From Acrocarpospora macrocephala (GTDB lineage: Bacteria > Actinomycetota > Actinomycetes > Streptosporangiales > Streptosporangiaceae), in the NCBI RefSeq assembly GCF_009687865.1, contig NZ_BLAE01000023.1:97918-155708 (forward strand): a DNA stretch of 57,791 nucleotides, given 5' to 3'. Below the pieces are notes generated by a model. The model searched no databases, was not told the origin of the DNA, and was given only the letters and a program-made list of their open reading frames with translations. The position numbers and the translations under genes were made by a program. Positions 1-57,791 of the stretch are shown in pieces (position 1 is the stretch's first letter; every line of letters begins with the position of its first letter).

Positions 1-55
1 CCCCCAGCACCGCCCGCCCCCCGAGCCGCACCCCCAGCCCGCGCACCTCGATCAC
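1..55 (-). CDS. ABC transporter ATP-binding protein, N-terminal fragment (probable BtuD-type)
   Basis: Only the first ~18 codons lie inside the window; the rest runs off the left edge. The GTG start at 55-53 overlaps the stop of the upstream permease by 4 bp (GTGA), a common coupling in ABC operons. The visible peptide begins (M)IEVRGLGVRLGGRAVLG, the usual first strand of an ABC ATPase before Walker A. No catalytic motif is visible, so the call rests on this short match and on its position directly after a substrate-binding protein and permease. The riboswitch upstream of the operon points to cobalamin or a cobalamin precursor as substrate. Confidence 0.7.
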   Translation of the reverse strand, partial: MIEVRGLGVRLGGRAVLG

Positions 56-1071
56 GTCTCCACCCGCCTGGTCAGCCGCAACACCAGCACGAAGAACGGC
101 GCCCCCACGAAGGCGGTCACCACCCCGATCGGCAACTCGGCCGGCGCCAGCACGGTCCTGGCCACCAGATCCGCGATCACCAGAAATGCCGCCCCGCCCA
201 GCAGCGACAACGGCAGCACGATCCGGTAGGACCACCCGGCCAGCCGCCGCACCACATGCGGCACGACGATCCCCACAAACGCGATCAACCCGCTCACCGC
301 CACCGCGGACGCGGTCGCCAGCGACGCGGCCAGCAGCACGAACAGCCGCACCCGCCGAGCGTGCAGCCCGAGGCTGGTGGCCTCGTCGTCGCCGACCGCC
401 AGCACATCCAGCAGCCGCCCGTGCGCGAGCATGACCACCACCGACACCAGCGCGTACGGCGCGATCATCACCAGTTGCGGCCAGCCGCCCCCGACATCCC
501 CCAGGATCCACGAGTAGACCCGCTGCAACTCCTCGACCTTGAGCTGCTGCACGAACGTCTGGATCGCGGTCAGGAACGAGGTCACGGCCACCCCGGCCAG
601 CACCAGCGTGGCGGTCCCGCCACCCCGCCCGGCGGTGTTCCCCAGCGCGTACGCCAGGAAGACCCCGCCGACCGCCCCGGCGAAGGCGGCGACCGGCACG
701 GCGCCGGAATCCCCCGTCACCACGATCACCAAGGTGACCGTCAGCCCCGCCCCGGCCGCCGCCCCCAGCAGGTACGGATCGGCGAGCGGATTACGGAACA
801 CCCCCTGATATCCGGCCCCCGCGATCGCCAGCAGCCCGCCCACCAGCCCTGCGAGCAGCACCCGGGGCACCCGCAGCTCGAACAACACGCCCTGCTCGAC
901 CGGCAGCAGCCCCGAGTCGATCGACACGAACGGCAACCGATCGAGCAACGCGTACAGGACGGAACCGGGCGCGAGGCCGGCGGCTCCGACCAGCAGTCCG
1001 GCCGCCATGGAGCCCAGCAGCACGACCACGGCCGCGCCGAGGGCCCACAGCCTGAACCTGTGCCGAGTCAA
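52..1071 (-). CDS. btuC: FecCD/BtuC-family ABC transporter permease
   Basis: A 339-residue, strongly hydrophobic protein with about ten predicted membrane helices; the length is typical for FecCD permeases (PF01032). Family features visible include an N-terminal helix rich in Gly/Ala/Val, the RVPR..AGLVGGLLAIAG segment after helix 2, the FRNPLADPYLLG motif and the later GLIAFVGIVVPHVVRRL segment that contacts the ATPase. It follows the binding-protein gene directly and overlaps the ATPase start by 4 bp. FecCD permeases carry B12, haem or Fe-siderophores; the cobalamin riboswitch upstream makes B12 or a cobinamide the likely cargo. The family is certain; the substrate is inferred. Confidence 0.93.
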   Translation of the reverse strand: MTRHRFRLWALGAAVVVLLGSMAAGLLVGAAGLAPGSVLYALLDRLPFVSIDSGLLPVEQGVLFELRVPRVLLAGLVGGLLAIAGAGYQGVFRNPLADPYLLGAAAGAGLTVTLVIVVTGDSGAVPVAAFAGAVGGVFLAYALGNTAGRGGGTATLVLAGVAVTSFLTAIQTFVQQLKVEELQRVYSWILGDVGGGWPQLVMIAPYALVSVVVMLAHGRLLDVLAVGDDEATSLGLHARRVRLFVLLAASLATASAVAVSGLIAFVGIVVPHVVRRLAGWSYRIVLPLSLLGGAAFLVIADLVARTVLAPAELPIGVVTAFVGAPFFVLVLRLTRRVET

Positions 1072-2010
1072 TCAGCTCGTGGCCTTCTGCACGGCCTCGC
1101 TGATGCTCCTGGCCAGGTCGACGATCCGGGGCCCCCAGCGGGAGGCGATGTCGTCGTCCAGCTCGACGACCTGCTCGTCCTTGATCGCGGACAGCCCCGA
1201 CCAGCCAGGACGTTTGGCCAGCGTGCCCGCGTTCTGCCCGCAGCACTTGGTGTCCGCCAGGAAGATCAGGTCGGGGTCGGCCTTGGCGACGAACTCGGCG
1301 GAGAGTTTGGGGTAACCGCCCGCCGCGTCCGGAGCCGCGTCCGCGATGTTCTCCAGGCCGAACAGCCCGTAGATCTGCCCGATGAAGGTGAGCGAAGTCG
1401 TCGAATAGGGCACGACGTCGAGCTCGTGATAGTAGCTGAGCCCCTTGCCCTTCGGCGCGGCCGTGACCAGCTGCTCCAGCTGGTTCTTCATCGAGGACAC
1501 CAGCTCGGTCGCCTGGCGCGCGTTCCCGGTGGCCAGGCCGAGGTCGTTGATCTCGTCGTAGGCCGCGTCCAGGTTGGCGGCGGCGGGTTCCAGCAGGACG
1601 GGCACGCCGACCTTGCCCAGGCCGTCCAGCACGCCTTCCAGGTCGTTGGCCAGGATGACCAGGTCCGGCTTCTCCGCGATGATCGCCTCGACGTTGGGCT
1701 TGAACCCGGAAAGTTCCGTCTTGGGCGCCTCCGCCGGGTGGTTGGACTGGTCGTCGACCGCGATCACCTGCGGCCCGGCGCCGATCGCGTACAGCGTCTC
1801 GGTGGCCGTCGGCGACAGCGACACAATCCTGCCCGGCCGCTGCGCGATGGTGATCGAGCCGTTCCCGGCGTTCACGGTCACCGGGAAGGCCCCGGCCGCG
1901 ACGGTAGGGGCAGGGGTTTGGGTCGGGGGGGCGGCGGTGTCGGCAGGCTGACCGCATCCGGCCAGCAGGAGAACACCCAGCAACGCGCCCGCGAGAGCCT
2001 TGGGCCTCAC
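1072..2010 (-). CDS. btuF: Periplasmic-binding lipoprotein of a cobalamin-type ABC importer
   Basis: About 312 residues from a GTG at 2010-2008, chosen because a TCCTCC (GGAGGA on the coding strand) lies 4 nt upstream at 2015-2020 and because the product then begins with a lipoprotein signal ending LLLAGCGQ. A longer reading to 2073 would put some 20 non-signal residues first. The mature part has the BtuF/HutB/FhuD class III fold pattern: RIVSLSPTATETLYAIGAG, then KPDLVI, and a C-terminal PRIVDLARSISEAV helix. It would capture the ligand outside the membrane and deliver it to the permease encoded next. The riboswitch just upstream argues for a corrinoid ligand. Confidence 0.9.
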   Translation of the reverse strand: MRPKALAGALLGVLLLAGCGQPADTAAPPTQTPAPTVAAGAFPVTVNAGNGSITIAQRPGRIVSLSPTATETLYAIGAGPQVIAVDDQSNHPAEAPKTELSGFKPNVEAIIAEKPDLVILANDLEGVLDGLGKVGVPVLLEPAAANLDAAYDEINDLGLATGNARQATELVSSMKNQLEQLVTAAPKGKGLSYYHELDVVPYSTTSLTFIGQIYGLFGLENIADAAPDAAGGYPKLSAEFVAKADPDLIFLADTKCCGQNAGTLAKRPGWSGLSAIKDEQVVELDDDIASRWGPRIVDLARSISEAVQKATS

Positions 2011-2084
2011 GGATTCCTCCAGAGTCGCCGGGAAACGAGAGACCCGCGTCATAAGACGGATCACCCTTTCCACGAGGGTTGATG

Positions 2085-2205
2085 ACGTCAGCGCACGATG
2101 CAGGCGACCTGGCTCACCCGCCCAGGGGAGGGCGGGAATGACAGTTGCGGGACAGCGCCGGGCTCAAACCGGACTTCGCTGCACGATACGCGTCGAAGGA
2201 ACGGT
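2085..2205 (-). promoter_or_regulatory. Cobalamin (B12) riboswitch
   Basis: Read on the minus strand, the leader of the importer operon contains the conserved cobalamin-riboswitch core: an AAGTCCGG...GAGCCCGGCGC stem, then GCTGTCCCGCAACTGT (about 2142-2157), a GC-rich hairpin (CCCGCC...GGGCGGG), then GAGCCAGG followed by CGCCTGC (about 2100-2115). The order and spacing match the class well. The outer P1 boundaries are approximate. It lies about 75-90 nt before the start of the binding-protein gene, so it probably represses translation or transcription of the importer when B12 is plentiful. Confidence 0.88.
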
Positions 2206-2286
2206 ACCAATGTCCGGACAGCGGCCTTCGGCCAGGCCCCGATCGACTCCCGCGAGACCGGGACAGAGCTGGATAGGCTGGCTCGC

Positions 2287-3540
2287 GTGAGCGGGGTCCG
2301 GCGACGTCTGGGGCGAGCGGTCCGGGCGACCGGGCGGCTGCTGCTCGGGCTGCTGCTGGTGCCGGTCTGCGTGTTCGGTTCCGTGGTGTTCGTGCTGGCG
2401 TTCCTGTCCAGCGCGACCTTCGTCGGGCTGATCATCCTGCCGTACGTGGTGCGCCTGAACCGCTGGATCGCCGGCCGCGGCCGCAAAGTGGCGGCGGGAT
2501 GGCTGGGCGAGCCGGTCGTCGCCGAGTACGCGCCCATCCGGGGCGGCATCCTGGCCCGGGCCAGGATCGTGCTCGGCGACCCGATGACCTGGCGGGACGC
2601 GGGCTGGATGGCCAGCCACATCGTGATCGGCGTGATCATGGCCGCGCTCGGCCTGAGCGTCTGGGCGGCCCTCGGTTTTGACCTGTCCGTCCCGATCTGG
2701 TGGTGGGCGCCGCTCCCCGAGCACAGCATCTACCTGGTCGGCTTCGCCCTGGACAGCTGGCCCCGCGTGCTCGTCACGATCCCGCTCCACTTCCTCGCCG
2801 TCGCCACCGCCGGCTCGTACGTGCTGCCCTTGCTGGCCACCGCCGACGCCCGCCTGACCCGCGCCATGCTGGCCACCCCCGAGCGGGTACGGCTGGCCGA
2901 ACGCGTCGTCGAACTCACCGAGACCCGCACGGCCGCCCTGGACGCGCACGGCGCCGAACTCCGCCGGATCGAGCGCGACCTGCACGACGGCGCCCAGGCC
3001 CGTCTGGTCTCGATCGCGATGCGCCTCGGCGTGGCGGAGCGGATCCTGGCCGCGGACCCGGACAAGGCCGCGGAGCTCATCGCCGAAGCCCGGCTGAGCA
3101 CCGAGGAGACCATGACAGAGCTGCGGGACATCATCCGCGGCATGTACCCGCCGATCCTCGCCGACCGCGGCCTGCCCGGCGCGGTGGCCGCGCTCGCCGC
3201 CCGCTGCCCGGTCCCGGTGGCGGCCACCGTGGACGGCGTGGACCGCCTGCCCGCGGCGGTCGAGGCGGCCGCCTATTTCGTGGTCGCGGAGGCGCTCACC
3301 AACGTGGCCAGGCACAGCGCCGCCACCAGCGCCACGGTGAACGCGACGGTGCACGTGCACGGCGACGAGGCGTCGCTGACCCTGCGGGTGAGCGACGACG
3401 GCCGGGGCGGGGCCGACGAGGCGTCCGGCAGCGGCCTGGCGGGCATCCGCCGCCGGGTCGCCGCCTTCGACGGCAGGACCGAGCTGTCCAGCCCGCCCGG
3501 CGGGCCCACCACCCTGACCGTGGAGCTGCCGTGCGGGTAG
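2287..3540 (+). CDS. NarL-type sensor histidine kinase with N-terminal membrane sensor
   Basis: About 417 residues. I place the start at GTG 2287 (VSGVRRRLGRAV) rather than further upstream, because upstream codons fall in the riboswitch sequence of the opposite strand. The N-terminal ~190 residues hold four or so membrane helices of the putative-sensor (PF13796-like) type. A HisKA_3 dimerisation domain follows with ERDLHDGAQARL, where His233 is the predicted phosphorylation site. The C-terminal HATPase shows AEALTNVARHS (N box) and SDDGRGG, and ends SGLAGIRRRVAAF. It overlaps the response regulator start by 10 bp, so the two are translated together. The signal sensed is unknown. Confidence 0.9.
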   Translation: MSGVRRRLGRAVRATGRLLLGLLLVPVCVFGSVVFVLAFLSSATFVGLIILPYVVRLNRWIAGRGRKVAAGWLGEPVVAEYAPIRGGILARARIVLGDPMTWRDAGWMASHIVIGVIMAALGLSVWAALGFDLSVPIWWWAPLPEHSIYLVGFALDSWPRVLVTIPLHFLAVATAGSYVLPLLATADARLTRAMLATPERVRLAERVVELTETRTAALDAHGAELRRIERDLHDGAQARLVSIAMRLGVAERILAADPDKAAELIAEARLSTEETMTELRDIIRGMYPPILADRGLPGAVAALAARCPVPVAATVDGVDRLPAAVEAAAYFVVAEALTNVARHSAATSATVNATVHVHGDEASLTLRVSDDGRGGADEASGSGLAGIRRRVAAFDGRTELSSPPGGPTTLTVELPCG

Positions 3541-4178
3541 TCATCGTCGAGGACAACGTGCTGCTGGCCGAGGGCCTGGCGCTGCTGCTGCGCACCGAGG
3601 GCCACGAGGTCGCCGCGACCGCCGACACCGCGCCCGCCTTCCTGGCGGCCGTCGAGGAGCACCGCCCGGACATCGCCGTCGTCGACGTGCGGCTCCCGCC
3701 GACCTTCCGCGACGAGGGCGTGCGCGCGGCCATCGAGGTGCGCCGCCGCCACCCCAGGCAGCCCATCCTGGTCCTGTCGCAGTATGTCGAGCAGACCTAC
3801 GCCACCGAACTCCTGGCCGAGGGCGGCGGCGGCATCGGCTACCTGCTCAAGGACCGGGTCAGCCGGGTCTCGGAGTTCGTGGACGCGCTGGCCCGGGTCG
3901 CCGCCGGAGGCACCGCGATGGACCCCGAGGTGATCGCCCAGCTGCTCACCCGCCGCCGGGTGGATCACCCGGTGGACACGCTCTCCCCGCGTGAGCACGA
4001 GGTCTTGGGCCTGATGGCGGAGGGCCGCTCCAACGGCGACATCGCCGGCCTGCTCACGGTCACCGAACGCGCGGTGCACAAGCACGTCGGCAACATCTTC
4101 GTGAAGCTCGGCCTGCCGCCCAGCGACAGCGGCCACCGCCGGGTGCTCGCCGTGCTGAGCTACCTCTCCAAGGTGTAG
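3531..4178 (+). CDS. NarL/LuxR-family response regulator
   Basis: 215 residues from GTG 3531, inside the end of the kinase gene. The receiver domain begins RVVIVEDNVLLAEG, carries the phospho-acceptor Asp52 in AVVDVRLPP, and a conserved Lys in GYLLKDRV. The C-terminal LuxR helix-turn-helix is complete: LSPREHEVLGLMAEGRSN, with the recognition helix near TERAVHKHVGNIF, then KLGLPPS. It should be phosphorylated by the kinase encoded immediately upstream and act as a DNA-binding dimer. Inverted repeats overlap and follow its stop codon and precede the acyltransferase gene, so that gene is a possible target. Confidence 0.93.
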   Translation: MRVVIVEDNVLLAEGLALLLRTEGHEVAATADTAPAFLAAVEEHRPDIAVVDVRLPPTFRDEGVRAAIEVRRRHPRQPILVLSQYVEQTYATELLAEGGGGIGYLLKDRVSRVSEFVDALARVAAGGTAMDPEVIAQLLTRRRVDHPVDTLSPREHEVLGLMAEGRSNGDIAGLLTVTERAVHKHVGNIFVKLGLPPSDSGHRRVLAVLSYLSKV

Positions 4179-4200
4179 CCCGCTACACCCTTAGGGGTGC
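4172..4200. repeat. Two overlapping small inverted repeats after the response regulator gene
   Basis: GGTGTAG-cccg-CTACACC (4172-4189) is a perfect 7-bp inverted repeat that includes the stop codon of the response regulator. It is followed immediately by CACCC-ttag-GGGTG (about 4186-4199), which could form an alternative hairpin. There is no T-run, so this is a weak terminator. It could instead be a binding site for the LuxR-type regulator ahead of the acyltransferase gene. Confidence 0.4.
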
Positions 4201-4296
4201 GCGCCGTCGCACGATCAAGAAGGGGGCTGGCCCTGCCGCGCGGAGGGCCGGGACTCGGGAGGCTTGGGGGGTCGATCTCCCCTGAAGGTGAAACCC

Positions 4297-5517
4297 ATGT
4301 CGCTGACCCTGCTCCCCCCTGTTCCCGCCGCGGTCTCCCCCAGAGACCGGTTCATCGACATGCTGCGCGTGTTCGGCATCGTGCTCGTCGTGGTGCAGCA
4401 CTGGAGCATGCCCGTGCTCCTGTACGCCGACGGCAGGCTCACCACCGGCAACGCGCTGGCCGCCATCCCGCTGGTCACCTGGCTGAGCCAGGTCATGCCG
4501 CTGGTGTTCTTCGCGGGCGGCGCGGCGAACGCGATCAGCTGGCGGAAGGGCGGCGACGGCTGGGTGGCGCGGCGGGTCGGCCGCCTGGGCTGGCCGGTGC
4601 TGCCGCTGGCGGCGGTGTGGCTGCCGCTGCCCTACCTGCTGGGCTGGCTGGGCGTGCCGGAGCAACCGGTAGAGGTGGCTGCGCGAATCGTGGGGCAGTT
4701 GCTGTGGTTCCTGGCGGTGTATCTGGTCGCCGTGGTCGCGACGCCGTACCTGATCCGGATGCGGGCCGCCGTGGTGCTGCCGGTGCTGGCCGGGGGCGCG
4801 GTGGCCATGGACGTGATCAGGTTCGCGGGGTTCGAACCCGCCGGATACCTGAATGTGGTGTTCGTCTGGCTGGCCGTGCACCAGATCGGCTTCCTGTACG
4901 CCGAAGGCCGCCTGGCGTGGCTGTCCGGCCGCCGGGCCGCCGGGCTGGCCGTGGCGGGGTTCGGGATGGTGGCGGCGCTGGTGGCGGCGGGGCCGTACCC
5001 GATGAGCATGATCGGGATGCCGGGGGCGATCTCCAACATGGCGCCGCCGAGCGCCTGCCTGCTGGCGCTGTTCGCCGGGCAGCTGGGGCTGGCCATGCTG
5101 CTGCGGCCCGCGCTGAACCGGGTGGCCGCCCGGCCGGGGCCCGGCGCGCTGCTGGAGTGGCTGGCGCCCCGGATGATGACGATCTACCTGTGGCACATGC
5201 CCGCGCTGGTGGCCGTGGCCGGGGTGGCGGTGGTCGGGTTCGGTCTGGACACTCCGGCGATCGGGTCGGCGGAGTGGTGGGCGCTGACGCCGTGCTGGCT
5301 GTTCTGTCTCGGCGTGCTGCTGGCGGCCCTGGTCCGGGTTCTCGGCCGGTTCGAGCAGCCGCCGGCCTGGGTCGGCGGGTCGGCGGTCCTGGTCGGCGGG
5401 GGGCTCACCGCGTTGATGATCACCGGCTTCCAGCCTGGCCCGATCCCGATTCTCGCGTCGGGTGTGCTGCTGCTGGGCCTGGTCAGGACGCGAGTTGCCG
5501 TTCCGCGTCATCGATGA
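4297..5517 (+). CDS. Acyltransferase family 3 integral membrane protein
   Basis: 406 residues from ATG 4297 with GAAGGTG upstream. It begins with a short cytosolic stretch ending PRDRFIDMLRVFGIVLVVVQHW, the typical Acyl_transf_3 (PF01757) first helix carrying the Arg/His pair. About ten hydrophobic helices follow. The sequence VMPLVFFAGGAANAISWRKGG and the later TIYLWHMPALVAVAG match the family's conserved loops. Such proteins move acyl groups onto sugars, lipids or peptides at the membrane; the acceptor cannot be told. It lies downstream of the two-component genes and overlaps the next, convergent gene by 35 bp at the 3' ends. Confidence 0.88.
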   Translation: MSLTLLPPVPAAVSPRDRFIDMLRVFGIVLVVVQHWSMPVLLYADGRLTTGNALAAIPLVTWLSQVMPLVFFAGGAANAISWRKGGDGWVARRVGRLGWPVLPLAAVWLPLPYLLGWLGVPEQPVEVAARIVGQLLWFLAVYLVAVVATPYLIRMRAAVVLPVLAGGAVAMDVIRFAGFEPAGYLNVVFVWLAVHQIGFLYAEGRLAWLSGRRAAGLAVAGFGMVAALVAAGPYPMSMIGMPGAISNMAPPSACLLALFAGQLGLAMLLRPALNRVAARPGPGALLEWLAPRMMTIYLWHMPALVAVAGVAVVGFGLDTPAIGSAEWWALTPCWLFCLGVLLAALVRVLGRFEQPPAWVGGSAVLVGGGLTALMITGFQPGPIPILASGVLLLGLVRTRVAVPRHR

Positions 5518-6355
5518 TCTTCTGCAAGCGGAGGCCGTGCTGTGCGTCCAGCGGGTGGCCGCCGCCCGCGCGCACGGTCTCCGCGAACGACGCCATCATC
5601 CGGGCGAAGATCTCCTCCCCCAGCTCGTTGCCGAGCAGGGAGGCGCTGCCGTGCTCGCCGTACACGTCGATCCTGGCCGGGGGCAGCTCGCCGGTGGCCG
5701 CCATGCAGAGCGAAGCCTCGCTGACCGCGCCGGTCTCGTGCTCCAGCAACAATCCCACCCACCCGAGCGGGTTGCCGTGCGCCCGCACCGACGTGACCGG
5801 TCCCAGCGCCGCGTCCAGCAGGTCGATCGTGTGCGGCCCGACGTCCAGCACGGCCCCCCGCTCCAGCCGCCACGGCGTGGCGAAATCGCCCCCGCGCAGC
5901 GCGCCGGAGATGTTGGCCGCATGCCCCCCGAACGGCCGCAACGCCCGCGCCTTCGCCAGGAACTCCTCGGTGGCCCGCGAATACCGGAAGGTGTACACCA
6001 TCTGGCTGGCCACCCCCGCCTCGCCGATCGCCTCGGCCAGCCGCCGCGCGCCGTCCAGATCGGCGGCCAGCGGCTTCTCCAGCAGCAACGCCTTCCCGGC
6101 CCGCGCCGCCACGATCCCCAGCTCCGCCTGTACGGCGGGCGGCACGCTGAACGCCACCGCCTCGCAGACCTCCAGCAACTCCTCGATCCGCTCGAACGAC
6201 GGCACCCCGTGCTTGCCCGCCAGCTCCGCCGACGCCTCCGGACGCCTCGCCCAGACCCCGGCCAGGCGCGTGAACGGCCCCCTGGCCAGTTCGGGCGCGT
6301 GCACCATGCCCGCCCACGGCCCCGCCCCGATCAACCCCACCGATACCGGCTCCAC
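5483..6355 (-). CDS. Gfo/Idh/MocA-family NAD(P)-dependent oxidoreductase
   Basis: 290 residues. The N-terminal Rossmann fold shows VGLIGAGPWAGMVHAPEL, and the family's EKPLA motif (LLLEKPLAADLDGARRL) with the catalytic-region lysine is present near residue 95. The C-terminal half follows the usual alpha/beta sheet pattern with VLDVGPHTIDLLDAALG, including the conserved Asp/His. Members oxidise or reduce sugars, inositols or related polyols. Transcribed convergently with the acyltransferase and divergently from the membrane protein. No substrate can be inferred from the surroundings. Confidence 0.9.
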   Translation of the reverse strand: MEPVSVGLIGAGPWAGMVHAPELARGPFTRLAGVWARRPEASAELAGKHGVPSFERIEELLEVCEAVAFSVPPAVQAELGIVAARAGKALLLEKPLAADLDGARRLAEAIGEAGVASQMVYTFRYSRATEEFLAKARALRPFGGHAANISGALRGGDFATPWRLERGAVLDVGPHTIDLLDAALGPVTSVRAHGNPLGWVGLLLEHETGAVSEASLCMAATGELPPARIDVYGEHGSASLLGNELGEEIFARMMASFAETVRAGGGHPLDAQHGLRLQKIIDDAERQLAS

Positions 6356-6396
6356 CGCCGCCTCCTTCCTGGATCTTCAGGGTGAGACTAGCCGGT

Positions 6397-6414
6397 TGAG
6401 TACGGGGCTACTCA
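6397..6414. promoter_or_regulatory. Candidate operator, 6-bp inverted repeat in a divergent promoter region
   Basis: TGAGTA-cggggc-TACTCA is a perfect inverted repeat in the 93-bp gap between the divergently transcribed oxidoreductase (minus) and membrane protein (plus), 35 bp before the latter's ATG. The position suits a regulator-binding site. No regulator is encoded next to it. Confidence 0.4.
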
Positions 6415-6448
6415 TGCCCGCCAAGGGGCTTCGCGTGACGCTGGCCAT

Positions 6449-7111
6449 ATGACAAGCCTCGACACCACCTCCCGGTCGGGCACGGACACGTTCGCCCGCT
6501 ACGCCATGGTCGCGGGGGCCTTTCTGGCGCCCCTGCTCCTCGCCATCTCGCTGCTGCTCTCCCCGATCGCGCCAGGCGTGGAAGGGGACGCGTACGTCCG
6601 CGAGTTCGGCGCCAACATCGACAGCTACCCGACGGCCGTCTGGCTGGGCGCGCTGAGCTCGATCCTGCTCATTCCCGGCATGTTCGGCGCGGCCAAAGTG
6701 GTCAGGGCCGGCAAGCCGGCGCTCGGCCTGATCGGGCTGATTCTCGCCTTCGTGCTGGCGCTGCCCGTCGGGGGCAACACCGACGACGTGATCTACGCCG
6801 CGCTGAAGAGCGGCATCGACCCCGCGAGCACGGTCAAGCTGGTCGACACCTACGAGAACGGCCTGCCGTCCTCGGCGCTGGGATTCAGCTTCTTCCTGGG
6901 GCTGCTCGGGCTCGTGCTGCTCGGCGTGGCCGCCCTGACGGGCAGGACCGCCCCCGTCTGGGCGGGCGTGGCCCTGATCGTCGCGCCGATCCTCATCCCG
7001 GTGGCCTGGTTCGCCGCGCTGCCGACGATCGCGGCGGCCGTTCCGTGGGCGCTGCTCGCCGTCGGCCTCGGCGGGGTCGCGCTCCCGCTGGCCGGGGCCG
7101 ACCGGAGGTAG
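6449..7111 (+). CDS. Integral membrane protein of unknown function
   Basis: 220 residues with a short cytosolic N-terminus and about six hydrophobic helices (near 20-40, 65-82, 90-112, 145-165, 170-190 and 192-212). The pattern resembles actinobacterial DUF4386-like proteins: an extracytoplasmic loop between helices 1 and 2 containing EGDAYVREFGANIDSYPTAVWLG, then short loops. No catalytic motif is evident. It stands 29 bp before the phosphatase gene and may be co-transcribed with it. An inverted repeat lies 35 bp upstream. Confidence 0.7.
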   Translation: MTSLDTTSRSGTDTFARYAMVAGAFLAPLLLAISLLLSPIAPGVEGDAYVREFGANIDSYPTAVWLGALSSILLIPGMFGAAKVVRAGKPALGLIGLILAFVLALPVGGNTDDVIYAALKSGIDPASTVKLVDTYENGLPSSALGFSFFLGLLGLVLLGVAALTGRTAPVWAGVALIVAPILIPVAWFAALPTIAAAVPWALLAVGLGGVALPLAGADRR

Positions 7112-7140
7112 CCCGGGCCGTCGGGCATGATGAGAGCCAT

Positions 7141-7746
7141 ATGGAACTCATTCTGCTGCGGCACGGCGAGACCGAGTGGAGCAGGGCGGGGCGGCACACC
7201 GGCCGCACCGACCTGCCGCTGACCGAGCACGGCGAGGAGCAGGCCAGGCTGCTCGCCCCGGAAGTCAAGAAGCACCGGTTCGATCTCGTGCTGGTCAGCC
7301 CGGCGCGGCGGGCTCGGGATACCGCCGAACTCGCCGGGATCGGGTCGTACGAGATCGAGCCGGACCTGTGGGAATGGGACTACGGCGGCTACGAGGGCAT
7401 CACCACCGCGCAGATCAGGGAGACCCTCCCCGGCTGGTACATCTGGCGGAACGGCGTGATCCCGGGCGACGAGGCCCATCCCGGGGAGGACATCGCGCAT
7501 GTCGGGCTGCGGGCGGACCGGGTGATCGCCCGGGCGCTGGCGATGATGCGGACCGACCACGTCGAGCCAGGGCCCACCATCGCGCTCGTCGCGCACGGCC
7601 ACTACCTGCGGATCCTGGCCGCGCGCTGGCTGGGGCTGCCGCCGGATCACGGCCGGTATCTGCGCCTGGACACGGGGACCTATTCCGCACTCGGCTTCGA
7701 ACACGGCGAGCATGTGATCCTGCGCTGGAACGCGCCCGTCAGCTGA
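7141..7746 (+). CDS. Histidine phosphatase (phosphoglycerate-mutase superfamily)
   Basis: 201 residues from ATG 7141, where the protein begins MELILLRHGETEW. LRHGE is the signature holding the phosphorylated His8. The second active-site His is in ALVAHGHYLRIL near residue 157; the supporting Arg of SPARRARDTAEL and Glu of WEWDYGGYEG are present. This complete set indicates an active phosphatase of the SixA/CobC/GpmB kind. The substrate is unknown. CobC-type members act in B12 synthesis, but nothing else here links this gene to that pathway. Its end overlaps a small convergent gene by 8 bp. Confidence 0.9.
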   Translation: MELILLRHGETEWSRAGRHTGRTDLPLTEHGEEQARLLAPEVKKHRFDLVLVSPARRARDTAELAGIGSYEIEPDLWEWDYGGYEGITTAQIRETLPGWYIWRNGVIPGDEAHPGEDIAHVGLRADRVIARALAMMRTDHVEPGPTIALVAHGHYLRILAARWLGLPPDHGRYLRLDTGTYSALGFEHGEHVILRWNAPVS

Positions 7747-8014
7747 CCACAGGGGCAGGTTGCGGGCCACGGCCGGTGAGCCACTCCAGGACCTTACGAT
7801 GCCCTCTGCGGGCGTCCTCGAAGTGGCCCCACCGCCAGTATCTGGGCTGGTCCCGCACCCCGGTGACCCAGGTTCGATAGGCCACCGGGCGCGGCTGACC
7901 GTCGGTCGGCTCCGTCGCCGACGCGACGCCATACGTTCTGATCACGACGCGTCCGCCAGGCGCGAACAGCACGTCGTCCGCCACCGGGTACAGGGTCATC
8001 TGGTCCAGCATCAC
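7739..8014 (-). CDS. Small hypothetical protein
   Basis: About 90 residues starting GTG-ATG at 8014/8011, preceded by a G-rich stretch that could serve as ribosome site. The protein has an N-terminal beta-rich half (TLYPVADDVLFAPGGRVVIRTYG) and a C-terminal basic helix with RYWRWGHFEDARRGHRKVLEWL. I do not recognise the family. It follows the DUF397 gene on the same strand at a distance of 95 bp and may lie outside that transcript, because a hairpin intervenes. Confidence 0.6.
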   Translation of the reverse strand: MMLDQMTLYPVADDVLFAPGGRVVIRTYGVASATEPTDGQPRPVAYRTWVTGVRDQPRYWRWGHFEDARRGHRKVLEWLTGRGPQPAPVVS

Positions 8015-8093
8015 AAGCCCCCCTATTTGATTGGGTCTTACTCTGCCGGATCCTTGTTACGCTCCCCGCGCCGACGGGTTACGCGCGTGCGCG

Positions 8094-8117
8094 TCGTGTA
8101 AAAACGGCGTTACACGA
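8094..8117 (-). terminator. Stem-loop at the end of the XRE/DUF397 operon
   Basis: TCGTGTAA-aaacggcg-TTACACGA is a perfect 8-bp inverted repeat with an 8-nt loop. Its right arm begins in the TAA stop codon of the DUF397 gene, so it would form at the very 3' end of that transcript. There is no clear U-tract after the stem, so termination is plausible but not certain. Confidence 0.5.
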
Positions 8118-8343
8118 GGAGGGTGTCGAACTCGCCGTCCTTGACTCCGAGCACCAGTGCGCGGATCTCGTCCCGGGTGTAGATCAGGGCAGGACCTTCG
8201 GGGAAACGGGAGTTCCGGACGGCTACCCCGCCGTCGGGAAGCTCGGCCAGCTCCACGCAGTTGCCGGTGGAGTTGCTGTAGAGGCTCTTCCGCCATAGGA
8301 CGCCGTAAAGGTCGTTCGACGGCATGCCGTTATATGTCTGCAT
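8110..8343 (-). CDS. DUF397 small regulatory protein
   Basis: 77 residues with the unmistakable DUF397 signature: VLWRKSLYSNSTGNCVELAELPDGGVAVRNSR, then GPALIYTRDEIRALVLGVKDGEFDTL. In Streptomyces such proteins pair with the adjacent WhiJ-like XRE regulator and modulate it. Its start codon lies within the last codons of the XRE gene (14-bp overlap), so the two are co-expressed. Confidence 0.95.
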   Translation of the reverse strand: MQTYNGMPSNDLYGVLWRKSLYSNSTGNCVELAELPDGGVAVRNSRFPEGPALIYTRDEIRALVLGVKDGEFDTLLV

Positions 8344-9211
8344 ACAAGTTCTCTCTCAGAAGATCTTCGAGCAGATCCCGGGTGCCACCCGGCGTGGTGC
8401 TCTCCACGCACAGCTGCTCCATGGCCGTGAGGTACGGATCGATGTCCTCACGTTTGTCCAGGTACAGAGCACCCCAGAGTTGCTCGACGTAGACCACGTC
8501 CGACAGGTCGGACTCCGGAAAGCGCAGGATCGTGAACGCCCCGCCTTCGGCAGCGTGCATCCCGAAGCGGAACGGCATCACCTGCAGCGTGATGTTGGGC
8601 AGCCTGGCCACCTCGAGCAGATGCTCGATCTGCTCGTGCATGATCTTTGGCCCCCCGATGGGCCGGCGGAGCGCCGCCTCGTCGATGACCGCCCACAGTC
8701 TTGGCCCGTCCTTCTGCTTGAGCCGTTCCTGTCGCTGCATGCGCAGATGCACGCGCTGTTCGATCGTGCTCTCCGGGGCGTCCGGAAAGCCGAGCTGGAC
8801 GACGGCTCGTGTGTACGCGGCGGTCTGCAGCAGGCCGGGCACGAACTGCACCTCGTAGGTGCGGATCACGCTCGCCGCCTCCTCCAGCCCCACGTACGTG
8901 ACGAACCAGTTCGGCAGGACTTCGCCGAACTTGTGCCACCACCCCGGCGTGTTCGCCTCCCGGACCATCTCCAGGAGGCCACGTCGATCGGCGTCGTCCA
9001 GGACGCCGTACAGCGTGAGCAGGTCCTCGACATCACGTGTCTTGAATCCGACCCGCCCGAGCTCCATCCGACTGATCTTGGACTCGGAGGCGCGGATGTG
9101 GAATCCGGCCTCTTCTCGGGTGAGATCCCGCTCCTCGCGCAGCCTCCGCAGGCTGGCGCCCAGCATGATGCGCCGAACAGTGGAGCCGGACCCCGGCGGA
9201 TCGATGGACAC
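8330..9211 (-). CDS. WhiJ-like XRE transcriptional regulator (HTH + DUF5753)
   Basis: 293 residues from GTG 9211 with a GGAGGA site 8 nt upstream. An XRE helix-turn-helix spans about residues 18-75 (LGASLRRLREERDLTREEAGFHIRAS...). The rest matches DUF5753, including the landmark stretches SVIRTYEVQFVPGLLQTAAYTRAVV, then RVHLRMQRQERL, then ALRRPIGGP. Proteins of this design are numerous in sporulating actinomycetes, where WhiJ-type clusters affect development and antibiotic production. Gene order XRE-DUF397 with a divergent ATPase is the classic arrangement. The start lies about 100 bp from a block of TGCAC repeats that may be its operator. Confidence 0.95.
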   Translation of the reverse strand: MSIDPPGSGSTVRRIMLGASLRRLREERDLTREEAGFHIRASESKISRMELGRVGFKTRDVEDLLTLYGVLDDADRRGLLEMVREANTPGWWHKFGEVLPNWFVTYVGLEEAASVIRTYEVQFVPGLLQTAAYTRAVVQLGFPDAPESTIEQRVHLRMQRQERLKQKDGPRLWAVIDEAALRRPIGGPKIMHEQIEHLLEVARLPNITLQVMPFRFGMHAAEGGAFTILRFPESDLSDVVYVEQLWGALYLDKREDIDPYLTAMEQLCVESTTPGGTRDLLEDLLRENLYADI

Positions 9212-9313
9212 GTGATCATTCCTCCGGTATGTGGACTGAACACCAGTCTGTCAAAGATCGCCCCCTTCTTCCCAGGGTCGTTTTGAGGTAACCGTAGCGC
9301 TTGCCGCGACCAT

Positions 9314-9373
9314 ATGCACGTGCATTCGCTATTGCACATGCACGGGAGATTGCACCATCATGATCTCGTGCAC
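9314..9373. promoter_or_regulatory. Cluster of TGCAC repeats, candidate operator of the WhiJ-like regulator
   Basis: Within 60 bp the pentamer TGCAC or its complement occurs at least six times: ATGCACGTGCAT, a perfect 12-bp palindrome at 9314-9325, then TGCAC at 9333, 9339, 9351 and 9369, the last within the palindrome GTGCAC. Spacings are 6, 12 and 18, that is, multiples of six. It lies at or just inside the 5' end of the divergent ATPase gene. Iteration and palindromy suggest cooperative binding by a regulator. Confidence 0.5.
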
Positions 9374-9862
9374 TCCATGCTCCAGTGGTCCACGCTCGAC
9401 TGGTGGCCTCCGGTGGGCTGGTGGCCGCATCCCGCGCGAGATCTGCTCGCCGGCAGCACCGGATGCACCGCCAGCGCCACCTTCGTACTGCCCCCGCGCG
9501 CCGAGTCGATTCATTCGGCCAGGAGCTTCGCGATGGGCACGCTGGCGGGGTGGGATCTGGCCGAGCTGGCCGACGGCATGGAGCTGGTCGTCTCCGAGCT
9601 GGCCACCAACGCGCTGCGGCACGGCATGGAGCTCGGCGTGCCCCGCCGCCGCGAGGTCATCCGGCTCTCCCTGATCCGCCGGGGCTCGCTGGTCACCTGC
9701 GCGCTGACCGACCCCGGCTCGGCCGAGCCGGTCAAGCGCGACCCCGCGCCGTTCGAAACCGGCGGCCTCGGCCTGCACATCGTCGAATCGATCAGCGTCC
9801 GCTGGGGCTGGTGCCCGCTGACCCCCCAAGGCAAAGCAGTTTGGGCCGTTTTAGCCGCATAG
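9314..9862 (+). CDS. Anti-sigma-factor-like ATP-binding protein (HATPase, RsbW/SpoIIAB type)
   Basis: Up to 182 residues. The start is unsure: ATG 9314 and ATG 9338 fall in the TGCAC repeats, and ATG 9377 (MLQWSTLDWW) is the first one beyond them. The C-terminal ~130 residues carry the GHKL ATPase motifs: ELVVSELATNALRHG (N box), ALTDPGS (G1) and TGGLGLHIVESIS (G2). Such proteins bind sigma factors or anti-anti-sigma factors. They form the third member of the WhiJ-like cluster encoded divergently here. The transcript ends at a strong hairpin 14 bp after the stop. Confidence 0.85.
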   Translation: MHVHSLLHMHGRLHHHDLVHSMLQWSTLDWWPPVGWWPHPARDLLAGSTGCTASATFVLPPRAESIHSARSFAMGTLAGWDLAELADGMELVVSELATNALRHGMELGVPRRREVIRLSLIRRGSLVTCALTDPGSAEPVKRDPAPFETGGLGLHIVESISVRWGWCPLTPQGKAVWAVLAA

Positions 9863-9875
9863 TACGGGAACATGG

Positions 9876-9925
9876 ACCGGGGGGTGGGTCCGTGCGGCCC
9901 GGACCGCACGGACCCGCCCCCCGGT
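9876..9925 (+). terminator. Strong Rho-independent-like terminator
   Basis: A 22-bp stem (9876-9897 with 9904-9925) has a single G-T wobble, a six-base loop CCCGGA and a short T-run after it. It begins 13 bp after the stop codon of the ATPase gene. The stem is near-symmetric, so it could act in both directions. Confidence 0.85.
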
Positions 9926-9971
9926 TTATGTTCTTGGGACTTGTGTGACATATGGGCATTGGGTTCCTGGA

Positions 9972-9995
9972 ATTCCCGGCCGTATATCCGGGAAT
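9972..9995. promoter_or_regulatory. Candidate operator upstream of the helicase-like gene
   Basis: ATTCCCGG-ccgtatat-CCGGGAAT is a perfect 8-bp inverted repeat with an 8-bp spacer, 160 bp before the helicase-like gene. Its AT-containing centre and spacing suit a dimeric regulator. No T-run follows, so a terminator is unlikely. Confidence 0.4.
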
Positions 9996-10154
9996 CACCT
10001 CCGATCGCGTTCTGGTGTGCTGAGGTGGAGTCGAGCACGCTGCGGGGAGGGAGCGGGAGAACAGGAGAATGACCTTTTCGGAGCGAACTGCGCAGAATAT
10101 CTTGATCTCACGTGCGTCACCACCGCGGCTTCCCGATGGCCTGAGAGATCTGTG

Positions 10155-12533
10155 ATGGACGATCACCTAATCGCCTGGCTGACAACTCTCGACGAAGATC
10201 GACTCGCCCGCGTCCTGGCCAACCGCCCGGACGCCATCGCCGCGCCCTGGCCCAGGCGGCTGGACGCGCTGGCGCACCGCCTCGGCAACACCTTCGCCGT
10301 CATGGAGGTCATGCGCGGCCTCCCGCTGCCCCCGCTCGAGCTCCTGCAGGCCTGCCTGGTGATCGGCGGCCGGCCGACCGAGGACGAGCTGGCCCGCTTC
10401 CTCGGGGTGAGCACCTCGGAGGTGATCCCCTGGCTGGATCGCCTGTACGACTGCGCCCTGGCCTGGCCGGGACAGGACGGCCGGATCCACCTGGCCGAGG
10501 CGGTCGCCCGCTGGTGGACCGCCCCCTGCGGGCTCGGCGAGCCGCTCGCCACCTACCTCGACTCCTGGATGCTCAACACCGAGGGCCTGCGGCGGATCTG
10601 CCGCACGCTCGGATTGGCTCCCCAGGGCGGGAAGCGGCAGATGGTGGCCCGGGCCACCGCCCTGCTCAGCGACCCGGAACGCCTGACCGAACTCGTCACC
10701 ACCGCGCCGGACGGCACGGTCGGCGTGCTCGACGACTTCGCCTGGGACGGCCCGGTCCGCAGCGTGGACGGCAACCGCTTCCTCAACGCGGGCACGCCGG
10801 AGAAGTGGGCGGCGGATCGGGGGCTGCTGTTCCGGACGCAGTGGGATGTGGCGGAGATGCCGCGTGAGGTGGCGCTGGCGTTGCGAGGCCCGGAATATCA
10901 CGGGCCGTTCACGCCGTACCCACCGGATCTGGCCACCATCCAGGTCGATCGGGACGCGGTCGAGTACGCGATGTGCCTGGCCGCGCCGCACGTGCTGGAT
11001 CGGGCGACCGCGCTGCTGGAGAACACCGACAAGACGCCGCTGCCGCTGTTGAAGAACGGCGGGGTCGGGGTGCGCGAGGTGCGCCGGGTGGCCAAGGAGA
11101 CCGGCTGCTCGGAGGAGGAGACCCGGCTGTTCCTCGAGGTCACCGCGGTGGCCCGGCTGATCGCGCTGGACGAGAGCGCGGGCGGTCTGGTGCCCACCGA
11201 TCGTTTCGACTCCTGGCGGCTCGAGGACGCGCCCGCCCGGCTGCGTACGCTACTGGCGGCCTGGTGGCGGATGGAACGCTCGTCGCTGCGCCGCAGCGAC
11301 GGCCGCTATCCGGCCGTGCTCGGCGACGACCCCGCCGGGGAGACCATCGCCCGGATCCGCTGGGCGGTGCTCGGCGCGCTCACCGAGGTCCCGGACGGGT
11401 ACGCCTTCGCCACCCTGCAGGAGCTGGTGCAGTCGGTGCACTGGCGGGCGCCGCTGCTGGATCGGGAGCTGCTCGCCGAGTGCGCGCCCGGGATCCTGGA
11501 GGAGGCCCGCCTGCTCGGTCTCGCCGCCCACGACTCGCTCACCGATCTGGGCCGGGCGCTGGCCGCGCTCGGCCAGGTGGCCGGCAACGAGAACGACGAC
11601 ACCGTCCCCGAGGTCGAGTACGACCCGGTGCTGGCCGATCGTTCCGTCCGCGCCCTGGCCAGCGCCCAGCGCACCGCCCTGTTCGGCGCCGACCTGACCG
11701 CCGTCGTGACCGGGCCGCCCGCCGCCGAGCTGGCCTCGCTCCTGGATCGGGTCGCCGACCGGGAGTCCAAGGGCGCGGCGTCGGTCTGGCGGTTCACCCC
11801 CGCCACCGTACGGCGGGCGCTGGACGCGGGCGCCGGAGCCGACGCCCTGCTGGACCAGCTCGCCCAGGTGGGCACCCTCCCCCAGCCGCTCATCTACCTG
11901 ATCAGGGACGTGGCCCGCCGCCATGGCGAGGTCACCGTCACCACGGTCGGCTGCATCATCCAGGGCAGCGACCCCGCCCTGCTGGCCGAGATCGCCGGCC
12001 ACCGCCGCCTGGCCAAGCTCGGCCTGCGCCTGCTCGCCTCCTCGGTCCTGGCCAGCTCCGCCCCCGCCGACCGCACCCTCGCCGCCCTCCGCGAAGCCGG
12101 GTACGCCCCCGTCCCCGTCAACGACACCGGCGAGATCGAGATCCGCCGCGAACCCCAGAGCGGCCGCCTGATCCTGCTCCCCGGCGGCCGCGTCGCCGAA
12201 CTCGACCCCCTACCCTTGCTCACCGAACCACCCCCCGACCCCCACGAACACGCCAAACGCCTGATCACCACCCGCGAAGAGGCCAAACAGAACGGCCAAA
12301 CCTGGGCCCTGATCGGCCGCATGGCCACCCGCCTCCCCACAGCCGAACAGTCCCTCCTCGGCTTCGTCGTCGACCGCGGCGTCCGCGCCTTAATCACCTT
12401 GTCCGACGGCGTCACCGCCACCGTCAGCCACGGCGAACTCCACTCCGGCGTCCTCGACGCCTGGTGCGAGGAAGCCGGCGACTACCTGGAATTCCCTCTG
12501 AACGAAATCGCTTCGGTCACCGCTTCCACGTGA
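10155..12533 (+). CDS. Helicase-associated protein (XPB/Ssl2-like, Helicase_C_3)
   Basis: 792 residues from ATG 10155 (MDDHLIAWLTTLDEDRLARVL). Proteins of this actinobacterial family are usually annotated as helicase-associated or helicase C-terminal domain proteins. The N-terminal ~250 residues hold repeated winged-helix-like segments such as LPPLELLQACLVIGGRPTEDELARFLG. The C-terminal region has the Helicase_C_3 pattern around VTTVGCIIQGSDPALLAEIAGH. No Walker A or DEAD/DEAH box is visible, so it is not itself a complete helicase. One TTA leucine codon (12390-12392) occurs, a rare codon in such genomes. It may act in DNA repair with an XPB helicase encoded elsewhere. Confidence 0.85.
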   Translation: MDDHLIAWLTTLDEDRLARVLANRPDAIAAPWPRRLDALAHRLGNTFAVMEVMRGLPLPPLELLQACLVIGGRPTEDELARFLGVSTSEVIPWLDRLYDCALAWPGQDGRIHLAEAVARWWTAPCGLGEPLATYLDSWMLNTEGLRRICRTLGLAPQGGKRQMVARATALLSDPERLTELVTTAPDGTVGVLDDFAWDGPVRSVDGNRFLNAGTPEKWAADRGLLFRTQWDVAEMPREVALALRGPEYHGPFTPYPPDLATIQVDRDAVEYAMCLAAPHVLDRATALLENTDKTPLPLLKNGGVGVREVRRVAKETGCSEEETRLFLEVTAVARLIALDESAGGLVPTDRFDSWRLEDAPARLRTLLAAWWRMERSSLRRSDGRYPAVLGDDPAGETIARIRWAVLGALTEVPDGYAFATLQELVQSVHWRAPLLDRELLAECAPGILEEARLLGLAAHDSLTDLGRALAALGQVAGNENDDTVPEVEYDPVLADRSVRALASAQRTALFGADLTAVVTGPPAAELASLLDRVADRESKGAASVWRFTPATVRRALDAGAGADALLDQLAQVGTLPQPLIYLIRDVARRHGEVTVTTVGCIIQGSDPALLAEIAGHRRLAKLGLRLLASSVLASSAPADRTLAALREAGYAPVPVNDTGEIEIRREPQSGRLILLPGGRVAELDPLPLLTEPPPDPHEHAKRLITTREEAKQNGQTWALIGRMATRLPTAEQSLLGFVVDRGVRALITLSDGVTATVSHGELHSGVLDAWCEEAGDYLEFPLNEIASVTAST

Positions 12534-12540
12534 CAACACT

Positions 12541-12571
12541 CCCGGCACCGACCGAATTCGTTCGGCGCCGG
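12541..12571 (+). terminator. Hairpin after the helicase-like gene
   Basis: CCCGGC...GCCGGG with a further CCG/CGG extension after one mismatch forms a stem of about ten pairs, starting 8 bp after the stop codon. No T-run follows. Its position makes it a plausible factor-independent terminator. Confidence 0.55.
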
Positions 12572-12591
12572 GGGTGGAGAGGCTGTTTGCC

Positions 12592-12759
12592 GTGGTTCTC
12601 CCACCCACCCGCCCTTTGGGACGCTCGCGCTCGGCCCCATCGGCCTCCGGCCCCGGGAACCCCGTGTCGTGGCCGTCGTTCCGTGCGGGAAACCACGGCG
12701 CTGGCGGGGGCGGGCGGAGCCCGAAGAAGACAAAAGGGCCGGGTGGGTGGGAGAACCAC
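12592..12759. repeat. 168-bp element with 26-27 bp terminal inverted repeats (MITE-like)
   Basis: The left end (12592-12617) starts GTGGTTCTCCCACCCACCC. The right end (12733-12759) is its reverse complement, with one inserted C. The ends are 115 bp apart and the interior has no gene. The size, long terminal repeats and place between convergent genes suggest a miniature inverted-repeat element or another dispersed intergenic repeat. No clear target-site duplication is visible. Confidence 0.5.
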
Positions 12760-12783
12760 CGTTATCAGCACATCAGCGGAGTC

Positions 12784-15327
12784 TTAGGGGAGGAGAGTGA
12801 GGGTGTCCGTCGATGTGGCTTTGATGGCTTGTTCGGTGGATGGCCAGGGGGTTGTTTCGCCGTTCGCCCATAGGTCGGATTGGTTGTTGTAGTTGGGGTG
12901 GAAGGCGTGGCCGGAGGAGCCGGTTAGGTTGATCCAGCGGGAGTTGTCGAGGTTGGCGAGGTCGACGATCATGCGCATGGAGGGGACCCAGTCGACTTCG
13001 TAGCCGTTGGTGGGGTTCCAGCCGGTGGCGTTGACGGCGTCCTTGCTGCCGGAGGTGCGGATGGGGCCCCGGTTGAAGAGCCACTCGATGGGGGCGATGC
13101 CGGAGGTGCCGAAGGTTTCGTTGGTGAGTTGCAGGGTGTGGAGGTCGCCCCAGCGCCAGTCGGCGGGGTCGTCGCCGAGCAGGTCGGCGATCTCGGCGTC
13201 GGCGTCGGCGAGGGCGGCGGACAGGATGTCGTCCCGGGTCTCGACCCCGTTCTTGGTACGGACGTCGTCCCACCAGGCCGCGTCCTCGTCCTCCAGCAGC
13301 GTGCGCATGACCTCGAACCAGCGGTCGTTGCCGGTCGGGCGGGCGTCCTCCGGGAGTTCGTCGTCGAAGACGCGCGCGAGCAGGTTCTTCCAGACGACGT
13401 TGAAGTAGGCGGCCCCGGCGGAGTCGCGGTCCTGCTGGAAGTCCCAGCTTTCGAAGAGTTCGGTGCCCCGGCCGACGGTGCGCATCAGGTGCGGAACGAG
13501 AACGGGCGCGAAGCCGTTGGCGGAGTCCATCTGGATCTCGCCCATCGTCTTGGCGGTCATCTTGCCGGAGGCGAGCACGTCCTTGATCCGGTCGACGATG
13601 CGCTGCGAGCGATAGCCGTACGACCAGTCGGCGGTGAGGAAAGGACCGTAGCCCGGGCCGACGGCGGCGTTGTTGGCGGTGGCGATGAATCCCTCAGGTG
13701 GGTTATAGGAGAACGGCAACTCGGCGAACGGGATGAAACCGGTCCACTCCTGATCACCCGTCCACCCGGCCCGCGGCCACTGCCCATTCCCTCCGGCCCT
13801 GATCGGGATCTTCCCCGGCGCTTGATACCCGATATTTCCGTCTATATCCGCATAAATCAGGTTCTGGGAGGGCGCTTCGAACTTGGACGCCGCAGCCCGG
13901 AACTGCTCCCAATTCTCGGCCTTGTTCAGCAGGAACACCGAGTTCGCCGTCTGCCCGGGATCAAGCGCGGTCCACCGCAGCGCGACCTCATGCTTCTCAC
14001 CGGCAGTCGATTCAGCCGGTTCCGACAGACTCCTGGCCGCACCGGGGACCGCCTCGGCCGCACTTTCCAGCACGTCGGAAATGATCGGCCCGTGCTTGGT
14101 CGATCGAACCGTGAGTTCCACCGGAGCGCCCCCGGCGACCTTGATCTGCTCGGTCCGCGTTTCGAATGGCGTCCACGTGCCCTCGACCTCGTACGTATCC
14201 CCCTTGACCCGCTCGACGTACAGATCGGTGACATCCGGCCCGAGATTGGTGAACCCCCACGCGATGCGGTGATTGTGCCCGATCACCACCCCTGGCAGCC
14301 CTGAGAACGTATATCCCGACACGTCATACGGACACGCCGCCGTCCTGGTACGGCAATGCAACCCCGCCTGATACCAGATCGACGGAATCCGCGGCCCCAG
14401 ATGCGGATCGTTCGCGAGCAACGGCTTCCCTGTGTCCGTGAATCGCCCGCTAACGACCCACGAGTTGGACCCAATGCCCTTCCGGTCGGTGCCCTCCGTA
14501 CCGATAAGGGAGGGGACCTTCCGGAGCACCTCGGACACCCGGCGGAGCGCCGACGCGGACGTCACGGCCGGGGCGCTGGGGTCGAACGCGCCGTCCTTGA
14601 CGCCTCCGGTCGCGACGATCGGCTGGTGCCGGTCGTAGGGGTAGGCGGGGAACAGCTCGTTGACCCGCTCGACCGGCAGCACACTCGCGTCCAGGGCACG
14701 TTCGAGCTCGTCGTCCATGTTGGAGCGCAGATCCCAGGCCATCGCCTTCAGCCAGGCCATCGAATCGGCGGGCGTCCACGGCTCGGGCGTGTAACCGCCG
14801 TTGGTGAGCTTGAGCACCGCGAACTCCAGGCTCCGCGCCGCGAACCCGTCGTTCTCGGTCAGCCACGCGTTCACCCCCGCCGCGTACGCCTCCAGACCAC
14901 GTTTCGCCTCCGGACTCAGCAAAGCGAGCTCTTGCTCCGCGACCCGCCGCCAGCCGAGCGTCCTGACGACCTTGTCGATGTCGAGCGTGGACGACCCGAA
15001 CAATTCCGACAACCGCCCGGCGGTCGTCTTCCGCCGGAAGTCCATTTCCCAGAACCGGTCCTGCGCGTGCGTATACCCCTGCGCGCGAAAAAGATCATCC
15101 GCATTCTCCGCGAAGATCTGCGGAACCCCGTAAGCGTCCCGATACACGGTCACCGGCGCGCTCAGCCCGGGCAGCCGCAGCTCACCGTCCGTCTGCGGAA
15201 ACGACTGCCGCACAATCCAGGTGCCGGCCCCCGCCAGTACGACCGCCAGTACCACCAGCACAGTCAAGACCCGGAACAACCAGCGAAGCGGCCAAGCAAA
15301 TCGTGCATAAGGCGCAAACTTGACCAT
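12784..15327 (-). CDS. Penicillin-acylase-family (Ntn hydrolase) secreted or membrane-anchored amidase
   Basis: 847 residues. A single N-terminal membrane segment (about 15-38, WLFRVLTVLVVLAVVLAGAG) exports or anchors it. The alpha region carries VYRDAYGVPQIFAENADDLFRAQGYTHAQDRFWEMD, highly typical of the family. The autoprocessing site is GIGSNSW, so Ser287 becomes the catalytic N-terminal nucleophile of the beta chain. The length is normal. Relatives cleave penicillins, acyl-homoserine lactones or echinocandin-type acyl amides; the substrate here is unknown. It is the last gene of a run M20 peptidase - TetR - acylase on one strand and could act on acylated signals or antibiotics. Confidence 0.93.
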   Translation of the reverse strand: MVKFAPYARFAWPLRWLFRVLTVLVVLAVVLAGAGTWIVRQSFPQTDGELRLPGLSAPVTVYRDAYGVPQIFAENADDLFRAQGYTHAQDRFWEMDFRRKTTAGRLSELFGSSTLDIDKVVRTLGWRRVAEQELALLSPEAKRGLEAYAAGVNAWLTENDGFAARSLEFAVLKLTNGGYTPEPWTPADSMAWLKAMAWDLRSNMDDELERALDASVLPVERVNELFPAYPYDRHQPIVATGGVKDGAFDPSAPAVTSASALRRVSEVLRKVPSLIGTEGTDRKGIGSNSWVVSGRFTDTGKPLLANDPHLGPRIPSIWYQAGLHCRTRTAACPYDVSGYTFSGLPGVVIGHNHRIAWGFTNLGPDVTDLYVERVKGDTYEVEGTWTPFETRTEQIKVAGGAPVELTVRSTKHGPIISDVLESAAEAVPGAARSLSEPAESTAGEKHEVALRWTALDPGQTANSVFLLNKAENWEQFRAAASKFEAPSQNLIYADIDGNIGYQAPGKIPIRAGGNGQWPRAGWTGDQEWTGFIPFAELPFSYNPPEGFIATANNAAVGPGYGPFLTADWSYGYRSQRIVDRIKDVLASGKMTAKTMGEIQMDSANGFAPVLVPHLMRTVGRGTELFESWDFQQDRDSAGAAYFNVVWKNLLARVFDDELPEDARPTGNDRWFEVMRTLLEDEDAAWWDDVRTKNGVETRDDILSAALADADAEIADLLGDDPADWRWGDLHTLQLTNETFGTSGIAPIEWLFNRGPIRTSGSKDAVNATGWNPTNGYEVDWVPSMRMIVDLANLDNSRWINLTGSSGHAFHPNYNNQSDLWANGETTPWPSTEQAIKATSTDTLTLLP

Positions 15328-15400
15328 TCCCTGACCTTTCCTGGGTTGTGCGGATCAAAGTATTCAGGTCGGGGATGTGAGCTTGATTACTCGGCGGTAG

Positions 15401-15451
15401 CTATTCGGACACGAGCACGTCATGCGGGCAGGTGCCTATTGGGACACGAGC
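15401..15451. repeat. Short imperfect direct repeat at the TetR 3' end
   Basis: CTATTCGGACACGAGC (15401-15416) and CTATTGGGACACGAGC (15436-15451) are 35 bp apart and differ at one base. The second copy contains the stop codon of the TetR gene. This looks like a small tandem duplication. Confidence 0.5.
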
Positions 15452-16038
15452 GCCCGCGCCAGCAGCATGCTCTCCGTCCGGGCACGCTCCGGCCCGAGTT
15501 CCGTCGCGACCGCCGCCGCGTGCTCCGCCCCGAGCGGCGCGAGCAGCGCGTGCGCGAGCACGGCGGGATCGTCCGCGGGCCGTACCTCGGCGAGAAGCAT
15601 GCGCAGGTGGGCATGCCAGAACCGGTAGGCCCCCACCCGATACCGCGCTCCCGGGCTCGACGTCTCCGAGACCCGCAGCAGGTCGATGTTGTCGAACAGG
15701 TATCCGGCGTAAGCCTCGACGAAGGCGACGATCCGCTCCCGCGCTGGAGCTCCCGGCCCGACCGGCGGCGGCCCCGCCAGCACCGCCTCCTGCAGAACCT
15801 TCTCCTTGTTGTCGAGCAACGCGAACACCAGCCCCGACTTGTCACCGAACCGCCGGAACAGCGTCCCCTTCCCGACCCCGGCCTCCGCCGCGACCGCATC
15901 CATGGACACGTTGTCGACCCCATGCTCCCGGAACAGCTTGATCGCAGCCGCGAGCACCTTCTCCCGGTTCCGCGCCGCGTCCGCCCGCTCCTTGGGCGGC
16001 TCCTCCCGGAAGATCTGCAACAGTCGGGGCTCGTCCAT
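15436..16038 (-). CDS. TetR-family transcriptional regulator
   Basis: 200 residues. The N-terminal helix-turn-helix is typical: NREKVLAAAIKLFREHGVDNVSMDAVAAEAGVGKGTLFRRFGDKSGLV. The C-terminal ligand domain is of the common alpha-helical type. It lies 18 bp after the M20 peptidase gene and 108 bp before the penicillin-acylase gene, all on one strand. That suggests it controls this set, perhaps in response to an acylated compound. Confidence 0.93.
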   Translation of the reverse strand: MDEPRLLQIFREEPPKERADAARNREKVLAAAIKLFREHGVDNVSMDAVAAEAGVGKGTLFRRFGDKSGLVFALLDNKEKVLQEAVLAGPPPVGPGAPARERIVAFVEAYAGYLFDNIDLLRVSETSSPGARYRVGAYRFWHAHLRMLLAEVRPADDPAVLAHALLAPLGAEHAAAVATELGPERARTESMLLARALVSQ

Positions 16039-16056
16039 GAGCGGACTATAGTCCAG

Positions 16057-17307
16057 CTACCGCACCCCGCACCGGCGCAGAACCAGCAGCGCCAGCGCCT
16101 GAGTGACCTCGCGCAACTCGCGTAGCTCCACCTGCTCCCGCGGCGCGTGCGCGAAGCGAACATCCCCCGGGCCGTAGTGCAGGGTCGGGATGCCGGCTCC
16201 CGCGTAGATCCGCAGATCGCTGCCGTAGGGCGCGGCCGTCGTCCCCGGACGGGTGCCCGTGACGTCCTCGACCGCCCGCTCCGTCTCGGCGAGCAGCGGA
16301 TGACCGGCGGGCAGCCGCCCACTGGCGAACCGGCCGCCCGGCCAGGTGATCGTGACCGGGTTGGCGCGCAGCCACGGGTCGTCGATCCCGGCCAGCGCCT
16401 CCTCCAGCGCCGCCGCCGCGTCATCCGGATCCTCGTCCAGGCGAACCCCGAGGCGGCCTTCGGCCACCAGCAGATCCGGCACGCTACTCGCCCAGTCACC
16501 GGCGCGGACGGTCCCCACCTCGATCGGGTACGGCGTCGTGTTCCCCGCGAACAGCCGATCCGGATCGCGGTTACGCTCGGCCTCCAGCTTCCTGATCGCG
16601 GTGAACACCGGCCAGAAAGCCTCGATGGCGTTGACGCCCTCATAACGCGTGGCCCCGTGCGCGGCGCGTCCGGCGACTTCCAGGCGGAACGTCAACGACC
16701 CCGCGTTGGCGGTGATGATCTTCCCGCTGGTGGGTTCGGTGATCACGGCTGCCTCGCCGGTGTGGCCGCGCAACATGGTCGCGAACGCGCCCAGACCGCC
16801 GTCTTCCTCGCTGACCACACAATGGAGGGCAAGCGGGCGCGCCAGCCGTACTCCCGTGACCCGCAGAGCGGTCATGACGGCCAGGTTGGCGGCCAGCCCC
16901 GCCTTCATGTCGCAGGCGCCCCGCCCGTGCAGGGTGGTCGCGGTGAGGCGTGCCCCGAAGGGATCGTTCCCCTCCCATTTGGCCAGATCCCCCGTCGGCA
17001 CCACATCCACATGCCCCTGCAGGATCAGCGCGGGCTCACCCTCCCCTTCGGTCGTCCCGACCACGCCATACCCTTCGGCACGCGGCGCCTCCGCACCCGG
17101 ATAGTCCGGATGCCCGCGAAGCATCTCCAGGTCAAGCTTCCACATGTCCACATCGAGCCCAAGCTCCCCCAGCCGCCGGGCACACTCCCCCTGCAACTCC
17201 GACTCGTTGTCGCCACCGGTCACACTAGGCACCCGTACGAGCTCGGCCAGCAGCCGCACGGTCCCCGCCTCATCGATGGCATCCAAAACCCGCGTTTCCA
17301 CACTCAT
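16057..17307 (-). CDS. M20-family metallopeptidase (ArgE/DapE-like deacylase)
   Basis: 416 residues with the full metal-site set: GHVDVVP (His99, Asp101), GRGACDMKAG (Asp133), the SEEDGG acidic pair near 172, and a later HYGPGD. The dimerisation domain in the middle has GRAAHGATRYEGVNAIE. Such enzymes remove acyl groups from amino acids or peptides with two zinc ions. It is the first gene of the run leading to the TetR and penicillin-acylase genes. The pairing of two amide hydrolases with a regulator suggests degradation of a particular acyl-amide. Confidence 0.92.
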   Translation of the reverse strand: MSVETRVLDAIDEAGTVRLLAELVRVPSVTGGDNESELQGECARRLGELGLDVDMWKLDLEMLRGHPDYPGAEAPRAEGYGVVGTTEGEGEPALILQGHVDVVPTGDLAKWEGNDPFGARLTATTLHGRGACDMKAGLAANLAVMTALRVTGVRLARPLALHCVVSEEDGGLGAFATMLRGHTGEAAVITEPTSGKIITANAGSLTFRLEVAGRAAHGATRYEGVNAIEAFWPVFTAIRKLEAERNRDPDRLFAGNTTPYPIEVGTVRAGDWASSVPDLLVAEGRLGVRLDEDPDDAAAALEEALAGIDDPWLRANPVTITWPGGRFASGRLPAGHPLLAETERAVEDVTGTRPGTTAAPYGSDLRIYAGAGIPTLHYGPGDVRFAHAPREQVELRELREVTQALALLVLRRCGVR

Positions 17308-17563
17308 GCGGAGACTGTACGACCCGGTCTAAGGACCCCTAGCAGTCCTCCCTGTCCCTTGGGTCACACCACATAGGCCTGAAAATTGGGGGGTCGCCGC
17401 CGAAACATCCTCAACCGGCAGTCCAAGCCAGGACTCGCGGCTGCCCGGGGGCGTCAATTTCGCCGCTCTCGGCGCCGGTGCGGCGAGAACCACCGCTAGC
17501 GCGAACGGCGCCGGATAACGGCGAGCGACCCGGCTTATTCTGATCCCGACCGAGACCAGCCTG

Positions 17564-18760
17564 CTAGTTTCGCCCGGGACTGACTTCGAGGGCTGCCTGC
17601 CGGGCGGCGATCAGGCTCTCATCCAAAGCCGCACGCAGTTGCTCGATATTGCGGGACAGCCGTTCGATCTCCCCCTTGGCCAGGTCGTCCCGCACGGTGC
17701 TCGCCAGGAGATCCTGGTATTCGTCCGCTTGGTCGGCGAGCGCGCGCAGCTGATCATGGGCCTGGAACAGGCGGTCGGCTTCGCGGACCCGGGCGGCGTA
17801 GCGCTCCAGGGCCTCGACGCGGCTGGTCACCGAGGCGACCACCGTGTCCAGGGTCTCCCGCATCGGGGCCAGCGCCTCCTCGACCGGAGCGGCCACCCCG
17901 CCGGCGAGCAGCTGGGCCTGATCGGCGCGCAGCCGGGCCACCCTGCTCAGCGCCTTGGCGATCTCCCATTCCTCCACGGGCAGGATGACCTCGTGATCGG
18001 CCGCGTCCAGCAGGCCCTCCTGGTAGACGGTGGCCTTCCGCACCCGCCGGATCGCCTTCTGCGCGCGCACCACCAGCGCCCGGCCGGCGTCGTCGAAGTC
18101 CTGATCCACCAGGAACCAGCCCGGATTGGCGTGCGCGAGCTCGGCCAGCCGCTGCCTCGGCAGGGTATGCCCCCGCCGTAACACCGACAGCATGCCGAGA
18201 ACCACCGCGATCATCAGCGCGGTCTGGATCACGCCCAGCTGCGGTGAGGCCCAAATGAAGGTCACCATGCACAGGATGAAGCGCATCGGGGCCCGCCAGC
18301 CGTCCTTCTTGTCCGATCCGTAGCGGGACCAGGGGCTGCCCGTGCGCACGTGCCGTACCAGCGCCAGGTCGGCCTGGAGCGCCTTCCTGGTATCGGCGGG
18401 GATATCCGGATCCAGGATGGTGCGCGCCCGTCTCCCCGTACGCTCCGGTTTCTGCGGCTCCGGAAGGCCGGCTCGCCGGACCACCACCCTGACCCAGTCC
18501 GCGGGCATATGGCTGTCGAAGGCGGTGTCATCCGGTTCGATGACGACGGACACCGTACCTTCGCCCTGATGCCTGGTGGTGACCGGTCCGATCATGGACG
18601 CCGGATAGCGCACCCAGTAACCGTCACCCGAGCTCTGGCACCGATACTGCCCCGGTGCGACGTCGATCCCGACGACGTACATGCCGTCGCCGGGAATACG
18701 GTCCTCATATTTCACCGCCACCCGCAACGCCCCCTTTACCGTGACTTTACCCATCGGCAC
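17564..18760 (-). CDS. Hypothetical membrane protein with C-terminal coiled coil
   Basis: About 398 residues; the start could be GTG 18760 or ATG 18754. The N-terminal ~90 residues are beta-rich, with GDGMYVVGIDVAPGQYRCQSSGDGYWVRYPA, a pattern of surface or structural domains in actinobacteria. Two close hydrophobic segments follow (about 158-195). The last ~150 residues are helical and charged (RVEALERYAARVREADRLFQAHDQLRALADQADE), consistent with a coiled coil. I do not recognise a named family. The gene stands alone, on the same strand as the DUF1349 gene upstream of it. Confidence 0.65.
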   Translation of the reverse strand: MPMGKVTVKGALRVAVKYEDRIPGDGMYVVGIDVAPGQYRCQSSGDGYWVRYPASMIGPVTTRHQGEGTVSVVIEPDDTAFDSHMPADWVRVVVRRAGLPEPQKPERTGRRARTILDPDIPADTRKALQADLALVRHVRTGSPWSRYGSDKKDGWRAPMRFILCMVTFIWASPQLGVIQTALMIAVVLGMLSVLRRGHTLPRQRLAELAHANPGWFLVDQDFDDAGRALVVRAQKAIRRVRKATVYQEGLLDAADHEVILPVEEWEIAKALSRVARLRADQAQLLAGGVAAPVEEALAPMRETLDTVVASVTSRVEALERYAARVREADRLFQAHDQLRALADQADEYQDLLASTVRDDLAKGEIERLSRNIEQLRAALDESLIAARQAALEVSPGRN

Positions 18761-18780
18761 CCGGGGACGAGCGGATCGCG

Positions 18781-19314
18781 TCAGCTGATCGACACCTTCG
18801 TGAACCGCGCCTCGAACCCCTTCCCGACCGGCGCCGCCGCCATCGCCCCCGCCAGCGCGGGCACCCCCGGCGGAAAGTACGCCAGCCGGATCATGTTCAC
18901 CGGTTCACCCCCATCCACCCCATACCGCACCGTGACCGCGTCCCCCTCCCGATGCAGATCGATGGTCACCGACGACGGCGACCCCGGCGCGGGCAACACC
19001 GACCAATCCGAGAACTCCCGCGTCACCACCACACTGATCTGCAGGGCCCCATCCACGAACTCGGTCCCCGCCTTGATCCAGTTCTTCTCATCGATCCGCA
19101 GAATCGCCCCCGCCTGGTCGTACTGCTCGGCGTAGTCCGCATCGAAGGTCACGGTCACCCGCAGATCCCCTTCGACCACCCGCCCGTACATGGGCGCGTT
19201 GTCGAACGAGTACCCATAGTGCGTCTGCTGCCACAGGTCCGTCTTGGTCTCGACGTTGACGGTCAGCGTGCCCTCGCCCGCCGACCACGACTTCGGTTCA
19301 TTGATCCATTCCAT
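18781..19314 (-). CDS. DUF1349-domain protein (concanavalin-like lectin/glucanase fold)
   Basis: 177 residues matching DUF1349: TKTDLWQQTHYGYSFDNAPMYGR, then AILRIDEKNWIKAGTEFVDG, then NMIRLAYFPPG. These proteins resemble the concanavalin-like fold and are often sugar-associated; no signal peptide is visible, so it is probably cytosolic. A perfect 14-bp LacI-type palindrome lies 16 bp before the start, so expression is probably controlled by a sugar-responsive LacI repressor encoded elsewhere. Confidence 0.88.
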   Translation of the reverse strand: MEWINEPKSWSAGEGTLTVNVETKTDLWQQTHYGYSFDNAPMYGRVVEGDLRVTVTFDADYAEQYDQAGAILRIDEKNWIKAGTEFVDGALQISVVVTREFSDWSVLPAPGSPSSVTIDLHREGDAVTVRYGVDGGEPVNMIRLAYFPPGVPALAGAMAAAPVGKGFEARFTKVSIS

Positions 19315-19330
19315 AGCCGGAATCCTCTCA

Positions 19331-19344
19331 TGAGAGCGCTCTCA
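19331..19344. promoter_or_regulatory. LacI-family operator
   Basis: TGAGAGCGCTCTCA is a perfect palindrome centred on GCGC, the shape of actinobacterial LacI/CebR-type operators (TGNGAGCGCTCNCA). It lies 17-30 bp before the DUF1349 start codon, where binding would block transcription or early elongation. Confidence 0.7.
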
Positions 19345-19442
19345 CGGGGAGTACGGCGGTGCGGGCGAGACCAGGACAGGAGAATCGGGCCGCGAAGCCG
19401 CATGTACTCCCTGGGATCGGCTTTCGCGGAATTTCCGCGTGG

Positions 19443-19467
19443 CCAGTGGAATAGGTCAATTCACTGG
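19443..19467 (-). terminator. Weak hairpin after the NPCBM-like gene
   Basis: CCAGTG...CACTGG is a 6-bp inverted repeat with a 13-nt loop, directly after the stop codon of the upstream gene on the minus strand. The stem is short, so its function is uncertain. Confidence 0.3.
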
Positions 19468-19469
19468 AT

Positions 19470-20198
19470 TCAGCGGATGAGGATGGCGTCGCCGAGGACG
19501 GCGCCGCGGTTGTTGCCGTTGGCGTTTTCGCCGCCTACGCGGACGGTGGTGATGCGGAGTTTGACGTTGCCTTCGATGGGGACTGAGATCTTTTCCTGGG
19601 AGGCATACTTCATGCGTTTGCGCATGAGTTGGCGGCCGTTGCCGGAGATGGTGAACTCGACGACGGCGTCGGGGCTGAGGGCGTCGTTGAGGCCGATGGT
19701 GGCTTCCAGGCGTTTGGCTTTGCCGTCGAGGGTGTATTCGGCGAAGCTGGCGTCGCCGATGTTCCAGACGCCGAGGCCGACGCTTTTGACGAAGATCTGG
19801 CCGTTGATGGCGAGGGGGTCCACGCCGTAGTTGCCGCCGCCTCGGTCGATGTCCAGGTCGGCCAGGTATTCGGATTGGCCGACGGGCATGTCGGTGGGGG
19901 CGGTTTCCGTGGGGAGGGCCGTGGTCGCGGTCGGGGTGGGGTCTGGTGTCGGGGCGATGACGACGTTCGCGCTGGGGCTCGCGGTGACGGTGGCGGTCAC
20001 GGATTCGGTGACGGTTGTGGTTGGGGCCGTGGTGGTGGCGCTGGTGAGTTTGGCGGGGGCGACTGGGCCCCAGAAGAACATGACGAGGCCGACGACCACG
20101 GCGGTCACCAGGATGGCCACGATGATGGCGATCTTGTGGGGGCCTCCGGGTTTGGGGGCGTTGTACTGTTCGTAGGGAACCGGCAAATTCGCGGTCAC
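19470..20198 (-). CDS. Membrane-anchored protein with NPCBM-like carbohydrate-binding domain
   Basis: 242 residues. A short cytosolic tail with a Pro/Tyr-rich start (YEQYNAPKPGGPHK) is followed by one membrane helix (about 23-45), then a ~60-residue Thr/Ser/Pro linker. The C-terminal ~130 residues resemble NPCBM/NEW2: LADLDIDRGGGNYGVDPLAINGQIFVKSVGLGVWNIGDASFAEYTLDG, ending in NNRGAVLGDAIL. This puts a sugar-binding module outside the cell on a flexible stalk. It is encoded downstream of the exopolysaccharide operon on the same strand, across a 198-bp gap. Confidence 0.8.
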   Translation of the reverse strand: MTANLPVPYEQYNAPKPGGPHKIAIIVAILVTAVVVGLVMFFWGPVAPAKLTSATTTAPTTTVTESVTATVTASPSANVVIAPTPDPTPTATTALPTETAPTDMPVGQSEYLADLDIDRGGGNYGVDPLAINGQIFVKSVGLGVWNIGDASFAEYTLDGKAKRLEATIGLNDALSPDAVVEFTISGNGRQLMRKRMKYASQEKISVPIEGNVKLRITTVRVGGENANGNNRGAVLGDAILIR

Positions 20199-20396
20199 CG
20201 TTTCACCCCATTCCGCGCGGCGAATAGGGATGAAAACGTAGCCGCAGGAGGCGGAGGTTCGTCACACGATTATCAACCCGTTATCCGGACATAAATCCTG
20301 ATATCACGAAATTTCGGGACTAATGGTTGGTCACAAGATGGGGACGAGGGGAAAGCCAGGTGCCTGATCTCCATTTTGGTGGTGGCCGGAATTCGG

Positions 20397-21272
20397 TCAG
20401 GGTTTGAGGGAGAGGGCGGTGGCCAGGAGGCGCCAGGACTCGTAGGGAAGGTCGTGTTCGGGGTCCTCGCTCACCACCTGGATGGCGACATGGTCGGCGC
20501 CTGCGGCCAGGAAGTCCCGGACCCGGGTGGCGACGCTGTCGGCGTCGCCGATCGCGACCATGGCGTCCACGAGACGGTCGCTTCCGCCGTCGTAGAAGTC
20601 GTCGTCGGTGAAACCCATCCGGGCGAGATTGCCGGTGTAGTTGGGCAGTCCCAGATAGAGGGTCAGATACGGCCGGGCGATGGCGCGTGCCTTCTCGACG
20701 TCGGTGTCGAGAATGACCATGAGTTCGGGTGCCAGCAGGGCGTCTGGGCCGAGAACCCGCCGGGCCCACCTGGTGTGCTCGGGCGTCACGAGGTACGGAT
20801 GCGCCCCCGCCGCCCGATCCCTGGCCAGCGCCAGCATCCTCGGCCCGAGAGCGGCCAGCACGCGCTCGTCCACCGGCACGGGCTCGGGAGCTTCGTCCAG
20901 CGCGGTCAAATACTCCCGCATCGCGGAGTACGGCCGCTTGTATTGATCGGTGAAGCTCTCATGACTCACCCCGAGCCCCAGAACGAAGCGGCCGGGATAC
21001 GCGCGCTCCAGTTCGGCCCGCTGGGCGGCGACTTCGGCGGGCGTGTGCTGCCAGATGCTGAGAATGCCGGTGGCCACGGTGATCCGCGGCGTCGCTTCGA
21101 GCAGCGGCGCCGCGAATGTCACCGCCGGGGATCCGCCCAGCCAGATCGTGTCGTAACCGAGCAGGTCGACTTCTGACGCGGCGTCGGCGAACTCGGGGCC
21201 GAGCTTCCCGTCTTCACGCAGGGCATTGGTCCACGCCGTACTCCAGATACCGAACGTGCCCAACCGACTCAT
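20397..21272 (-). CDS. LLM-class (probably F420-dependent) oxidoreductase
   Basis: 291 residues from ATG 21272, with GAGG upstream; the previous gene ends 8 bp before. The bacterial luciferase-like fold is visible in RLGTFGIWSTAWTNA, LGYDTIWLGGSPAVT, TPRITVATGILSIWQHTPAEVAAQ and FVLGLGVSHESF. Actinobacterial members of this subgroup usually use F420, which I infer rather than see. It closes the polysaccharide operon by position; a role in that pathway is not obvious, and it may simply be a co-transcribed passenger. Confidence 0.85.
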   Translation of the reverse strand: MSRLGTFGIWSTAWTNALREDGKLGPEFADAASEVDLLGYDTIWLGGSPAVTFAAPLLEATPRITVATGILSIWQHTPAEVAAQRAELERAYPGRFVLGLGVSHESFTDQYKRPYSAMREYLTALDEAPEPVPVDERVLAALGPRMLALARDRAAGAHPYLVTPEHTRWARRVLGPDALLAPELMVILDTDVEKARAIARPYLTLYLGLPNYTGNLARMGFTDDDFYDGGSDRLVDAMVAIGDADSVATRVRDFLAAGADHVAIQVVSEDPEHDLPYESWRLLATALSLKP

Positions 21273-21280
21273 GAAATACC

Positions 21281-21964
21281 TCACTCTCCTTTGGAACGAC
21301 GCCCTGGTGCAGCGTTGTCATTCCTGGGGAGAGGGAGGCGTTCGTAATAGGTGGGAAGGTTTTGCCAAGGGTTGGGACAGGCTCCGCTGGTGACGAATAT
21401 CGTCTGGGCCAGCCGGCTGGCGCCGCGTTGCACGAATCGGCGGGCCCAGCCGGGCACGCCGTACACGAGGTGGCAGAACTGTTCGGGGAGGCGAGCCCAG
21501 GCGGGGGCGTTTACCGCGCGGTAGGAGGTCCATGGGCCTTCGAAGGTGACCAGCAGGTCGGTGACGGCGGCGTAACCGGGGTCGGGGTAGACGCCGGGGT
21601 TCAGGACCAGGCGGCCCTGGCCGCGCAGGGCTGCCGCGGCGACCCGGTAGTGGGAGAGCCGGTCGGCGCCCGCCGCGACCTGGTCGAGGAAGGCGCCGCC
21701 GACGCCGTACCAGGAGCGGTAGCGGCGCGCGTCCACCACCAGCTCCCGGATCGGCCGGTCGCCGTAGGCGGTGTCGAGGTATCCCAGGACTTCGACGCCC
21801 GCCGCCAGCAACGGCTCAAGGACGCGGACGAAATCGGGGTCCCTGGTCGTGCCGGGCCCGCTGTCCACGTTCAGCACCACGGTCTTGGGCGGCCGCGCGG
21901 CCAGCCGCCGCCAGGCCGCCTCCTGGGCGACCGGATGAAAGTACGCAGGAACCAGCACGCTCAC
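21281..21964 (-). CDS. Spherulin-4/GH114-type glycosidase (Ega3 / PelA-hydrolase-like)
   Basis: 227 residues. Spherulin-4 family features are clear: VLVPAYFHP, VLNVDSGPG, GYLDTAYGDR, YGVGGAFLDQV and LLVTFEGPW. By comparison with the family, Asp94 (AFLDQ) and Glu142 (TFEGP) are the likely active-site pair. Relatives (fungal Ega3 and the hydrolase domain of PelA) cut alpha-1,4-linked galactosamine polymers. No signal peptide is seen, which is unusual for a secreted-glycan hydrolase. The start overlaps the end of the SDR gene by 4 bp, so it is part of the polysaccharide operon. Confidence 0.85.
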   Translation of the reverse strand: MSVLVPAYFHPVAQEAAWRRLAARPPKTVVLNVDSGPGTTRDPDFVRVLEPLLAAGVEVLGYLDTAYGDRPIRELVVDARRYRSWYGVGGAFLDQVAAGADRLSHYRVAAAALRGQGRLVLNPGVYPDPGYAAVTDLLVTFEGPWTSYRAVNAPAWARLPEQFCHLVYGVPGWARRFVQRGASRLAQTIFVTSGACPNPWQNLPTYYERLPLPRNDNAAPGRRSKGE

Positions 21965-22797
21965 GCAGGAACCTCATTCCAGGCGTCCGCCAGCGAATCC
22001 CGCAAGGCGATCCTCGCCTTCCAGCCCAGCACGGCCCCGATCGCCGTGACGTCGGCGCACGACCACGGCAACGCCGAACTCCCCTCCGAAGCGGACACCA
22101 CCCGCCCCCGCCACGAAGCCACCTCGATCATGAGCTCCACCAGATCCCGTACGGCTACCGCCCGCCCGGTCCCCACATTCAGCACCGGCGGCAACACCCC
22201 CGGAGCGAGCGCCGCCGCCACGATCGCCTCGGCCACGTCCCGGACATCCACGAAGTCCCGCACGTCACTGGTCACCCCTAGCCGCAACTCGCCTCCGGCC
22301 CGCATCCCCGCCACCAGCCGCCCGGTCAGACTGCCGAGCGGCGCCCCCGGCCCCACCGGATTGAACAGCCGCAACACCACTCCGTTCCGGACCACCCCCG
22401 CCACCAGGCGGGTCCCCGCCAGCTTGGTCAGCCCGTACTCTCCGAGCGGCCGGCACTCCGCCCCCTCCCCCACCGGCACGTCATGGGCCCCGTACTCGGC
22501 CGCCGACCCCACATGCACGACCCGCGCCTCCGGCACGACTTCCCCTACCGCCCGCGCCAGCCGAGCCACCCCGACCACGTTCCCGGCCACCAACCGCTCC
22601 GGAGACCCGTGCACGACGCCGGCACAGTTGACGACAGCCGTCGGCCGCAGGTCCTCCAGGATTCGGCGGATCTGCGCGTGTGGCGTCTCGACCAGGTCGA
22701 GGTCCGACCGGCTGGGGGCCGCGACTTCGACGCCCCCCAGCCGCTCTCGCACATGCCGTCCGACGAAACCGGACGCGCCGACGAGCAGCACGCGCAT
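21961..22797 (-). CDS. NAD-dependent epimerase/dehydratase (extended SDR), nucleotide-sugar type
   Basis: About 278 residues from ATG 22797 (MRVLLVGASGFVGRH). The glycine-rich NAD motif GASGFVG and the active-site YGLTK (Tyr-x-x-x-Lys) are present, together with HVGSAAEYG, which carries the catalytic Ser/Thr region. It is shorter than a typical GalE. It starts 1 bp after the nucleotidyltransferase stop and overlaps the glycosidase gene by 4 bp. A role in making or altering an NDP-sugar for the polymer is inferred from the neighbours. Confidence 0.85.
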   Translation of the reverse strand: MRVLLVGASGFVGRHVRERLGGVEVAAPSRSDLDLVETPHAQIRRILEDLRPTAVVNCAGVVHGSPERLVAGNVVGVARLARAVGEVVPEARVVHVGSAAEYGAHDVPVGEGAECRPLGEYGLTKLAGTRLVAGVVRNGVVLRLFNPVGPGAPLGSLTGRLVAGMRAGGELRLGVTSDVRDFVDVRDVAEAIVAAALAPGVLPPVLNVGTGRAVAVRDLVELMIEVASWRGRVVSASEGSSALPWSCADVTAIGAVLGWKARIALRDSLADAWNEVPA

Positions 22798-22798
22798 G

Positions 22799-23512
22799 TC
22801 ACACGCCTCGCAGCAGTGCCGGACGCAGCAAGTCGAACTCCGCGTTGGCACGGTCGTAATCGTCGGGCCGCCCGATATCCAGCCAGTGCCCGTCGAAGTC
22901 GTACTGCGCCGGATGCCTCCCCTTCCGCAGCAGGTCGAGCACGAGTTCGTCGAAGCCCAGGGGCAACCCGGGCGGGTAGCCGTACAGGCATTGTTTGGAA
23001 ATGGCGTACACCCCCATGCTGACCCGGTAGTCGATGGTGGGTTTCTCGGTGAATTCGACGATGCGGCCGTCGGCGGCGGTGAGGACGCCGAAGTCGATTT
23101 TGACCTCGCGGCGGTAGGTGGCGATGGTGAGGGGGGCGCGGCCCTGGCTGTGGCCGTGGAGGAGGTCGCCGAAGTCGAGGTCGGTGAGGATGTCGCCGTT
23201 CATGACCAGGAACTGGGCGGGGAGGTCGTCGAGCATGGTGAGCAGGGGGCCCATCGTGCCGAGGGGTGAGGTCTCCAGCGCGTAGTCGACGTGCAGGCCC
23301 CACTGGGCGCCGTCGCCCACGTACGCCCGGATGAGATGCCCGAGATGTCCGATGGCCAGTGTCGCGGTGGTGAAGCCGCGTTCGCCGAGCTGGCGCATGA
23401 TGATCTCCAGGATGGAGTACTGCTCGCCGATCGGCACCAGCGGTTTGGGCAGCGTGGTGGTGTATGGGCGGAGGCGAACCCCTTTGCCACCCGCCAGGAT
23501 CACTGCGTGCAC
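22799..23512 (-). CDS. Sugar-1-phosphate nucleotidyltransferase
   Basis: 237 residues from GTG 23512, preceded by GAGGG. The N-terminus VHAVILAGGKGVRLRPYT...PKPLVPIGEQ is the NTP_transferase signature, with the base- and phosphate-binding GGKGxRLxP and the PKP lysine. FLVMNGDILTD carries the metal-binding Asp. The C-terminus has GHWLDIGRPDDYDRANAEF. It makes an NDP-activated sugar; the exact sugar and base cannot be told. It is in the middle of the tightly packed operon. Confidence 0.92.
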   Translation of the reverse strand: MHAVILAGGKGVRLRPYTTTLPKPLVPIGEQYSILEIIMRQLGERGFTTATLAIGHLGHLIRAYVGDGAQWGLHVDYALETSPLGTMGPLLTMLDDLPAQFLVMNGDILTDLDFGDLLHGHSQGRAPLTIATYRREVKIDFGVLTAADGRIVEFTEKPTIDYRVSMGVYAISKQCLYGYPPGLPLGFDELVLDLLRKGRHPAQYDFDGHWLDIGRPDDYDRANAEFDLLRPALLRGV

Positions 23513-23519
23513 GAATCCC

Positions 23520-24497
23520 TCACACGTTGTAGATGGTCGTCTTGTACCGGTCGAGGTTGCCCGGGAACCAGGCCGCGCAGGCTTTGAGCCCGTCGTCGAG
23601 CGTCCAGGCCGGAGCCCAGCCGCGGGCCTGGAGCCGGGAGCTGTCACAGACGAGCCGCATGACCTCGGAGTTCTCCGGGCGCAGCCGTTCGGTCTCGCAG
23701 CTGAACTCCACCGCGGCGCCCATGATCTCGGCGATCTTCCCGGCCAGGTCGCCGATGGAGATCTCCTCGCCGGTCCCGGCGTTGAACAGCTCGCCCTCGA
23801 CGCCCTCGGCCGTCCCGAGATGGGCGAAGGCGGCGGCGGTGTCCTTCACGTACAGGAAGTCCCGGGTCGGGCGCATCGCGCCGAGCCGCACCGAACGCGC
23901 CCCGGCCGCGATCTGCCCGATGATTGTCGGAATCACGGCCCTGGCCGACTGGCGCGGGCCGAAGGTGTTGAACGGCCGCAGCGTCACGGCGGGCAGCCCG
24001 AAGCTGAGGTGGTAGCTCTCGACGAGTTTGTCCGCGCCCAGCTTGGAGGCCGCGTAGGGCGACTGGGCCTGCAGCGGATGCGCCTCCGAGATCGGCACCG
24101 AGCGCGCGGTGCCGTAGGTCTCGCTGGTCGAGGTGTGCACCAGCCGCCCGGCGGAGGCGTCCCTGACGGCTTCCAGCACGTTGAGCGTGCCCAGCACGTT
24201 GGTCTCCACATACGACCGGGGGGCGGTGTAGGAGTACGGAATCGCGATCAGCGCCGCGAGGTGGTAGACGACGTCGGCCCCGGCCACCAGCTGCCGTACG
24301 CTGCCGGGATCGCGCACGTCGCCGGGCACGACCTCGACCGAGGCGAGCACATCGGGGGCGAGGGTGTCCAGCCACCCCCAGCTTCCGAACGAGTTGTACT
24401 GGGCCATCGCGCGCACCCGATGGCCGCGCTCGACCAGCAGTTCGACGAGGTGGGAGCCGATGAAGCCGTCGGCTCCTGTGACAGCGTGCATTCGCAT
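23520..24497 (-). CDS. LegB-like NAD-dependent NDP-HexNAc 4,6-dehydratase
   Basis: 325 residues from ATG 24497. The sequence follows the LegB group (UDP-N-acetylglucosamine 4,6-dehydratase) closely: TGADGFIGSHLVELLVERGH, YNSFGSWGWLDTL, VVYHLAALIAIPYSY, VHTSTSETYGTA, SPYAASKLGADKL and GPRQSARAVIPTIIGQI. The Tyr-x-x-x-Lys is in SPYAASKLG. LegB proteins take UDP-GlcNAc to a 6-deoxy-4-keto sugar. If this one does so, the donor built here would be a modified 6-deoxy hexosamine, not plain GalNAc. It starts 22 bp after the membrane-protein gene, in the same operon. Confidence 0.88.
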   Translation of the reverse strand: MRMHAVTGADGFIGSHLVELLVERGHRVRAMAQYNSFGSWGWLDTLAPDVLASVEVVPGDVRDPGSVRQLVAGADVVYHLAALIAIPYSYTAPRSYVETNVLGTLNVLEAVRDASAGRLVHTSTSETYGTARSVPISEAHPLQAQSPYAASKLGADKLVESYHLSFGLPAVTLRPFNTFGPRQSARAVIPTIIGQIAAGARSVRLGAMRPTRDFLYVKDTAAAFAHLGTAEGVEGELFNAGTGEEISIGDLAGKIAEIMGAAVEFSCETERLRPENSEVMRLVCDSSRLQARGWAPAWTLDDGLKACAAWFPGNLDRYKTTIYNV

Positions 24498-24519
24498 CGC
24501 AAGCCTGTTCTGTAGGGGG

Positions 24520-25791
24520 TCATCTGTGCAGGGAGGTGCGCGCGACCGCCGACCAGGCGTGGCAGGTGATCGCGAGCAGCAGCGCGAGATGCGCGGCGAA
24601 CTGGATCCCGGGCGTCTTCGGCGCGGCCAGTTCGGCGGCCAGGGTGACGGCGAAGAGCCCGAGCACGGGACCGTTGATCCCGCAGGACTGCAGAATGAGC
24701 GCGACCAGCACCGCGCCCCCGAGCGCCAGGTTGGCCGCCAGCCGGAGCGTCTCCGGCTGCGCGAGCATCCCCGCAAGGGCGGTGAGGGCGAGTAGCACGG
24801 CGAGATACCGGCCGAGCGCGCCGAACAGTTCGGCTCGGACGGCGCGCGCGAACCGCCGCGCGGTGGCGGTCCGGCCGAGCAGCAGGTGCCCGCCGCGCCG
24901 GAACCGGAACACCGCCCATTCGGCGGCGCCCATGCTCAGCGACAGCGGCACCATGGCCAGCGCCCCGTTCGTCCCCACGGCGAGCAGCCCGCCGCAGAGC
25001 GCCCCGAACAGGGCAGGGGGGATCGCGCCGAGCAGCCTCCCCCGCGTGACGGCCTTGGCCGAGGTGCGGCTGACGACTTCGGCGAGCACGACGGCCTCGG
25101 CGACGGAGAGCGCGCCCGCCGCCCAGACCGCCCACGGCGCGGGCCACCCGCTGGCCAGGTGGACCGCGCTCACCACGCACCCGGGAACGAGCACGGCCAG
25201 CAGCACCAGCTCCCCGTCGGCGACCAGGATCACCCCGGCCGCCAGCAGGTAGGCCGCCTGCCCGACCGCGAGCACGATCCCGGCCACGCTCGCCGAGGTC
25301 AGCACGCCGACCCCGGCGATGACGGGCACCAGCACCGCCAGCCCGAGCCGGAGCGCCCGCCGCGCGACCGCCAGCCCCGCCTCCCCGTGGCCGATCGCCA
25401 CATAGGCGAGATAGGCGGCCCCCTGCCCGTACGCCCATGCGAGCAGCAGCGAAACCACCAGCACGACCGTGGACCCCGTCACCGCCTGCGCCGCGGTGAC
25501 GTAACACAACCCGGGCAGCCCGAACAGGATCCCCCGGATGGCATGCCGCCCCGGATTCCCGTCCCACGGCGTGGGAACCTCCACCGTAGGCTCGACCGGC
25601 TTGCGCGGCACGCTCCGATACAGCGCCTCCGCGTACGCGAACACGTCCGAATGCCCGTGCCGCGCGGCGGCCTCGTCGGTCAGCCCGCCGAACTCCAATC
25701 CGGCCGCGATCTCCAGCGGATCGACCGCGTTGGCGCACAGCTCATGCACCTGATCGTCCACCGGCTCCGGCAGCACGGTGGGCGCGCTCAT
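24520..25791 (-). CDS. Polytopic membrane protein of the PelF-linked polysaccharide operon
   Basis: 423 residues. A cytosolic N-terminal domain of ~85 residues includes VDDQVHELCANAVDPLEIAAGLEFGGLTDEAAARHG. About ten to twelve hydrophobic helices follow. The gene overlaps the pelF stop by 4 bp (ATGA), so it is closely coupled. By position and topology it is the best candidate for the membrane partner or exporter role that PelG fills in Pel systems, but I see no PelG-specific motif. Its N-terminal domain recurs, as I recall, beside actinobacterial PelF genes, which I could not check here. Confidence 0.75.
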   Translation of the reverse strand: MSAPTVLPEPVDDQVHELCANAVDPLEIAAGLEFGGLTDEAAARHGHSDVFAYAEALYRSVPRKPVEPTVEVPTPWDGNPGRHAIRGILFGLPGLCYVTAAQAVTGSTVVLVVSLLLAWAYGQGAAYLAYVAIGHGEAGLAVARRALRLGLAVLVPVIAGVGVLTSASVAGIVLAVGQAAYLLAAGVILVADGELVLLAVLVPGCVVSAVHLASGWPAPWAVWAAGALSVAEAVVLAEVVSRTSAKAVTRGRLLGAIPPALFGALCGGLLAVGTNGALAMVPLSLSMGAAEWAVFRFRRGGHLLLGRTATARRFARAVRAELFGALGRYLAVLLALTALAGMLAQPETLRLAANLALGGAVLVALILQSCGINGPVLGLFAVTLAAELAAPKTPGIQFAAHLALLLAITCHAWSAVARTSLHR

Positions 25792-27170
25792 GCCGCCACC
25801 AGCCGCGGATAGAGCGTGCGAAAACTGTCCACGGCCCGATCCACGGTGAACAACCCGAGCGCGCGCTCCCGCGCCTCAGCCCCCAGCCGGTTACGCAGCT
25901 CGTGGTCATTGAGCAGGGTCAGGCACGCCTCCGCCATGGCCTCCGGATCGCGCGGCGGCACCACGAGCCCGGTCCCGGCGACGGCCTCCCGCACCCCGCC
26001 CACATCGGTGGAGACCGTCGCCCGCCCGGTCGCCATCGCCTCGATCAGCGTGTACGGAAACCCCTCCGAAATACTGGACAACACCACGACATGCCCCGCC
26101 GTGTACGCGTCCCGGATGTTGTCCACCCGCCCTTCGAAGGCGACCGGCAGATCCCCGGCCAGCTCCTTGCACCCGGCGAGATAGCCCTCCCGCCCGGCCG
26201 GAGTCCCGCCGAACACCCGCAACCGCGCCTCCGGCAGCTTCGCGTGCACCCGCCCGAAGGCCAGGATCAGCGTCTCCAGATCCTTGATCGGGTCAATCCG
26301 CCCGGCCCAGCTGAGCGTGGGCGCCTCCGGCTCGGACCCCGCCGGCTCGAACTGCTCCGGGTCCACGCCGTTGTAGACCGTACGCAACCGGGCCGGATCG
26401 GCCCCGCACCGCACCTCCCACCGGATGTTGAACTTGTTCCCCGGCGTGATCAGGCTCGCCTCCAGATACGCCGCCGCGCACAGCAGCCGCAGAAAGCTCA
26501 GCATCAGCGCCTTCACCGGCCACCGGTACGGCGAGTTCCGGAACCCCAGATACCGCTCCCGCAGGTACACCCCATGCTCGGTCAGCACGAACGGCGTCCC
26601 TTCGGTCCACTTCGCCGCGAACGCGGGCAGCACGGCGAGCCCGTTCGCCACCACGTGGGTGACGTCCGCCGCGGGCGCCGGGCGGAGCAGCGGGCGCAGC
26701 GAATGCTCGATCAGATCCACCGCCGTGACCGCGTCCCGCACGGTCGGCGTCACCCCGAGCCGCTCGAACTCGGCCCGCCGCGCCTCCCACACGTCCAGCA
26801 CGCAGCGCACCGAGGTCTCGCCGCAGAGCGGGACGCCGCTCTGGAGCAGCTCGCGCAGCAGCGCGCCGAAGCGGGCCGCCGACCCCTGCCAGGGGTCGAG
26901 CATCAGGTCGAGCATCTCGCGGAACAGCTCCTCGAAGCGTCTTCTGGTCCGGCCCCGGGGCGGGCGGCCTGGCGGCCCGCCCCACAGCGGGATGGGCGTG
27001 ACGGTGGCGTTGCCCGGCAGCTCCCAGGCGAGGCTCTCCCGCCCGGTGCCGGTGATGGCGTGCAGGTCGAAGCGATATTCGGGCATGCCGCGCACCAGCT
27101 GGTCGCACCAGACGCTGACGCCGCCGTGGTGGTGGGGGTAGGTGCCCTCGGTGACCATCGCGATGCGCAT
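25788..27170 (-). CDS. pelF: PelF-family GT4 glycosyltransferase
   Basis: 460 residues from ATG 27170. The start MRIAMVTEGTYPHHHGGVSV, followed by WCDQLVRGMPEY, is diagnostic of PelF (DUF3492 + GT4). GT-B fold landmarks: FVLTEHGVYLRERYLGF, VYNGVDPEQF, SWAGRIDPIKDLETLI and the donor-site SEGFPYTLIEAMATGRATVSTDVGG (E-x7-E). PelF is a cytosolic enzyme that joins UDP-GlcNAc/GalNAc units in the Pel exopolysaccharide. Here it lies between an exported deacetylase and a membrane protein, starting 5 bp after the former. Confidence 0.93.
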   Translation of the reverse strand: MRIAMVTEGTYPHHHGGVSVWCDQLVRGMPEYRFDLHAITGTGRESLAWELPGNATVTPIPLWGGPPGRPPRGRTRRRFEELFREMLDLMLDPWQGSAARFGALLRELLQSGVPLCGETSVRCVLDVWEARRAEFERLGVTPTVRDAVTAVDLIEHSLRPLLRPAPAADVTHVVANGLAVLPAFAAKWTEGTPFVLTEHGVYLRERYLGFRNSPYRWPVKALMLSFLRLLCAAAYLEASLITPGNKFNIRWEVRCGADPARLRTVYNGVDPEQFEPAGSEPEAPTLSWAGRIDPIKDLETLILAFGRVHAKLPEARLRVFGGTPAGREGYLAGCKELAGDLPVAFEGRVDNIRDAYTAGHVVVLSSISEGFPYTLIEAMATGRATVSTDVGGVREAVAGTGLVVPPRDPEAMAEACLTLLNDHELRNRLGAEARERALGLFTVDRAVDSFRTLYPRLVAA

Positions 27171-27175
27171 GGGTG

Positions 27176-29185
27176 TTACGGCAGCAGCAGCTTGATCGGC
27201 ATGAGCAGCGCGTTGCGCTGGTAGGCCGACAGCTCGCCCGCGTACGCGGAGCCGAACGGGCTGCTGCCCAGGTTGAGCAGGTTGGGGACCCTGGTCCCGG
27301 TGGGGGCGGTCAGCGGGACGTCCAGGTTGTCGGGGGCGGCCACGTAGACGACGCCGTTCTGGATGTAGCCGGTGACCTGGTTCATGTTCTGCTGCCAGAG
27401 CCGCATGCGCCGGATCTCGGCGCCGATGGCCGAGGTGCGCAGGTTCACGATGGGGGTGTTGGCCGAGAACAGGGTGCCGTACTGGCTGAACAGGCCGGTG
27501 AGCACCTGGTAGAGCAGGTGGTCGCCGGTCAGGTTGGACTGGTGGGCGTAGTGCGGCCAGGGCAGGCCGCTGAGCACGTGCCGCAGCGCGTTGCGCACCT
27601 CGATGGGGGCGATGTGCTGGGTCCAGCCGGTGGCCGGGTCCAGCGGCGGGATGCAGGTGGTGGTGGCCGGGTTGTCCTCGCAGATGCCGGATCCGCCGTC
27701 GGCGCGGCTGTTGTAGATCCAGTTGTACTCGTCCACCTCGTCGGCGACGGTGGCGACGTTGTAGAAGATGTTCATCGGGTAGCGCGGCACGGTGAACGCG
27801 CCGCCGACCGGGCGCTGCGCCGGGTCGCGGGAGGCGTCGCTGCCGATCCACTTCACGCCGGTGCTGTTCAGCGCCGGGGCCAGGTTGGGGTTGTCGACCG
27901 GCTGGCGGGGCTGCAGGAACAGGCCCGAGTGCTCGCCGGTGACCAGTTCGGTGGTGTCGACGGGGAGGCCGTGCTGGGTGGCGAACTGCTTGTTGCGGTT
28001 GATCTCGTCCTCGATGGTTGCCCGGGAGGTCCAGACGATCTGGCCCTGGGCGTTGGTCGCGCATCGCCACGGCAGGACCGAGTAGTCCTGGGCGCAGCCG
28101 AGGAACGGGTGGGTGTAGGTGTGGTTGCTCCACCGGAACCTGGCCTTGTTGGCCTTGAGGCTGGTCAGCAGCGGGTCGGCGCCGCCGTGCTCGGCCGCGT
28201 AGAGCGCGCTGCCGCCGCCGTTGTAGTAGAAGTCCAGCGTGAAGCCGCTGGTGTTCTGCCACTGGACGGCGGCGGTGACGTCGGCGGGCGTCATCCGGAT
28301 GCCGGTCTCCGGCACGCCGGGCGGGCAGTCGCTGGCCGGGGTGCAGTTGTTGACCGGGTCCCATTTGGTGTCGTCGCCGAGCACGTCGTCCACGTGCACG
28401 GCGAAGTAGTTGCGGTCGTAGCCGAAGTGCACGCCCTTGGTGAGCCAGCTGATGATCCCGTGGGAGATCATCTGGAACTGCTTCTGGTTCTGGTTGAACG
28501 CGGCGGTGACGACCATCTCGCTGCGCCCGTCGTGGGTGTAGACCCCGGCGAGTACGCCCTGGGTGGCGCTGTTCGGGACGGGCGCGGTGAGCAGCGGCTG
28601 GAAGCTCCGGCCGCCGGCCGGGTCGTCGGGCAGCGGCGTGGCCAGGTAGCCGTAGCTCTCGCCGACGACGGGCGACTCGTCCTCGAACGGCACCTGCCCG
28701 GCCAGGTACGGGAACGGGCCGCCGGGGACGACCGTGGCGGTCATGCCGTCCAGGGTTCCGGCGTATTCGGGATAATTCAGGCCGACGTCCGGGTAGGCGT
28801 AGACGTACGCGCTGAGCTGGCGGATGCCGAATTTCTTCTCGAAGTTCACCAGCGCGGTCATTTCCGCCTGATCGGTGAAGGGATTGGCGTTCGGCAGGAT
28901 CACGCCCTGGAACTTGGCCCGGTCGGACGCGCCGACCGTGTCGGCCAGAAATCCGGGGGTGATGATCGGCCGCCCGGGGCTGGTGAGATCCACTTTCTGG
29001 TACGGCACGCCTTCGGAGTCCATCGCGTTGGCGATCGCCTCGGTGGACGGGGTGCCGTCGGACACGAGCAGGATCTTCATATTGATCATTGGCTCGACGG
29101 CGTGGGCCGCGGTCCCGGGAATCAGGACGAAGGCCGAGGTCAGGCCGAGGACGGCCGGACCGAATCTGCGCACGAATGCCACCAT
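27176..29185 (-). CDS. Agd3-like (CE18-type) exported polysaccharide deacetylase
   Basis: 669 residues from ATG 29185 (or GTG 29182, which sits better behind AGGAGG at 29187-29192). A signal peptide runs to about residue 29 (AAHA). The N-terminal ~200 residues (MKILLVSDGTPSTEAI...) look like a binding domain of the CBM87 type found in Agd3. The deacetylase core shows YFAVHVDDVLGDD (His264, Asp266, Asp267) and SNHTYTHP (His355, His359), the metal triad pattern of CE4/CE18 enzymes. Fungal Agd3 deacetylates galactosaminogalactan; PelA does the same for Pel. The first gene of the operon, thus probably the furthest-acting outside the membrane. Confidence 0.82.
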   Translation of the reverse strand: MVAFVRRFGPAVLGLTSAFVLIPGTAAHAVEPMINMKILLVSDGTPSTEAIANAMDSEGVPYQKVDLTSPGRPIITPGFLADTVGASDRAKFQGVILPNANPFTDQAEMTALVNFEKKFGIRQLSAYVYAYPDVGLNYPEYAGTLDGMTATVVPGGPFPYLAGQVPFEDESPVVGESYGYLATPLPDDPAGGRSFQPLLTAPVPNSATQGVLAGVYTHDGRSEMVVTAAFNQNQKQFQMISHGIISWLTKGVHFGYDRNYFAVHVDDVLGDDTKWDPVNNCTPASDCPPGVPETGIRMTPADVTAAVQWQNTSGFTLDFYYNGGGSALYAAEHGGADPLLTSLKANKARFRWSNHTYTHPFLGCAQDYSVLPWRCATNAQGQIVWTSRATIEDEINRNKQFATQHGLPVDTTELVTGEHSGLFLQPRQPVDNPNLAPALNSTGVKWIGSDASRDPAQRPVGGAFTVPRYPMNIFYNVATVADEVDEYNWIYNSRADGGSGICEDNPATTTCIPPLDPATGWTQHIAPIEVRNALRHVLSGLPWPHYAHQSNLTGDHLLYQVLTGLFSQYGTLFSANTPIVNLRTSAIGAEIRRMRLWQQNMNQVTGYIQNGVVYVAAPDNLDVPLTAPTGTRVPNLLNLGSSPFGSAYAGELSAYQRNALLMPIKLLLP

Positions 29186-29567
29186 GCCTCCTATGGGGAA
29201 ATCCAGACATGTGCCATATCTACGGCCTTTTCCTATTGAAGGCGCGAAATGGCTATCTGGTGAGATCGCAAGGCATAGTTATAGCGGCGGATTCCTTATT
29301 GACGGGGAGCCTCAGAGAATTCAACTGCGGTTGACACCGTGACAAAATCACAGAACGTCGAATCGAATTCGGCAATTATGGGCATACCCCTGCGATTCGC
29401 GTTGGCACGCCAGGAAGTGGGGGTGCCAATTATTTCAACGCGAAAAATCCGGATATATGGCTGAGGCTCGGGCATGTGGAACGGTCCGCGCACGCGGGCA
29501 CCGCCCGGATTTAACGGACTTGTGACACGTGGCTACTTGCCGTCGGAAGCCCAGTAAACTGCTAAAT
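29186..29567. other. Divergent intergenic region between the polysaccharide operon and the GroES-like gene
   Basis: 382 bp with lower GC than the surroundings (stretches such as AAATGGCTATCTG, ATAGTTATAGCG, TTATTGACGG). It holds the strong AGGAGG site of the deacetylase gene (29187-29192, minus strand) and an inverted repeat TTGGCAC...GTGCCAA (29402-29408 with 29423-29429). Minus-strand TATAAC (complement near 29280) could be a -10 element for the operon, but I find no good -35, so no promoter is assigned. No gene is visible. Confidence 0.6.
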
Positions 29568-29888
29568 GTGGCCGACCCGAAGTTCGAGATCCAGATGCTG
29601 CACGACCGAGTCATGGTCAAGGTCGAGCAGGAGACCGAGGAACGACGCAGCACCGCGGGCATCGTCATCCCGGCCACCGTCAAGATGGAAAACCGCCTCC
29701 TCTGGGGCGAGGTCACGGGCGTCGGCGCCAACGCCCGCTCAGTCAAAGTCGGCGACAAAGTCCTGTTCAGCCCCGAAGACCAGCCAGAGGTAGAGGTCCA
29801 CGGCCAGATCTACCTGGTCATGCGCGAACGCGACCTCCACGCGGTCGCCACGCCCCAGACCGACCACGGCACGGGCCTCTACCTCTGA
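29568..29888 (+). CDS. Solo GroES-family co-chaperonin-like protein
   Basis: 106 residues from GTG 29568 (VADPKFEIQMLHDRVMVKVEQETEERRSTAGIVIPAT). The GroES fold signature is present: LHDRV, the mobile-loop region TEERRSTAGIVIP and VKVGDKVLF near the centre. No groEL is adjacent, and it ends in a tail TPQTDHGTGLYL that standard GroES lacks. A TAAACT at 29555 lies close to the start, so the message may be leaderless; I saw no good -35. It is an extra, non-operonic member of the family, with unknown partner. Confidence 0.85.
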   Translation: MADPKFEIQMLHDRVMVKVEQETEERRSTAGIVIPATVKMENRLLWGEVTGVGANARSVKVGDKVLFSPEDQPEVEVHGQIYLVMRERDLHAVATPQTDHGTGLYL

Positions 29889-29898
29889 CGGGAACTCC

Positions 29899-30834
29899 CT
29901 AGAGCCGGGCGGCTTCGCGGGCGTGGCGGGCGGCGCGGCGTTCTTCGAACTTGGTGGCCATGACGTCGAGTTGGGTCATGAAGGTGTTGAGTTCCTCGCG
30001 GGCCTTCTCGCCCTCGGCGTCGAGGCCGGTGATGTCGTTGACCTTCCACTGGCGCAGGACGGGGGCGAGGACCTCGTCGCAGTGGAGGCGGAGGTCATAG
30101 ATTCCGGCCATCGCGATCGTGACGGACTTGCGGGCGAAGCCCTGCATGCCGGCGCCGGGCATCTGGAAGGATTTGACCACGTCGGTGACGGCGCGCATGG
30201 TCTGGGACGGGGCGAGTTCGAAGGCCGCGCCCAGCAGGTTGCGGTAGAAGAGCATGTGCAGGTTCTCGTCGGCGGCGACGCGGGCGAGGATGCGCTCGCA
30301 GACGGGGTCGCCGGAGACCCTGCCGGTGTTGCGGTGGGCGATCCGGGTGGCCAGCTCCTGGAAGGAGACGTAGGCCAGCTGCTGGAGCATCGTGCCGTAT
30401 TCGGTGGCGAAGCCGGTTTCCATGTGCGTCATCCGGGCCCGCTCGAGCGCGGTCGGATCGACGGCGCGGCTGGCCGTCAGGTAGTCGCGGATGACGATCG
30501 CGTGGCGGCCCTCCTCGGCCGTCCAGCGGTGCACCCAGGTGCCCCACGCGCCGTCCCGCCCGAAGGTGGTGGCGATCTCGTGGTGGTAGCTGGGCAGGTT
30601 GTCCTCGGTCAGCAGGTTCACCACGAGCGAGACGCGGGCCGGCTCCGGGATGGTTGAATCCTCCGGACGCCATGCCTCCCCGCCCAGCACGCCGTCGAAC
30701 GTCCTGCCGTCACTATACGGAACGTATTCGTGCGGGAACCATTCCTTGGCCACTGCGAGATGCCGGTTCAGGTTCTCCTCGACCACGTGTTCCAGCTCCA
30801 CCAGGAGCTCAGTCTGAGTCAGCTCACGCGACAT
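29899..30834 (-). CDS. Acyl-ACP desaturase (soluble di-iron)
   Basis: 311 residues from ATG 30834, preceded by AGGGG. The di-iron ligands are all visible: TEDNLPSYH, EEGRHA (E-E-x-x-H), ATRIAHRNT and DENLHM (D-E-x-x-H), the FA_desaturase_2 pattern of stearoyl-ACP desaturases. It introduces a double bond in acyl-ACP, needing ferredoxin. Upstream (30860-30880) is AACCTACGCTACCGTAACTT, which contains TACG/CGTA half-sites and might be an operator. No desaturase-specific regulator is next to it. It ends 11 bp from the end of the convergent GroES-like gene. Confidence 0.93.
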   Translation of the reverse strand: MSRELTQTELLVELEHVVEENLNRHLAVAKEWFPHEYVPYSDGRTFDGVLGGEAWRPEDSTIPEPARVSLVVNLLTEDNLPSYHHEIATTFGRDGAWGTWVHRWTAEEGRHAIVIRDYLTASRAVDPTALERARMTHMETGFATEYGTMLQQLAYVSFQELATRIAHRNTGRVSGDPVCERILARVAADENLHMLFYRNLLGAAFELAPSQTMRAVTDVVKSFQMPGAGMQGFARKSVTIAMAGIYDLRLHCDEVLAPVLRQWKVNDITGLDAEGEKAREELNTFMTQLDVMATKFEERRAARHAREAARL

Positions 30835-31015
30835 TTCTACCCCTAACCTGCGAATTCACAACCTACGCTACCGTAACTTAGTGCGCCACACCCGGAGCGA
30901 ATTCACAGAGATCCGGGACCGTTCTTGTGGGACCTCGACTACGCCACGCTCAGTGAGCGAGCATATGCCGCACACACATCTACCCCTCCGTAATCGCACC
31001 CATTAGTCTTCGCGC

Positions 31016-31669
31016 ATGCCGAAGAAAGCGCGCTTCTGGATCGTCTTCGCCATCCTCATCCAGGCGCTGTGGAGCCTCCCGCTGGGCGCGTTTTTCGCCT
31101 ACCGCTGGCTGGTGCTCGACGACGAGGCCGCGAGCTTCACCTGCCGGGACGTCGACGGCCGGGTCGCCCACTGCCTGGAGAGCGAGACCGCGAACATGGT
31201 CCTCGCGCTCGTCTTCCTGGCCATCGGCTTCGTCATGCTGGGCATCGCCGTCACACTGGCCATCCGCTGGATCGCGCGCGTGAAGCGGGAGGACTACCTG
31301 CGGGAGCACGGCATCCCGGCGCAGGCCGTGGTGTCGAAGGCGCAGGCGACGTCGACGCGCGTCAACGGCCAGCCGGTCTACCGGCTCACGATCCAGGTGC
31401 CGGACGTGCCCGGGCTGGAGTTCCGCTACCGGACCATGACCCTGATCCCGCAGGGCGCCACGCTCACCGTCGCCTACGACCCGGACAAGCCCGACGACCC
31501 GGTCGTCCTGGACGACCTGCGCGCCGTCTCCGAGCGCCTGCGCTACCCGCGCAGCGACGTGGACGCCCGCATCCAGCGGCTCACCCAGCTCGACTCGCTG
31601 CGCGCCTCCGGCGCCCTCTCCGAGGAGGAGTTCGAGCGCCTGAAAGCCGAAGCGCTCAACCAGAGCTGA
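31016..31669 (+). CDS. DUF3592-like membrane protein with C-terminal SHOCT domain
   Basis: 217 residues from ATG 31016. Two membrane helices (about 7-30 and 60-85) flank a short outside loop with two cysteines. A beta-rich cytosolic domain of DUF3592 type follows (IPAQAVVSKAQATSTRVNGQPVYRLTIQV...AYDPDKPDDPVVLDDL). The final ~30 residues, IQRLTQLDSLRASGALSEEEFERLK, form the SHOCT module. Function is unknown. Its end overlaps the kal gene on the other strand by 14 bp. Confidence 0.85.
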   Translation: MPKKARFWIVFAILIQALWSLPLGAFFAYRWLVLDDEAASFTCRDVDGRVAHCLESETANMVLALVFLAIGFVMLGIAVTLAIRWIARVKREDYLREHGIPAQAVVSKAQATSTRVNGQPVYRLTIQVPDVPGLEFRYRTMTLIPQGATLTVAYDPDKPDDPVVLDDLRAVSERLRYPRSDVDARIQRLTQLDSLRASGALSEEEFERLKAEALNQS

Positions 31670-32030
31670 CCGGGACGACCACCACCCCGACCGCGGTGGT
31701 CGCCACGATCGGCGGCTCCAGCACCTCCGCGGCCGACGCCGACAGGTCCGGCCTGGCCCGGCAGACCACCAGCGCCTCGAAGGCCAGGGTCCTGCTCCGG
31801 TTGCCGACCCTGGTCACCTCGGCGCTCACCTCGAGCACGTCCCCGGCCCGTACGGCGGCCAGAAACTGCACGTCCGAATAGGAGGCGAACAGCCCTTCGT
31901 CCCCGTCCATCCGGATGCAGACCTCGGTGGCGACATCCCCGAACAGCCCCAGCACGTACGCGCCGTCGACCAGCGACCCGCCATAGTGCGCATGCGAATA
32001 CGGCACATACCGCCGATGTGTCACCTTCAT
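31656..32030 (-). CDS. kal: 3-aminobutyryl-CoA ammonia-lyase
   Basis: 124 residues from ATG 32030. A hotdog-fold protein starting MKVTHRRYVPYSHAHYGGSLVDGAYVLGLFGD, matching the Kal family in length and opening. Kal removes ammonia from L-3-aminobutyryl-CoA to give crotonyl-CoA, the last specific step of the lysine-fermentation route. The start overlaps the kamE stop by 4 bp. The operon context with kamE, kamD and kdd is what makes Kal more likely than a general thioesterase. Confidence 0.85.
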   Translation of the reverse strand: MKVTHRRYVPYSHAHYGGSLVDGAYVLGLFGDVATEVCIRMDGDEGLFASYSDVQFLAAVRAGDVLEVSAEVTRVGNRSRTLAFEALVVCRARPDLSASAAEVLEPPIVATTAVGVVVVPVSSG

Positions 32031-32809
32031 GCCGGGTTCCACGTGGGAATCAGCGCGGCCACCAGATAGCTGGCCACCTCGCCGGGCGTGGTCCCCTTCC
32101 CGAAGATCCGGTCCACCCCCAGGTCGGACGGCGTCACCGTGTCGAACCTCGGCCCGCCCACCACCAGCAGCGGCCGCCCGAGCCCGCCGGTCACCGACGT
32201 CGGGTACGCGTCCGCGAACGCCGCCGCCATCTGCTTGGTGTTGTGCAGGTGCGCGCTCTTCTGCGTCACCACCTGGGAGACCAGCACCGCGTCCGCGTTG
32301 GCGCCCTTGGCCCGGGCGACGAGCTCGTCCACCTCGACCTGGGCGCCCAGGTTGTGCACCTCGATCTCCCGGTAGTACTCCAGGCCCTTCTCCCCCGCGA
32401 AGCCTTTCACGTTGAGGATGGCGTCGATGCCCACTGTGTGCGCGTCCGTCCCGATGCATGCCCCCACGACGACCAGCTTGCGGGCGAGCACAGTCTTGAT
32501 GGCCAGGTTGACCTGGTTCGGGGTGAGCAGCGGGTATTCGCGCCCTTCGGGGACGACGATGCTCGCGTAGTCGATGAGGTGGGTGGCTTTTCCGTACACG
32601 ATGAAGAACGTGAAATCTGGGCCCATTGCCTTGGTGTGGACGACGCTGACCGGATCCAGGCCCATTTTTCCAGCCAGTTGAAGAGCGGCGGCGTCGGCGC
32701 GGGGGCCCTGGGGGACGGGCAGGGTGAAGGAGACCTGCACCATGGCGTCACCGGTCGTGTCGCCGTACGGGCGGATGATCTGCTTGATCGTGTCGACCGA
32801 GATGGTCAC
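32027..32809 (-). CDS. kamE: Lysine 5,6-aminomutase beta subunit (adenosylcobalamin-binding)
   Basis: 260 residues. The B12 base-off motif D-x-H-x-x-G is present as Asp122-Ala-His124-Thr-Val-Gly127 (GTDAHTVGIDAI). The lysine that binds PLP in this family is probably Lys135 (LNVKGFAG). KamDE moves the terminal amino group of D-lysine or L-beta-lysine to carbon 5, using adenosylcobalamin and PLP. It overlaps kamD and kal by 4 bp at each side, so the set is co-translated. Its need for B12 links it to the cobalamin importer at the left end of the window. Confidence 0.95.
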   Translation of the reverse strand: MTISVDTIKQIIRPYGDTTGDAMVQVSFTLPVPQGPRADAAALQLAGKMGLDPVSVVHTKAMGPDFTFFIVYGKATHLIDYASIVVPEGREYPLLTPNQVNLAIKTVLARKLVVVGACIGTDAHTVGIDAILNVKGFAGEKGLEYYREIEVHNLGAQVEVDELVARAKGANADAVLVSQVVTQKSAHLHNTKQMAAAFADAYPTSVTGGLGRPLLVVGGPRFDTVTPSDLGVDRIFGKGTTPGEVASYLVAALIPTWNPA

Positions 32810-34335
32810 GGGCGCTCCTCAAGGATCTCGGTGGCCGGGTTGTAGTAGCCGTCAGCCTGCTCGATCACGCCGTCCAGGCCCTTGCCGCGGTCGGCGGGGC
32901 GGCGGGTGACGCCGAAGGTGCCGCCGGCGATGGCGGTGAGCAGGCCGTCGTCGGCGACCCGGCCGAGCAGGTCCACGGTCTCGGCGAGCACCCGCCGGGC
33001 GCGTTCGACGATGAAACCGCCGGGCGCGGGATGGAAGTCCTCGGCGAGCGCGCCCGCGGCCCGCCGGACGTAGCGCACGTTCTCCAGGGCCAGGTCGCGG
33101 TCGGAGAGCCAGGGCGTGTGGATGCCCTCGGTCATCATGCCGATCAGGATGATCGACTGGCCGGTCAGCACGCCGGCCAGGTTGAAGAACGCGTCCAGCA
33201 GGTACCCGGCGAAGATGTTGCCGGTCATGTGCTTGGTGGGCGGCATGTACTTGAGCGGCGCGTCGGGGAACAGCTCGCGGACCAGCTGCGCGTGCGCCAG
33301 CTCCAGCCTGAACGAATCCGGCAAATCCGGATTTATCTCGAAAGCGTGGCCGAGGCCGAGCTGGCTGTCGGTCAGTCCGGCCTCGTGGCCGAATCGTTCG
33401 TTGAGGAGCTGGGAGGCGATCACCGTGTGCGCGGCGTCGACCGCGTCCGCCGTGGTCAGGTAGTTGTCCTCGCCGGTGTTGATGACGATTCCGGCGCGCG
33501 CGTGGATCTGCCGGGAGAAGCGCTGGTCGATGAAGGTGCGTTTGGGGTTGATGTCGCGGAAGATGATGCCGTACATGCAGTCGTTGAGCATCATGTCGAG
33601 GCGTTCGAGACCGGCCAGCGTGGCGATCTCCGGCATGCACAGCCCGCTGGCGTAGTTGGTCAGCCGGACATACCGCCCCAGCTCCCCCGACACCTCGTCG
33701 AGCGCGGCCCGCATCAGCCGGAAGTTCTCCTGCGTGGCGTACGTCCCGGCGTACCCCTGCCGGGTGGCGCCCTCGGGCACGAAGTCCAGCAGCGACTGCC
33801 CGGTCGAGCGGATCACCGCGATCACGTCCGCCCCCTCCCGGGCGGCGGCCTGCGCCTGCGGAATGTCCTCATAGATGTCGCCGGTGGCCACGATCAGATA
33901 GACCCACGGCGGCTCCGGATCCCCGTGCTTGCCCAGCAGCCGATCCCGATCGGCCCGGTTCGCGTCGATCCTCGCGATCCCGCGCGCCACCGCCTCCCGT
34001 GCCCGCTTCCCGGCCTGTACGGCTTGCGCCCCCTCCGGCACCTCGAACCGCGCGCTCACCAGCTCCCGCGGATCCTGGTGCTCCCGCAACGCGTGGAACA
34101 CCGGCAACGCGATCCCGTGCTCTAGCCCGACCTGCGCCCGCACGGCGTCCACGATCCGGTTCACCCAAGGTGTGCCGTCCGCGTCGGCCCCGCTCACCCC
34201 GGCCAGCCGGAGCACGGCGCGCTCCACCGACACGGTCGTGTGCGTGCGCGCCAGCTCGATGATCGGCTCGGCCGCCCGCGCCGCCAGCCGCCTGGCCTTC
34301 GCGACGACCTCGGGATCCAGGCCCAGCTTGCTCAC
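32806..34335 (-). CDS. kamD: Lysine 5,6-aminomutase alpha subunit
   Basis: 509 residues from GTG 34335, with GAGGGGAGA 6-8 nt upstream. The length and whole-protein pattern match KamD (the large PLP-cradling TIM-barrel subunit): VYLIVATGDIYEDIPQAQAAA, TRQGYAGTYATQENFRLMR, MLNDCMYGIIFRDINPKRT, IVINTGEDNYLTTADAVDAAHTV and PTKHMTGNIF. It overlaps kdd and kamE by 4 bp. It partners with KamE to make 3,5-diaminohexanoate from L-beta-lysine (or 2,5-diaminohexanoate from D-lysine). Confidence 0.95.
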   Translation of the reverse strand: MSKLGLDPEVVAKARRLAARAAEPIIELARTHTTVSVERAVLRLAGVSGADADGTPWVNRIVDAVRAQVGLEHGIALPVFHALREHQDPRELVSARFEVPEGAQAVQAGKRAREAVARGIARIDANRADRDRLLGKHGDPEPPWVYLIVATGDIYEDIPQAQAAAREGADVIAVIRSTGQSLLDFVPEGATRQGYAGTYATQENFRLMRAALDEVSGELGRYVRLTNYASGLCMPEIATLAGLERLDMMLNDCMYGIIFRDINPKRTFIDQRFSRQIHARAGIVINTGEDNYLTTADAVDAAHTVIASQLLNERFGHEAGLTDSQLGLGHAFEINPDLPDSFRLELAHAQLVRELFPDAPLKYMPPTKHMTGNIFAGYLLDAFFNLAGVLTGQSIILIGMMTEGIHTPWLSDRDLALENVRYVRRAAGALAEDFHPAPGGFIVERARRVLAETVDLLGRVADDGLLTAIAGGTFGVTRRPADRGKGLDGVIEQADGYYNPATEILEERP

Positions 34336-35477
34336 GCGAGTCTCCCCTCGAACAGCCCGCGCACGCCAGGCTCGGATCGCAGCAGGTCCAGGGCCAGGTC
34401 GGCGTGGCCGGGGGCGTACCCGTTGCCGACCAGCATGGTCACGTCGGCGGCGAGCCCTTCTGCGCCGAGAGCGGCCGCGCTGAACGAGGTCGCCATCGAG
34501 AAGAAGATCACGGTGCCGCCGTCCCGGGTGGCCAGGATGGAGCCGTGCTCGCAGCCGGGCACGTCCACGCAGACCACGGTCACGTCCGCCGGACCTCCCG
34601 CCTGGGAGACGGCCGCGGCGAGCGCGACCGGATCGCGGGCGTCGGCGATGACGACCTCGTCGGCGAGCCCGGCGGTGGTTAGCTTTTCTGCTTCCCTGGC
34701 GTGCGGCACTATGCCGATCAGCCTCGCGGCCCCGGCACGCCGGGCGGCGGCCAGCGACAGCGATCCGCTCTTCCCGGCAGCGCCGATCACCGCCACCACC
34801 GAGCCCGGGGTGACCACCCGCTGGGTGAGGGCGGGCGCACCGCAGACGTCCATGACGGACAAGGCCAGCGGGACCGGCAGATCGTAAGGCAGCACGGCCG
34901 CGATCGAGCGGGCGAACAGGATCGCGTGGCCTTCGGCGGGCACCTGCTCGGAGTGCCCGTCCCAGCGGGCGAGCCCGTCGGTGATCCGCAACGGGGTGAG
35001 GGTCAGCGACACCAGCGTGGCCACCCGATCGCCGGGCTTCAGCCCGAGCGGCGATTCCGGCGTGACCTCGTCCACGACGCCGACCAGCATGCCGCCGGAC
35101 CCGGTGACCGGGTTGTGCATCTTGCCGCGCGCCTCGATGATCGCGAGAACCTCCGCGCGCACCGCGTCGCCGTGCTTGTCCGACAGCTGCCGGAAGGAAG
35201 CCGCGTCCAGGTTGAGCCGTTCGACCCGGATCCGCACCTCCCCCGGCCACAACTCGGGCGAGGCGTCCAGTCGCTCGGCCGCCTGCGGCAACACCCCGAC
35301 GGGAGCCACCACCCGATGCAGGCCCACCGGTGAGCCAGGCGGGCGCGCGCTCGCGTCCGCTGATGAGCCGGTCGAGCTCAAGCCCCCCGCGCGCCCTTGA
35401 TGCGAGTCCAGCGGTGACGCGGTCCAACCGCCGTCTTCGCGGGGAACAGCCGCCGGGGAAACGCCGGGCTCTCGCAT
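34332..35477 (-). CDS. kdd: L-erythro-3,5-diaminohexanoate dehydrogenase
   Basis: About 381 residues from ATG 35477, preceded by GAGGA; a GTG one codon earlier is also possible. The first ~50 residues are low-complexity (Gly, Ser, Ala, Pro) before the conserved start GSPVGLHRVVAPVGVLPQAAERLD. NAD binding is shown by SVVAVIGAAGKSGSLSLAAARRAG. Kdd oxidises 3,5-diaminohexanoate to 5-amino-3-oxohexanoate. It is the first gene of the operon and faces kce across a palindrome. The N-terminal extension is unusual compared with clostridial Kdd. Confidence 0.92.
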   Translation of the reverse strand: MREPGVSPAAVPREDGGWTASPLDSHQGRAGGLSSTGSSADASARPPGSPVGLHRVVAPVGVLPQAAERLDASPELWPGEVRIRVERLNLDAASFRQLSDKHGDAVRAEVLAIIEARGKMHNPVTGSGGMLVGVVDEVTPESPLGLKPGDRVATLVSLTLTPLRITDGLARWDGHSEQVPAEGHAILFARSIAAVLPYDLPVPLALSVMDVCGAPALTQRVVTPGSVVAVIGAAGKSGSLSLAAARRAGAARLIGIVPHAREAEKLTTAGLADEVVIADARDPVALAAAVSQAGGPADVTVVCVDVPGCEHGSILATRDGGTVIFFSMATSFSAAALGAEGLAADVTMLVGNGYAPGHADLALDLLRSEPGVRGLFEGRLA

Positions 35478-35507
35478 CACTCACCGTCCTCACTTCGAAC
35501 ACGCACG

Positions 35508-35573
35508 GAACCGATCACTCAAGAACCGATTCACTTCGATCACGGGGAAACGATTCCTGAGTCATGACTCAGG
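35508..35573. promoter_or_regulatory. Divergent control region of the lysine-degradation genes: palindrome plus direct repeats
   Basis: CCTGAGTCATGACTCAGG (35556-35573) is a perfect 18-bp palindrome in the 141 bp between kdd and kce. Upstream of it, GAACCGAT occurs twice, 15 bp apart (35508 and 35523). The palindrome lies 46 bp before the kce start and 79 bp before kdd, so one regulator could serve both sides. No regulator gene is adjacent. Confidence 0.65.
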
Positions 35574-35618
35574 GAAACATCTTGTCCCACCCCATCGCTA
35601 GCAGGCAATATCTGGCAC

Positions 35619-36443
35619 ATGACTGCCGCGACCCTCATCACCGTCGCTCCCACCGGAGCGGAGGCGGACAAAACCAGAACTCCCGCCCTCCCGGTCACCC
35701 TGGACGAGCTGGTGGCCACCGCGATCGCCTGCCAGGCGGCGGGCGCGGCCGTCATCCACGTGCACATCCGCGATGACAAGGCCCGACCGACCCTGGACCT
35801 CCCCCGCCTCAAGGACACGGTCGCCGCGCTGCGCGCCCACACCTCGCTGATCGTGCAACTCTCCACCGGCGGCGCGGTCACCGACCCCTACGAGGACCGC
35901 CTGAACGTCCTCCAAGCAGCCCCCGACGCCTGCTCCCTGACCTGCGGCACCGTCAACTTCGGCGACGACGTCTTCATGAACCCGTGGGGCTTCATCACCG
36001 ACCTCTACCAGGCCACCCAGGAAAAGGGCATCGTCCCCGAATTCGAACTCTTCGACCTCGGCCACGTGGTCACTTTGCACCGCCTCCTATCGGCGTACGG
36101 CCCACCTCACGGCGGCCACATCCACTGCGACCTGGTCATGGGCGTGCCTGGCGGCTTCGACGGCGACCTCCGTACGATGGCCGCCGCCATCCAGGCCCTC
36201 CCGGACGGCGCGACCTGGTCCGCGACCGGAATCGGCCGGACCTCGGTCCCGGTCCTGCTGGCGGCCCTGTCCGCGGGCGGCCATCTCCGCGTCGGCATGG
36301 AGGACACCCTCACCTTCGCCAAGGGCAGACCCGTACGCGACAACGCCGAACTCGTCACCCGAGCCGCCTCAGCCGCCACCCTCGCCCAGCGCCCCCCGAT
36401 GACCACCGCCGCCGCTCGCACATTCCTGGGTATTGACGACTGA
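35619..36443 (+). CDS. kce: 3-keto-5-aminohexanoate cleavage enzyme
   Basis: 274 residues from ATG 35619. The BKACE family zinc site is visible in AAVIHVHIRDD (two histidines) and GMEDTL (glutamate). Family landmarks STGG, SLTCGTVNFGDDVFMNPWGF and PEFELFDLGHV are in order. Kce condenses 5-amino-3-oxohexanoate with acetyl-CoA and splits it into acetoacetate and 3-aminobutyryl-CoA. The other genes of that pathway are divergent, which fixes the substrate with good confidence. Confidence 0.93.
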   Translation: MTAATLITVAPTGAEADKTRTPALPVTLDELVATAIACQAAGAAVIHVHIRDDKARPTLDLPRLKDTVAALRAHTSLIVQLSTGGAVTDPYEDRLNVLQAAPDACSLTCGTVNFGDDVFMNPWGFITDLYQATQEKGIVPEFELFDLGHVVTLHRLLSAYGPPHGGHIHCDLVMGVPGGFDGDLRTMAAAIQALPDGATWSATGIGRTSVPVLLAALSAGGHLRVGMEDTLTFAKGRPVRDNAELVTRAASAATLAQRPPMTTAAARTFLGIDD

Positions 36444-36498
36444 TATCCAGTGGATCAGCGGTCTGGACGTGACGACCGAGTGAGATGAAGATCGACGG

Positions 36499-39387
36499 GT
36501 GCGGTACACACGGGTCCGGCTTCTGATCATCGCCGCAGCCGTCGCGGTAATCGCGACCGCCGAGGCGGTGGCGGTGTTCCAGCTTCCGGCACCCCCATCG
36601 GTCACGGAAATCCACGAGCCGGAGGAGGTGGCGCCCGAAGACGAACCCACCCCGCCGGCTCCGGACGTTGTCGTGAGCCCCGCCAAGGTCCCGCCGGACT
36701 TCGAGGTGGCGGTGACCGCGCGATGCCGCGGAGAATCGGCGATGGCGGTGTCGGAGATGTTCCAGTACTCGTACAGCCTGTCTGATGTGACCAGCGCCGG
36801 GTTGGCGACCGGAACGGTGTATGTGGGGGGCAACGTCCCGCCAGGCACGTACGAGGTGAAGGTCAAGTGCGCGACCGGTCCCTTGTACGGCAGCGCGCAG
36901 CTCCAGGTGGTCCCACCTCCGGGCGGGGTCACCCGCGGGGAGGGTCTCACCGCCATGACCCGGGTCACCGTGACCACGGCGCCGAGGGACGAGATCGAAG
37001 AGGCGCTGCGGCCCCGATTCGAGGAGCCCGCCGATGCGATTTACGTCAAGATCGGTGTCGCCCATGAATGGCGTTTGCGAGCCGACGACCCTGATCTCGC
37101 CCGGCTGCGCTCCGGAGCGGCTCTGACGGCACCCGGCTTCGTGGAGGAAAGGCTCGGGGAGGTGGCGGCGTTCACCGAAGGCGCGGATCTGTCGGTGCAG
37201 TTCGGTGTACCCCGGCTCCGGATCGACCCGAAGTCCGGTCAGGTTGTCGTCACGGTGACCGGTGCCGGCTACGCCACCTGCGGTCAGATCGGCGCCCGGA
37301 GCTGCCGTCTCTCGTTCTGGCCTCCCATGCCCGGGGAAGGAATCACCCGCCCCGCCTCCCACGAGATCATCGTGACCGCGCCAGGGTTGATGGTCATGGG
37401 TGTGACGGGGGCCACGCCTGGGGCGCAGGAGCATGACAGCATTCGGTTCGACGGGACCCGGATCACTCGTGTCGTCTTCGGTGAGGACACGCCGGATTCG
37501 GTGGCGGGAGTGGCCGCATATCTCGCGGGAGATTCATACGGCGACGTCGTCCTGGATCCGGGGGAGACTGACATGCCCCCCGGCGAGCAGATGTCGTGGC
37601 AGTTCGCATCCGCGCTCTACGCGGTCGTGTTCCTGGTGATCTTCGCGGTGATGTGGACGTTCGTGCGATCGCTCGGGGTGGTTTGGTGGCGGCGCCGGGA
37701 CAACTGGCTGCTGGTGCTCTGGGTTGTGATCTTCTATGCCGCCGGTGCCGCCGCACCGGACCTGACGACGGGGTTGACGGCGCTCATATACGGACTGCTG
37801 CTCGGCGGCCTGCCCGTTCTCGTGCTCGTGCTGGCCGGCCGGAGGATGGGCCCGCCACCGTGGCCGGGTTCGGTGCTCACCCTCACGTCGATCGCGGGCG
37901 CGCTGGCGGGAGCCTTACTGGCAGGATCAGGCCTGGCGGTCTTGACGGAGACTTCTTGGTGGCTGGTCATCCTGCTCCCGATTGCCGCCTTACTGGCGAC
38001 GACCCTCCGGCGAACGCGGCGGCACGCGCCCATGATCGCCGTCCTCCTCCTGGGCACGGGCGTTCTGGTCACCGTCCGCATCGGGCAGCTCGGGTGGGCG
38101 CCCGGGTACGCGACCTGGTCGTCGCTCCTGGCCCTGGACGTGATCCTGCTGCTGGGCGCGGGCTGGGCGGTGGCCGCCGGACGCTGGCCGGCGCGGGGGT
38201 TCCTGTGGTTGGGAGCGACCCTGATCCTGGCCATCACGGTCGCCATGTGGCAGACCCAAGCCGAATCGATACCGCTCATCATGAGCTGGGATGAGTTCGC
38301 CCTGCTGATCCCCGGCGTGTCCGTCACCGCTCCCCTCCTCCTCGCCCTGCTGTCGGTGATGTTGGTGGTGCGGCTGCGGCGACTGGGTCACTCCCCCGCC
38401 GCCGTCTTCGCGGGCGAGGCGTCCAGCACGATGACGCTGGGGCTCTTCCTGACCCAGCTCGTTCTTGCCCTGGCCTACGTCTCCCTGACCCTCGCGGCGC
38501 TGGTCACCATCGTCATCATGTGGGCCACCGTGGAGTGGTTGTTGTCCGGCCCGGCCGCCCTGCGGGCGAAAAGCGGCCCGGACGTGACGGGCGAGCAGCA
38601 TCGTGCGCTGGTCCGGGCGATGGTGGGCCGGCGTTTCGCCCGTGCCGCCCTCACCGACCTCCTGCGGCAGGGCCGCGGCCGGGTGGCCGCCGGGGAGATG
38701 CCGGTGGCGGTCTTCGAGAAGCAGCGGCGCACCCTGCTGAGGGCGAGCGACGACGCCACCGGACCGATCGACTCCGACCTCGCGCTCTCCACGGCCGCGG
38801 GGCGCACGCCGTGGCAGGGGGCCGTCGCCGCCTTCGGGGTCGGGCTGGTGCTGTCGATTCCGTTCACCACCGTCAGGCTGATCCAGACGACCTCGCCGGA
38901 CGGCTGGGTCCCGGTCCTGGCGACCGCGTCGATCGCGCCACTGCTGTGCGCGATCTTCGGCTTCTTCTATCCTCGGGTCCGCGGCGACCAGCCGCTCAGC
39001 AAGTCGCTGTCCCTGCTGCTGGCCGCGGTGGTCATCGCCCTTCCTTCGCACGTGTCCTCGCTTGTCGTCACGCTGACCGCCGACCCTGCCGCGTTCGTCA
39101 CGCCGCTGCCCACGCCGGCCGAAGTGCTGATCGGAGCCGTGCTCGCGATGGGCAATCTGACCGTGGTCTGTCTCGGGCTCGGGCTCTTCTGGGAGTGGCG
39201 GCTGCTGCGGCTGGCCACCGAACCCTGGGTCCGGATCCGCAGCCTGCGCAGCGCCCGCGCGGTCGCCGCCCCGCTCACCGCCGTGGTGATCGCCGCCGGG
39301 ACCGCGGTGGCGACGGCGCTGGTCAACAACGCTGTCGCCCCGCTGCCGACCGTCAGCGTGACAAGGCCGCCCGCCGAAAATCCCTGA
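36499..39387 (+). CDS. Large multi-domain membrane protein of unknown function
   Basis: 962 residues from GTG 36499. Residues 8-27 are a signal or anchor helix. An extracytoplasmic part (about 28-370) includes a Pro/Glu-rich linker, an Ig-like region with PGTYEVKVKC, and a beta-rich segment with two close cysteines (ATCGQIGARSCRL). About 14 membrane helices follow from 375 on, interrupted by a charged cytosolic loop around 690-770. Possibly related to actinobacterial DUF6185-like proteins, which I could not confirm. At least two TTA codons occur, rare in this genome. It begins 55 bp after kce; co-transcription is possible but no shared role is evident. Confidence 0.7.
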   Translation: MRYTRVRLLIIAAAVAVIATAEAVAVFQLPAPPSVTEIHEPEEVAPEDEPTPPAPDVVVSPAKVPPDFEVAVTARCRGESAMAVSEMFQYSYSLSDVTSAGLATGTVYVGGNVPPGTYEVKVKCATGPLYGSAQLQVVPPPGGVTRGEGLTAMTRVTVTTAPRDEIEEALRPRFEEPADAIYVKIGVAHEWRLRADDPDLARLRSGAALTAPGFVEERLGEVAAFTEGADLSVQFGVPRLRIDPKSGQVVVTVTGAGYATCGQIGARSCRLSFWPPMPGEGITRPASHEIIVTAPGLMVMGVTGATPGAQEHDSIRFDGTRITRVVFGEDTPDSVAGVAAYLAGDSYGDVVLDPGETDMPPGEQMSWQFASALYAVVFLVIFAVMWTFVRSLGVVWWRRRDNWLLVLWVVIFYAAGAAAPDLTTGLTALIYGLLLGGLPVLVLVLAGRRMGPPPWPGSVLTLTSIAGALAGALLAGSGLAVLTETSWWLVILLPIAALLATTLRRTRRHAPMIAVLLLGTGVLVTVRIGQLGWAPGYATWSSLLALDVILLLGAGWAVAAGRWPARGFLWLGATLILAITVAMWQTQAESIPLIMSWDEFALLIPGVSVTAPLLLALLSVMLVVRLRRLGHSPAAVFAGEASSTMTLGLFLTQLVLALAYVSLTLAALVTIVIMWATVEWLLSGPAALRAKSGPDVTGEQHRALVRAMVGRRFARAALTDLLRQGRGRVAAGEMPVAVFEKQRRTLLRASDDATGPIDSDLALSTAAGRTPWQGAVAAFGVGLVLSIPFTTVRLIQTTSPDGWVPVLATASIAPLLCAIFGFFYPRVRGDQPLSKSLSLLLAAVVIALPSHVSSLVVTLTADPAAFVTPLPTPAEVLIGAVLAMGNLTVVCLGLGLFWEWRLLRLATEPWVRIRSLRSARAVAAPLTAVVIAAGTAVATALVNNAVAPLPTVSVTRPPAENP

Positions 39388-39415
39388 TTACACAACGTGA
39401 GCGTCCGCGTACACT
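39388..39415 (+). promoter_or_regulatory. Candidate promoter of the amine oxidase gene
   Basis: TTACAC (39388-39393) and TACACT (39410-39415) are 16 bp apart and fit a vegetative -35/-10 pair; the start codon lies 40 bp downstream behind GAGGAAGG. Confidence 0.4.
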
Positions 39416-39455
39416 GGATTATCGTCAGGCCCCCCTGAGGAAGGACTCTGCACGC

Positions 39456-40949
39456 ATGAGGGATCTCCCCGCTCCCGCCTCCGCCGAGCTGGTCGCGGCG
39501 GGGGCTGCCCAACCCGACCCGGGGGTGCGGGTCCCCGCCGAGCTGGTCGCCATGGCGTCGAACGGGCTGGCCGGGGTGTCCACGCCGAAGCGGGTGCTGG
39601 TGATCGGGGCCGGGATGGCCGGGCTGGTGGCCGCGTACGAGCTGATCGGGCGGGGGCATGAGGTGACCGTGCTGGAGGCGCAAGATCGGGTGGGCGGCCG
39701 GGTCCACACCCTGCGCGGCTTCGCGCCCGGCCTGTACGCGGAGGCGGGTGCCATGCGCATCCCCCGGGTGCACGACCTGACCCTGGAATACTGCCATCGG
39801 TTCGGCCTGGACCTGCGCCCGTTCGTGATGGACAACCCCCGCACGCTCGCCTACATCCAGGGCAAACGCCTCACCATGGGCCAGCTCGACGCCGAACCCG
39901 ACCTGCTCGATTTCGACCTGGCGCCCCACGAGCAGGGCCGTACGTACACGGATCTATGGCGAGAAGCCACCGCCGAGATCCACGACCTGTACGCCCAGGA
40001 GGGCGAGAACGCCCTGGACCGGCTCTGCGCCGAATACGACCGCTACTCGATCCGGGCGTTCCTCCTCGAACGCGGCTTCTCCCCCGGCGCCATCGAGCTC
40101 TACGGGATCATGAGCTTCCGCGAGGCCAACCTGAACGCCGCCATCATCGAGCAGTTCCGCGAGATCATCGGCCGCGCCTTCGAGGACATGCAGGAGATCG
40201 TGGGCGGCTCCGACCGGCTGCCGACCGCGTTGTACCAGCAGATCAAGGACCAGGTCAGGTTCGGCCACGAGGTGCACGCGATCGAGCAGGACGCCGACGG
40301 CGTGCGCCTGCACGTGCGCACCACCACCGGCCACACCACCCTCACCGCCGACTACGCGATCTGCACGATCCCCTTCTCGGTCCTCCGCGACGTCGAGATC
40401 ACCCCGCCCTTCTCCCGGGGCAAACAACGCGCGATCCGCGAACTCCACTACAACGCCTCCACCAAGATCCTCTTCCAGGTCCGCCGCCGCTTCTGGGAAC
40501 GAACCGACGGGATCGTCGGCGGCACCACCGTCACCGACCTCCCGATCCGCCGCATCTGCTACCCCTCCTTCTCCGACCCCCACGAGGACCGCGCCGTCCT
40601 GCTCGCCAGCTACACCTGGGGCCAGGACGCCCTGCGCTGGGGCGCCATGTCCCGAGAACGCCGCATCCAGCAGGCCCTCGAAGACGTCGCCAAAGTCCAC
40701 CCCGAAATCAACGACACCTTCGAATTCGGCGTCAGCCACTGCTGGTACGACGACCCGTGGGCGGCCGGGGCGTTCGCGCTGTTCGAGCCGCAGCAGCAGT
40801 CCGGCCTGCACGAGGACATCCTCAAGCCGGAAGGCCGGATCCATTTCGCCGGTGAGCACTGCTCGCTCTGGCACGCCTGGATCGAGGGGGCATTGGAATC
40901 GGGACTACGCGCGGCCACCGCCGTACATGAATCGATGGATCAACGCTAG
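39456..40949 (+). CDS. Flavin amine/amino-acid oxidase
   Basis: 497 residues from ATG 39456 with GAGGAAGG upstream. The N-terminal ~45 residues precede the FAD dinucleotide fold RVLVIGAGMAGLVAAYELIGRGHEVTVLEAQDRVGGRV. The C-terminal FAD contact FAGEHCSLWHAWIEGALESG is also typical. It belongs to the monoamine oxidase / L-amino-acid oxidase superfamily. Its 3' end overlaps the next, convergent small gene by 4 bp. A link to lysine or another amine is only a guess from its place after the lysine genes. Confidence 0.9.
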   Translation: MRDLPAPASAELVAAGAAQPDPGVRVPAELVAMASNGLAGVSTPKRVLVIGAGMAGLVAAYELIGRGHEVTVLEAQDRVGGRVHTLRGFAPGLYAEAGAMRIPRVHDLTLEYCHRFGLDLRPFVMDNPRTLAYIQGKRLTMGQLDAEPDLLDFDLAPHEQGRTYTDLWREATAEIHDLYAQEGENALDRLCAEYDRYSIRAFLLERGFSPGAIELYGIMSFREANLNAAIIEQFREIIGRAFEDMQEIVGGSDRLPTALYQQIKDQVRFGHEVHAIEQDADGVRLHVRTTTGHTTLTADYAICTIPFSVLRDVEITPPFSRGKQRAIRELHYNASTKILFQVRRRFWERTDGIVGGTTVTDLPIRRICYPSFSDPHEDRAVLLASYTWGQDALRWGAMSRERRIQQALEDVAKVHPEINDTFEFGVSHCWYDDPWAAGAFALFEPQQQSGLHEDILKPEGRIHFAGEHCSLWHAWIEGALESGLRAATAVHESMDQR

Positions 40950-41224
40950 TCCGACACGATCAGGTTCGGGTCCGCCAGGGACTGCATCGCCTCGTCGGAC
41001 ATGTAGACCAGCGCCTCCAGCACGAGCGGATCGATGTAGCGGGCCTGGCCGGACGTGACGTCTCTCAGGACGGCCCTGGGCACGCGCCCTGACGTGTCGA
41101 CCGATATCTCGATGGAGGCGAACTCGTTGCCGACCACTACTCCTTTGGCGAAAGCATCGAGCGACTCCCGCTTCGAGCCGTTGAGGCCGGCCATGGCATA
41201 CCTCGAATCCGGTGTCTCGGTCAC
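40946..41224 (-). CDS. Small protein at the end of the aromatic-oxygenase operon
   Basis: 92 residues. It follows the oxygenase beta-subunit gene by 5 bp on the same strand, so it is probably translated with it. The sequence (FAKGVVVGNEFASIEISVDTSGRVPRAVLRDVTSGQARYIDPLVLEALVYMSD) is well-formed and mixed alpha/beta, with no signal peptide or membrane segment. I do not recognise the family. It may support the oxygenase, but this is inference from place alone. Confidence 0.7.
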   Translation of the reverse strand: MTETPDSRYAMAGLNGSKRESLDAFAKGVVVGNEFASIEISVDTSGRVPRAVLRDVTSGQARYIDPLVLEALVYMSDEAMQSLADPNLIVSD

Positions 41225-41229
41225 GTCGA

Positions 41230-41715
41230 TCAGATGAGGAACGTCATGTTGCCCAGCGGTTCGTCGGCGTCAAGCAACACTACTTTCTTACTGCGCAGCT
41301 TGAAGCCCGACAGCGTGCGCCGCAGCGTGTAGTGGCAGCGGGCGGCGTAGACCGACTTGCGGCCCAGGCGCAGCTCGACCATGATCGCCCGAGCGGTGGC
41401 CTCGACGGTCCCCTCCTCGCCCTCGGGGTTCACGACGCGGATGTTTCCGACCACCCGGCACACCTTCGACCGGGGCTCCTGCGAGTGAGCCCCTCCGGTC
41501 GTCAGCCGAAAGCAGCGTTCTTCCAGGCGGGCGCGATCGTCGTAGATGATCGAGACGTGCTTCGCCGGGTCGTAGTCGTCAAGATTGCAGGGCACCCAGT
41601 AGGTGCACGGATCGTCCCACAGCGCGAGCCACTCCTCGTACGCGCCGGCGTCGGCCAGCTCGGCCTCCAGGAGCAGGAACTCGGTCACGTCGCCGAGCAG
41701 GGCCATGTCGGTCAC
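41230..41715 (-). CDS. Aromatic-ring-hydroxylating dioxygenase beta subunit
   Basis: 161 residues from GTG 41715, overlapping the alpha-subunit stop by 4 bp. The cystatin-like fold of small oxygenase subunits is visible: DVTEFLLLEAELADAGAYEEWLALWDDPCTYWVPC, then DDRARLEERCFRL, and a final FKLRSKKVVLLDADE strand. It packs with the Rieske alpha subunit in an alpha3beta3 enzyme. The length is usual. Confidence 0.92.
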   Translation of the reverse strand: MTDMALLGDVTEFLLLEAELADAGAYEEWLALWDDPCTYWVPCNLDDYDPAKHVSIIYDDRARLEERCFRLTTGGAHSQEPRSKVCRVVGNIRVVNPEGEEGTVEATARAIMVELRLGRKSVYAARCHYTLRRTLSGFKLRSKKVVLLDADEPLGNMTFLI

Positions 41716-43007
41716 TGTGCCTCGCCTTCGATCCGAGCGGGACCGTCGCTCATGGCGCGCAGCCATGCCTTCATCTGGGCGCGCTGCGGCACCTCGTCGG
41801 TGACGTTGCCGACCACCGAGCCGTCCTCCTGCGGCGCGACGGTCAGCCCGCGCGCCAGGACCAGCCAGGGGATGTAGTCGGCCTGAAGCCCGATCTGGTT
41901 GCGCTCGAAGACCTCGGTGTCGTCGGGGGTGCCGAAGCTGGCGACGCCGCTGAACCACTCGAAGGAGCGGATCCTCTCCGTGTTGACGGAATCCGGCACG
42001 CCGTCCAGCATCGCCGGATAGCTCATCACCTCGGTACGCCCCGCGGCGAGCGGGCGGACGACGCGCACCTGGGATCCGATCAGCTGCAGGTTCGGCCAGA
42101 CGTGGATGTGCACGTCACGGGATCTCCGGATGACCTCGGGCGCGTCGTCTCCGTAGGCCTCGGTCATCAGGCGCATGTACTCGCGGCCGTCGGCGGTGTC
42201 GGGGATACCGGCGGCGATCGAGGTGTTGGACACGGCCCCGACGGCGACCTTGTCCTTCCCGGTCAGGTCCAGCCGGCAGTGACCGTTGCCCAGGTCCCAG
42301 CTCTCGTTCGACGACTTGTCGGAGTTGCCGGCGCCCCGGTTGTACGAGGCGCCTTGCTTGCGCTGGCGCAGGTCGAGGACCGTCTTGTGGGTGAAGTTGG
42401 TGTGGTAGCCGTCCATGCCCACGAACTTCCAGTTGCCCCAGAACATCGACTTGGACGTTCCGGCCGACAGGCGCACGGTGCTCAGCGGCGACGCCTTGAC
42501 GAAGTCCCGCAGGTAGCCGGCCGCCTTGCCCAGGTGTTCGTCCAGCGTGGGGCCCTCCTCGGCCATCGACGCGAAGATGAACCCCGCGACGGACGCGACG
42601 CGGGGGACCCGGCCGAGACCCAGCGTGCTCTTGTCGAAGCCGTCGCCGTACCGGGACGGGTACGGAACACCGACCAGGTCACCCGAGGAGTTGTACGTCC
42701 AGCCGTGGTAGGGGCAGCGGAAGAAGGACGCGTTGCCGTACTCGTCCATGCAGACGGCGGCGCCGCGGTGCCGGCAGCGGTTGAAGAAGATGCCGATCTC
42801 GCCGGAGGCGGCTCGCGAGACGATGAGTTGCTTCTGGCCGATCCACTTCGTGCAGTAGTCGCCCGGTTGGGGAATCTCCGACTCGTGCGCCACGAACACC
42901 CAGTAGCGGTAGAAGATGTTCTCGAGCTCGGCCTCGTAGATGTCCTCCCTGGTGAAGACCGCGGAGTGCACGCGGTCCGGCTGAATCAGTTCAGCGACGT
43001 GAGCCAT
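41712..43007 (-). CDS. Aromatic-ring-hydroxylating dioxygenase alpha subunit (Rieske)
   Basis: 431 residues. The Rieske [2Fe-2S] ligands are CRHRGAAV and CPYHGW (C-x-H ... C-x2-H), at about residues 77-100. The mononuclear iron site is marked by GMDGYHTNFTHKTV, which supplies the two histidines of the 2-His-1-Asp set. Such enzymes add both atoms of O2 to an aromatic ring, fed electrons by the ferredoxin and reductase encoded just upstream in the operon. The opening region resembles benzoate/anthranilate-type subunits, but the substrate is not certain. Confidence 0.95.
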   Translation of the reverse strand: MAHVAELIQPDRVHSAVFTREDIYEAELENIFYRYWVFVAHESEIPQPGDYCTKWIGQKQLIVSRAASGEIGIFFNRCRHRGAAVCMDEYGNASFFRCPYHGWTYNSSGDLVGVPYPSRYGDGFDKSTLGLGRVPRVASVAGFIFASMAEEGPTLDEHLGKAAGYLRDFVKASPLSTVRLSAGTSKSMFWGNWKFVGMDGYHTNFTHKTVLDLRQRKQGASYNRGAGNSDKSSNESWDLGNGHCRLDLTGKDKVAVGAVSNTSIAAGIPDTADGREYMRLMTEAYGDDAPEVIRRSRDVHIHVWPNLQLIGSQVRVVRPLAAGRTEVMSYPAMLDGVPDSVNTERIRSFEWFSGVASFGTPDDTEVFERNQIGLQADYIPWLVLARGLTVAPQEDGSVVGNVTDEVPQRAQMKAWLRAMSDGPARIEGEAQ

Positions 43008-43045
43008 AGCCCGACCTTTCTCAGAACAGCAAGTGTATCCACTCT

Positions 43046-44242
43046 TCAGTATTCAACTCCAATGGTAGCCATGATCTCGTCCAGCGGAGCTCGCGCGGCC
43101 AGTGCGCGACGCAACTGGAGCGTCTGCGACGGCGCGTTCAGAGCGAAGGCGCCGGCGAGGCGCCGATCGCGGACGTACAGCGCGACCAGGCTGCCGTCGG
43201 CTGGATCGTCGAGCACGATCCGCACCTCGTCATCGGCACGGGGTCGGCCGACGATCTGGAGCCGGCTCCCGTACTGATCCGACCAGACATACGGAACCGG
43301 CGCGTAGGCGCGCGGTTTGTCCGGATGCACGATATTCCACGCCACGACCCCCGCTTGCTCGACGGCGTTCGTCCAGTGCTCGATGCGCATCACCTCGGCG
43401 AACAGCGCGTTCGGCCAGCGTGCGACGTCACCGGCGGCGAAGACGTGCGGCGCGCTCGCGTGGCAGAACTCGTCGCAGCCGACGCCGTCGGCCACGTCGA
43501 GTCCCGACCCGGCCAGCCAGCCCGTGCGGGGAGTCGCGCCGATGCCGACGACCACCACGTCGCAGTCCAGCGTGGTGCCGTCGTCGAGCACCACTCGCCG
43601 CCCGCCCGCGCCGTCAGCGCCGACCTCGCGCACGGAGCGGCCCAGGATGAGCTGGACCCCCTTGCTCTCGTGCAGTCGCGCGAGCCGCTTGCCGACGAGG
43701 TCGCCGAGCACCCGGCCGAGCGGAAACGCGTACGGCTCGACCACGGTGACGCTCGCCGATCGCGCGGTTGCCGCGGCGGCCACCTCGGAACCGATGAAAC
43801 CGGCTCCCACGACCACGACCCGGACCGGACCTTCGATGGCGTCGCGAAGATCCAGGGCGTCCCGCAACGTACGCAGATAGTGGACGCCGTGGGCTGCGGG
43901 CAGTTTCCGGGGCGCGGAGCCCGTGGCGATGACCAGGTCGGAGTAGTCGATCAGCGCGCCATCGGCCAGGCGCACCGTGCGCGCCTCGACGTCGAGGCCG
44001 ACAGCGCGGCAGCCCCGGCGCAGCTCGATCCCGGCCTTGTCCAGATCCGCCTGCGAGCGCAACATGACCGACTCGGCGCTCTCCCCCGCCGCGAGGAGCT
44101 GCTTCGACAGCGCGGGCCGGTCGTACGGCAGGTCCGGACCCGCTTCGAGGATGGTGATACCGCCCTCGTACGAGAGCCGGCGCAGCCCCTCGGCGGTCCG
44201 CACACCGGCGATGGAACCACCGACGATCAGAACGCCCGTCAT
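43046..44242 (-). CDS. FAD-dependent ferredoxin reductase of the Rieske system
   Basis: 398 residues. FAD fold at the start (GVLIVGGSIAGVRTAEGLRRL), NAD fold in the middle (VRVVVVGAGFIGSEVAAAATARSASVTVVE) and a second FAD contact in HVFAAGDVARW. The C-terminal domain is of the BphA4/rubredoxin-reductase type. It takes electrons from NADH to the ferredoxin encoded just before it. The gene overlaps the ferredoxin gene by 4 bp. Confidence 0.93.
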   Translation of the reverse strand: MTGVLIVGGSIAGVRTAEGLRRLSYEGGITILEAGPDLPYDRPALSKQLLAAGESAESVMLRSQADLDKAGIELRRGCRAVGLDVEARTVRLADGALIDYSDLVIATGSAPRKLPAAHGVHYLRTLRDALDLRDAIEGPVRVVVVGAGFIGSEVAAAATARSASVTVVEPYAFPLGRVLGDLVGKRLARLHESKGVQLILGRSVREVGADGAGGRRVVLDDGTTLDCDVVVVGIGATPRTGWLAGSGLDVADGVGCDEFCHASAPHVFAAGDVARWPNALFAEVMRIEHWTNAVEQAGVVAWNIVHPDKPRAYAPVPYVWSDQYGSRLQIVGRPRADDEVRIVLDDPADGSLVALYVRDRRLAGAFALNAPSQTLQLRRALAARAPLDEIMATIGVEY

Positions 44243-44433
44243 TCCTCGACCCCGATGGCCTCCGCCGGGCAGGCGAAGGCCGCGGTGCGCGCACGCTCCT
44301 CGTCGGCTTGGTCCACCGTCCCGGCACCGATCAGCCGGGCCCGGTTGTCCTCCCCCATACGGAACAAATCAGGCGCGAGGGCGATGCACTCGCCGAACCC
44401 GCAACACTTCTCGACCTCGATGAACAGTTTCAC
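44239..44433 (-). CDS. [3Fe-4S]-type small ferredoxin
   Basis: 64 residues from GTG 44433 with GGGAG 6 nt upstream. Cysteines in KCCGFGECIALAP and FACPAEAI follow the short actinobacterial [3Fe-4S]/7Fe-type ferredoxin pattern (as used with P450s and oxygenases). It links the reductase encoded next to the Rieske oxygenase. A [2Fe-2S] ferredoxin is more usual with Rieske dioxygenases, so this choice is notable. Confidence 0.9.
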   Translation of the reverse strand: MKLFIEVEKCCGFGECIALAPDLFRMGEDNRARLIGAGTVDQADEERARTAAFACPAEAIGVEE

Positions 44434-44446
44434 CAGAACTCCCTGA

Positions 44447-46213
44447 TCAGGCCCGACCGTAGCCGTGCGGATTGACCCGGACGTCCACGACGACCGTCCC
44501 GCCCGCGCTGACCTCGTCGAACGCTTTGGCAAGCGCCGGTCGCAGCTCACTCGGGTCCAGGATCGGGCCGTACGCCGACAGCCCGTGGCCACGAGCGATC
44601 GTCGGCAGGTCCGGGTCGGGGTCGCGCAGGTGCTGTCCCACGCTCCGGTTCTCGACCGGACGCGAGCGCCGCTCCGCGACCTGCCGCTGGTGCCCCTCGT
44701 CGTTGAAGTACGACCGGTTGTTCGCGACGATCACCAGCAGCGGCAGCCGGTAGTGCGCGGCGGTCCACAGTGCCGAGCTGCCCATCAGGTAGTCACCGTC
44801 GCCCAGCACGGCGACCGGCACGCGGCCCGTCCCGTCCAGAGCCAGCGCGGCCCCGACCGCGATGCCGGGCCCGGAACCGACACCGCCGCCGCCGTCGCGG
44901 CCGAGGTAGTCCAGCGGGTCGGCGAACAGCGCGTCCTCTCCGGACCAGCCCAGCGGCAGCGTGGTGTAGGTGATCTTCCTGGTGTCGGCGGCCTCGCGGA
45001 TCGCGGTGGCGAGGTCGGACATCAGGATGGGGTCGCCGTCGACCTCCGGACGGCCGCTCGGCCGGGTGGCCGGGAGCGCCGGCGGCCAGCCGGGCCGCTG
45101 GATCGGCTCGCCCACCCGGGCCAGCAGGGCCGAGACCATCTGGTCCGCGCCGGCCGTGACCTCCAGGTCTGCGGAGACCAGCGCGAAATGGTCCTTGGTC
45201 CACCCGTTGAGCAGGGCTCCCAGGTTCTTGCAGTGGACCACCGGGGGCCGCGGTCCGGTCCCGAACGCCGCGGCGAGGGTTCCCGACAGCTCCGTCCAGT
45301 TCAGGCTGAGGATCAGGTCGCTCTGCCGTACCAGCTCGGCACCGGTCCTGCTCAGGCGGCCCGCACCAGGCGTGGCGGGGTGGCGCGGATGCTGGGTGGG
45401 GAAGGCCGCCGGCATGCGCAGGTCGGTCAGGCAGCAGGCGCCCAGCGCCTCGACCAGAGCCACCCGCCGGTGCCACTCCTCCTCGGTGCGACCACCCCGG
45501 CCGAGCAGGATCAGCGGCCGCTCGGCCGAGGCGAGCATCGCGAGGATCTCGTCGACCGTGCCCGCGTCCGGCGCGGGGTCGGTGGGAACCGGGTACCGCT
45601 CAGGCCCGGGAACCTGGACGGCGGCGTCGACCTCGCACTCCTGGATCTCCGAGTCGAGGCAGATGTAGACCGGGGCGGACGGCTCTGCCCGGGTGAGGAC
45701 ATATCCGCGCATCAGCGACTCCAGCGCCGCCTCCACCGAGCCGGGCTGGTCGTCCCACTTCACGTAGTGGCGGATGATCGCGCCCTGATCGGCGGAGGTG
45801 TGCACCCAGTCGATCCACGGCCGGCGCTTCGCGGCGTCCAGCGGCCCGGTCGCTCCGATCATGACCATGGGGGCGCGGTCGCAGTAGGCGTTGTAGATCG
45901 CCATCGCGGCGTGCATCAGGCCCACGTTGCTGTGGAGTCCGACGAGCATCGGCCGGCCGGTCACCTTGGCGTACCCCTGCGCGATGGCGACGGAGTGCTC
46001 CTCGTGCAGGCACACGATCAGCTGCGGCCCGGTGTTGCCGAGGTAGTTCACCAGGCTGTCGTGCAGTCCCCGGTAGCTCGAACCGGGAACCATGGCGATG
46101 TACGGCAGGTCGAGACGGCTGAGCAGTTCCGCGATGGCGTCGCTGCCCCATGCCAAGGGGGGCCGTTCGGTGATCGGAACGTTCAACGGTTCAGGCTTCA
46201 AGGGAGACTCCAT
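44447..46213 (-). CDS. ThDP-dependent decarboxylase/lyase, benzoylformate-decarboxylase-like
   Basis: 588 residues. The ThDP motif GDGDYLMGSSALWTAAHYRLP...ANNRSYFN is complete. The N-terminal domain carries the cofactor-activating Glu71 in CLHEEHSVAIAQGYA. Two features of benzoylformate decarboxylase are matched: PGSS (Ser45, equivalent of Ser26) and LHS (His94, equivalent of His70). So decarboxylation of an aromatic 2-oxo acid to an aldehyde is the best guess, with a carboligase as the alternative. It sits directly after the aldehyde dehydrogenase gene, which could oxidise the aldehyde made. Confidence 0.85.
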   Translation of the reverse strand: MESPLKPEPLNVPITERPPLAWGSDAIAELLSRLDLPYIAMVPGSSYRGLHDSLVNYLGNTGPQLIVCLHEEHSVAIAQGYAKVTGRPMLVGLHSNVGLMHAAMAIYNAYCDRAPMVMIGATGPLDAAKRRPWIDWVHTSADQGAIIRHYVKWDDQPGSVEAALESLMRGYVLTRAEPSAPVYICLDSEIQECEVDAAVQVPGPERYPVPTDPAPDAGTVDEILAMLASAERPLILLGRGGRTEEEWHRRVALVEALGACCLTDLRMPAAFPTQHPRHPATPGAGRLSRTGAELVRQSDLILSLNWTELSGTLAAAFGTGPRPPVVHCKNLGALLNGWTKDHFALVSADLEVTAGADQMVSALLARVGEPIQRPGWPPALPATRPSGRPEVDGDPILMSDLATAIREAADTRKITYTTLPLGWSGEDALFADPLDYLGRDGGGGVGSGPGIAVGAALALDGTGRVPVAVLGDGDYLMGSSALWTAAHYRLPLLVIVANNRSYFNDEGHQRQVAERRSRPVENRSVGQHLRDPDPDLPTIARGHGLSAYGPILDPSELRPALAKAFDEVSAGGTVVVDVRVNPHGYGRA

Positions 46214-47659
46214 TCACACACGGACGTGCACCGTCTTCGTCTCGGTGTAGCTGAGCATCTCGTCGAAGCACTCCTCGCGCCCGATGCCGGAGTTCTTGAA
46301 GCCGCCGAACCCGGTGCCGAGGAAGTGCCGCGACACGCCGTTCACCCAGACGTAGCCGGCGCGGACGTCGCGCGAGGCACGCATGGCCAGGTTCAGGTCG
46401 TTGGTCCAGATGGACGCGGTCAGGCCGTACTCGACGTCGTTGGCCAGCTCGATCGCCTCGTCGACGTCCTGGTAGCGGACCAGGGACATGACCGGGCCGA
46501 AGATCTCTTCCCGGAAGATGCGCATCTGCCGGGTGACGTCGGCGAAAACCGTCGGGCGGAGCCAGTAGCCGCGCTCGAACTCGGGACCTTCCGGGCGGGT
46601 GCCTCCGGCGACCAGGCGCGCGCCGTCCTCGATCCCCGCCTGGATGTAGACGAGGGCCTTCTCGTACTGCGCCCGCGAGTTCATCGGGCCCGCGCCGGTC
46701 TCCTCGCGGGCGGGGTCGCCCTGGACGATCGCCTCGGCCTTCTCGACCACGCGCTCCAGGACGGCGTCGTAGAGGGAGTCCGGGAGCAGGATCCGGCTCA
46801 TCGAACCGCAGGACTGCCCCATCCAGCCGAAGTTCATCCCGGCGACGGCGTTCGAGGCGACCTCGTCGGGATCGGCGTCGGGGAACACGATCATCGGGTT
46901 CTTGCCGCCCAGTTCGAGGCTGACGTGCTTGACGGCCACCTCGGCGGCCGCGCGCTGGATCGCCATTCCCGTCGGCACGGAGCCGATGAAGGAGATCCGC
47001 TTCACCAGCGGGTGCCGCACCAGGGGGGCACCGGCGCCGATCCCGTCGCCGGTCACGATGTTGACCACGCCGGGCGGGAGCGTCTCCCGTACGATCTCGG
47101 CGAGAACGGTGGCCGACAGGGGCGACTGCTCCGACGGCTTGATCACCACACAGTTGCCCGCCATGAGCGGGGCTCCGAACTTCGCGGCGAACAGGATCGG
47201 GTGGTTGAACGGCACGATCCGCCCCACCACCCCGTACGGCTGGCGAACGGAGTAGTGCAGCGCGTCGGCGCTGGCGGGAATCGTCTCCCCCTTGAGCTCG
47301 GTCCCAAGGCCGGCGAAGTACTCGATGCCCCGCACCGCGCTGGTGATGTCGTGGCGAAGCTTGGCGATGGTGTTGCCGGTGTCGCGGACCTCGATGTCGA
47401 GAATCCGCTTCCCCTCCTCCCGCAGGCGCTGCGCGTAGCCGCGCAGGGCCTGGGCTCGTTCGATCATCGACAGTCCGGCCCATGCGTCGAAGGCGCCCAG
47501 CGCGGCCCGCACCGCCGCGTCCACGTCCTGCGGCCCAGCGGCGGGCACCCGGCCGATGACCTCCTCGCTGGCCGGGTTCACCGACTCCAGCCAGTTCGCG
47601 GTCCGGCTCTCCACGAGCTCGCCGCCGATGAGCATCCGCCCATCAATGAATTCCGACAC
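46214..47659 (-). CDS. Aldehyde dehydrogenase (NAD(P)-dependent)
   Basis: 481 residues with the full family set: PFNHPILFAAKF, VIKPSEQSPLSATVLAEI, FIGSVPTG, VSLELGGKNPMIVF (Glu base) and NFGWMGQSCGSMSRI (catalytic Cys). The end EECFDEMLSYTETKTVHV is of betaine/aromatic aldehyde type. The stop codon directly abuts the start of the ThDP-enzyme gene. It probably oxidises an aromatic aldehyde to the acid used by the ring oxygenase. Confidence 0.93.
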   Translation of the reverse strand: MSEFIDGRMLIGGELVESRTANWLESVNPASEEVIGRVPAAGPQDVDAAVRAALGAFDAWAGLSMIERAQALRGYAQRLREEGKRILDIEVRDTGNTIAKLRHDITSAVRGIEYFAGLGTELKGETIPASADALHYSVRQPYGVVGRIVPFNHPILFAAKFGAPLMAGNCVVIKPSEQSPLSATVLAEIVRETLPPGVVNIVTGDGIGAGAPLVRHPLVKRISFIGSVPTGMAIQRAAAEVAVKHVSLELGGKNPMIVFPDADPDEVASNAVAGMNFGWMGQSCGSMSRILLPDSLYDAVLERVVEKAEAIVQGDPAREETGAGPMNSRAQYEKALVYIQAGIEDGARLVAGGTRPEGPEFERGYWLRPTVFADVTRQMRIFREEIFGPVMSLVRYQDVDEAIELANDVEYGLTASIWTNDLNLAMRASRDVRAGYVWVNGVSRHFLGTGFGGFKNSGIGREECFDEMLSYTETKTVHVRV

Positions 47660-47740
47660 CTGTACTCCTTCTTTCCGCGTAGCCGCCGTGTGCCGGTGTG
47701 GGTCGCGTTCTCAGTTCGATGTCCGGAGGGGATCCGGCCA

Positions 47741-47777
47741 CGGTCGTGGGTGCGGGCCGGGCCCGCATCCACGATCG
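47741..47777 (-). terminator. Long hairpin between the transporter and catabolic genes
   Basis: A 17-bp stem (47741-47757 with 47761-47777) with a three-base loop lies in the 135-bp gap after the binding-protein gene. On the minus-strand RNA two pairs are A-C mismatches. It lacks a U-tract, so it may attenuate rather than end transcription, giving more transporter than enzyme message, or protect the upstream mRNA. Confidence 0.5.
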
Positions 47778-47794
47778 TTCACGCCGGCGTCGGC

Positions 47795-48862
47795 TCAGCC
47801 GGCCAGGTCCACGAAGATCTTGCGCCAGTCGTCCGGCACGGGCTGGCCCGTCGCCTTCATGAAGGCGACCAGCCTCTCGGCGGACTCCGCGCTGACCTCA
47901 GGCTGCTTCGCGATGGCGGCGCCGTCGCGCTGGTCCTTGACGCCCGCGAGCACGGCCTCCTTGGGGCTGCCGTCGAAGTGGTTCTTGTAGATCCACTCGT
48001 CGACCTCCGCGGACTTCTCGTAGACCAGCTTCTGCGCCTCCCCGAGAGCCTTCCTGAAGTCCGCCACGAGCTCCTTGTTGTTCTTGTAGAAGTCCGGAGT
48101 GACCGCGACGACCGACGTCAGGGTGTTGGTCAGCTCGGGCACCTCACCGCCGCTGACGTTGATGAAGAGCTTCGCGTAGCCCTCGGCCTCCGCCACCTGC
48201 GGGTAGGGCGAACCCATGCTGCCCGCGACGACCTTCTCGCTCTTGAGGCCGGCCAGGGTCCCCGAGGCGGAGCCCATCGAGTTCATCTTGAAGTCGTCGC
48301 CGGACAGGCCGGCCAGCTGGAACATGTACCTGGCCATGTAGCTGCTCGACCCCTGAGGGCTGGAGACGCCCCACGCCTTGCCGGCGAGGAACTTCATCTT
48401 GTCCTTCAGCGGCGAGTCGTCCTTCAGGCCGCTCTCCTTCCAGGCGGCGGCGGTGATGAGGACCGACTCCGGGAATCCGTTCCCGATCTGCGCGATGATC
48501 GGGAACTCCTGGCCCTGCTCCAGGGCGGCCACCGGGTTCACCGACGAGGTGATCGCCATGTCGGTGCTGCCGCCGAGGGTCGCCTGCAGGCCGGCGGCAC
48601 CGTGGACCTCGACGAACTCCGTCTCGATGTTGTGCTTCGCGAAGATGCCGTTGCCCTGCGCGTACAGGACGGCCGAGTTCATGGTCGAGATGAACGGAGC
48701 CGCGATGCGGATCTTCCGGTTGCCGGTCTTCGCGTCTGCCGCGATCGTCTCGCCGCCGCTGCCGCAGGCGGTCAGCGCCCCGGCCCCCAGCATCAGGCTT
48801 AAGGCGATGCCCGCCAGCCGTCGCATTCCCCTGGTCCGGGCCTTGCTGTCGGACTTGGTCAT
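47795..48862 (-). CDS. ABC transporter substrate-binding lipoprotein (NMT1/TauA/SsuA type)
   Basis: 355 residues. A lipoprotein signal ends GALTACGSGG. The mature protein has the NMT1/THI5-like pattern: KIRIAAPFISTMNSAVLYAQGNGIFAKHNIETEFVEV, then GSTDMAITSSVNPVAALEQGQEF. Members bind taurine, sulfonates, nitrate or aromatic acids such as phthalate. In this operon an aromatic acid is the likely ligand. The start overlaps the permease stop by 4 bp. Confidence 0.92.
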   Translation of the reverse strand: MTKSDSKARTRGMRRLAGIALSLMLGAGALTACGSGGETIAADAKTGNRKIRIAAPFISTMNSAVLYAQGNGIFAKHNIETEFVEVHGAAGLQATLGGSTDMAITSSVNPVAALEQGQEFPIIAQIGNGFPESVLITAAAWKESGLKDDSPLKDKMKFLAGKAWGVSSPQGSSSYMARYMFQLAGLSGDDFKMNSMGSASGTLAGLKSEKVVAGSMGSPYPQVAEAEGYAKLFINVSGGEVPELTNTLTSVVAVTPDFYKNNKELVADFRKALGEAQKLVYEKSAEVDEWIYKNHFDGSPKEAVLAGVKDQRDGAAIAKQPEVSAESAERLVAFMKATGQPVPDDWRKIFVDLAG

Positions 48863-49713
48863 CCTCGTGCTCCTTCACCTTGCCACAGCGCCACCTTGCG
48901 CTGAATTGCCGCCAAAACCGAGTCGATGGTCATCGCCGAGAGGGTGATCGTCAGCACCGCGACGATCACTCCTGCGGAGTCGTAGCGCTGGCCGGAGTCG
49001 AGAGCCAGGTGACCCAAGCCCTGCGATGACGCCACGAACTCGCCGACCACCGCACCGATCAGCGCGACCGGGAACGCCACCCGCAGGCTGGTGAGCAGCC
49101 AGGTCGTCGCCGATGGCAGATAGAGGCCGACGATGATCTGGCGCTGGTTCGCGCCCATCAGGCGAAACTGGTCGAGCAGGTTGTGATCGATCCGCCGGGT
49201 GGCGTTCCACACGTTGTAGAAGATCACCCACATGCACGAGAAGGCCGCGACGAACACCTTCATGGTGAGATCGACACCGACCCAGACCACGATGAGCGGT
49301 GACAGCATGATCTTCGGCATCGAGTAGAGCATGGCGGCGAACGGTGCGATGACCCTCGAGATGGACTCGTAGATGCCGAAGAGCAGGCCCAGCGTGCTGC
49401 CGATCAGCGCGCCGATCGCGAAGCCGAGGCCGCAGGCTTGCATGGTGTAGGCGAGGTGCGAGAGCAGCTCGCCGCCTTCCATGAACTCGCCGAAGCGTTC
49501 CACGACCGTCGTCGGGCTCGAGACGATGAACACCGGGAAGATCCGGCCGCTGGCGAACTGCCACGCCGAGCAGAAGGCCACCACGACGGCGATCCGGATC
49601 GCCCAGATCCTGAGCAGGTCGAGCCATCGCTCCCGCTGGTTCCGCTCCCGCAGCGCCGCGGTATCGAACGCCGCGCTGGACGCGGATTTGGGGGCCACTG
49701 TCCCTGTCGTCAT
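48859..49713 (-). CDS. ABC transporter permease (SsuC/TauC type)
   Basis: 284 residues with about six membrane helices and the EAA-loop region (VAFPVALIGAVVGEFVASSQGLGHL) that docks with the ATPase. An N-terminal cytosolic stretch precedes helix 1 (IRIAVVVAFCSAWQFA). It overlaps genes on both sides by 4 bp. Confidence 0.93.
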   Translation of the reverse strand: MTTGTVAPKSASSAAFDTAALRERNQRERWLDLLRIWAIRIAVVVAFCSAWQFASGRIFPVFIVSSPTTVVERFGEFMEGGELLSHLAYTMQACGLGFAIGALIGSTLGLLFGIYESISRVIAPFAAMLYSMPKIMLSPLIVVWVGVDLTMKVFVAAFSCMWVIFYNVWNATRRIDHNLLDQFRLMGANQRQIIVGLYLPSATTWLLTSLRVAFPVALIGAVVGEFVASSQGLGHLALDSGQRYDSAGVIVAVLTITLSAMTIDSVLAAIQRKVALWQGEGARG

Positions 49714-50603
49714 GAGGTTCCCCTCCTACCGTGGGCCGCGGCAGTCATGGCGTGGTCGCCCTCGTGTTCCACCTCGGGGTTGCTCAGCGCGACGCCGTCC
49801 TCCGACAGGTTGCCGGCGATCGTCTTCCACAACCTGGCCTCGTGCACCGCGTACGCGGGCGACTGCCGGAGCTCGACGGGCGAGACCCCGCGCGGGAGAT
49901 CCTCGAGCTTGTCGATCTGGTCGATGCTTCCCGGCGCTCCCGCCATGGCGACGACCTCGTCTCCGAGAGTCAGCGCTTCGGACAGGTCGTGGGTCACGAA
50001 GATCGTGGTGAGGTCGGTTCCCTCGATCCGGGACTTCAGGAACTCCTGCATCCGCACCCGGAGCACCGCGTCCAGGGCGCCGAACGGCTCGTCCATGAGC
50101 AGCAGCGTCGGGTCGGTGACCAGGGTGCGCCCGAGCTGGACGCGCTGCCGCATGCCCCCGGAGAGTTCCCGCGGGTAGTGGTTGAGCCAGTCCCCGAGAC
50201 CGACGCTCGCGGCCATGTCGGCCGCGCGCTCGTGGCGCTCCGTTCGGGGCATACCCGTGATCTTCAGCGGCAGCGCGATGTTGCCGAGGACCGTCTTCCA
50301 GGGCAGCAGCGTCTCGCGCTGGGTGACATACCCGATGCCCGGATGGAGCTTGCGCCACTCCTTGCCGAGGTACCGGAACTCACCGCCCGAGACCTTCAGC
50401 AGGCCCGAACACACGTGCAGCAGCGTGGACTTGCCACACCCACTGGGCCCGACCACGCAGACGAAGCGTCCCTTGGGCACGGTGAGGTTGACATCCACCA
50501 CAGCGGGACGGATCGCACCCTTGCCGGGGTAACGCACCGTCACATCCTTGAACTCCACTACGGGCACCTCAGTGCCGGCGTCTAGAGGCGAAATGTCGCC
50601 CAA
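49710..50603 (-). CDS. ABC transporter ATP-binding protein (SsuB/TauB type)
   Basis: 297 residues from TTG 50603, an unusual start supported by AGGAGG seven bases upstream (50611-50618). Walker A GPSGCGKST, Q-loop QRETLLPWKTV, signature LSGGMRQRVQLGR, Walker B LLLMDEPFGALD and the H-loop VTHDLSEAL are all present. First gene of the long minus-strand operon, with a good promoter 180-205 bp upstream. Confidence 0.94.
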   Translation of the reverse strand: MGDISPLDAGTEVPVVEFKDVTVRYPGKGAIRPAVVDVNLTVPKGRFVCVVGPSGCGKSTLLHVCSGLLKVSGGEFRYLGKEWRKLHPGIGYVTQRETLLPWKTVLGNIALPLKITGMPRTERHERAADMAASVGLGDWLNHYPRELSGGMRQRVQLGRTLVTDPTLLLMDEPFGALDAVLRVRMQEFLKSRIEGTDLTTIFVTHDLSEALTLGDEVVAMAGAPGSIDQIDKLEDLPRGVSPVELRQSPAYAVHEARLWKTIAGNLSEDGVALSNPEVEHEGDHAMTAAAHGRRGTS

Positions 50604-50775
50604 TTCTCAGTCCTCCTCAACCTGCCGCGTCTGCTTGAGCAGTCCGGAACGTCTTCTCCGATACGGGTTCTCGCCATCCACGCACGGTTGCTGTCCTCAT
50701 GCTGTGCGGTCTCAGCGGCCGGAATCTGCGACCGTGCCATCGCTCGAATCCGTAACGTTCCGTTACGAGGCCAGG

Positions 50776-50810
50776 TGTATACAGATTACTGACGCCGGAA
50801 CGCGTGTCAA
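50776..50810 (-). promoter_or_regulatory. Promoter and GntR-type operator for the ABC/Rieske operon
   Basis: On the minus strand, TTGACA (50810-50805) and TAATCT (50788-50783) are 16 bp apart, a near-consensus pair. TGTATACA (50776-50783), a perfect palindrome, overlaps the -10 end. Repressor binding there would block the promoter. The same core occurs at three other promoters of the island. Confidence 0.75.
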
Positions 50811-50979
50811 GAGTTACATCGGGATTGCCGCTGCGTCACAAGCGGCAACCTCACGGTGAACTCGCGATTTGCGTGGGGGGCGAACACCAGGGCGGGGAAC
50901 AGTCCCTGAGTGCGAGGTTTGTCCATGTCACAGCAAAAATACGCGGACTGTCCAACTCACTCGCCAGCCGTCTGGCAAC

Positions 50980-50987
50980 TGTATACT
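50980..50987 (+). promoter_or_regulatory. GntR-type operator overlapping the -10 of the plus-strand gene
   Basis: CAACTGTATACTCTT places the core GTATAC (50981-50986) over TATACT (50982-50987), a good -10 hexamer 40 bp before the ATG. The -35 is poor. Flanking bases match two of the other three copies. Confidence 0.7.
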
Positions 50988-51026
50988 CTTACCGCACACG
51001 TCAGTCCCCAAGATCGGAGGCCGGGA

Positions 51027-52007
51027 ATGGCACTGCGTCTGCGCGGCACCTTCTCACCCAATCCGCGCGTGGCACCGCTCGTCGACGGCACCGTCCAGCC
51101 CAAGGGCATCGAGATCACGTGGGAGAGCGGCAAGGCGGGCGACCTGCACTCGATGCATCTGCGCGACAGCGCGCACGACGTGTTCGAGTTCTCCATCTCG
51201 AACTACCTCGTCACTCGCGAACGGCCGGCGGACCGGTGGGACTGGGTGATGATCCCCGTCTACGCCAGCAAGGCCACGCTCGGGCTGAACACGTGGGTGA
51301 ACACCGGCGCGGGCATCGAGAGCGGCGCCGACCTGAAGGGCAAGAAGTTCGGCATCCCCGACTACACCATGACGGCGGGCCTCTGGTTCCGCGCCCAGCT
51401 CGAAGTGCTCTGGGGCATCCTGCCCCAGGACATCGAGTGGTACGTCGGGCGGCAGGGCGAGGAGAGCCACGGCCGGCAGATGGGCTTCGAATCGAACCCG
51501 CCCAGCGGCGTCACGCTGCATTGGACCGGCGCCGGCGATGTGAATCGTTTGCTCCAGGCCGGGGAGCTGGACGCCTCGTTCCCCGCGGGCGGGACCGTGA
51601 TCGACACATCGACCGGCAAGGTGGCGCGGCTCTTTCCGGATGGGGGACGCCGGTTCATGGCGGACTTCAAGCGGAAGGCCGGTTTCCTGCCGGTCAACCA
51701 CGCCGTGCTCGTCCAGCGGCGCCTCGTCGAGAAGGAGCCATGGGTGCCCGAGGCGCTCTTCGAGGCGTTCGAAGCCGCCAAGCGGGAGGCGTACCGGCGC
51801 GACCGCGACGCCGCCGGCGTCTTCCTCGACGGGAACGACGACATGGACTGGCAGGCTTCGGTCTTCGGAGAGGATCCGTTTCCGTACGGGCTGGCCGCCA
51901 ACAAGGCGATGCTCGACATGGCCGCGCGGCAGTCGAACCTGGACGGGCTGACGGTCAACCGCTGGGACCTCGGACAGTTCGTCGCGGAGAGCCTCCGCGA
52001 CACGTGA
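51027..52007 (+). CDS. 4,5-dihydroxyphthalate-decarboxylase-like protein (periplasmic-binding-protein fold)
   Basis: 326 residues from ATG 51027 with GGAGG 6 nt upstream. It starts LRGTFSPNPRVAPLVDGTVQPKGIEITWE, a pattern of the Pht5-like 4,5-dihydroxyphthalate decarboxylase group, whose fold is that of NMT1-like binding proteins. There is no signal peptide, so it is cytosolic, in favour of an enzyme over a transport protein. GADLKGKKFGIPDYTMTAGLWFRAQL is the usual middle segment. In this cluster it could decarboxylate a ring dihydroxy-acid. Confidence in the family is good, in the substrate low. Confidence 0.82.
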   Translation: MALRLRGTFSPNPRVAPLVDGTVQPKGIEITWESGKAGDLHSMHLRDSAHDVFEFSISNYLVTRERPADRWDWVMIPVYASKATLGLNTWVNTGAGIESGADLKGKKFGIPDYTMTAGLWFRAQLEVLWGILPQDIEWYVGRQGEESHGRQMGFESNPPSGVTLHWTGAGDVNRLLQAGELDASFPAGGTVIDTSTGKVARLFPDGGRRFMADFKRKAGFLPVNHAVLVQRRLVEKEPWVPEALFEAFEAAKREAYRRDRDAAGVFLDGNDDMDWQASVFGEDPFPYGLAANKAMLDMAARQSNLDGLTVNRWDLGQFVAESLRDT

Positions 52008-52015
52008 GGGCCGCC

Positions 52016-52046
52016 GCTGTCCCACCGCGGGGTGCGGTGGGACAGC
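52016..52046. terminator. Bidirectional terminator between convergent genes
   Basis: A perfect 13-bp stem, GCTGTCCCACCGC with its complement, and a five-base loop (GGGGT) lies between the convergent stops at 52007 and 52057. It suits both directions. Confidence 0.8.
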
Positions 52047-52056
52047 TCGGACGACC

Positions 52057-53010
52057 TCAGGCGATGGAGTTCGCCAGATCGGCGACGCGGCTCTCCTCGG
52101 GCGTCTTCGGGAGGGGCGTGTCCGAGGTGGCCCCCAGCGGCGCGTTCCTGGCCAGACCCGGGCTGCCCGCCTGCCACACGTCGCGCGTGATCGGCGAGCC
52201 CTCCAGCAGGCGGGGCCGGTGGTCCGGGCCGACGATGTCGTGCTCGGTGCAGAACTCGAAGGAGATGCCGGTCATCGGGTCGGCGATGTAGACGCTGATC
52301 GAGCCGGACGCGGCGTGCCGGAGCACGTCCTTCTGGAGCTGCGCGCCCTGACGCAGCGCGATGTTCCTGGCCCGCATCACGTCGTCGATGTTCTCCACGA
52401 GGATGCAGAAGTGGTCCATGGACGCGGCGCGCTGGGGACTCGACCGGAAGATGCCGAGCGAGTGGTGGTAGTTGTTCGCCGACCGCATGAACACCGCGTT
52501 GCGCTTGATCCAGTCCGACGCCCGGAACCCGAGGACGTCGGCGTAGAACCGGTGCGCCGCGACGGGGTCCGATGAGAACCACACCGCGTGCAGCATCTCC
52601 GTCATGCGGACGGCGTCCTGGGCCGGCTTCACGGCACGGGAGAGCATGTCGGTGTAGACGTCGACCTCGACCCCGTCGGGGTCGGTGAACCGGAGGCCGC
52701 GGTCGATCCCGTCGCCCTCCAGGTCGCCGATCTCCTCGAACCGGATGCCACGCTCGTCCAATCGGCCCGCGACGGTGGACAAGGCGTCGTCCCCCGTGAG
52801 TTGGAAGCCCACACGCATCAGCCCGCGCCGATGCTGGTTCTCCACCAACCGCAGCCAGTGGTGGTCGTAGCCACCGCCGAGAAAGCTGGTGCTGTTCGCG
52901 GAGTCGTGCACGGTGAGATGGCCGACATTGGCGTAGAACTTCGTCGACTCGGCCAGGTCCGGGACACCCATCACGACGTATCCGAGACGCTCTACTGACT
53001 GCTGCTCCAT
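52057..53010 (-). CDS. Extradiol ring-cleavage dioxygenase (VOC superfamily)
   Basis: 317 residues from ATG 53010, with GGAGGA upstream. Two VOC modules. The metal ligands are in the second: His of EMLHAVWF, His of SMDHFCILVEN and Glu of GISFEFC, as in catechol 2,3-dioxygenases. It opens a catecholic ring next to one hydroxyl with Fe(II) or Mn(II). Transcribed toward the convergent decarboxylase-like gene; its promoter lies in the 226-bp divergent gap shared with the cyclodeaminase-family gene. Confidence 0.9.
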   Translation of the reverse strand: MEQQSVERLGYVVMGVPDLAESTKFYANVGHLTVHDSANSTSFLGGGYDHHWLRLVENQHRRGLMRVGFQLTGDDALSTVAGRLDERGIRFEEIGDLEGDGIDRGLRFTDPDGVEVDVYTDMLSRAVKPAQDAVRMTEMLHAVWFSSDPVAAHRFYADVLGFRASDWIKRNAVFMRSANNYHHSLGIFRSSPQRAASMDHFCILVENIDDVMRARNIALRQGAQLQKDVLRHAASGSISVYIADPMTGISFEFCTEHDIVGPDHRPRLLEGSPITRDVWQAGSPGLARNAPLGATSDTPLPKTPEESRVADLANSIA

Positions 53011-53122
53011 GGTTCCTCCGGTTTCGGGCTGTTCGCAACTGGCAGGGGTCCGCCCGTCGCACAACGCGAAGAGCAGGCACGATGCCGAGGGCTCGTCCTG
53101 GTGTGGCCTACCTTACGACCAC

Positions 53123-53157
53123 TTGACGCGTACAAAGTTGCCATTAGAGTGTATACA
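53123..53157 (+). promoter_or_regulatory. Promoter and GntR-type operator of the cyclodeaminase/aldolase operon
   Basis: TTGACG (53123-53128) and TAGAGT (53145-53150) are 16 bp apart; TGTATACA (53150-53157) follows directly and covers the likely transcription start. The gene start is 80 bp further on. The reverse complement reads CAACTGTATACACTCTAATG, nearly identical to the copies at 50980 and 55365. Confidence 0.75.
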
Positions 53158-53236
53158 GTTGTCGAGTTCGTCAAGGATGAGGGCCGATCGGCCGCCTCCG
53201 TTCAGACGACCCCTGCGCCCTTTCTGAGGAACCGCC

Positions 53237-54226
53237 ATGACTCTTCTGCTTGATGACCGCTCGGTGAGCAGCGTGCTCGACCCGGCCTCGCTCGTCGAGG
53301 CGATCGACCGCGCCATTCGGCTGGACGCGGAGGCCCCTGCCGATATTCCCGGGCGGGTGAACCTCTCGGGTGGTGGCAGGTTCTTCCGCATCATGCCCGC
53401 GGTGGTGCCCCAATCAGGCGTGATGGGCCTCAAGACGTTCTTCGGTGGCGGCGGCGTGGGCGTCCGCTACCTGATCATGCTCGCCTCCATCGAGACCGGC
53501 GAGGTGCTGGCGACGATGGACGCCTGCTACCTGACCGCGGCGCGGACCGCCGCCACGAGCGCGGTCGCCGCACGGGCCCTGGGGGTGAAGGCGACGCGCC
53601 TCGGCATTCTCGGGTCAGGCCTCGAGGCCGAGACACACCTGCGCACCTTCGCCGCGGTGAGCGAGATCGACGAGATCAAGGTGTTCAGCCCGAACCCGGC
53701 CAGCCGGGATCGGCTCGCCGGCCGCCTGCGCGAGGAGCTCGAACTGCCGGTGGTGCCGGTCGCCACGGCCGCGGCGGCGTGCGCCGACGTCGACCACGTG
53801 ATCACGGCGACGAACACCGGCTACGGAGGCCCGATCGCGTGTGAGTCCGCGTGGCTGCGCCCCGGCCTGCACCTCAGCGCGATCGGCTCCACCCACCGCG
53901 ACCTGCGCGAGCTCGACACGGCCGTCTTCAGGCGTGCGGGCACCCTGGTTTTCGACGCCGATCCCGAGCAGATCGCGGACGAGTCCGGCGACATCCGGGA
54001 GTTCGTGGGCGAGGGCGGCAGTCTCAGCGCCGTACTGCGCCTCAGCGACCTGCTCCAAGGCCAGGCCGCGCTTCCCGAGGACCCGCAGGGGGACCTCACC
54101 ATCTTCAAGTCCGTCGGAACCGCTCTGCAGGACATGGTCGCCGCCGAGCTGGTGTACCGACGCTCGGTCGAGGCCGGTCTCGGGGCCACCTGGGACGACC
54201 TGGCCATACCCAAGAGCCGCCGCTGA
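53237..54226 (+). CDS. Ornithine-cyclodeaminase/mu-crystallin-family protein
   Basis: 329 residues from ATG 53237 with GAGGA upstream. The family pattern is clear: MDACYLTAARTAATSAVAARALG, then the NAD fold LGILGSGLEAETHLRTF, and ATNTGYGGPIACESAWLRPGLHLSAIGSTHRDLRELD. Members reduce cyclic imines, remove ammonia from ornithine, or dehydrogenate amino acids. The aromatic cluster gives no nitrogenous substrate by itself, so the true substrate may contain nitrogen. Co-transcribed with the aldolase gene 56 bp downstream. Confidence 0.9.
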   Translation: MTLLLDDRSVSSVLDPASLVEAIDRAIRLDAEAPADIPGRVNLSGGGRFFRIMPAVVPQSGVMGLKTFFGGGGVGVRYLIMLASIETGEVLATMDACYLTAARTAATSAVAARALGVKATRLGILGSGLEAETHLRTFAAVSEIDEIKVFSPNPASRDRLAGRLREELELPVVPVATAAAACADVDHVITATNTGYGGPIACESAWLRPGLHLSAIGSTHRDLRELDTAVFRRAGTLVFDADPEQIADESGDIREFVGEGGSLSAVLRLSDLLQGQAALPEDPQGDLTIFKSVGTALQDMVAAELVYRRSVEAGLGATWDDLAIPKSRR

Positions 54227-54281
54227 CCGGCAGCTCGCTCTCATCCACACACCGGCCCGCACAAGGAGACTGAACCAAATC

Positions 54282-55298
54282 ATGACGACCGTTATCGGCA
54301 AGAACGAGGTGCGTGACTGGGCCCATGAGCACTTCCACGGGGTCAACAACGTAGTCATCCCGAGCTTCTCGGCCGATCTGACCCGCCTGAACGAGCGCGG
54401 CATCCGCCATGACGTCCGGCGGGTGATCGAGCTCGGATTCACGGGGACGCTGCTCGTCAGCGAGGTCAACATCACCCTCGACGAGTACGTGCGCTTCACC
54501 GAGATCGCACACGACGAGGCAGGCGACCGGCTCAACCTGATCTTCCACGCGTCGTTCAACACCCTGGAGGAGAACATCGTCGCCGCGCGGCGTGCCGCGG
54601 CGGCGGGAGCCCGCCTCGCGCTGCTGTCGTACCCGCCGTGCTTCTACCCGAGGTCCCTGCGGGAGCTCTACGACTACACCAAGGCGTTCTGCGACGCGAC
54701 CGACCTGGCCGTCATTCTCTTCCCGATGACGCACTGGGGCTTCGAACGTCTCCACTCCGCCTCGTTGCCGCTCGAAATGCTCGCCGACCTGGTCGACGCG
54801 GCGCCGAACGTAGTCTCGGTGAAGGCCGAAGGCGGGTTCCCGTCGGTCGCCGGCTTCGCCCACGCCTGGCACCGGCTCTCAGAGAAGGTGCTGATCACGA
54901 TGCCGATCATCCAGGAGGCCATCGCGCTGGCCGCGCTCGTCCCCCTGCGGGTGATCGCGACCTCTAATACCGAGTACTACGGCGATACCGCGCCGCGGAT
55001 GCTGGCCCTGTCCCAGGAAGGCAAGATCGACCAGGCCATGGACCTGCTCTGGAAGATCGCCCCCGCGTGGCGGGCCAACGGCAACGTCGCGCCGGTCCCG
55101 CACGCCCACTCCGTGAACCGGGCCGCGTGGAAGTACCAGGCGTGGCTCGCGGGCTTCAACGGCGGGCCGCTGCGTGTCCCGGCGAATCGCCTGCACAGCG
55201 GCGAGATGGCGTCGTTCCGGCGAGCGCTGGTGGACTCGGGGCTGTGGGTGACGCAGGACCCGGACGAGGAGTACTTCGTCGGGCGCAACCCGGAGTGA
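54282..55298 (+). CDS. DapA-family (class I aldolase/hydratase-aldolase) protein
   Basis: 338 residues from ATG 54282. The DapA barrel is visible: FTGTLLVSEVNITLDEYVRF, LSYPPCFYPRSLREL (active-site Tyr region) and NVVSVKAEGG (Schiff-base Lys). It lacks the GxxGE segment of true DapA, having LLVSEVN instead. Members in aromatic clusters cleave ring-opened products by a retro-aldol step (hydratase-aldolases), which would fit after the extradiol enzyme. The substrate is not known. Confidence 0.85.
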   Translation: MTTVIGKNEVRDWAHEHFHGVNNVVIPSFSADLTRLNERGIRHDVRRVIELGFTGTLLVSEVNITLDEYVRFTEIAHDEAGDRLNLIFHASFNTLEENIVAARRAAAAGARLALLSYPPCFYPRSLRELYDYTKAFCDATDLAVILFPMTHWGFERLHSASLPLEMLADLVDAAPNVVSVKAEGGFPSVAGFAHAWHRLSEKVLITMPIIQEAIALAALVPLRVIATSNTEYYGDTAPRMLALSQEGKIDQAMDLLWKIAPAWRANGNVAPVPHAHSVNRAAWKYQAWLAGFNGGPLRVPANRLHSGEMASFRRALVDSGLWVTQDPDEEYFVGRNPE

Positions 55299-55364
55299 GC
55301 GCGTGGCGGAGCGTAACGCGACCCGCGTGCGCTCCGCCAACAGGTTCCAATGGTTTCTGACAAC

Positions 55365-55372
55365 TGTATACG
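55365..55372 (+). promoter_or_regulatory. GntR-type operator upstream of the regulator gene
   Basis: CAACTGTATACGCTCTATGG holds the core GTATAC (55366-55371), with near-identical flanks to two other copies. CTGACA (55357-55362) and an AT-rich stretch 17 bp on (55380-55385) may be the promoter, so the site lies between -35 and -10: autoregulation is likely. Confidence 0.7.
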
Positions 55373-55395
55373 CTCTATGGATATATCATCGGGGG

Positions 55396-56148
55396 GTGCC
55401 GAAGAATAATCAGGGAGCGCCGAAGAAGTTGACAGCCTCTCCACTGAGCGACAGTTCGCTCGGTAGCCTCGACCGCTCGTCCGCGGTCGGAGGGATGGAT
55501 GCCGTCTCGCGCACGACGCTCGGGGATCGCGTCTACGAGCGTGTCCGGGGCGCCATCATCCGAGGGGAGATCCCGGCCGGGACCGAACTCAACCAGGTCG
55601 AACTCGCCAACACCCTTGGCGTGAGCCGGGTGCCGGTGCGCGAGGCCCTTCGACGGCTCCAGGCGGAACGCCTGCTCGACGCCAACCCCTTCCAGCGTTT
55701 CGTCGTCACGAAGCTCTCTCAGGAGCAGGTGCTCGAACTCTTCGACCTGCGCCAGACGCTGGAGACCTTCGCCGCGCTCCGGGCCGCATCGCGTCCCGGG
55801 TTCCGCGAAGCGGAGCTTCCCGCGGCCCGGGCCCTCGCGAATTCCTTGGATCTGGACATGTCAGGCGAGGAGTGGGTCCAGGCGGACATGGAGTTCCATC
55901 GCTCGCTCTACGGTCGCGGCTCCGCCGTGGCCAGCATCATCGACGAGGTCCGGTTCCGGATCTATCGCTACGTCCACCTGGCCGCTCCGGATCTCCCGCG
56001 CCGCAAGGAGGTGCTCGCCGAGCACCAGGCCCTTCTCGACGCCGTCGAGCGGGGCGACGAGGACGAGATCCGCGCCCTGATCGAGGCCCACGTCGGGCAC
56101 ACGCGTGACCGGCTCGTCCACATGGGCGGGATCGAAGACGCGGGCTAG
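55396..56148 (+). CDS. GntR-family (FCD-domain) regulator of the catabolic island
   Basis: 250 residues if GTG 55396 starts it; ATG 55495 would give 217. The GntR winged helix is clear: LGDRVYERVRGAIIRGEIPAGTELNQVELANTLGVSRVPVREALRRLQAERLL. The FCD domain has FDLRQTLETFAALRA, DMEFHRSLY (metal/ligand Asp-His) and a later EHQALLDAVERGDEDEIRALIEAHV. It probably binds the GTATAC-centred sites in this island and lets go when an aromatic acid or product binds. The last gene before a transposase. Confidence 0.92.
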   Translation: MPKNNQGAPKKLTASPLSDSSLGSLDRSSAVGGMDAVSRTTLGDRVYERVRGAIIRGEIPAGTELNQVELANTLGVSRVPVREALRRLQAERLLDANPFQRFVVTKLSQEQVLELFDLRQTLETFAALRAASRPGFREAELPAARALANSLDLDMSGEEWVQADMEFHRSLYGRGSAVASIIDEVRFRIYRYVHLAAPDLPRRKEVLAEHQALLDAVERGDEDEIRALIEAHVGHTRDRLVHMGGIEDAG

Positions 56149-56174
56149 ACCCGTTTTCCGCGCATCGGTGATCT

Positions 56175-57791
56175 TCAGCGAAGTTGCCGAGGGTCGGTAT
56201 CGAGGAGGTCGAGCAAGCGGAGTTGAAGGACCGTCGGTTGCGGGATGATCGGCGGGTCCTGGCCGTTTCCAGGGATGATCTTCATGGTGGCCAGCGCGTC
56301 GAGGATGAGCCTGCCGGTGGGGATGGCCGGTCGTCCGGCATACAAACCCTCGACTCTGATCTGGCCTTGTTCGGCCAGCGCGTGTCTGACCTGGCGTTCG
56401 ATGAGGGAGAAGATGAGCAGGGCCAGGCAGATGACGGTGACCAGGGCGGCGATGCGCCGGTTGTTCTTCAGGTAGAGGGCTGCGACGGCCAGGGGGCCTT
56501 TGAAGGCGGAGTAGCGGCGTTCGACCGCTTCCTGTCCTTTGTAGAGGGTCAGGACGGTGGCGGTGTCGGCCTGATCGGGGGGCAGGTTGGTGAGCAGGGC
56601 GTACCAGCCGTCGGTGGCGGCGTCGGCGTCGATCGCGTCCTGGTCGAAGCTCCAGGCCAGGGTGGGTTTGCCGGTGCCGGGATCCATGCCGGTTCCGGCT
56701 CGTAGGTAGGCGCCGACCCTGCGGGTCTTGACGATGGCCGCGATGCGGGCTTCGACCGTGGCGGGGGTCGGGTAGTGCCGGGAGCCCAGGCCGCGTTCCA
56801 GCCGTTGCAGGTCGTCGGTGGCCTTGCCGAGTTTCAAGGCCCGGGCGGTGGCGGCGGCGCCCGCCCGGGCCGAGGAGTGCACGAACACCCGGCGTAACCG
56901 CAGCACCGGGTCGCGTCGGCGCGGGCCGGCAAGGGTCATGGCGTCTTCCCGGACGTGCCAGGTCCCGCGTCGGTCGGCGGGTTTGGCCTGGTCACGGTGG
57001 GCGGTGTAGTCGACTGTGGTCGCGTCGTCCACCGACAGGCCCGCAAGCTCGCTCGCCGCCACGTAGGTTTTGGACGCCGGCGCGATGAAGCTCACCCCGT
57101 CGCCGTCCATCGCGGCCAGGTTGGCGTAGGAGATCAGCTTGGAATCCCCGATGAGCAGCATGCGGCGCTGGCCTGCCAGTTCCTGCAGTGCTCTCATCAC
57201 GGGGATGACCTGGCCGACCTCGCCCGCTCCGCCGTCGAAGGCCCGGTGGAAGACCGGGATCCCGCCGTCCGCGCTGACCGCGATCCCGGCCTGGATCTGC
57301 TTCAGGTCGGGGCGTCGATCCTTGGGATGGCCGAACTTCACCGCCGGGAACCCCTCCTGGCTGGAGGGGTAGGCGCCGTGCATCGAGATCGAGGTCATGT
57401 CCCAATGGAGCCGGCTCACCTCGATCCCGAACTTCTCGATCGCGGTGAGGCCGACCGAACCGGCGATCCGGTCCAGGTGCGGGGCGATCGCGTCCAGAGC
57501 CCGCCCGATCCGGTCGTCGTTGAGCAGGTCGGCCTCCACTCCGAGCGTTTCGGCCACCGCCCATTCCCGCGCCCATTCCCGCACGTGCACCAGCGGAGCC
57601 GGAGAGGTCAACCGGTTGGCCACCAGCGTCTCGATCACCTGTCCGTGGGTGAGTCCGGCCAGGTCACGCACCGGGCAGGCGGCATCGACCACATCACGGA
57701 TCTTCAACCGGGAGCAGAAACCGGCCACCACCGGCAACGCCCCCAGCAGTTTCTCGACCGACGGGATACCGAACTGCGCGGGTTGTCTCAC
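56175..57791 (-). mobile_element. IS1634/IS4-type transposase gene, at the window edge
   Basis: 538 residues are visible, from a GTG exactly at the right edge (57791) to a stop at 56175, so the start may lie outside. The DDE triad is likely in HWDMTSISMHG (Asp), LIGDSKLISYAN (Asp) and KGQEAVERRYSAFKGPL (Glu, in the Y-x-R-x-x-x-E-type region), as in IS4-group (IS1634) elements. The left end of the element lies between 56149 and 56174; inverted repeats cannot be checked because the other end is missing. It lies 27 bp after the GntR stop, on the other strand. Confidence 0.9.

Follow-up and report, generated by a model that had tools for sequence, protein, structure and literature searches.

A putative Pel/galactosaminogalactan-like exopolysaccharide operon in Acrocarpospora macrocephala

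Eight open reading frames (ORFs), all on the minus strand, occupy positions 20397 to 29185 of the window, which is the whole 57,791-nucleotide stretch of Acrocarpospora macrocephala DNA analysed here. Neighboring ORFs lie no more than 22 bases apart or overlap by 4. An earlier reading made without database searches (the sequence-only reading) had described eight tightly coupled minus-strand genes, and all are present at this place. With gene limits refined from sequence, the features are as follows.

27176..29185, minus strand: putative Agd3-type (CE18/CBM87) polysaccharide deacetylase, from family profile and predicted fold (single-protein Pfam matches below cut-off)
25788..27179, minus strand: PelF-type GT4 glycosyltransferase (DUF3492 + GT4), from NF038011 and DUF3492
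24520..25791, minus strand: polytopic membrane protein with a predicted MOP-flippase-like fold, from AF2 and Foldseek (no Pfam family)
23520..24497, minus strand: LegB-like NDP-sugar 4,6-dehydratase, from TIGR04180 (below cut-off) and motifs
22799..23512, minus strand: sugar-1-phosphate nucleotidyltransferase, from NTP_transferase
21961..22797, minus strand: extended SDR, a 4-keto-reductase or 4-epimerase, from Epimerase and solved relatives
21281..21964, minus strand: Spherulin-4/GH135 (Sph3-family) protein, from PF12138 and phmmer
20397..21284, minus strand: F420-dependent LLM oxidoreductase, an operon neighbor, from TIGR03620

The operon probably comprises seven genes, from the deacetylase to Spherulin-4. 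The LLM oxidoreductase (TIGR03620, 374 bits against a cut-off of 219.8) had been counted as an eighth member, a role that we rejected. Its ORF is present, but among 80 related loci, 69 of which extend at least 7 kb downstream, an LLM gene adjoins the operon in only one (L035) and lies outside the conserved unit. A promoter scan found none, and two terminator-like sites were found compared with an average of 3.0 in shuffles. There are no inverted repeats in 29186-29530, and 20199-20396 contains one 12-base palindrome.

The arrangement recurs in many filamentous soil bacteria related to this one. For this survey we used the 80 closest among no fewer than 579 relatives, which biases the counts toward near relatives, and called genes with a simple in-house caller and BLAST thresholds of our own. 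Of these loci, 69 extend 7 kb or more downstream; in every one the Agd3-like gene is followed by those for PelF and the polytopic protein, and in 57 the complete order (deacetylase, PelF, membrane protein, LegB, nucleotidyltransferase, SDR, Spherulin-4) is found. Deacetylase identity in related loci is 50-55%, except in four Acrocarpospora loci. Because the order is complete in 57/69 loci at this level of divergence, the grouping is not due to chance. In one copy of the operon (G182:C4), 19 kb of sequence contains no deacetylase, which counts against the exopolysaccharide reading preferred below.

We assign the 27176-29185 protein to CE18/CBM87 as a distant Agd3-type deacetylase whose activity is putative. 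Single-protein Pfam searches gave E values of 0.022 for Agd3_CE and 0.038 for CBM87, each at 14.2 bits against a cut-off of 27.6. Because these single-protein matches are weak, the Agd3-type identity rests on profile and fold evidence. A profile of nine relatives (A1) matches Agd3 (6NWZ) at E 5.8e-34, and at E <=0.1 the Agd3_CE and CBM87 models match 9/9 and 7/9 of its members, with best E values of 1.7e-37 and 3.9e-14. A profile of close relatives only (A6) matches Agd3 more weakly (E 9e-6), and this weak CE18 similarity of the protein's own clade by sequence is a point against the preferred reading. The AF2 model (pLDDT 84) aligns with 6NWZ by Foldseek at E 7.7e-29 and TM 0.68, with 15% identity over 765 columns, and by this alignment the predicted model has the three-domain CBM87-CE18-beta architecture. 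CE18 Agd3 is the best fold match and a heparan-sulfate N-deacetylase the second best among the 50 matches listed, which include no PelA or PelADA entries, and the structure library may contain neither. The four CE18 motifs are defined (PMC7229062) as CM1 (DD), CM2 (HxxxH), CM3 (Arg), and CM4 (His). The corresponding residues D266/D267, H355/H359, R468, and H548 are invariant in 25/25 rows of close relatives; among more distant A1 rows, L031 has Cys at the CM3 position. The N-terminus is hydrophobic and, from inspection and hydropathy, probably forms a signal peptide ending near residue 29; it is strongly hydrophobic in 78/88 deacetylase rows, where signal peptides were called by a hydropathy heuristic rather than SignalP. 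The Agd3-like deacetylase proposed earlier is thus borne out by all four catalytic motifs and the fold match, and the CE18/CBM87 similarity on which that proposal depended was found.

The PelF assignment also holds. The ORF starts with GTG, with an in-frame ATG at 27170. The protein exceeds the NF038011 cut-off of 100 with 147 bits and matches DUF3492 at E 6e-49, and its motifs are largely invariant over 79 rows. Its score is far below that of true PelFs (147 versus 490 bits), which also counts against the preferred reading. Whether PelF homologs keep a deacetylase neighbor received a mixed answer in 296 genomes: 9 of 24 DUF3492 loci have one, as do 9 of the 13 strong ones (>150 bits).

The 24520-25791 protein matches no Pfam family. 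Its AF2 model (pLDDT 89) has about 12 long helices, counted by eye, preceded by an extra N-terminal helical segment (about residues 1-75) that is conserved among relatives and that we infer to be cytosolic. The top Foldseek matches are MATE, WzxE, and MurJ at TM values of about 0.4-0.5, one of them at E <0.001, and the predicted fold is that of a 12-TM MOP-superfamily protein of the MATE/Wzx/MurJ type. These flippases share the predicted fold, whereas the operon protein has the N-terminal helical segment and lacks a sequence-family match to them. PelG is also a MOP-type protein. As the sequence-only reading had stated, PelG is not recognizable: PF16933 has no matches in the organism's own genome. 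Direct homology between PelG and the membrane protein was a candidate that we dropped, since comparison of the two profiles gave no match. (Between membrane-protein profiles A2 and A3, row L105, apparently in the wrong frame, was removed.)

A bridging family (A7), however, matches the membrane-protein family at E 9.6e-18 and PelG at E 0.0018 (score 35.0, 405 columns, probability 14.7%), compared with a best score of 26.3 from 40 block-shuffled controls; reversed controls exceeded neither a score of 20.5 nor a length of 39 columns. One of four bridging proteins matches Pfam PelG (E 2.4e-4, under the cut-off) and the other three match nothing. The PelG model also picks up L215, a generic flippase, at E 0.0032, so the connection to PelG remains a lead; its indirectness is another observation against the preferred reading. 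The membrane protein also occupies the position held by PelG in two loci from another class of the phylum, where PelF, PelG, and an Agd3-like gene form one run adjoined by GH135 (PelF 490 bits in L029; PelG E 2.6e-142 in L029 and 459 bits in G011). Among the 296 genomes, 18 have DUF3492 at E <=1e-15. Of these, 14 carry the membrane-protein profile (<=1e-5), three others carry PelG over cut-off, none carries both, and one (G295) carries neither, its contig ending there. Another genome (G171) has the membrane-protein profile and no DUF3492 at the threshold used, and many membrane-protein profile matches cover only the N-terminal segment, both of which weigh against the preferred reading. The earlier suggestion of a new export machinery therefore stands only in part: PelG was not found, but with a predicted MOP fold, a PelG-like position, and a weak bridge to PelG, the machinery is probably not entirely new.

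The next three genes encode a sugar-nucleotide module. The LegB-like protein scores 453 bits with TIGR04180, under the cut-off of 475; its TSTSETYG motif and the Tyr and Lys of YxxxK are invariant in 62/62 rows, and among solved structures it is closest to TDP-glucose 4,6-dehydratases. The nucleotidyltransferase matches NTP_transferase at E 2e-34 and NF052502 at 125 bits (under the cut-off of 440), has solved relatives of the uridylyl- and mannose-1-phosphate guanylyl-types, and carries a signature that is near invariant over 62 rows. The SDR matches Epimerase at E 2.8e-30, its best solved relatives are MoeE5 and GDP-6-deoxy-D-lyxo-4-hexulose reductase (2pk3), and SAAEYG and YxxxK are near invariant over 63 rows. 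A legionaminic acid pathway is not favored, given that no aminotransferase or synthase of that pathway was recognized among the eight proteins. The trio suggests another amino sugar. A GalNAc polymer would not need such a module, which is a further point against the preferred reading.

The hydrolase proved to be of a different type than expected. Ega3 (GH114) or PelA (GH166) type had been proposed, but matches to Spherulin4 (PF12138, E 1.3e-32) and, by phmmer, to Sph3 (5c5g/5d6t, E about 5e-11) rule these out in favor of Sph3-type GH135. The putative catalytic acids of Sph3 are Asp166, Glu167, and Glu222 (PMC10485009). D94 and E142 of the operon protein are invariant in 73/73 rows (72 distinct), which retains the nucleophile and acid/base residues, while the residue after D94 is R in 36 rows, Q in 35, and E in only two. 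The Spherulin-4 family assignment holds, with the second of the three acidic residues of Sph3 replaced. The ORF begins at the SDR stop codon, leaving no upstream room for a signal peptide, and by the same hydropathy heuristic 70/72 rows lack a strongly hydrophobic N-terminus (exceptions L054 and L070). The protein is probably cytosolic. The missing signal peptide and replaced acid both count against the preferred reading. Spherulin4 passes in seven of the 296 genomes, all seven within the 18 with DUF3492; in one locus scored as lacking it (L079), Spherulin4 sequence shares an open frame with the SDR.

Of the 65 loci that extend 9 kb or more downstream, 48 contain GH114, the Ega3 family; of the 53 complete-order loci of that length, 15 lack it. 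No GH114 was found in the window or in the four Acrocarpospora loci (L033-L036), and the one GH114 found in the organism's own genome is on another contig. Its absence here also speaks against the preferred reading. GH135 and GH114 are galactosaminidase families and, with CE18, represent the three modifying enzymes of the fungal galactosaminogalactan (GAG) cluster (PMC7229062, PMC12054363).

From this gene content, order, and co-occurrence, together with the conserved motifs and predicted folds, we infer that the seven genes probably encode the synthesis, export, and maturation of a Pel/GAG-like exopolysaccharide. What survives of the cationic-polymer proposal is an operon that combines a CE18-type deacetylase with PelF and a member of a galactosaminidase family; the hydrolase type, the LLM member, and, probably, the fully new export do not. 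PelF would polymerize a GalNAc-type sugar nucleotide at the cytosolic face, and the MOP-fold protein might move the chain across the membrane in the role of PelG, with its N-terminal segment as a docking part. Outside, the exported CE18 enzyme would strip part of the N-acetyl groups to give a cationic chain that adheres to hyphae and surfaces. GH135 might trim or sense chains at the synthase from the cytosolic side, a secreted GH114, whose gene sits within the locus in most of the relatives checked but lies elsewhere in A. macrocephala, could cut de-acetylated stretches, and the LegB/nucleotidyltransferase/SDR trio may add or substitute a 6-deoxy amino sugar. More tentatively, and with doubt outweighing confidence, one can speculate that the operon represents a distinct actinobacterial branch. 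Its MOP exporter would descend from PelG and have acquired a cytosolic adaptor at its N-terminus, to which PelF and a retuned cytosolic GH135 are recruited, and the trio would supply 6-deoxy-GalNAc (D-fucosamine-type) to a hitherto undescribed mixed cationic polymer of galactosamine and fucosamine.

It is unlikely, though worth weighing, that the product is a different N-acetylated surface or wall glycan, for which the trio makes the main sugar (e.g., a 6-deoxy-HexNAc), the PelF-like glycosyltransferase builds lipid-linked units, the MOP protein serves as their Wzx-like flippase, and the CE18 enzyme de-acetylates the glycan. The intact motifs of the three-gene module and its place in the complete order of 57/69 loci fit such a scheme, as do WzxE among the fold matches and a paralogous locus in Streptomyces-like genomes with a glycosyltransferase, membrane protein, SDR, and Spherulin4-like gene and no deacetylase match. 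However, no initiating phosphoglycosyltransferase or Wzy-like polymerase was recognized among the operon proteins, the GH114 and GH135 families act on galactosamine polymers, and 9/69 loci lack the trio yet keep PelF and the membrane protein, eight of the nine with GH114.

Less credible still is an ordinary, diverged Pel operon in which PelD, PelE, and PelG functions hide under unrecognized genes and the three sugar-nucleotide enzymes are passengers. PelF is present and the bridging family is weakly PelG-like over 405 columns, but PelG was not found in the genome, none of the seven proteins has a c-di-GMP-type domain, the supposed passengers are kept in order in 57/69 loci, and among the 50 matches listed the deacetylase best resembles CE18 Agd3. 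We give almost no credence to a nutritional role, in which the exported CE18-like protein attacks glycans of a host or the environment and its neighbors form a separate glycosylation cluster. Some Agd3-like genes have no PelF detected within the examined stretch (L028 in G001, L185 in G308, and L186 in G330, the last with other operon genes on the opposite strand), which would suit it, as would the second-ranked heparan-sulfate N-deacetylase. The overlapping genes in the window and a PelF directly downstream in 69/69 loci with at least 7 kb argue otherwise.

The Pel/GAG-like reading places the operon in a type that is already known; its unusual parts are the GH135 with no signal peptide and one acid replaced, and the LegB/nucleotidyltransferase/SDR module. 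Agd3-bearing actinobacterial operons have been published (Bamford et al. 2020, PMC7229062). In these agd3 exopolysaccharide operons GH114 is highly consistent, whereas ours lacks it, and spherulin-4 occurs in some from Actinobacteria. The operon sections of that paper are silent on the membrane-protein fold, the three-gene module, and any cytosolic GH135, and its main text never mentions PelF by name. With the fungal cluster (gtb3, agd3, sph3, ega3, uge3) the operon shares an Agd3-type deacetylase and an Sph3-family GH135, and most relatives checked share the family of Ega3. Fungi, in contrast, use the integral-membrane synthase Gtb3 where the operon has PelF and a separate MOP-fold protein, and the UDP-Gal(NAc) 4-epimerase Uge3 where it has LegB, the nucleotidyltransferase, and an epimerase- or reductase-like SDR; unlike Sph3, its GH135 lacks a signal peptide and the second acidic residue. 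The Gram-positive Pel operon, pelDEADAFG (PMC7112168), has PelF and an exported deacetylase in common with ours (PelADA, PMC13254593). It differs in that our genome has no recognizable PelG, our deacetylase best matches CE18, and PelD and PelE were not recognized; the PelD model (PF16963) had no matches in our genome and matched no control either.

If the preferred reading is true, loci with PelF, PelG, Agd3-like, and GH135 genes and loci with CE18, GH135, and GH114 would mark a bacterial route toward the fungal GAG cluster, as already proposed (PMC7229062). With PelG replaced by a MOP protein that carries an additional N-terminal segment, Pel export would become open to testing in a Gram-positive organism. 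Many Streptomyces and related antibiotic producers would then have genes for a cationic galactosamine polymer, a kind of polymer that drives Aspergillus and Pseudomonas biofilms. That polymer would join poly-beta-1,6-GlcNAc, the known hyphal glue that MatAB reportedly makes, as another candidate for this role.

The operon lies on contig C23 of the A. macrocephala genome (12.1 Mb in 166 contigs). Its deacetylase is 97% identical to that of Acrocarpospora pleiomorpha, the closest among the named relatives listed. Between positions 20397 and 29185, eight co-directional open reading frames occupy the minus strand:

27176-29185, minus strand: Agd3-type (CE18/CBM87) deacetylase
Minus strand: PelF (NCBIfam, 147 bits against a cut-off of 100)
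24520-25791, minus strand: polytopic membrane protein, with no family matched in Pfam or NCBIfam
Minus strand: LegB-like dehydratase (NCBIfam, 453 bits, under the cut-off of 475)
Minus strand: nucleotidyltransferase (Pfam/NCBIfam)
Minus strand: extended SDR (Pfam/NCBIfam)
21281-21964, minus strand: Spherulin4 (Pfam, E 1.3e-32)
20397-21284, minus strand: F420-dependent LLM oxidoreductase (Pfam/NCBIfam)

Downstream of the LLM gene, positions 19470-20198 encode a protein with an NPCBM/NEW2 domain.

The closest 80 of at least 579 relatives were kept as loci for comparison. Of these loci, 69 extend 7 kb or more downstream of the deacetylase. PelF and then the membrane protein come directly after it in all 69, and in 57 of the 69 the full order continues through LegB, nucleotidyltransferase, SDR and Spherulin4. 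Five loci keep Spherulin4 and lack the sugar module (dehydratase, nucleotidyltransferase and SDR), four have PelF and the membrane protein alone, one ends after the nucleotidyltransferase, and two (L079 and L089) are without a separate Spherulin4. None was detected at L089; at L079, the Spherulin4 sequence lies inside the SDR frame, and this single 552-residue open frame (17057-18715) is an apparent fusion or else a sequencing matter. The sequence-only reading had counted the LLM oxidoreductase as an operon member, a placement we do not retain because it adjoins the operon in only 1 of the 80 loci.

A GH114 (Ega3 family) match is present in 51 of the closest 80 loci, including 48 of the 65 with at least 9 kb, 38 of the 53 full-order loci of that length, and 8 of the 9 loci lacking the module. 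It is absent from the window and from four named Acrocarpospora loci. Pfam confirmation of GH114 covers two operon examples and a gene of the window's own genome.

In an evenly drawn sample, 9 of 296 genomes carry the deacetylase, and PelF adjoins it in 9 of 10 loci (the exception is in genome G001). Within the organism's own family, the deacetylase occurs in 17 of 200 genomes, five of them from its own genus. PelF lies beside it in 8 of the 11 loci fetched from these 17 genomes, some of which are the same records as among the closest 80. Among the rest, the contig ends (L189), the deacetylase stands by itself (L185), or PelF is missing and some other operon genes are on the opposite strand (L186).

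Several atypical loci were also observed. At L027 (G294:C5:93182-94914), in-frame stops break the deacetylase homologue, which lies next to the membrane-protein gene and a pair of PelF-like genes. L155 (G182:C4:334000-353000) carries PelF, membrane protein, LegB, nucleotidyltransferase, SDR and Spherulin4 in order, with no deacetylase gene within 19 kb. Just upstream of the deacetylase gene, 42 of the 80 loci encode a small secreted-looking protein (e.g., L045:7548-8168) with Pfam matches below cut-off only, and 14 have a response-regulator-like gene (judged by eye); neither is found in the window.

The sequence-only proposal of an Agd3-like deacetylase is upheld by profile, fold and motif evidence. 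As a single sequence, the protein scores 14.2 bits with both Agd3_CE and CBM87 (Pfam cut-off 27.6), and phmmer found no match in the PDB at E 0.1. A nine-relative profile reaches the Agd3 structure 6NWZ at E 5.8e-34, although this profile takes in distant members that by themselves match Agd3 better; with a stricter profile of 25 closer relatives only, 6NWZ is again the top match (E 9e-6). The AlphaFold model (pLDDT 84) matches 6NWZ in Foldseek (E 7.7e-29, TM 0.68), and the four CE18 motifs, as defined in PMC7229062, are invariant in all 25 closer relatives. The protein also resembles heparan-sulfate N-deacetylase, both in Pfam (24.9 bits, cut-off 25) and in fold (human NDST1 is the second match, E 3.1e-16), a hint that the polymer N-deacetylases of bacteria, fungi and animals may share an ancestor.

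PelG had been described as not recognisable, and indeed a profile search of the window's own genome returned no PelG match, nor was PelG found in three Streptomyces-like genomes with Agd3 (G128, G161 and G182). It exceeds its cut-off in 3 of the 296 actinobacterial genomes. Loci L029 and L030, from another class of the phylum, have a single run of genes made up of PelF, PelG and an Agd3-like deacetylase (at L029, PelF scores 490 bits and PelG E 2.6e-142); a GGDEF protein is encoded upstream of it, and GH135 lies on the other strand. The model of the membrane protein, built from a 30-sequence alignment (pLDDT 89), has four short N-terminal helices followed by about 12 long ones by our count. 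Its top Foldseek matches are MATE, WzxE and MurJ (TM about 0.4-0.5, one match with E under 0.001), which points to a predicted MOP-superfamily fold. The membrane-protein profile is present in 15 of the 296 genomes, with many matches spanning the N-terminal segment alone; this segment is 42-65% identical over 38-73 residues among otherwise very unlike membrane proteins. DUF3492 is matched at E 1e-15 in 18 genomes, and 14 of the 15 belong to this group; of the four left over, three are those carrying PelG and in the last the contig ends. At the same threshold, DUF3492 is not matched in G171, the one remaining genome of the 15. By position and predicted fold, we read the membrane protein as PelG-like.

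It is possibly descended from PelG. Direct comparison of its profile with nine PelGs gave no match. A bridging family of four sequences (A7) aligns to the membrane-protein family with E 9.6e-18; against PelG it reaches E 0.0018 and a probability of 14.7% across 405 columns, scoring above 40 of 40 block shuffles. One of the four A7 proteins matches Pfam PelG at 2.4e-4, under the cut-off, and the other three do not match it.

Because its solved relatives are two spherulin-4 (Sph3) entries, 5c5g and 5d6t, the window hydrolase belongs to GH135 rather than being the Ega3/PelA-type enzyme initially suggested. All 73 aligned rows (72 distinct) retain the Asp nucleophile and the acid/base Glu. The Glu next after Asp in Sph3 is R in 36 rows and Q in 35; the Asp-Glu pair survives in only two, both from the PelG-bearing loci. 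The window gene starts right where the gene before it stops, leaving no room for a signal peptide, and 70 of 72 relatives likewise lack one when judged by a hydropathy heuristic (exceptions L054 and L070). A hydrophobic N-terminus and an intact Asp-Glu pair occur together in the L029 Spherulin4 and in a second Spherulin4 of the window's own genome (contig C17). The missing signal peptides and altered pair suggest that a cytosolic, altered GH135 would be the rule for the operon.

A second locus type, whose DUF3492 match scores about 100 bits, occurs in 7 of 8 Streptomyces-like genomes of group g3 (L159 and L190-L195). Its order is PelF-like glycosyltransferase, membrane protein sharing the N-terminal segment of the operon protein, SDR, Spherulin4-like protein and ThiF/rhodanese gene, with DUF3152 nearby in 6 of 7 and no deacetylase match. 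In the five of these seven loci whose motif could be read, the Spherulin4-like protein has S, Q, R or A in place of the acid/base Glu.

Agd3 homologues in 45 bacterial species were reported in 2020 (PMC7229062, in whose main text the word PelF is absent), and the operon is therefore seen as a variant of an already known kind. Motifs are conserved in all three module enzymes, which suggests that the nucleotidyltransferase, LegB-like 4,6-dehydratase and SDR might make an NDP-6-deoxy amino sugar; the substrate of Campylobacter jejuni LegB is given as GDP-GlcNAc (PMC7439481). The CE18, GH135 and GH114 families, together with PelF, argue that the polymer would be of the alpha-1,4-galactosamine type and partially de-acetylated.
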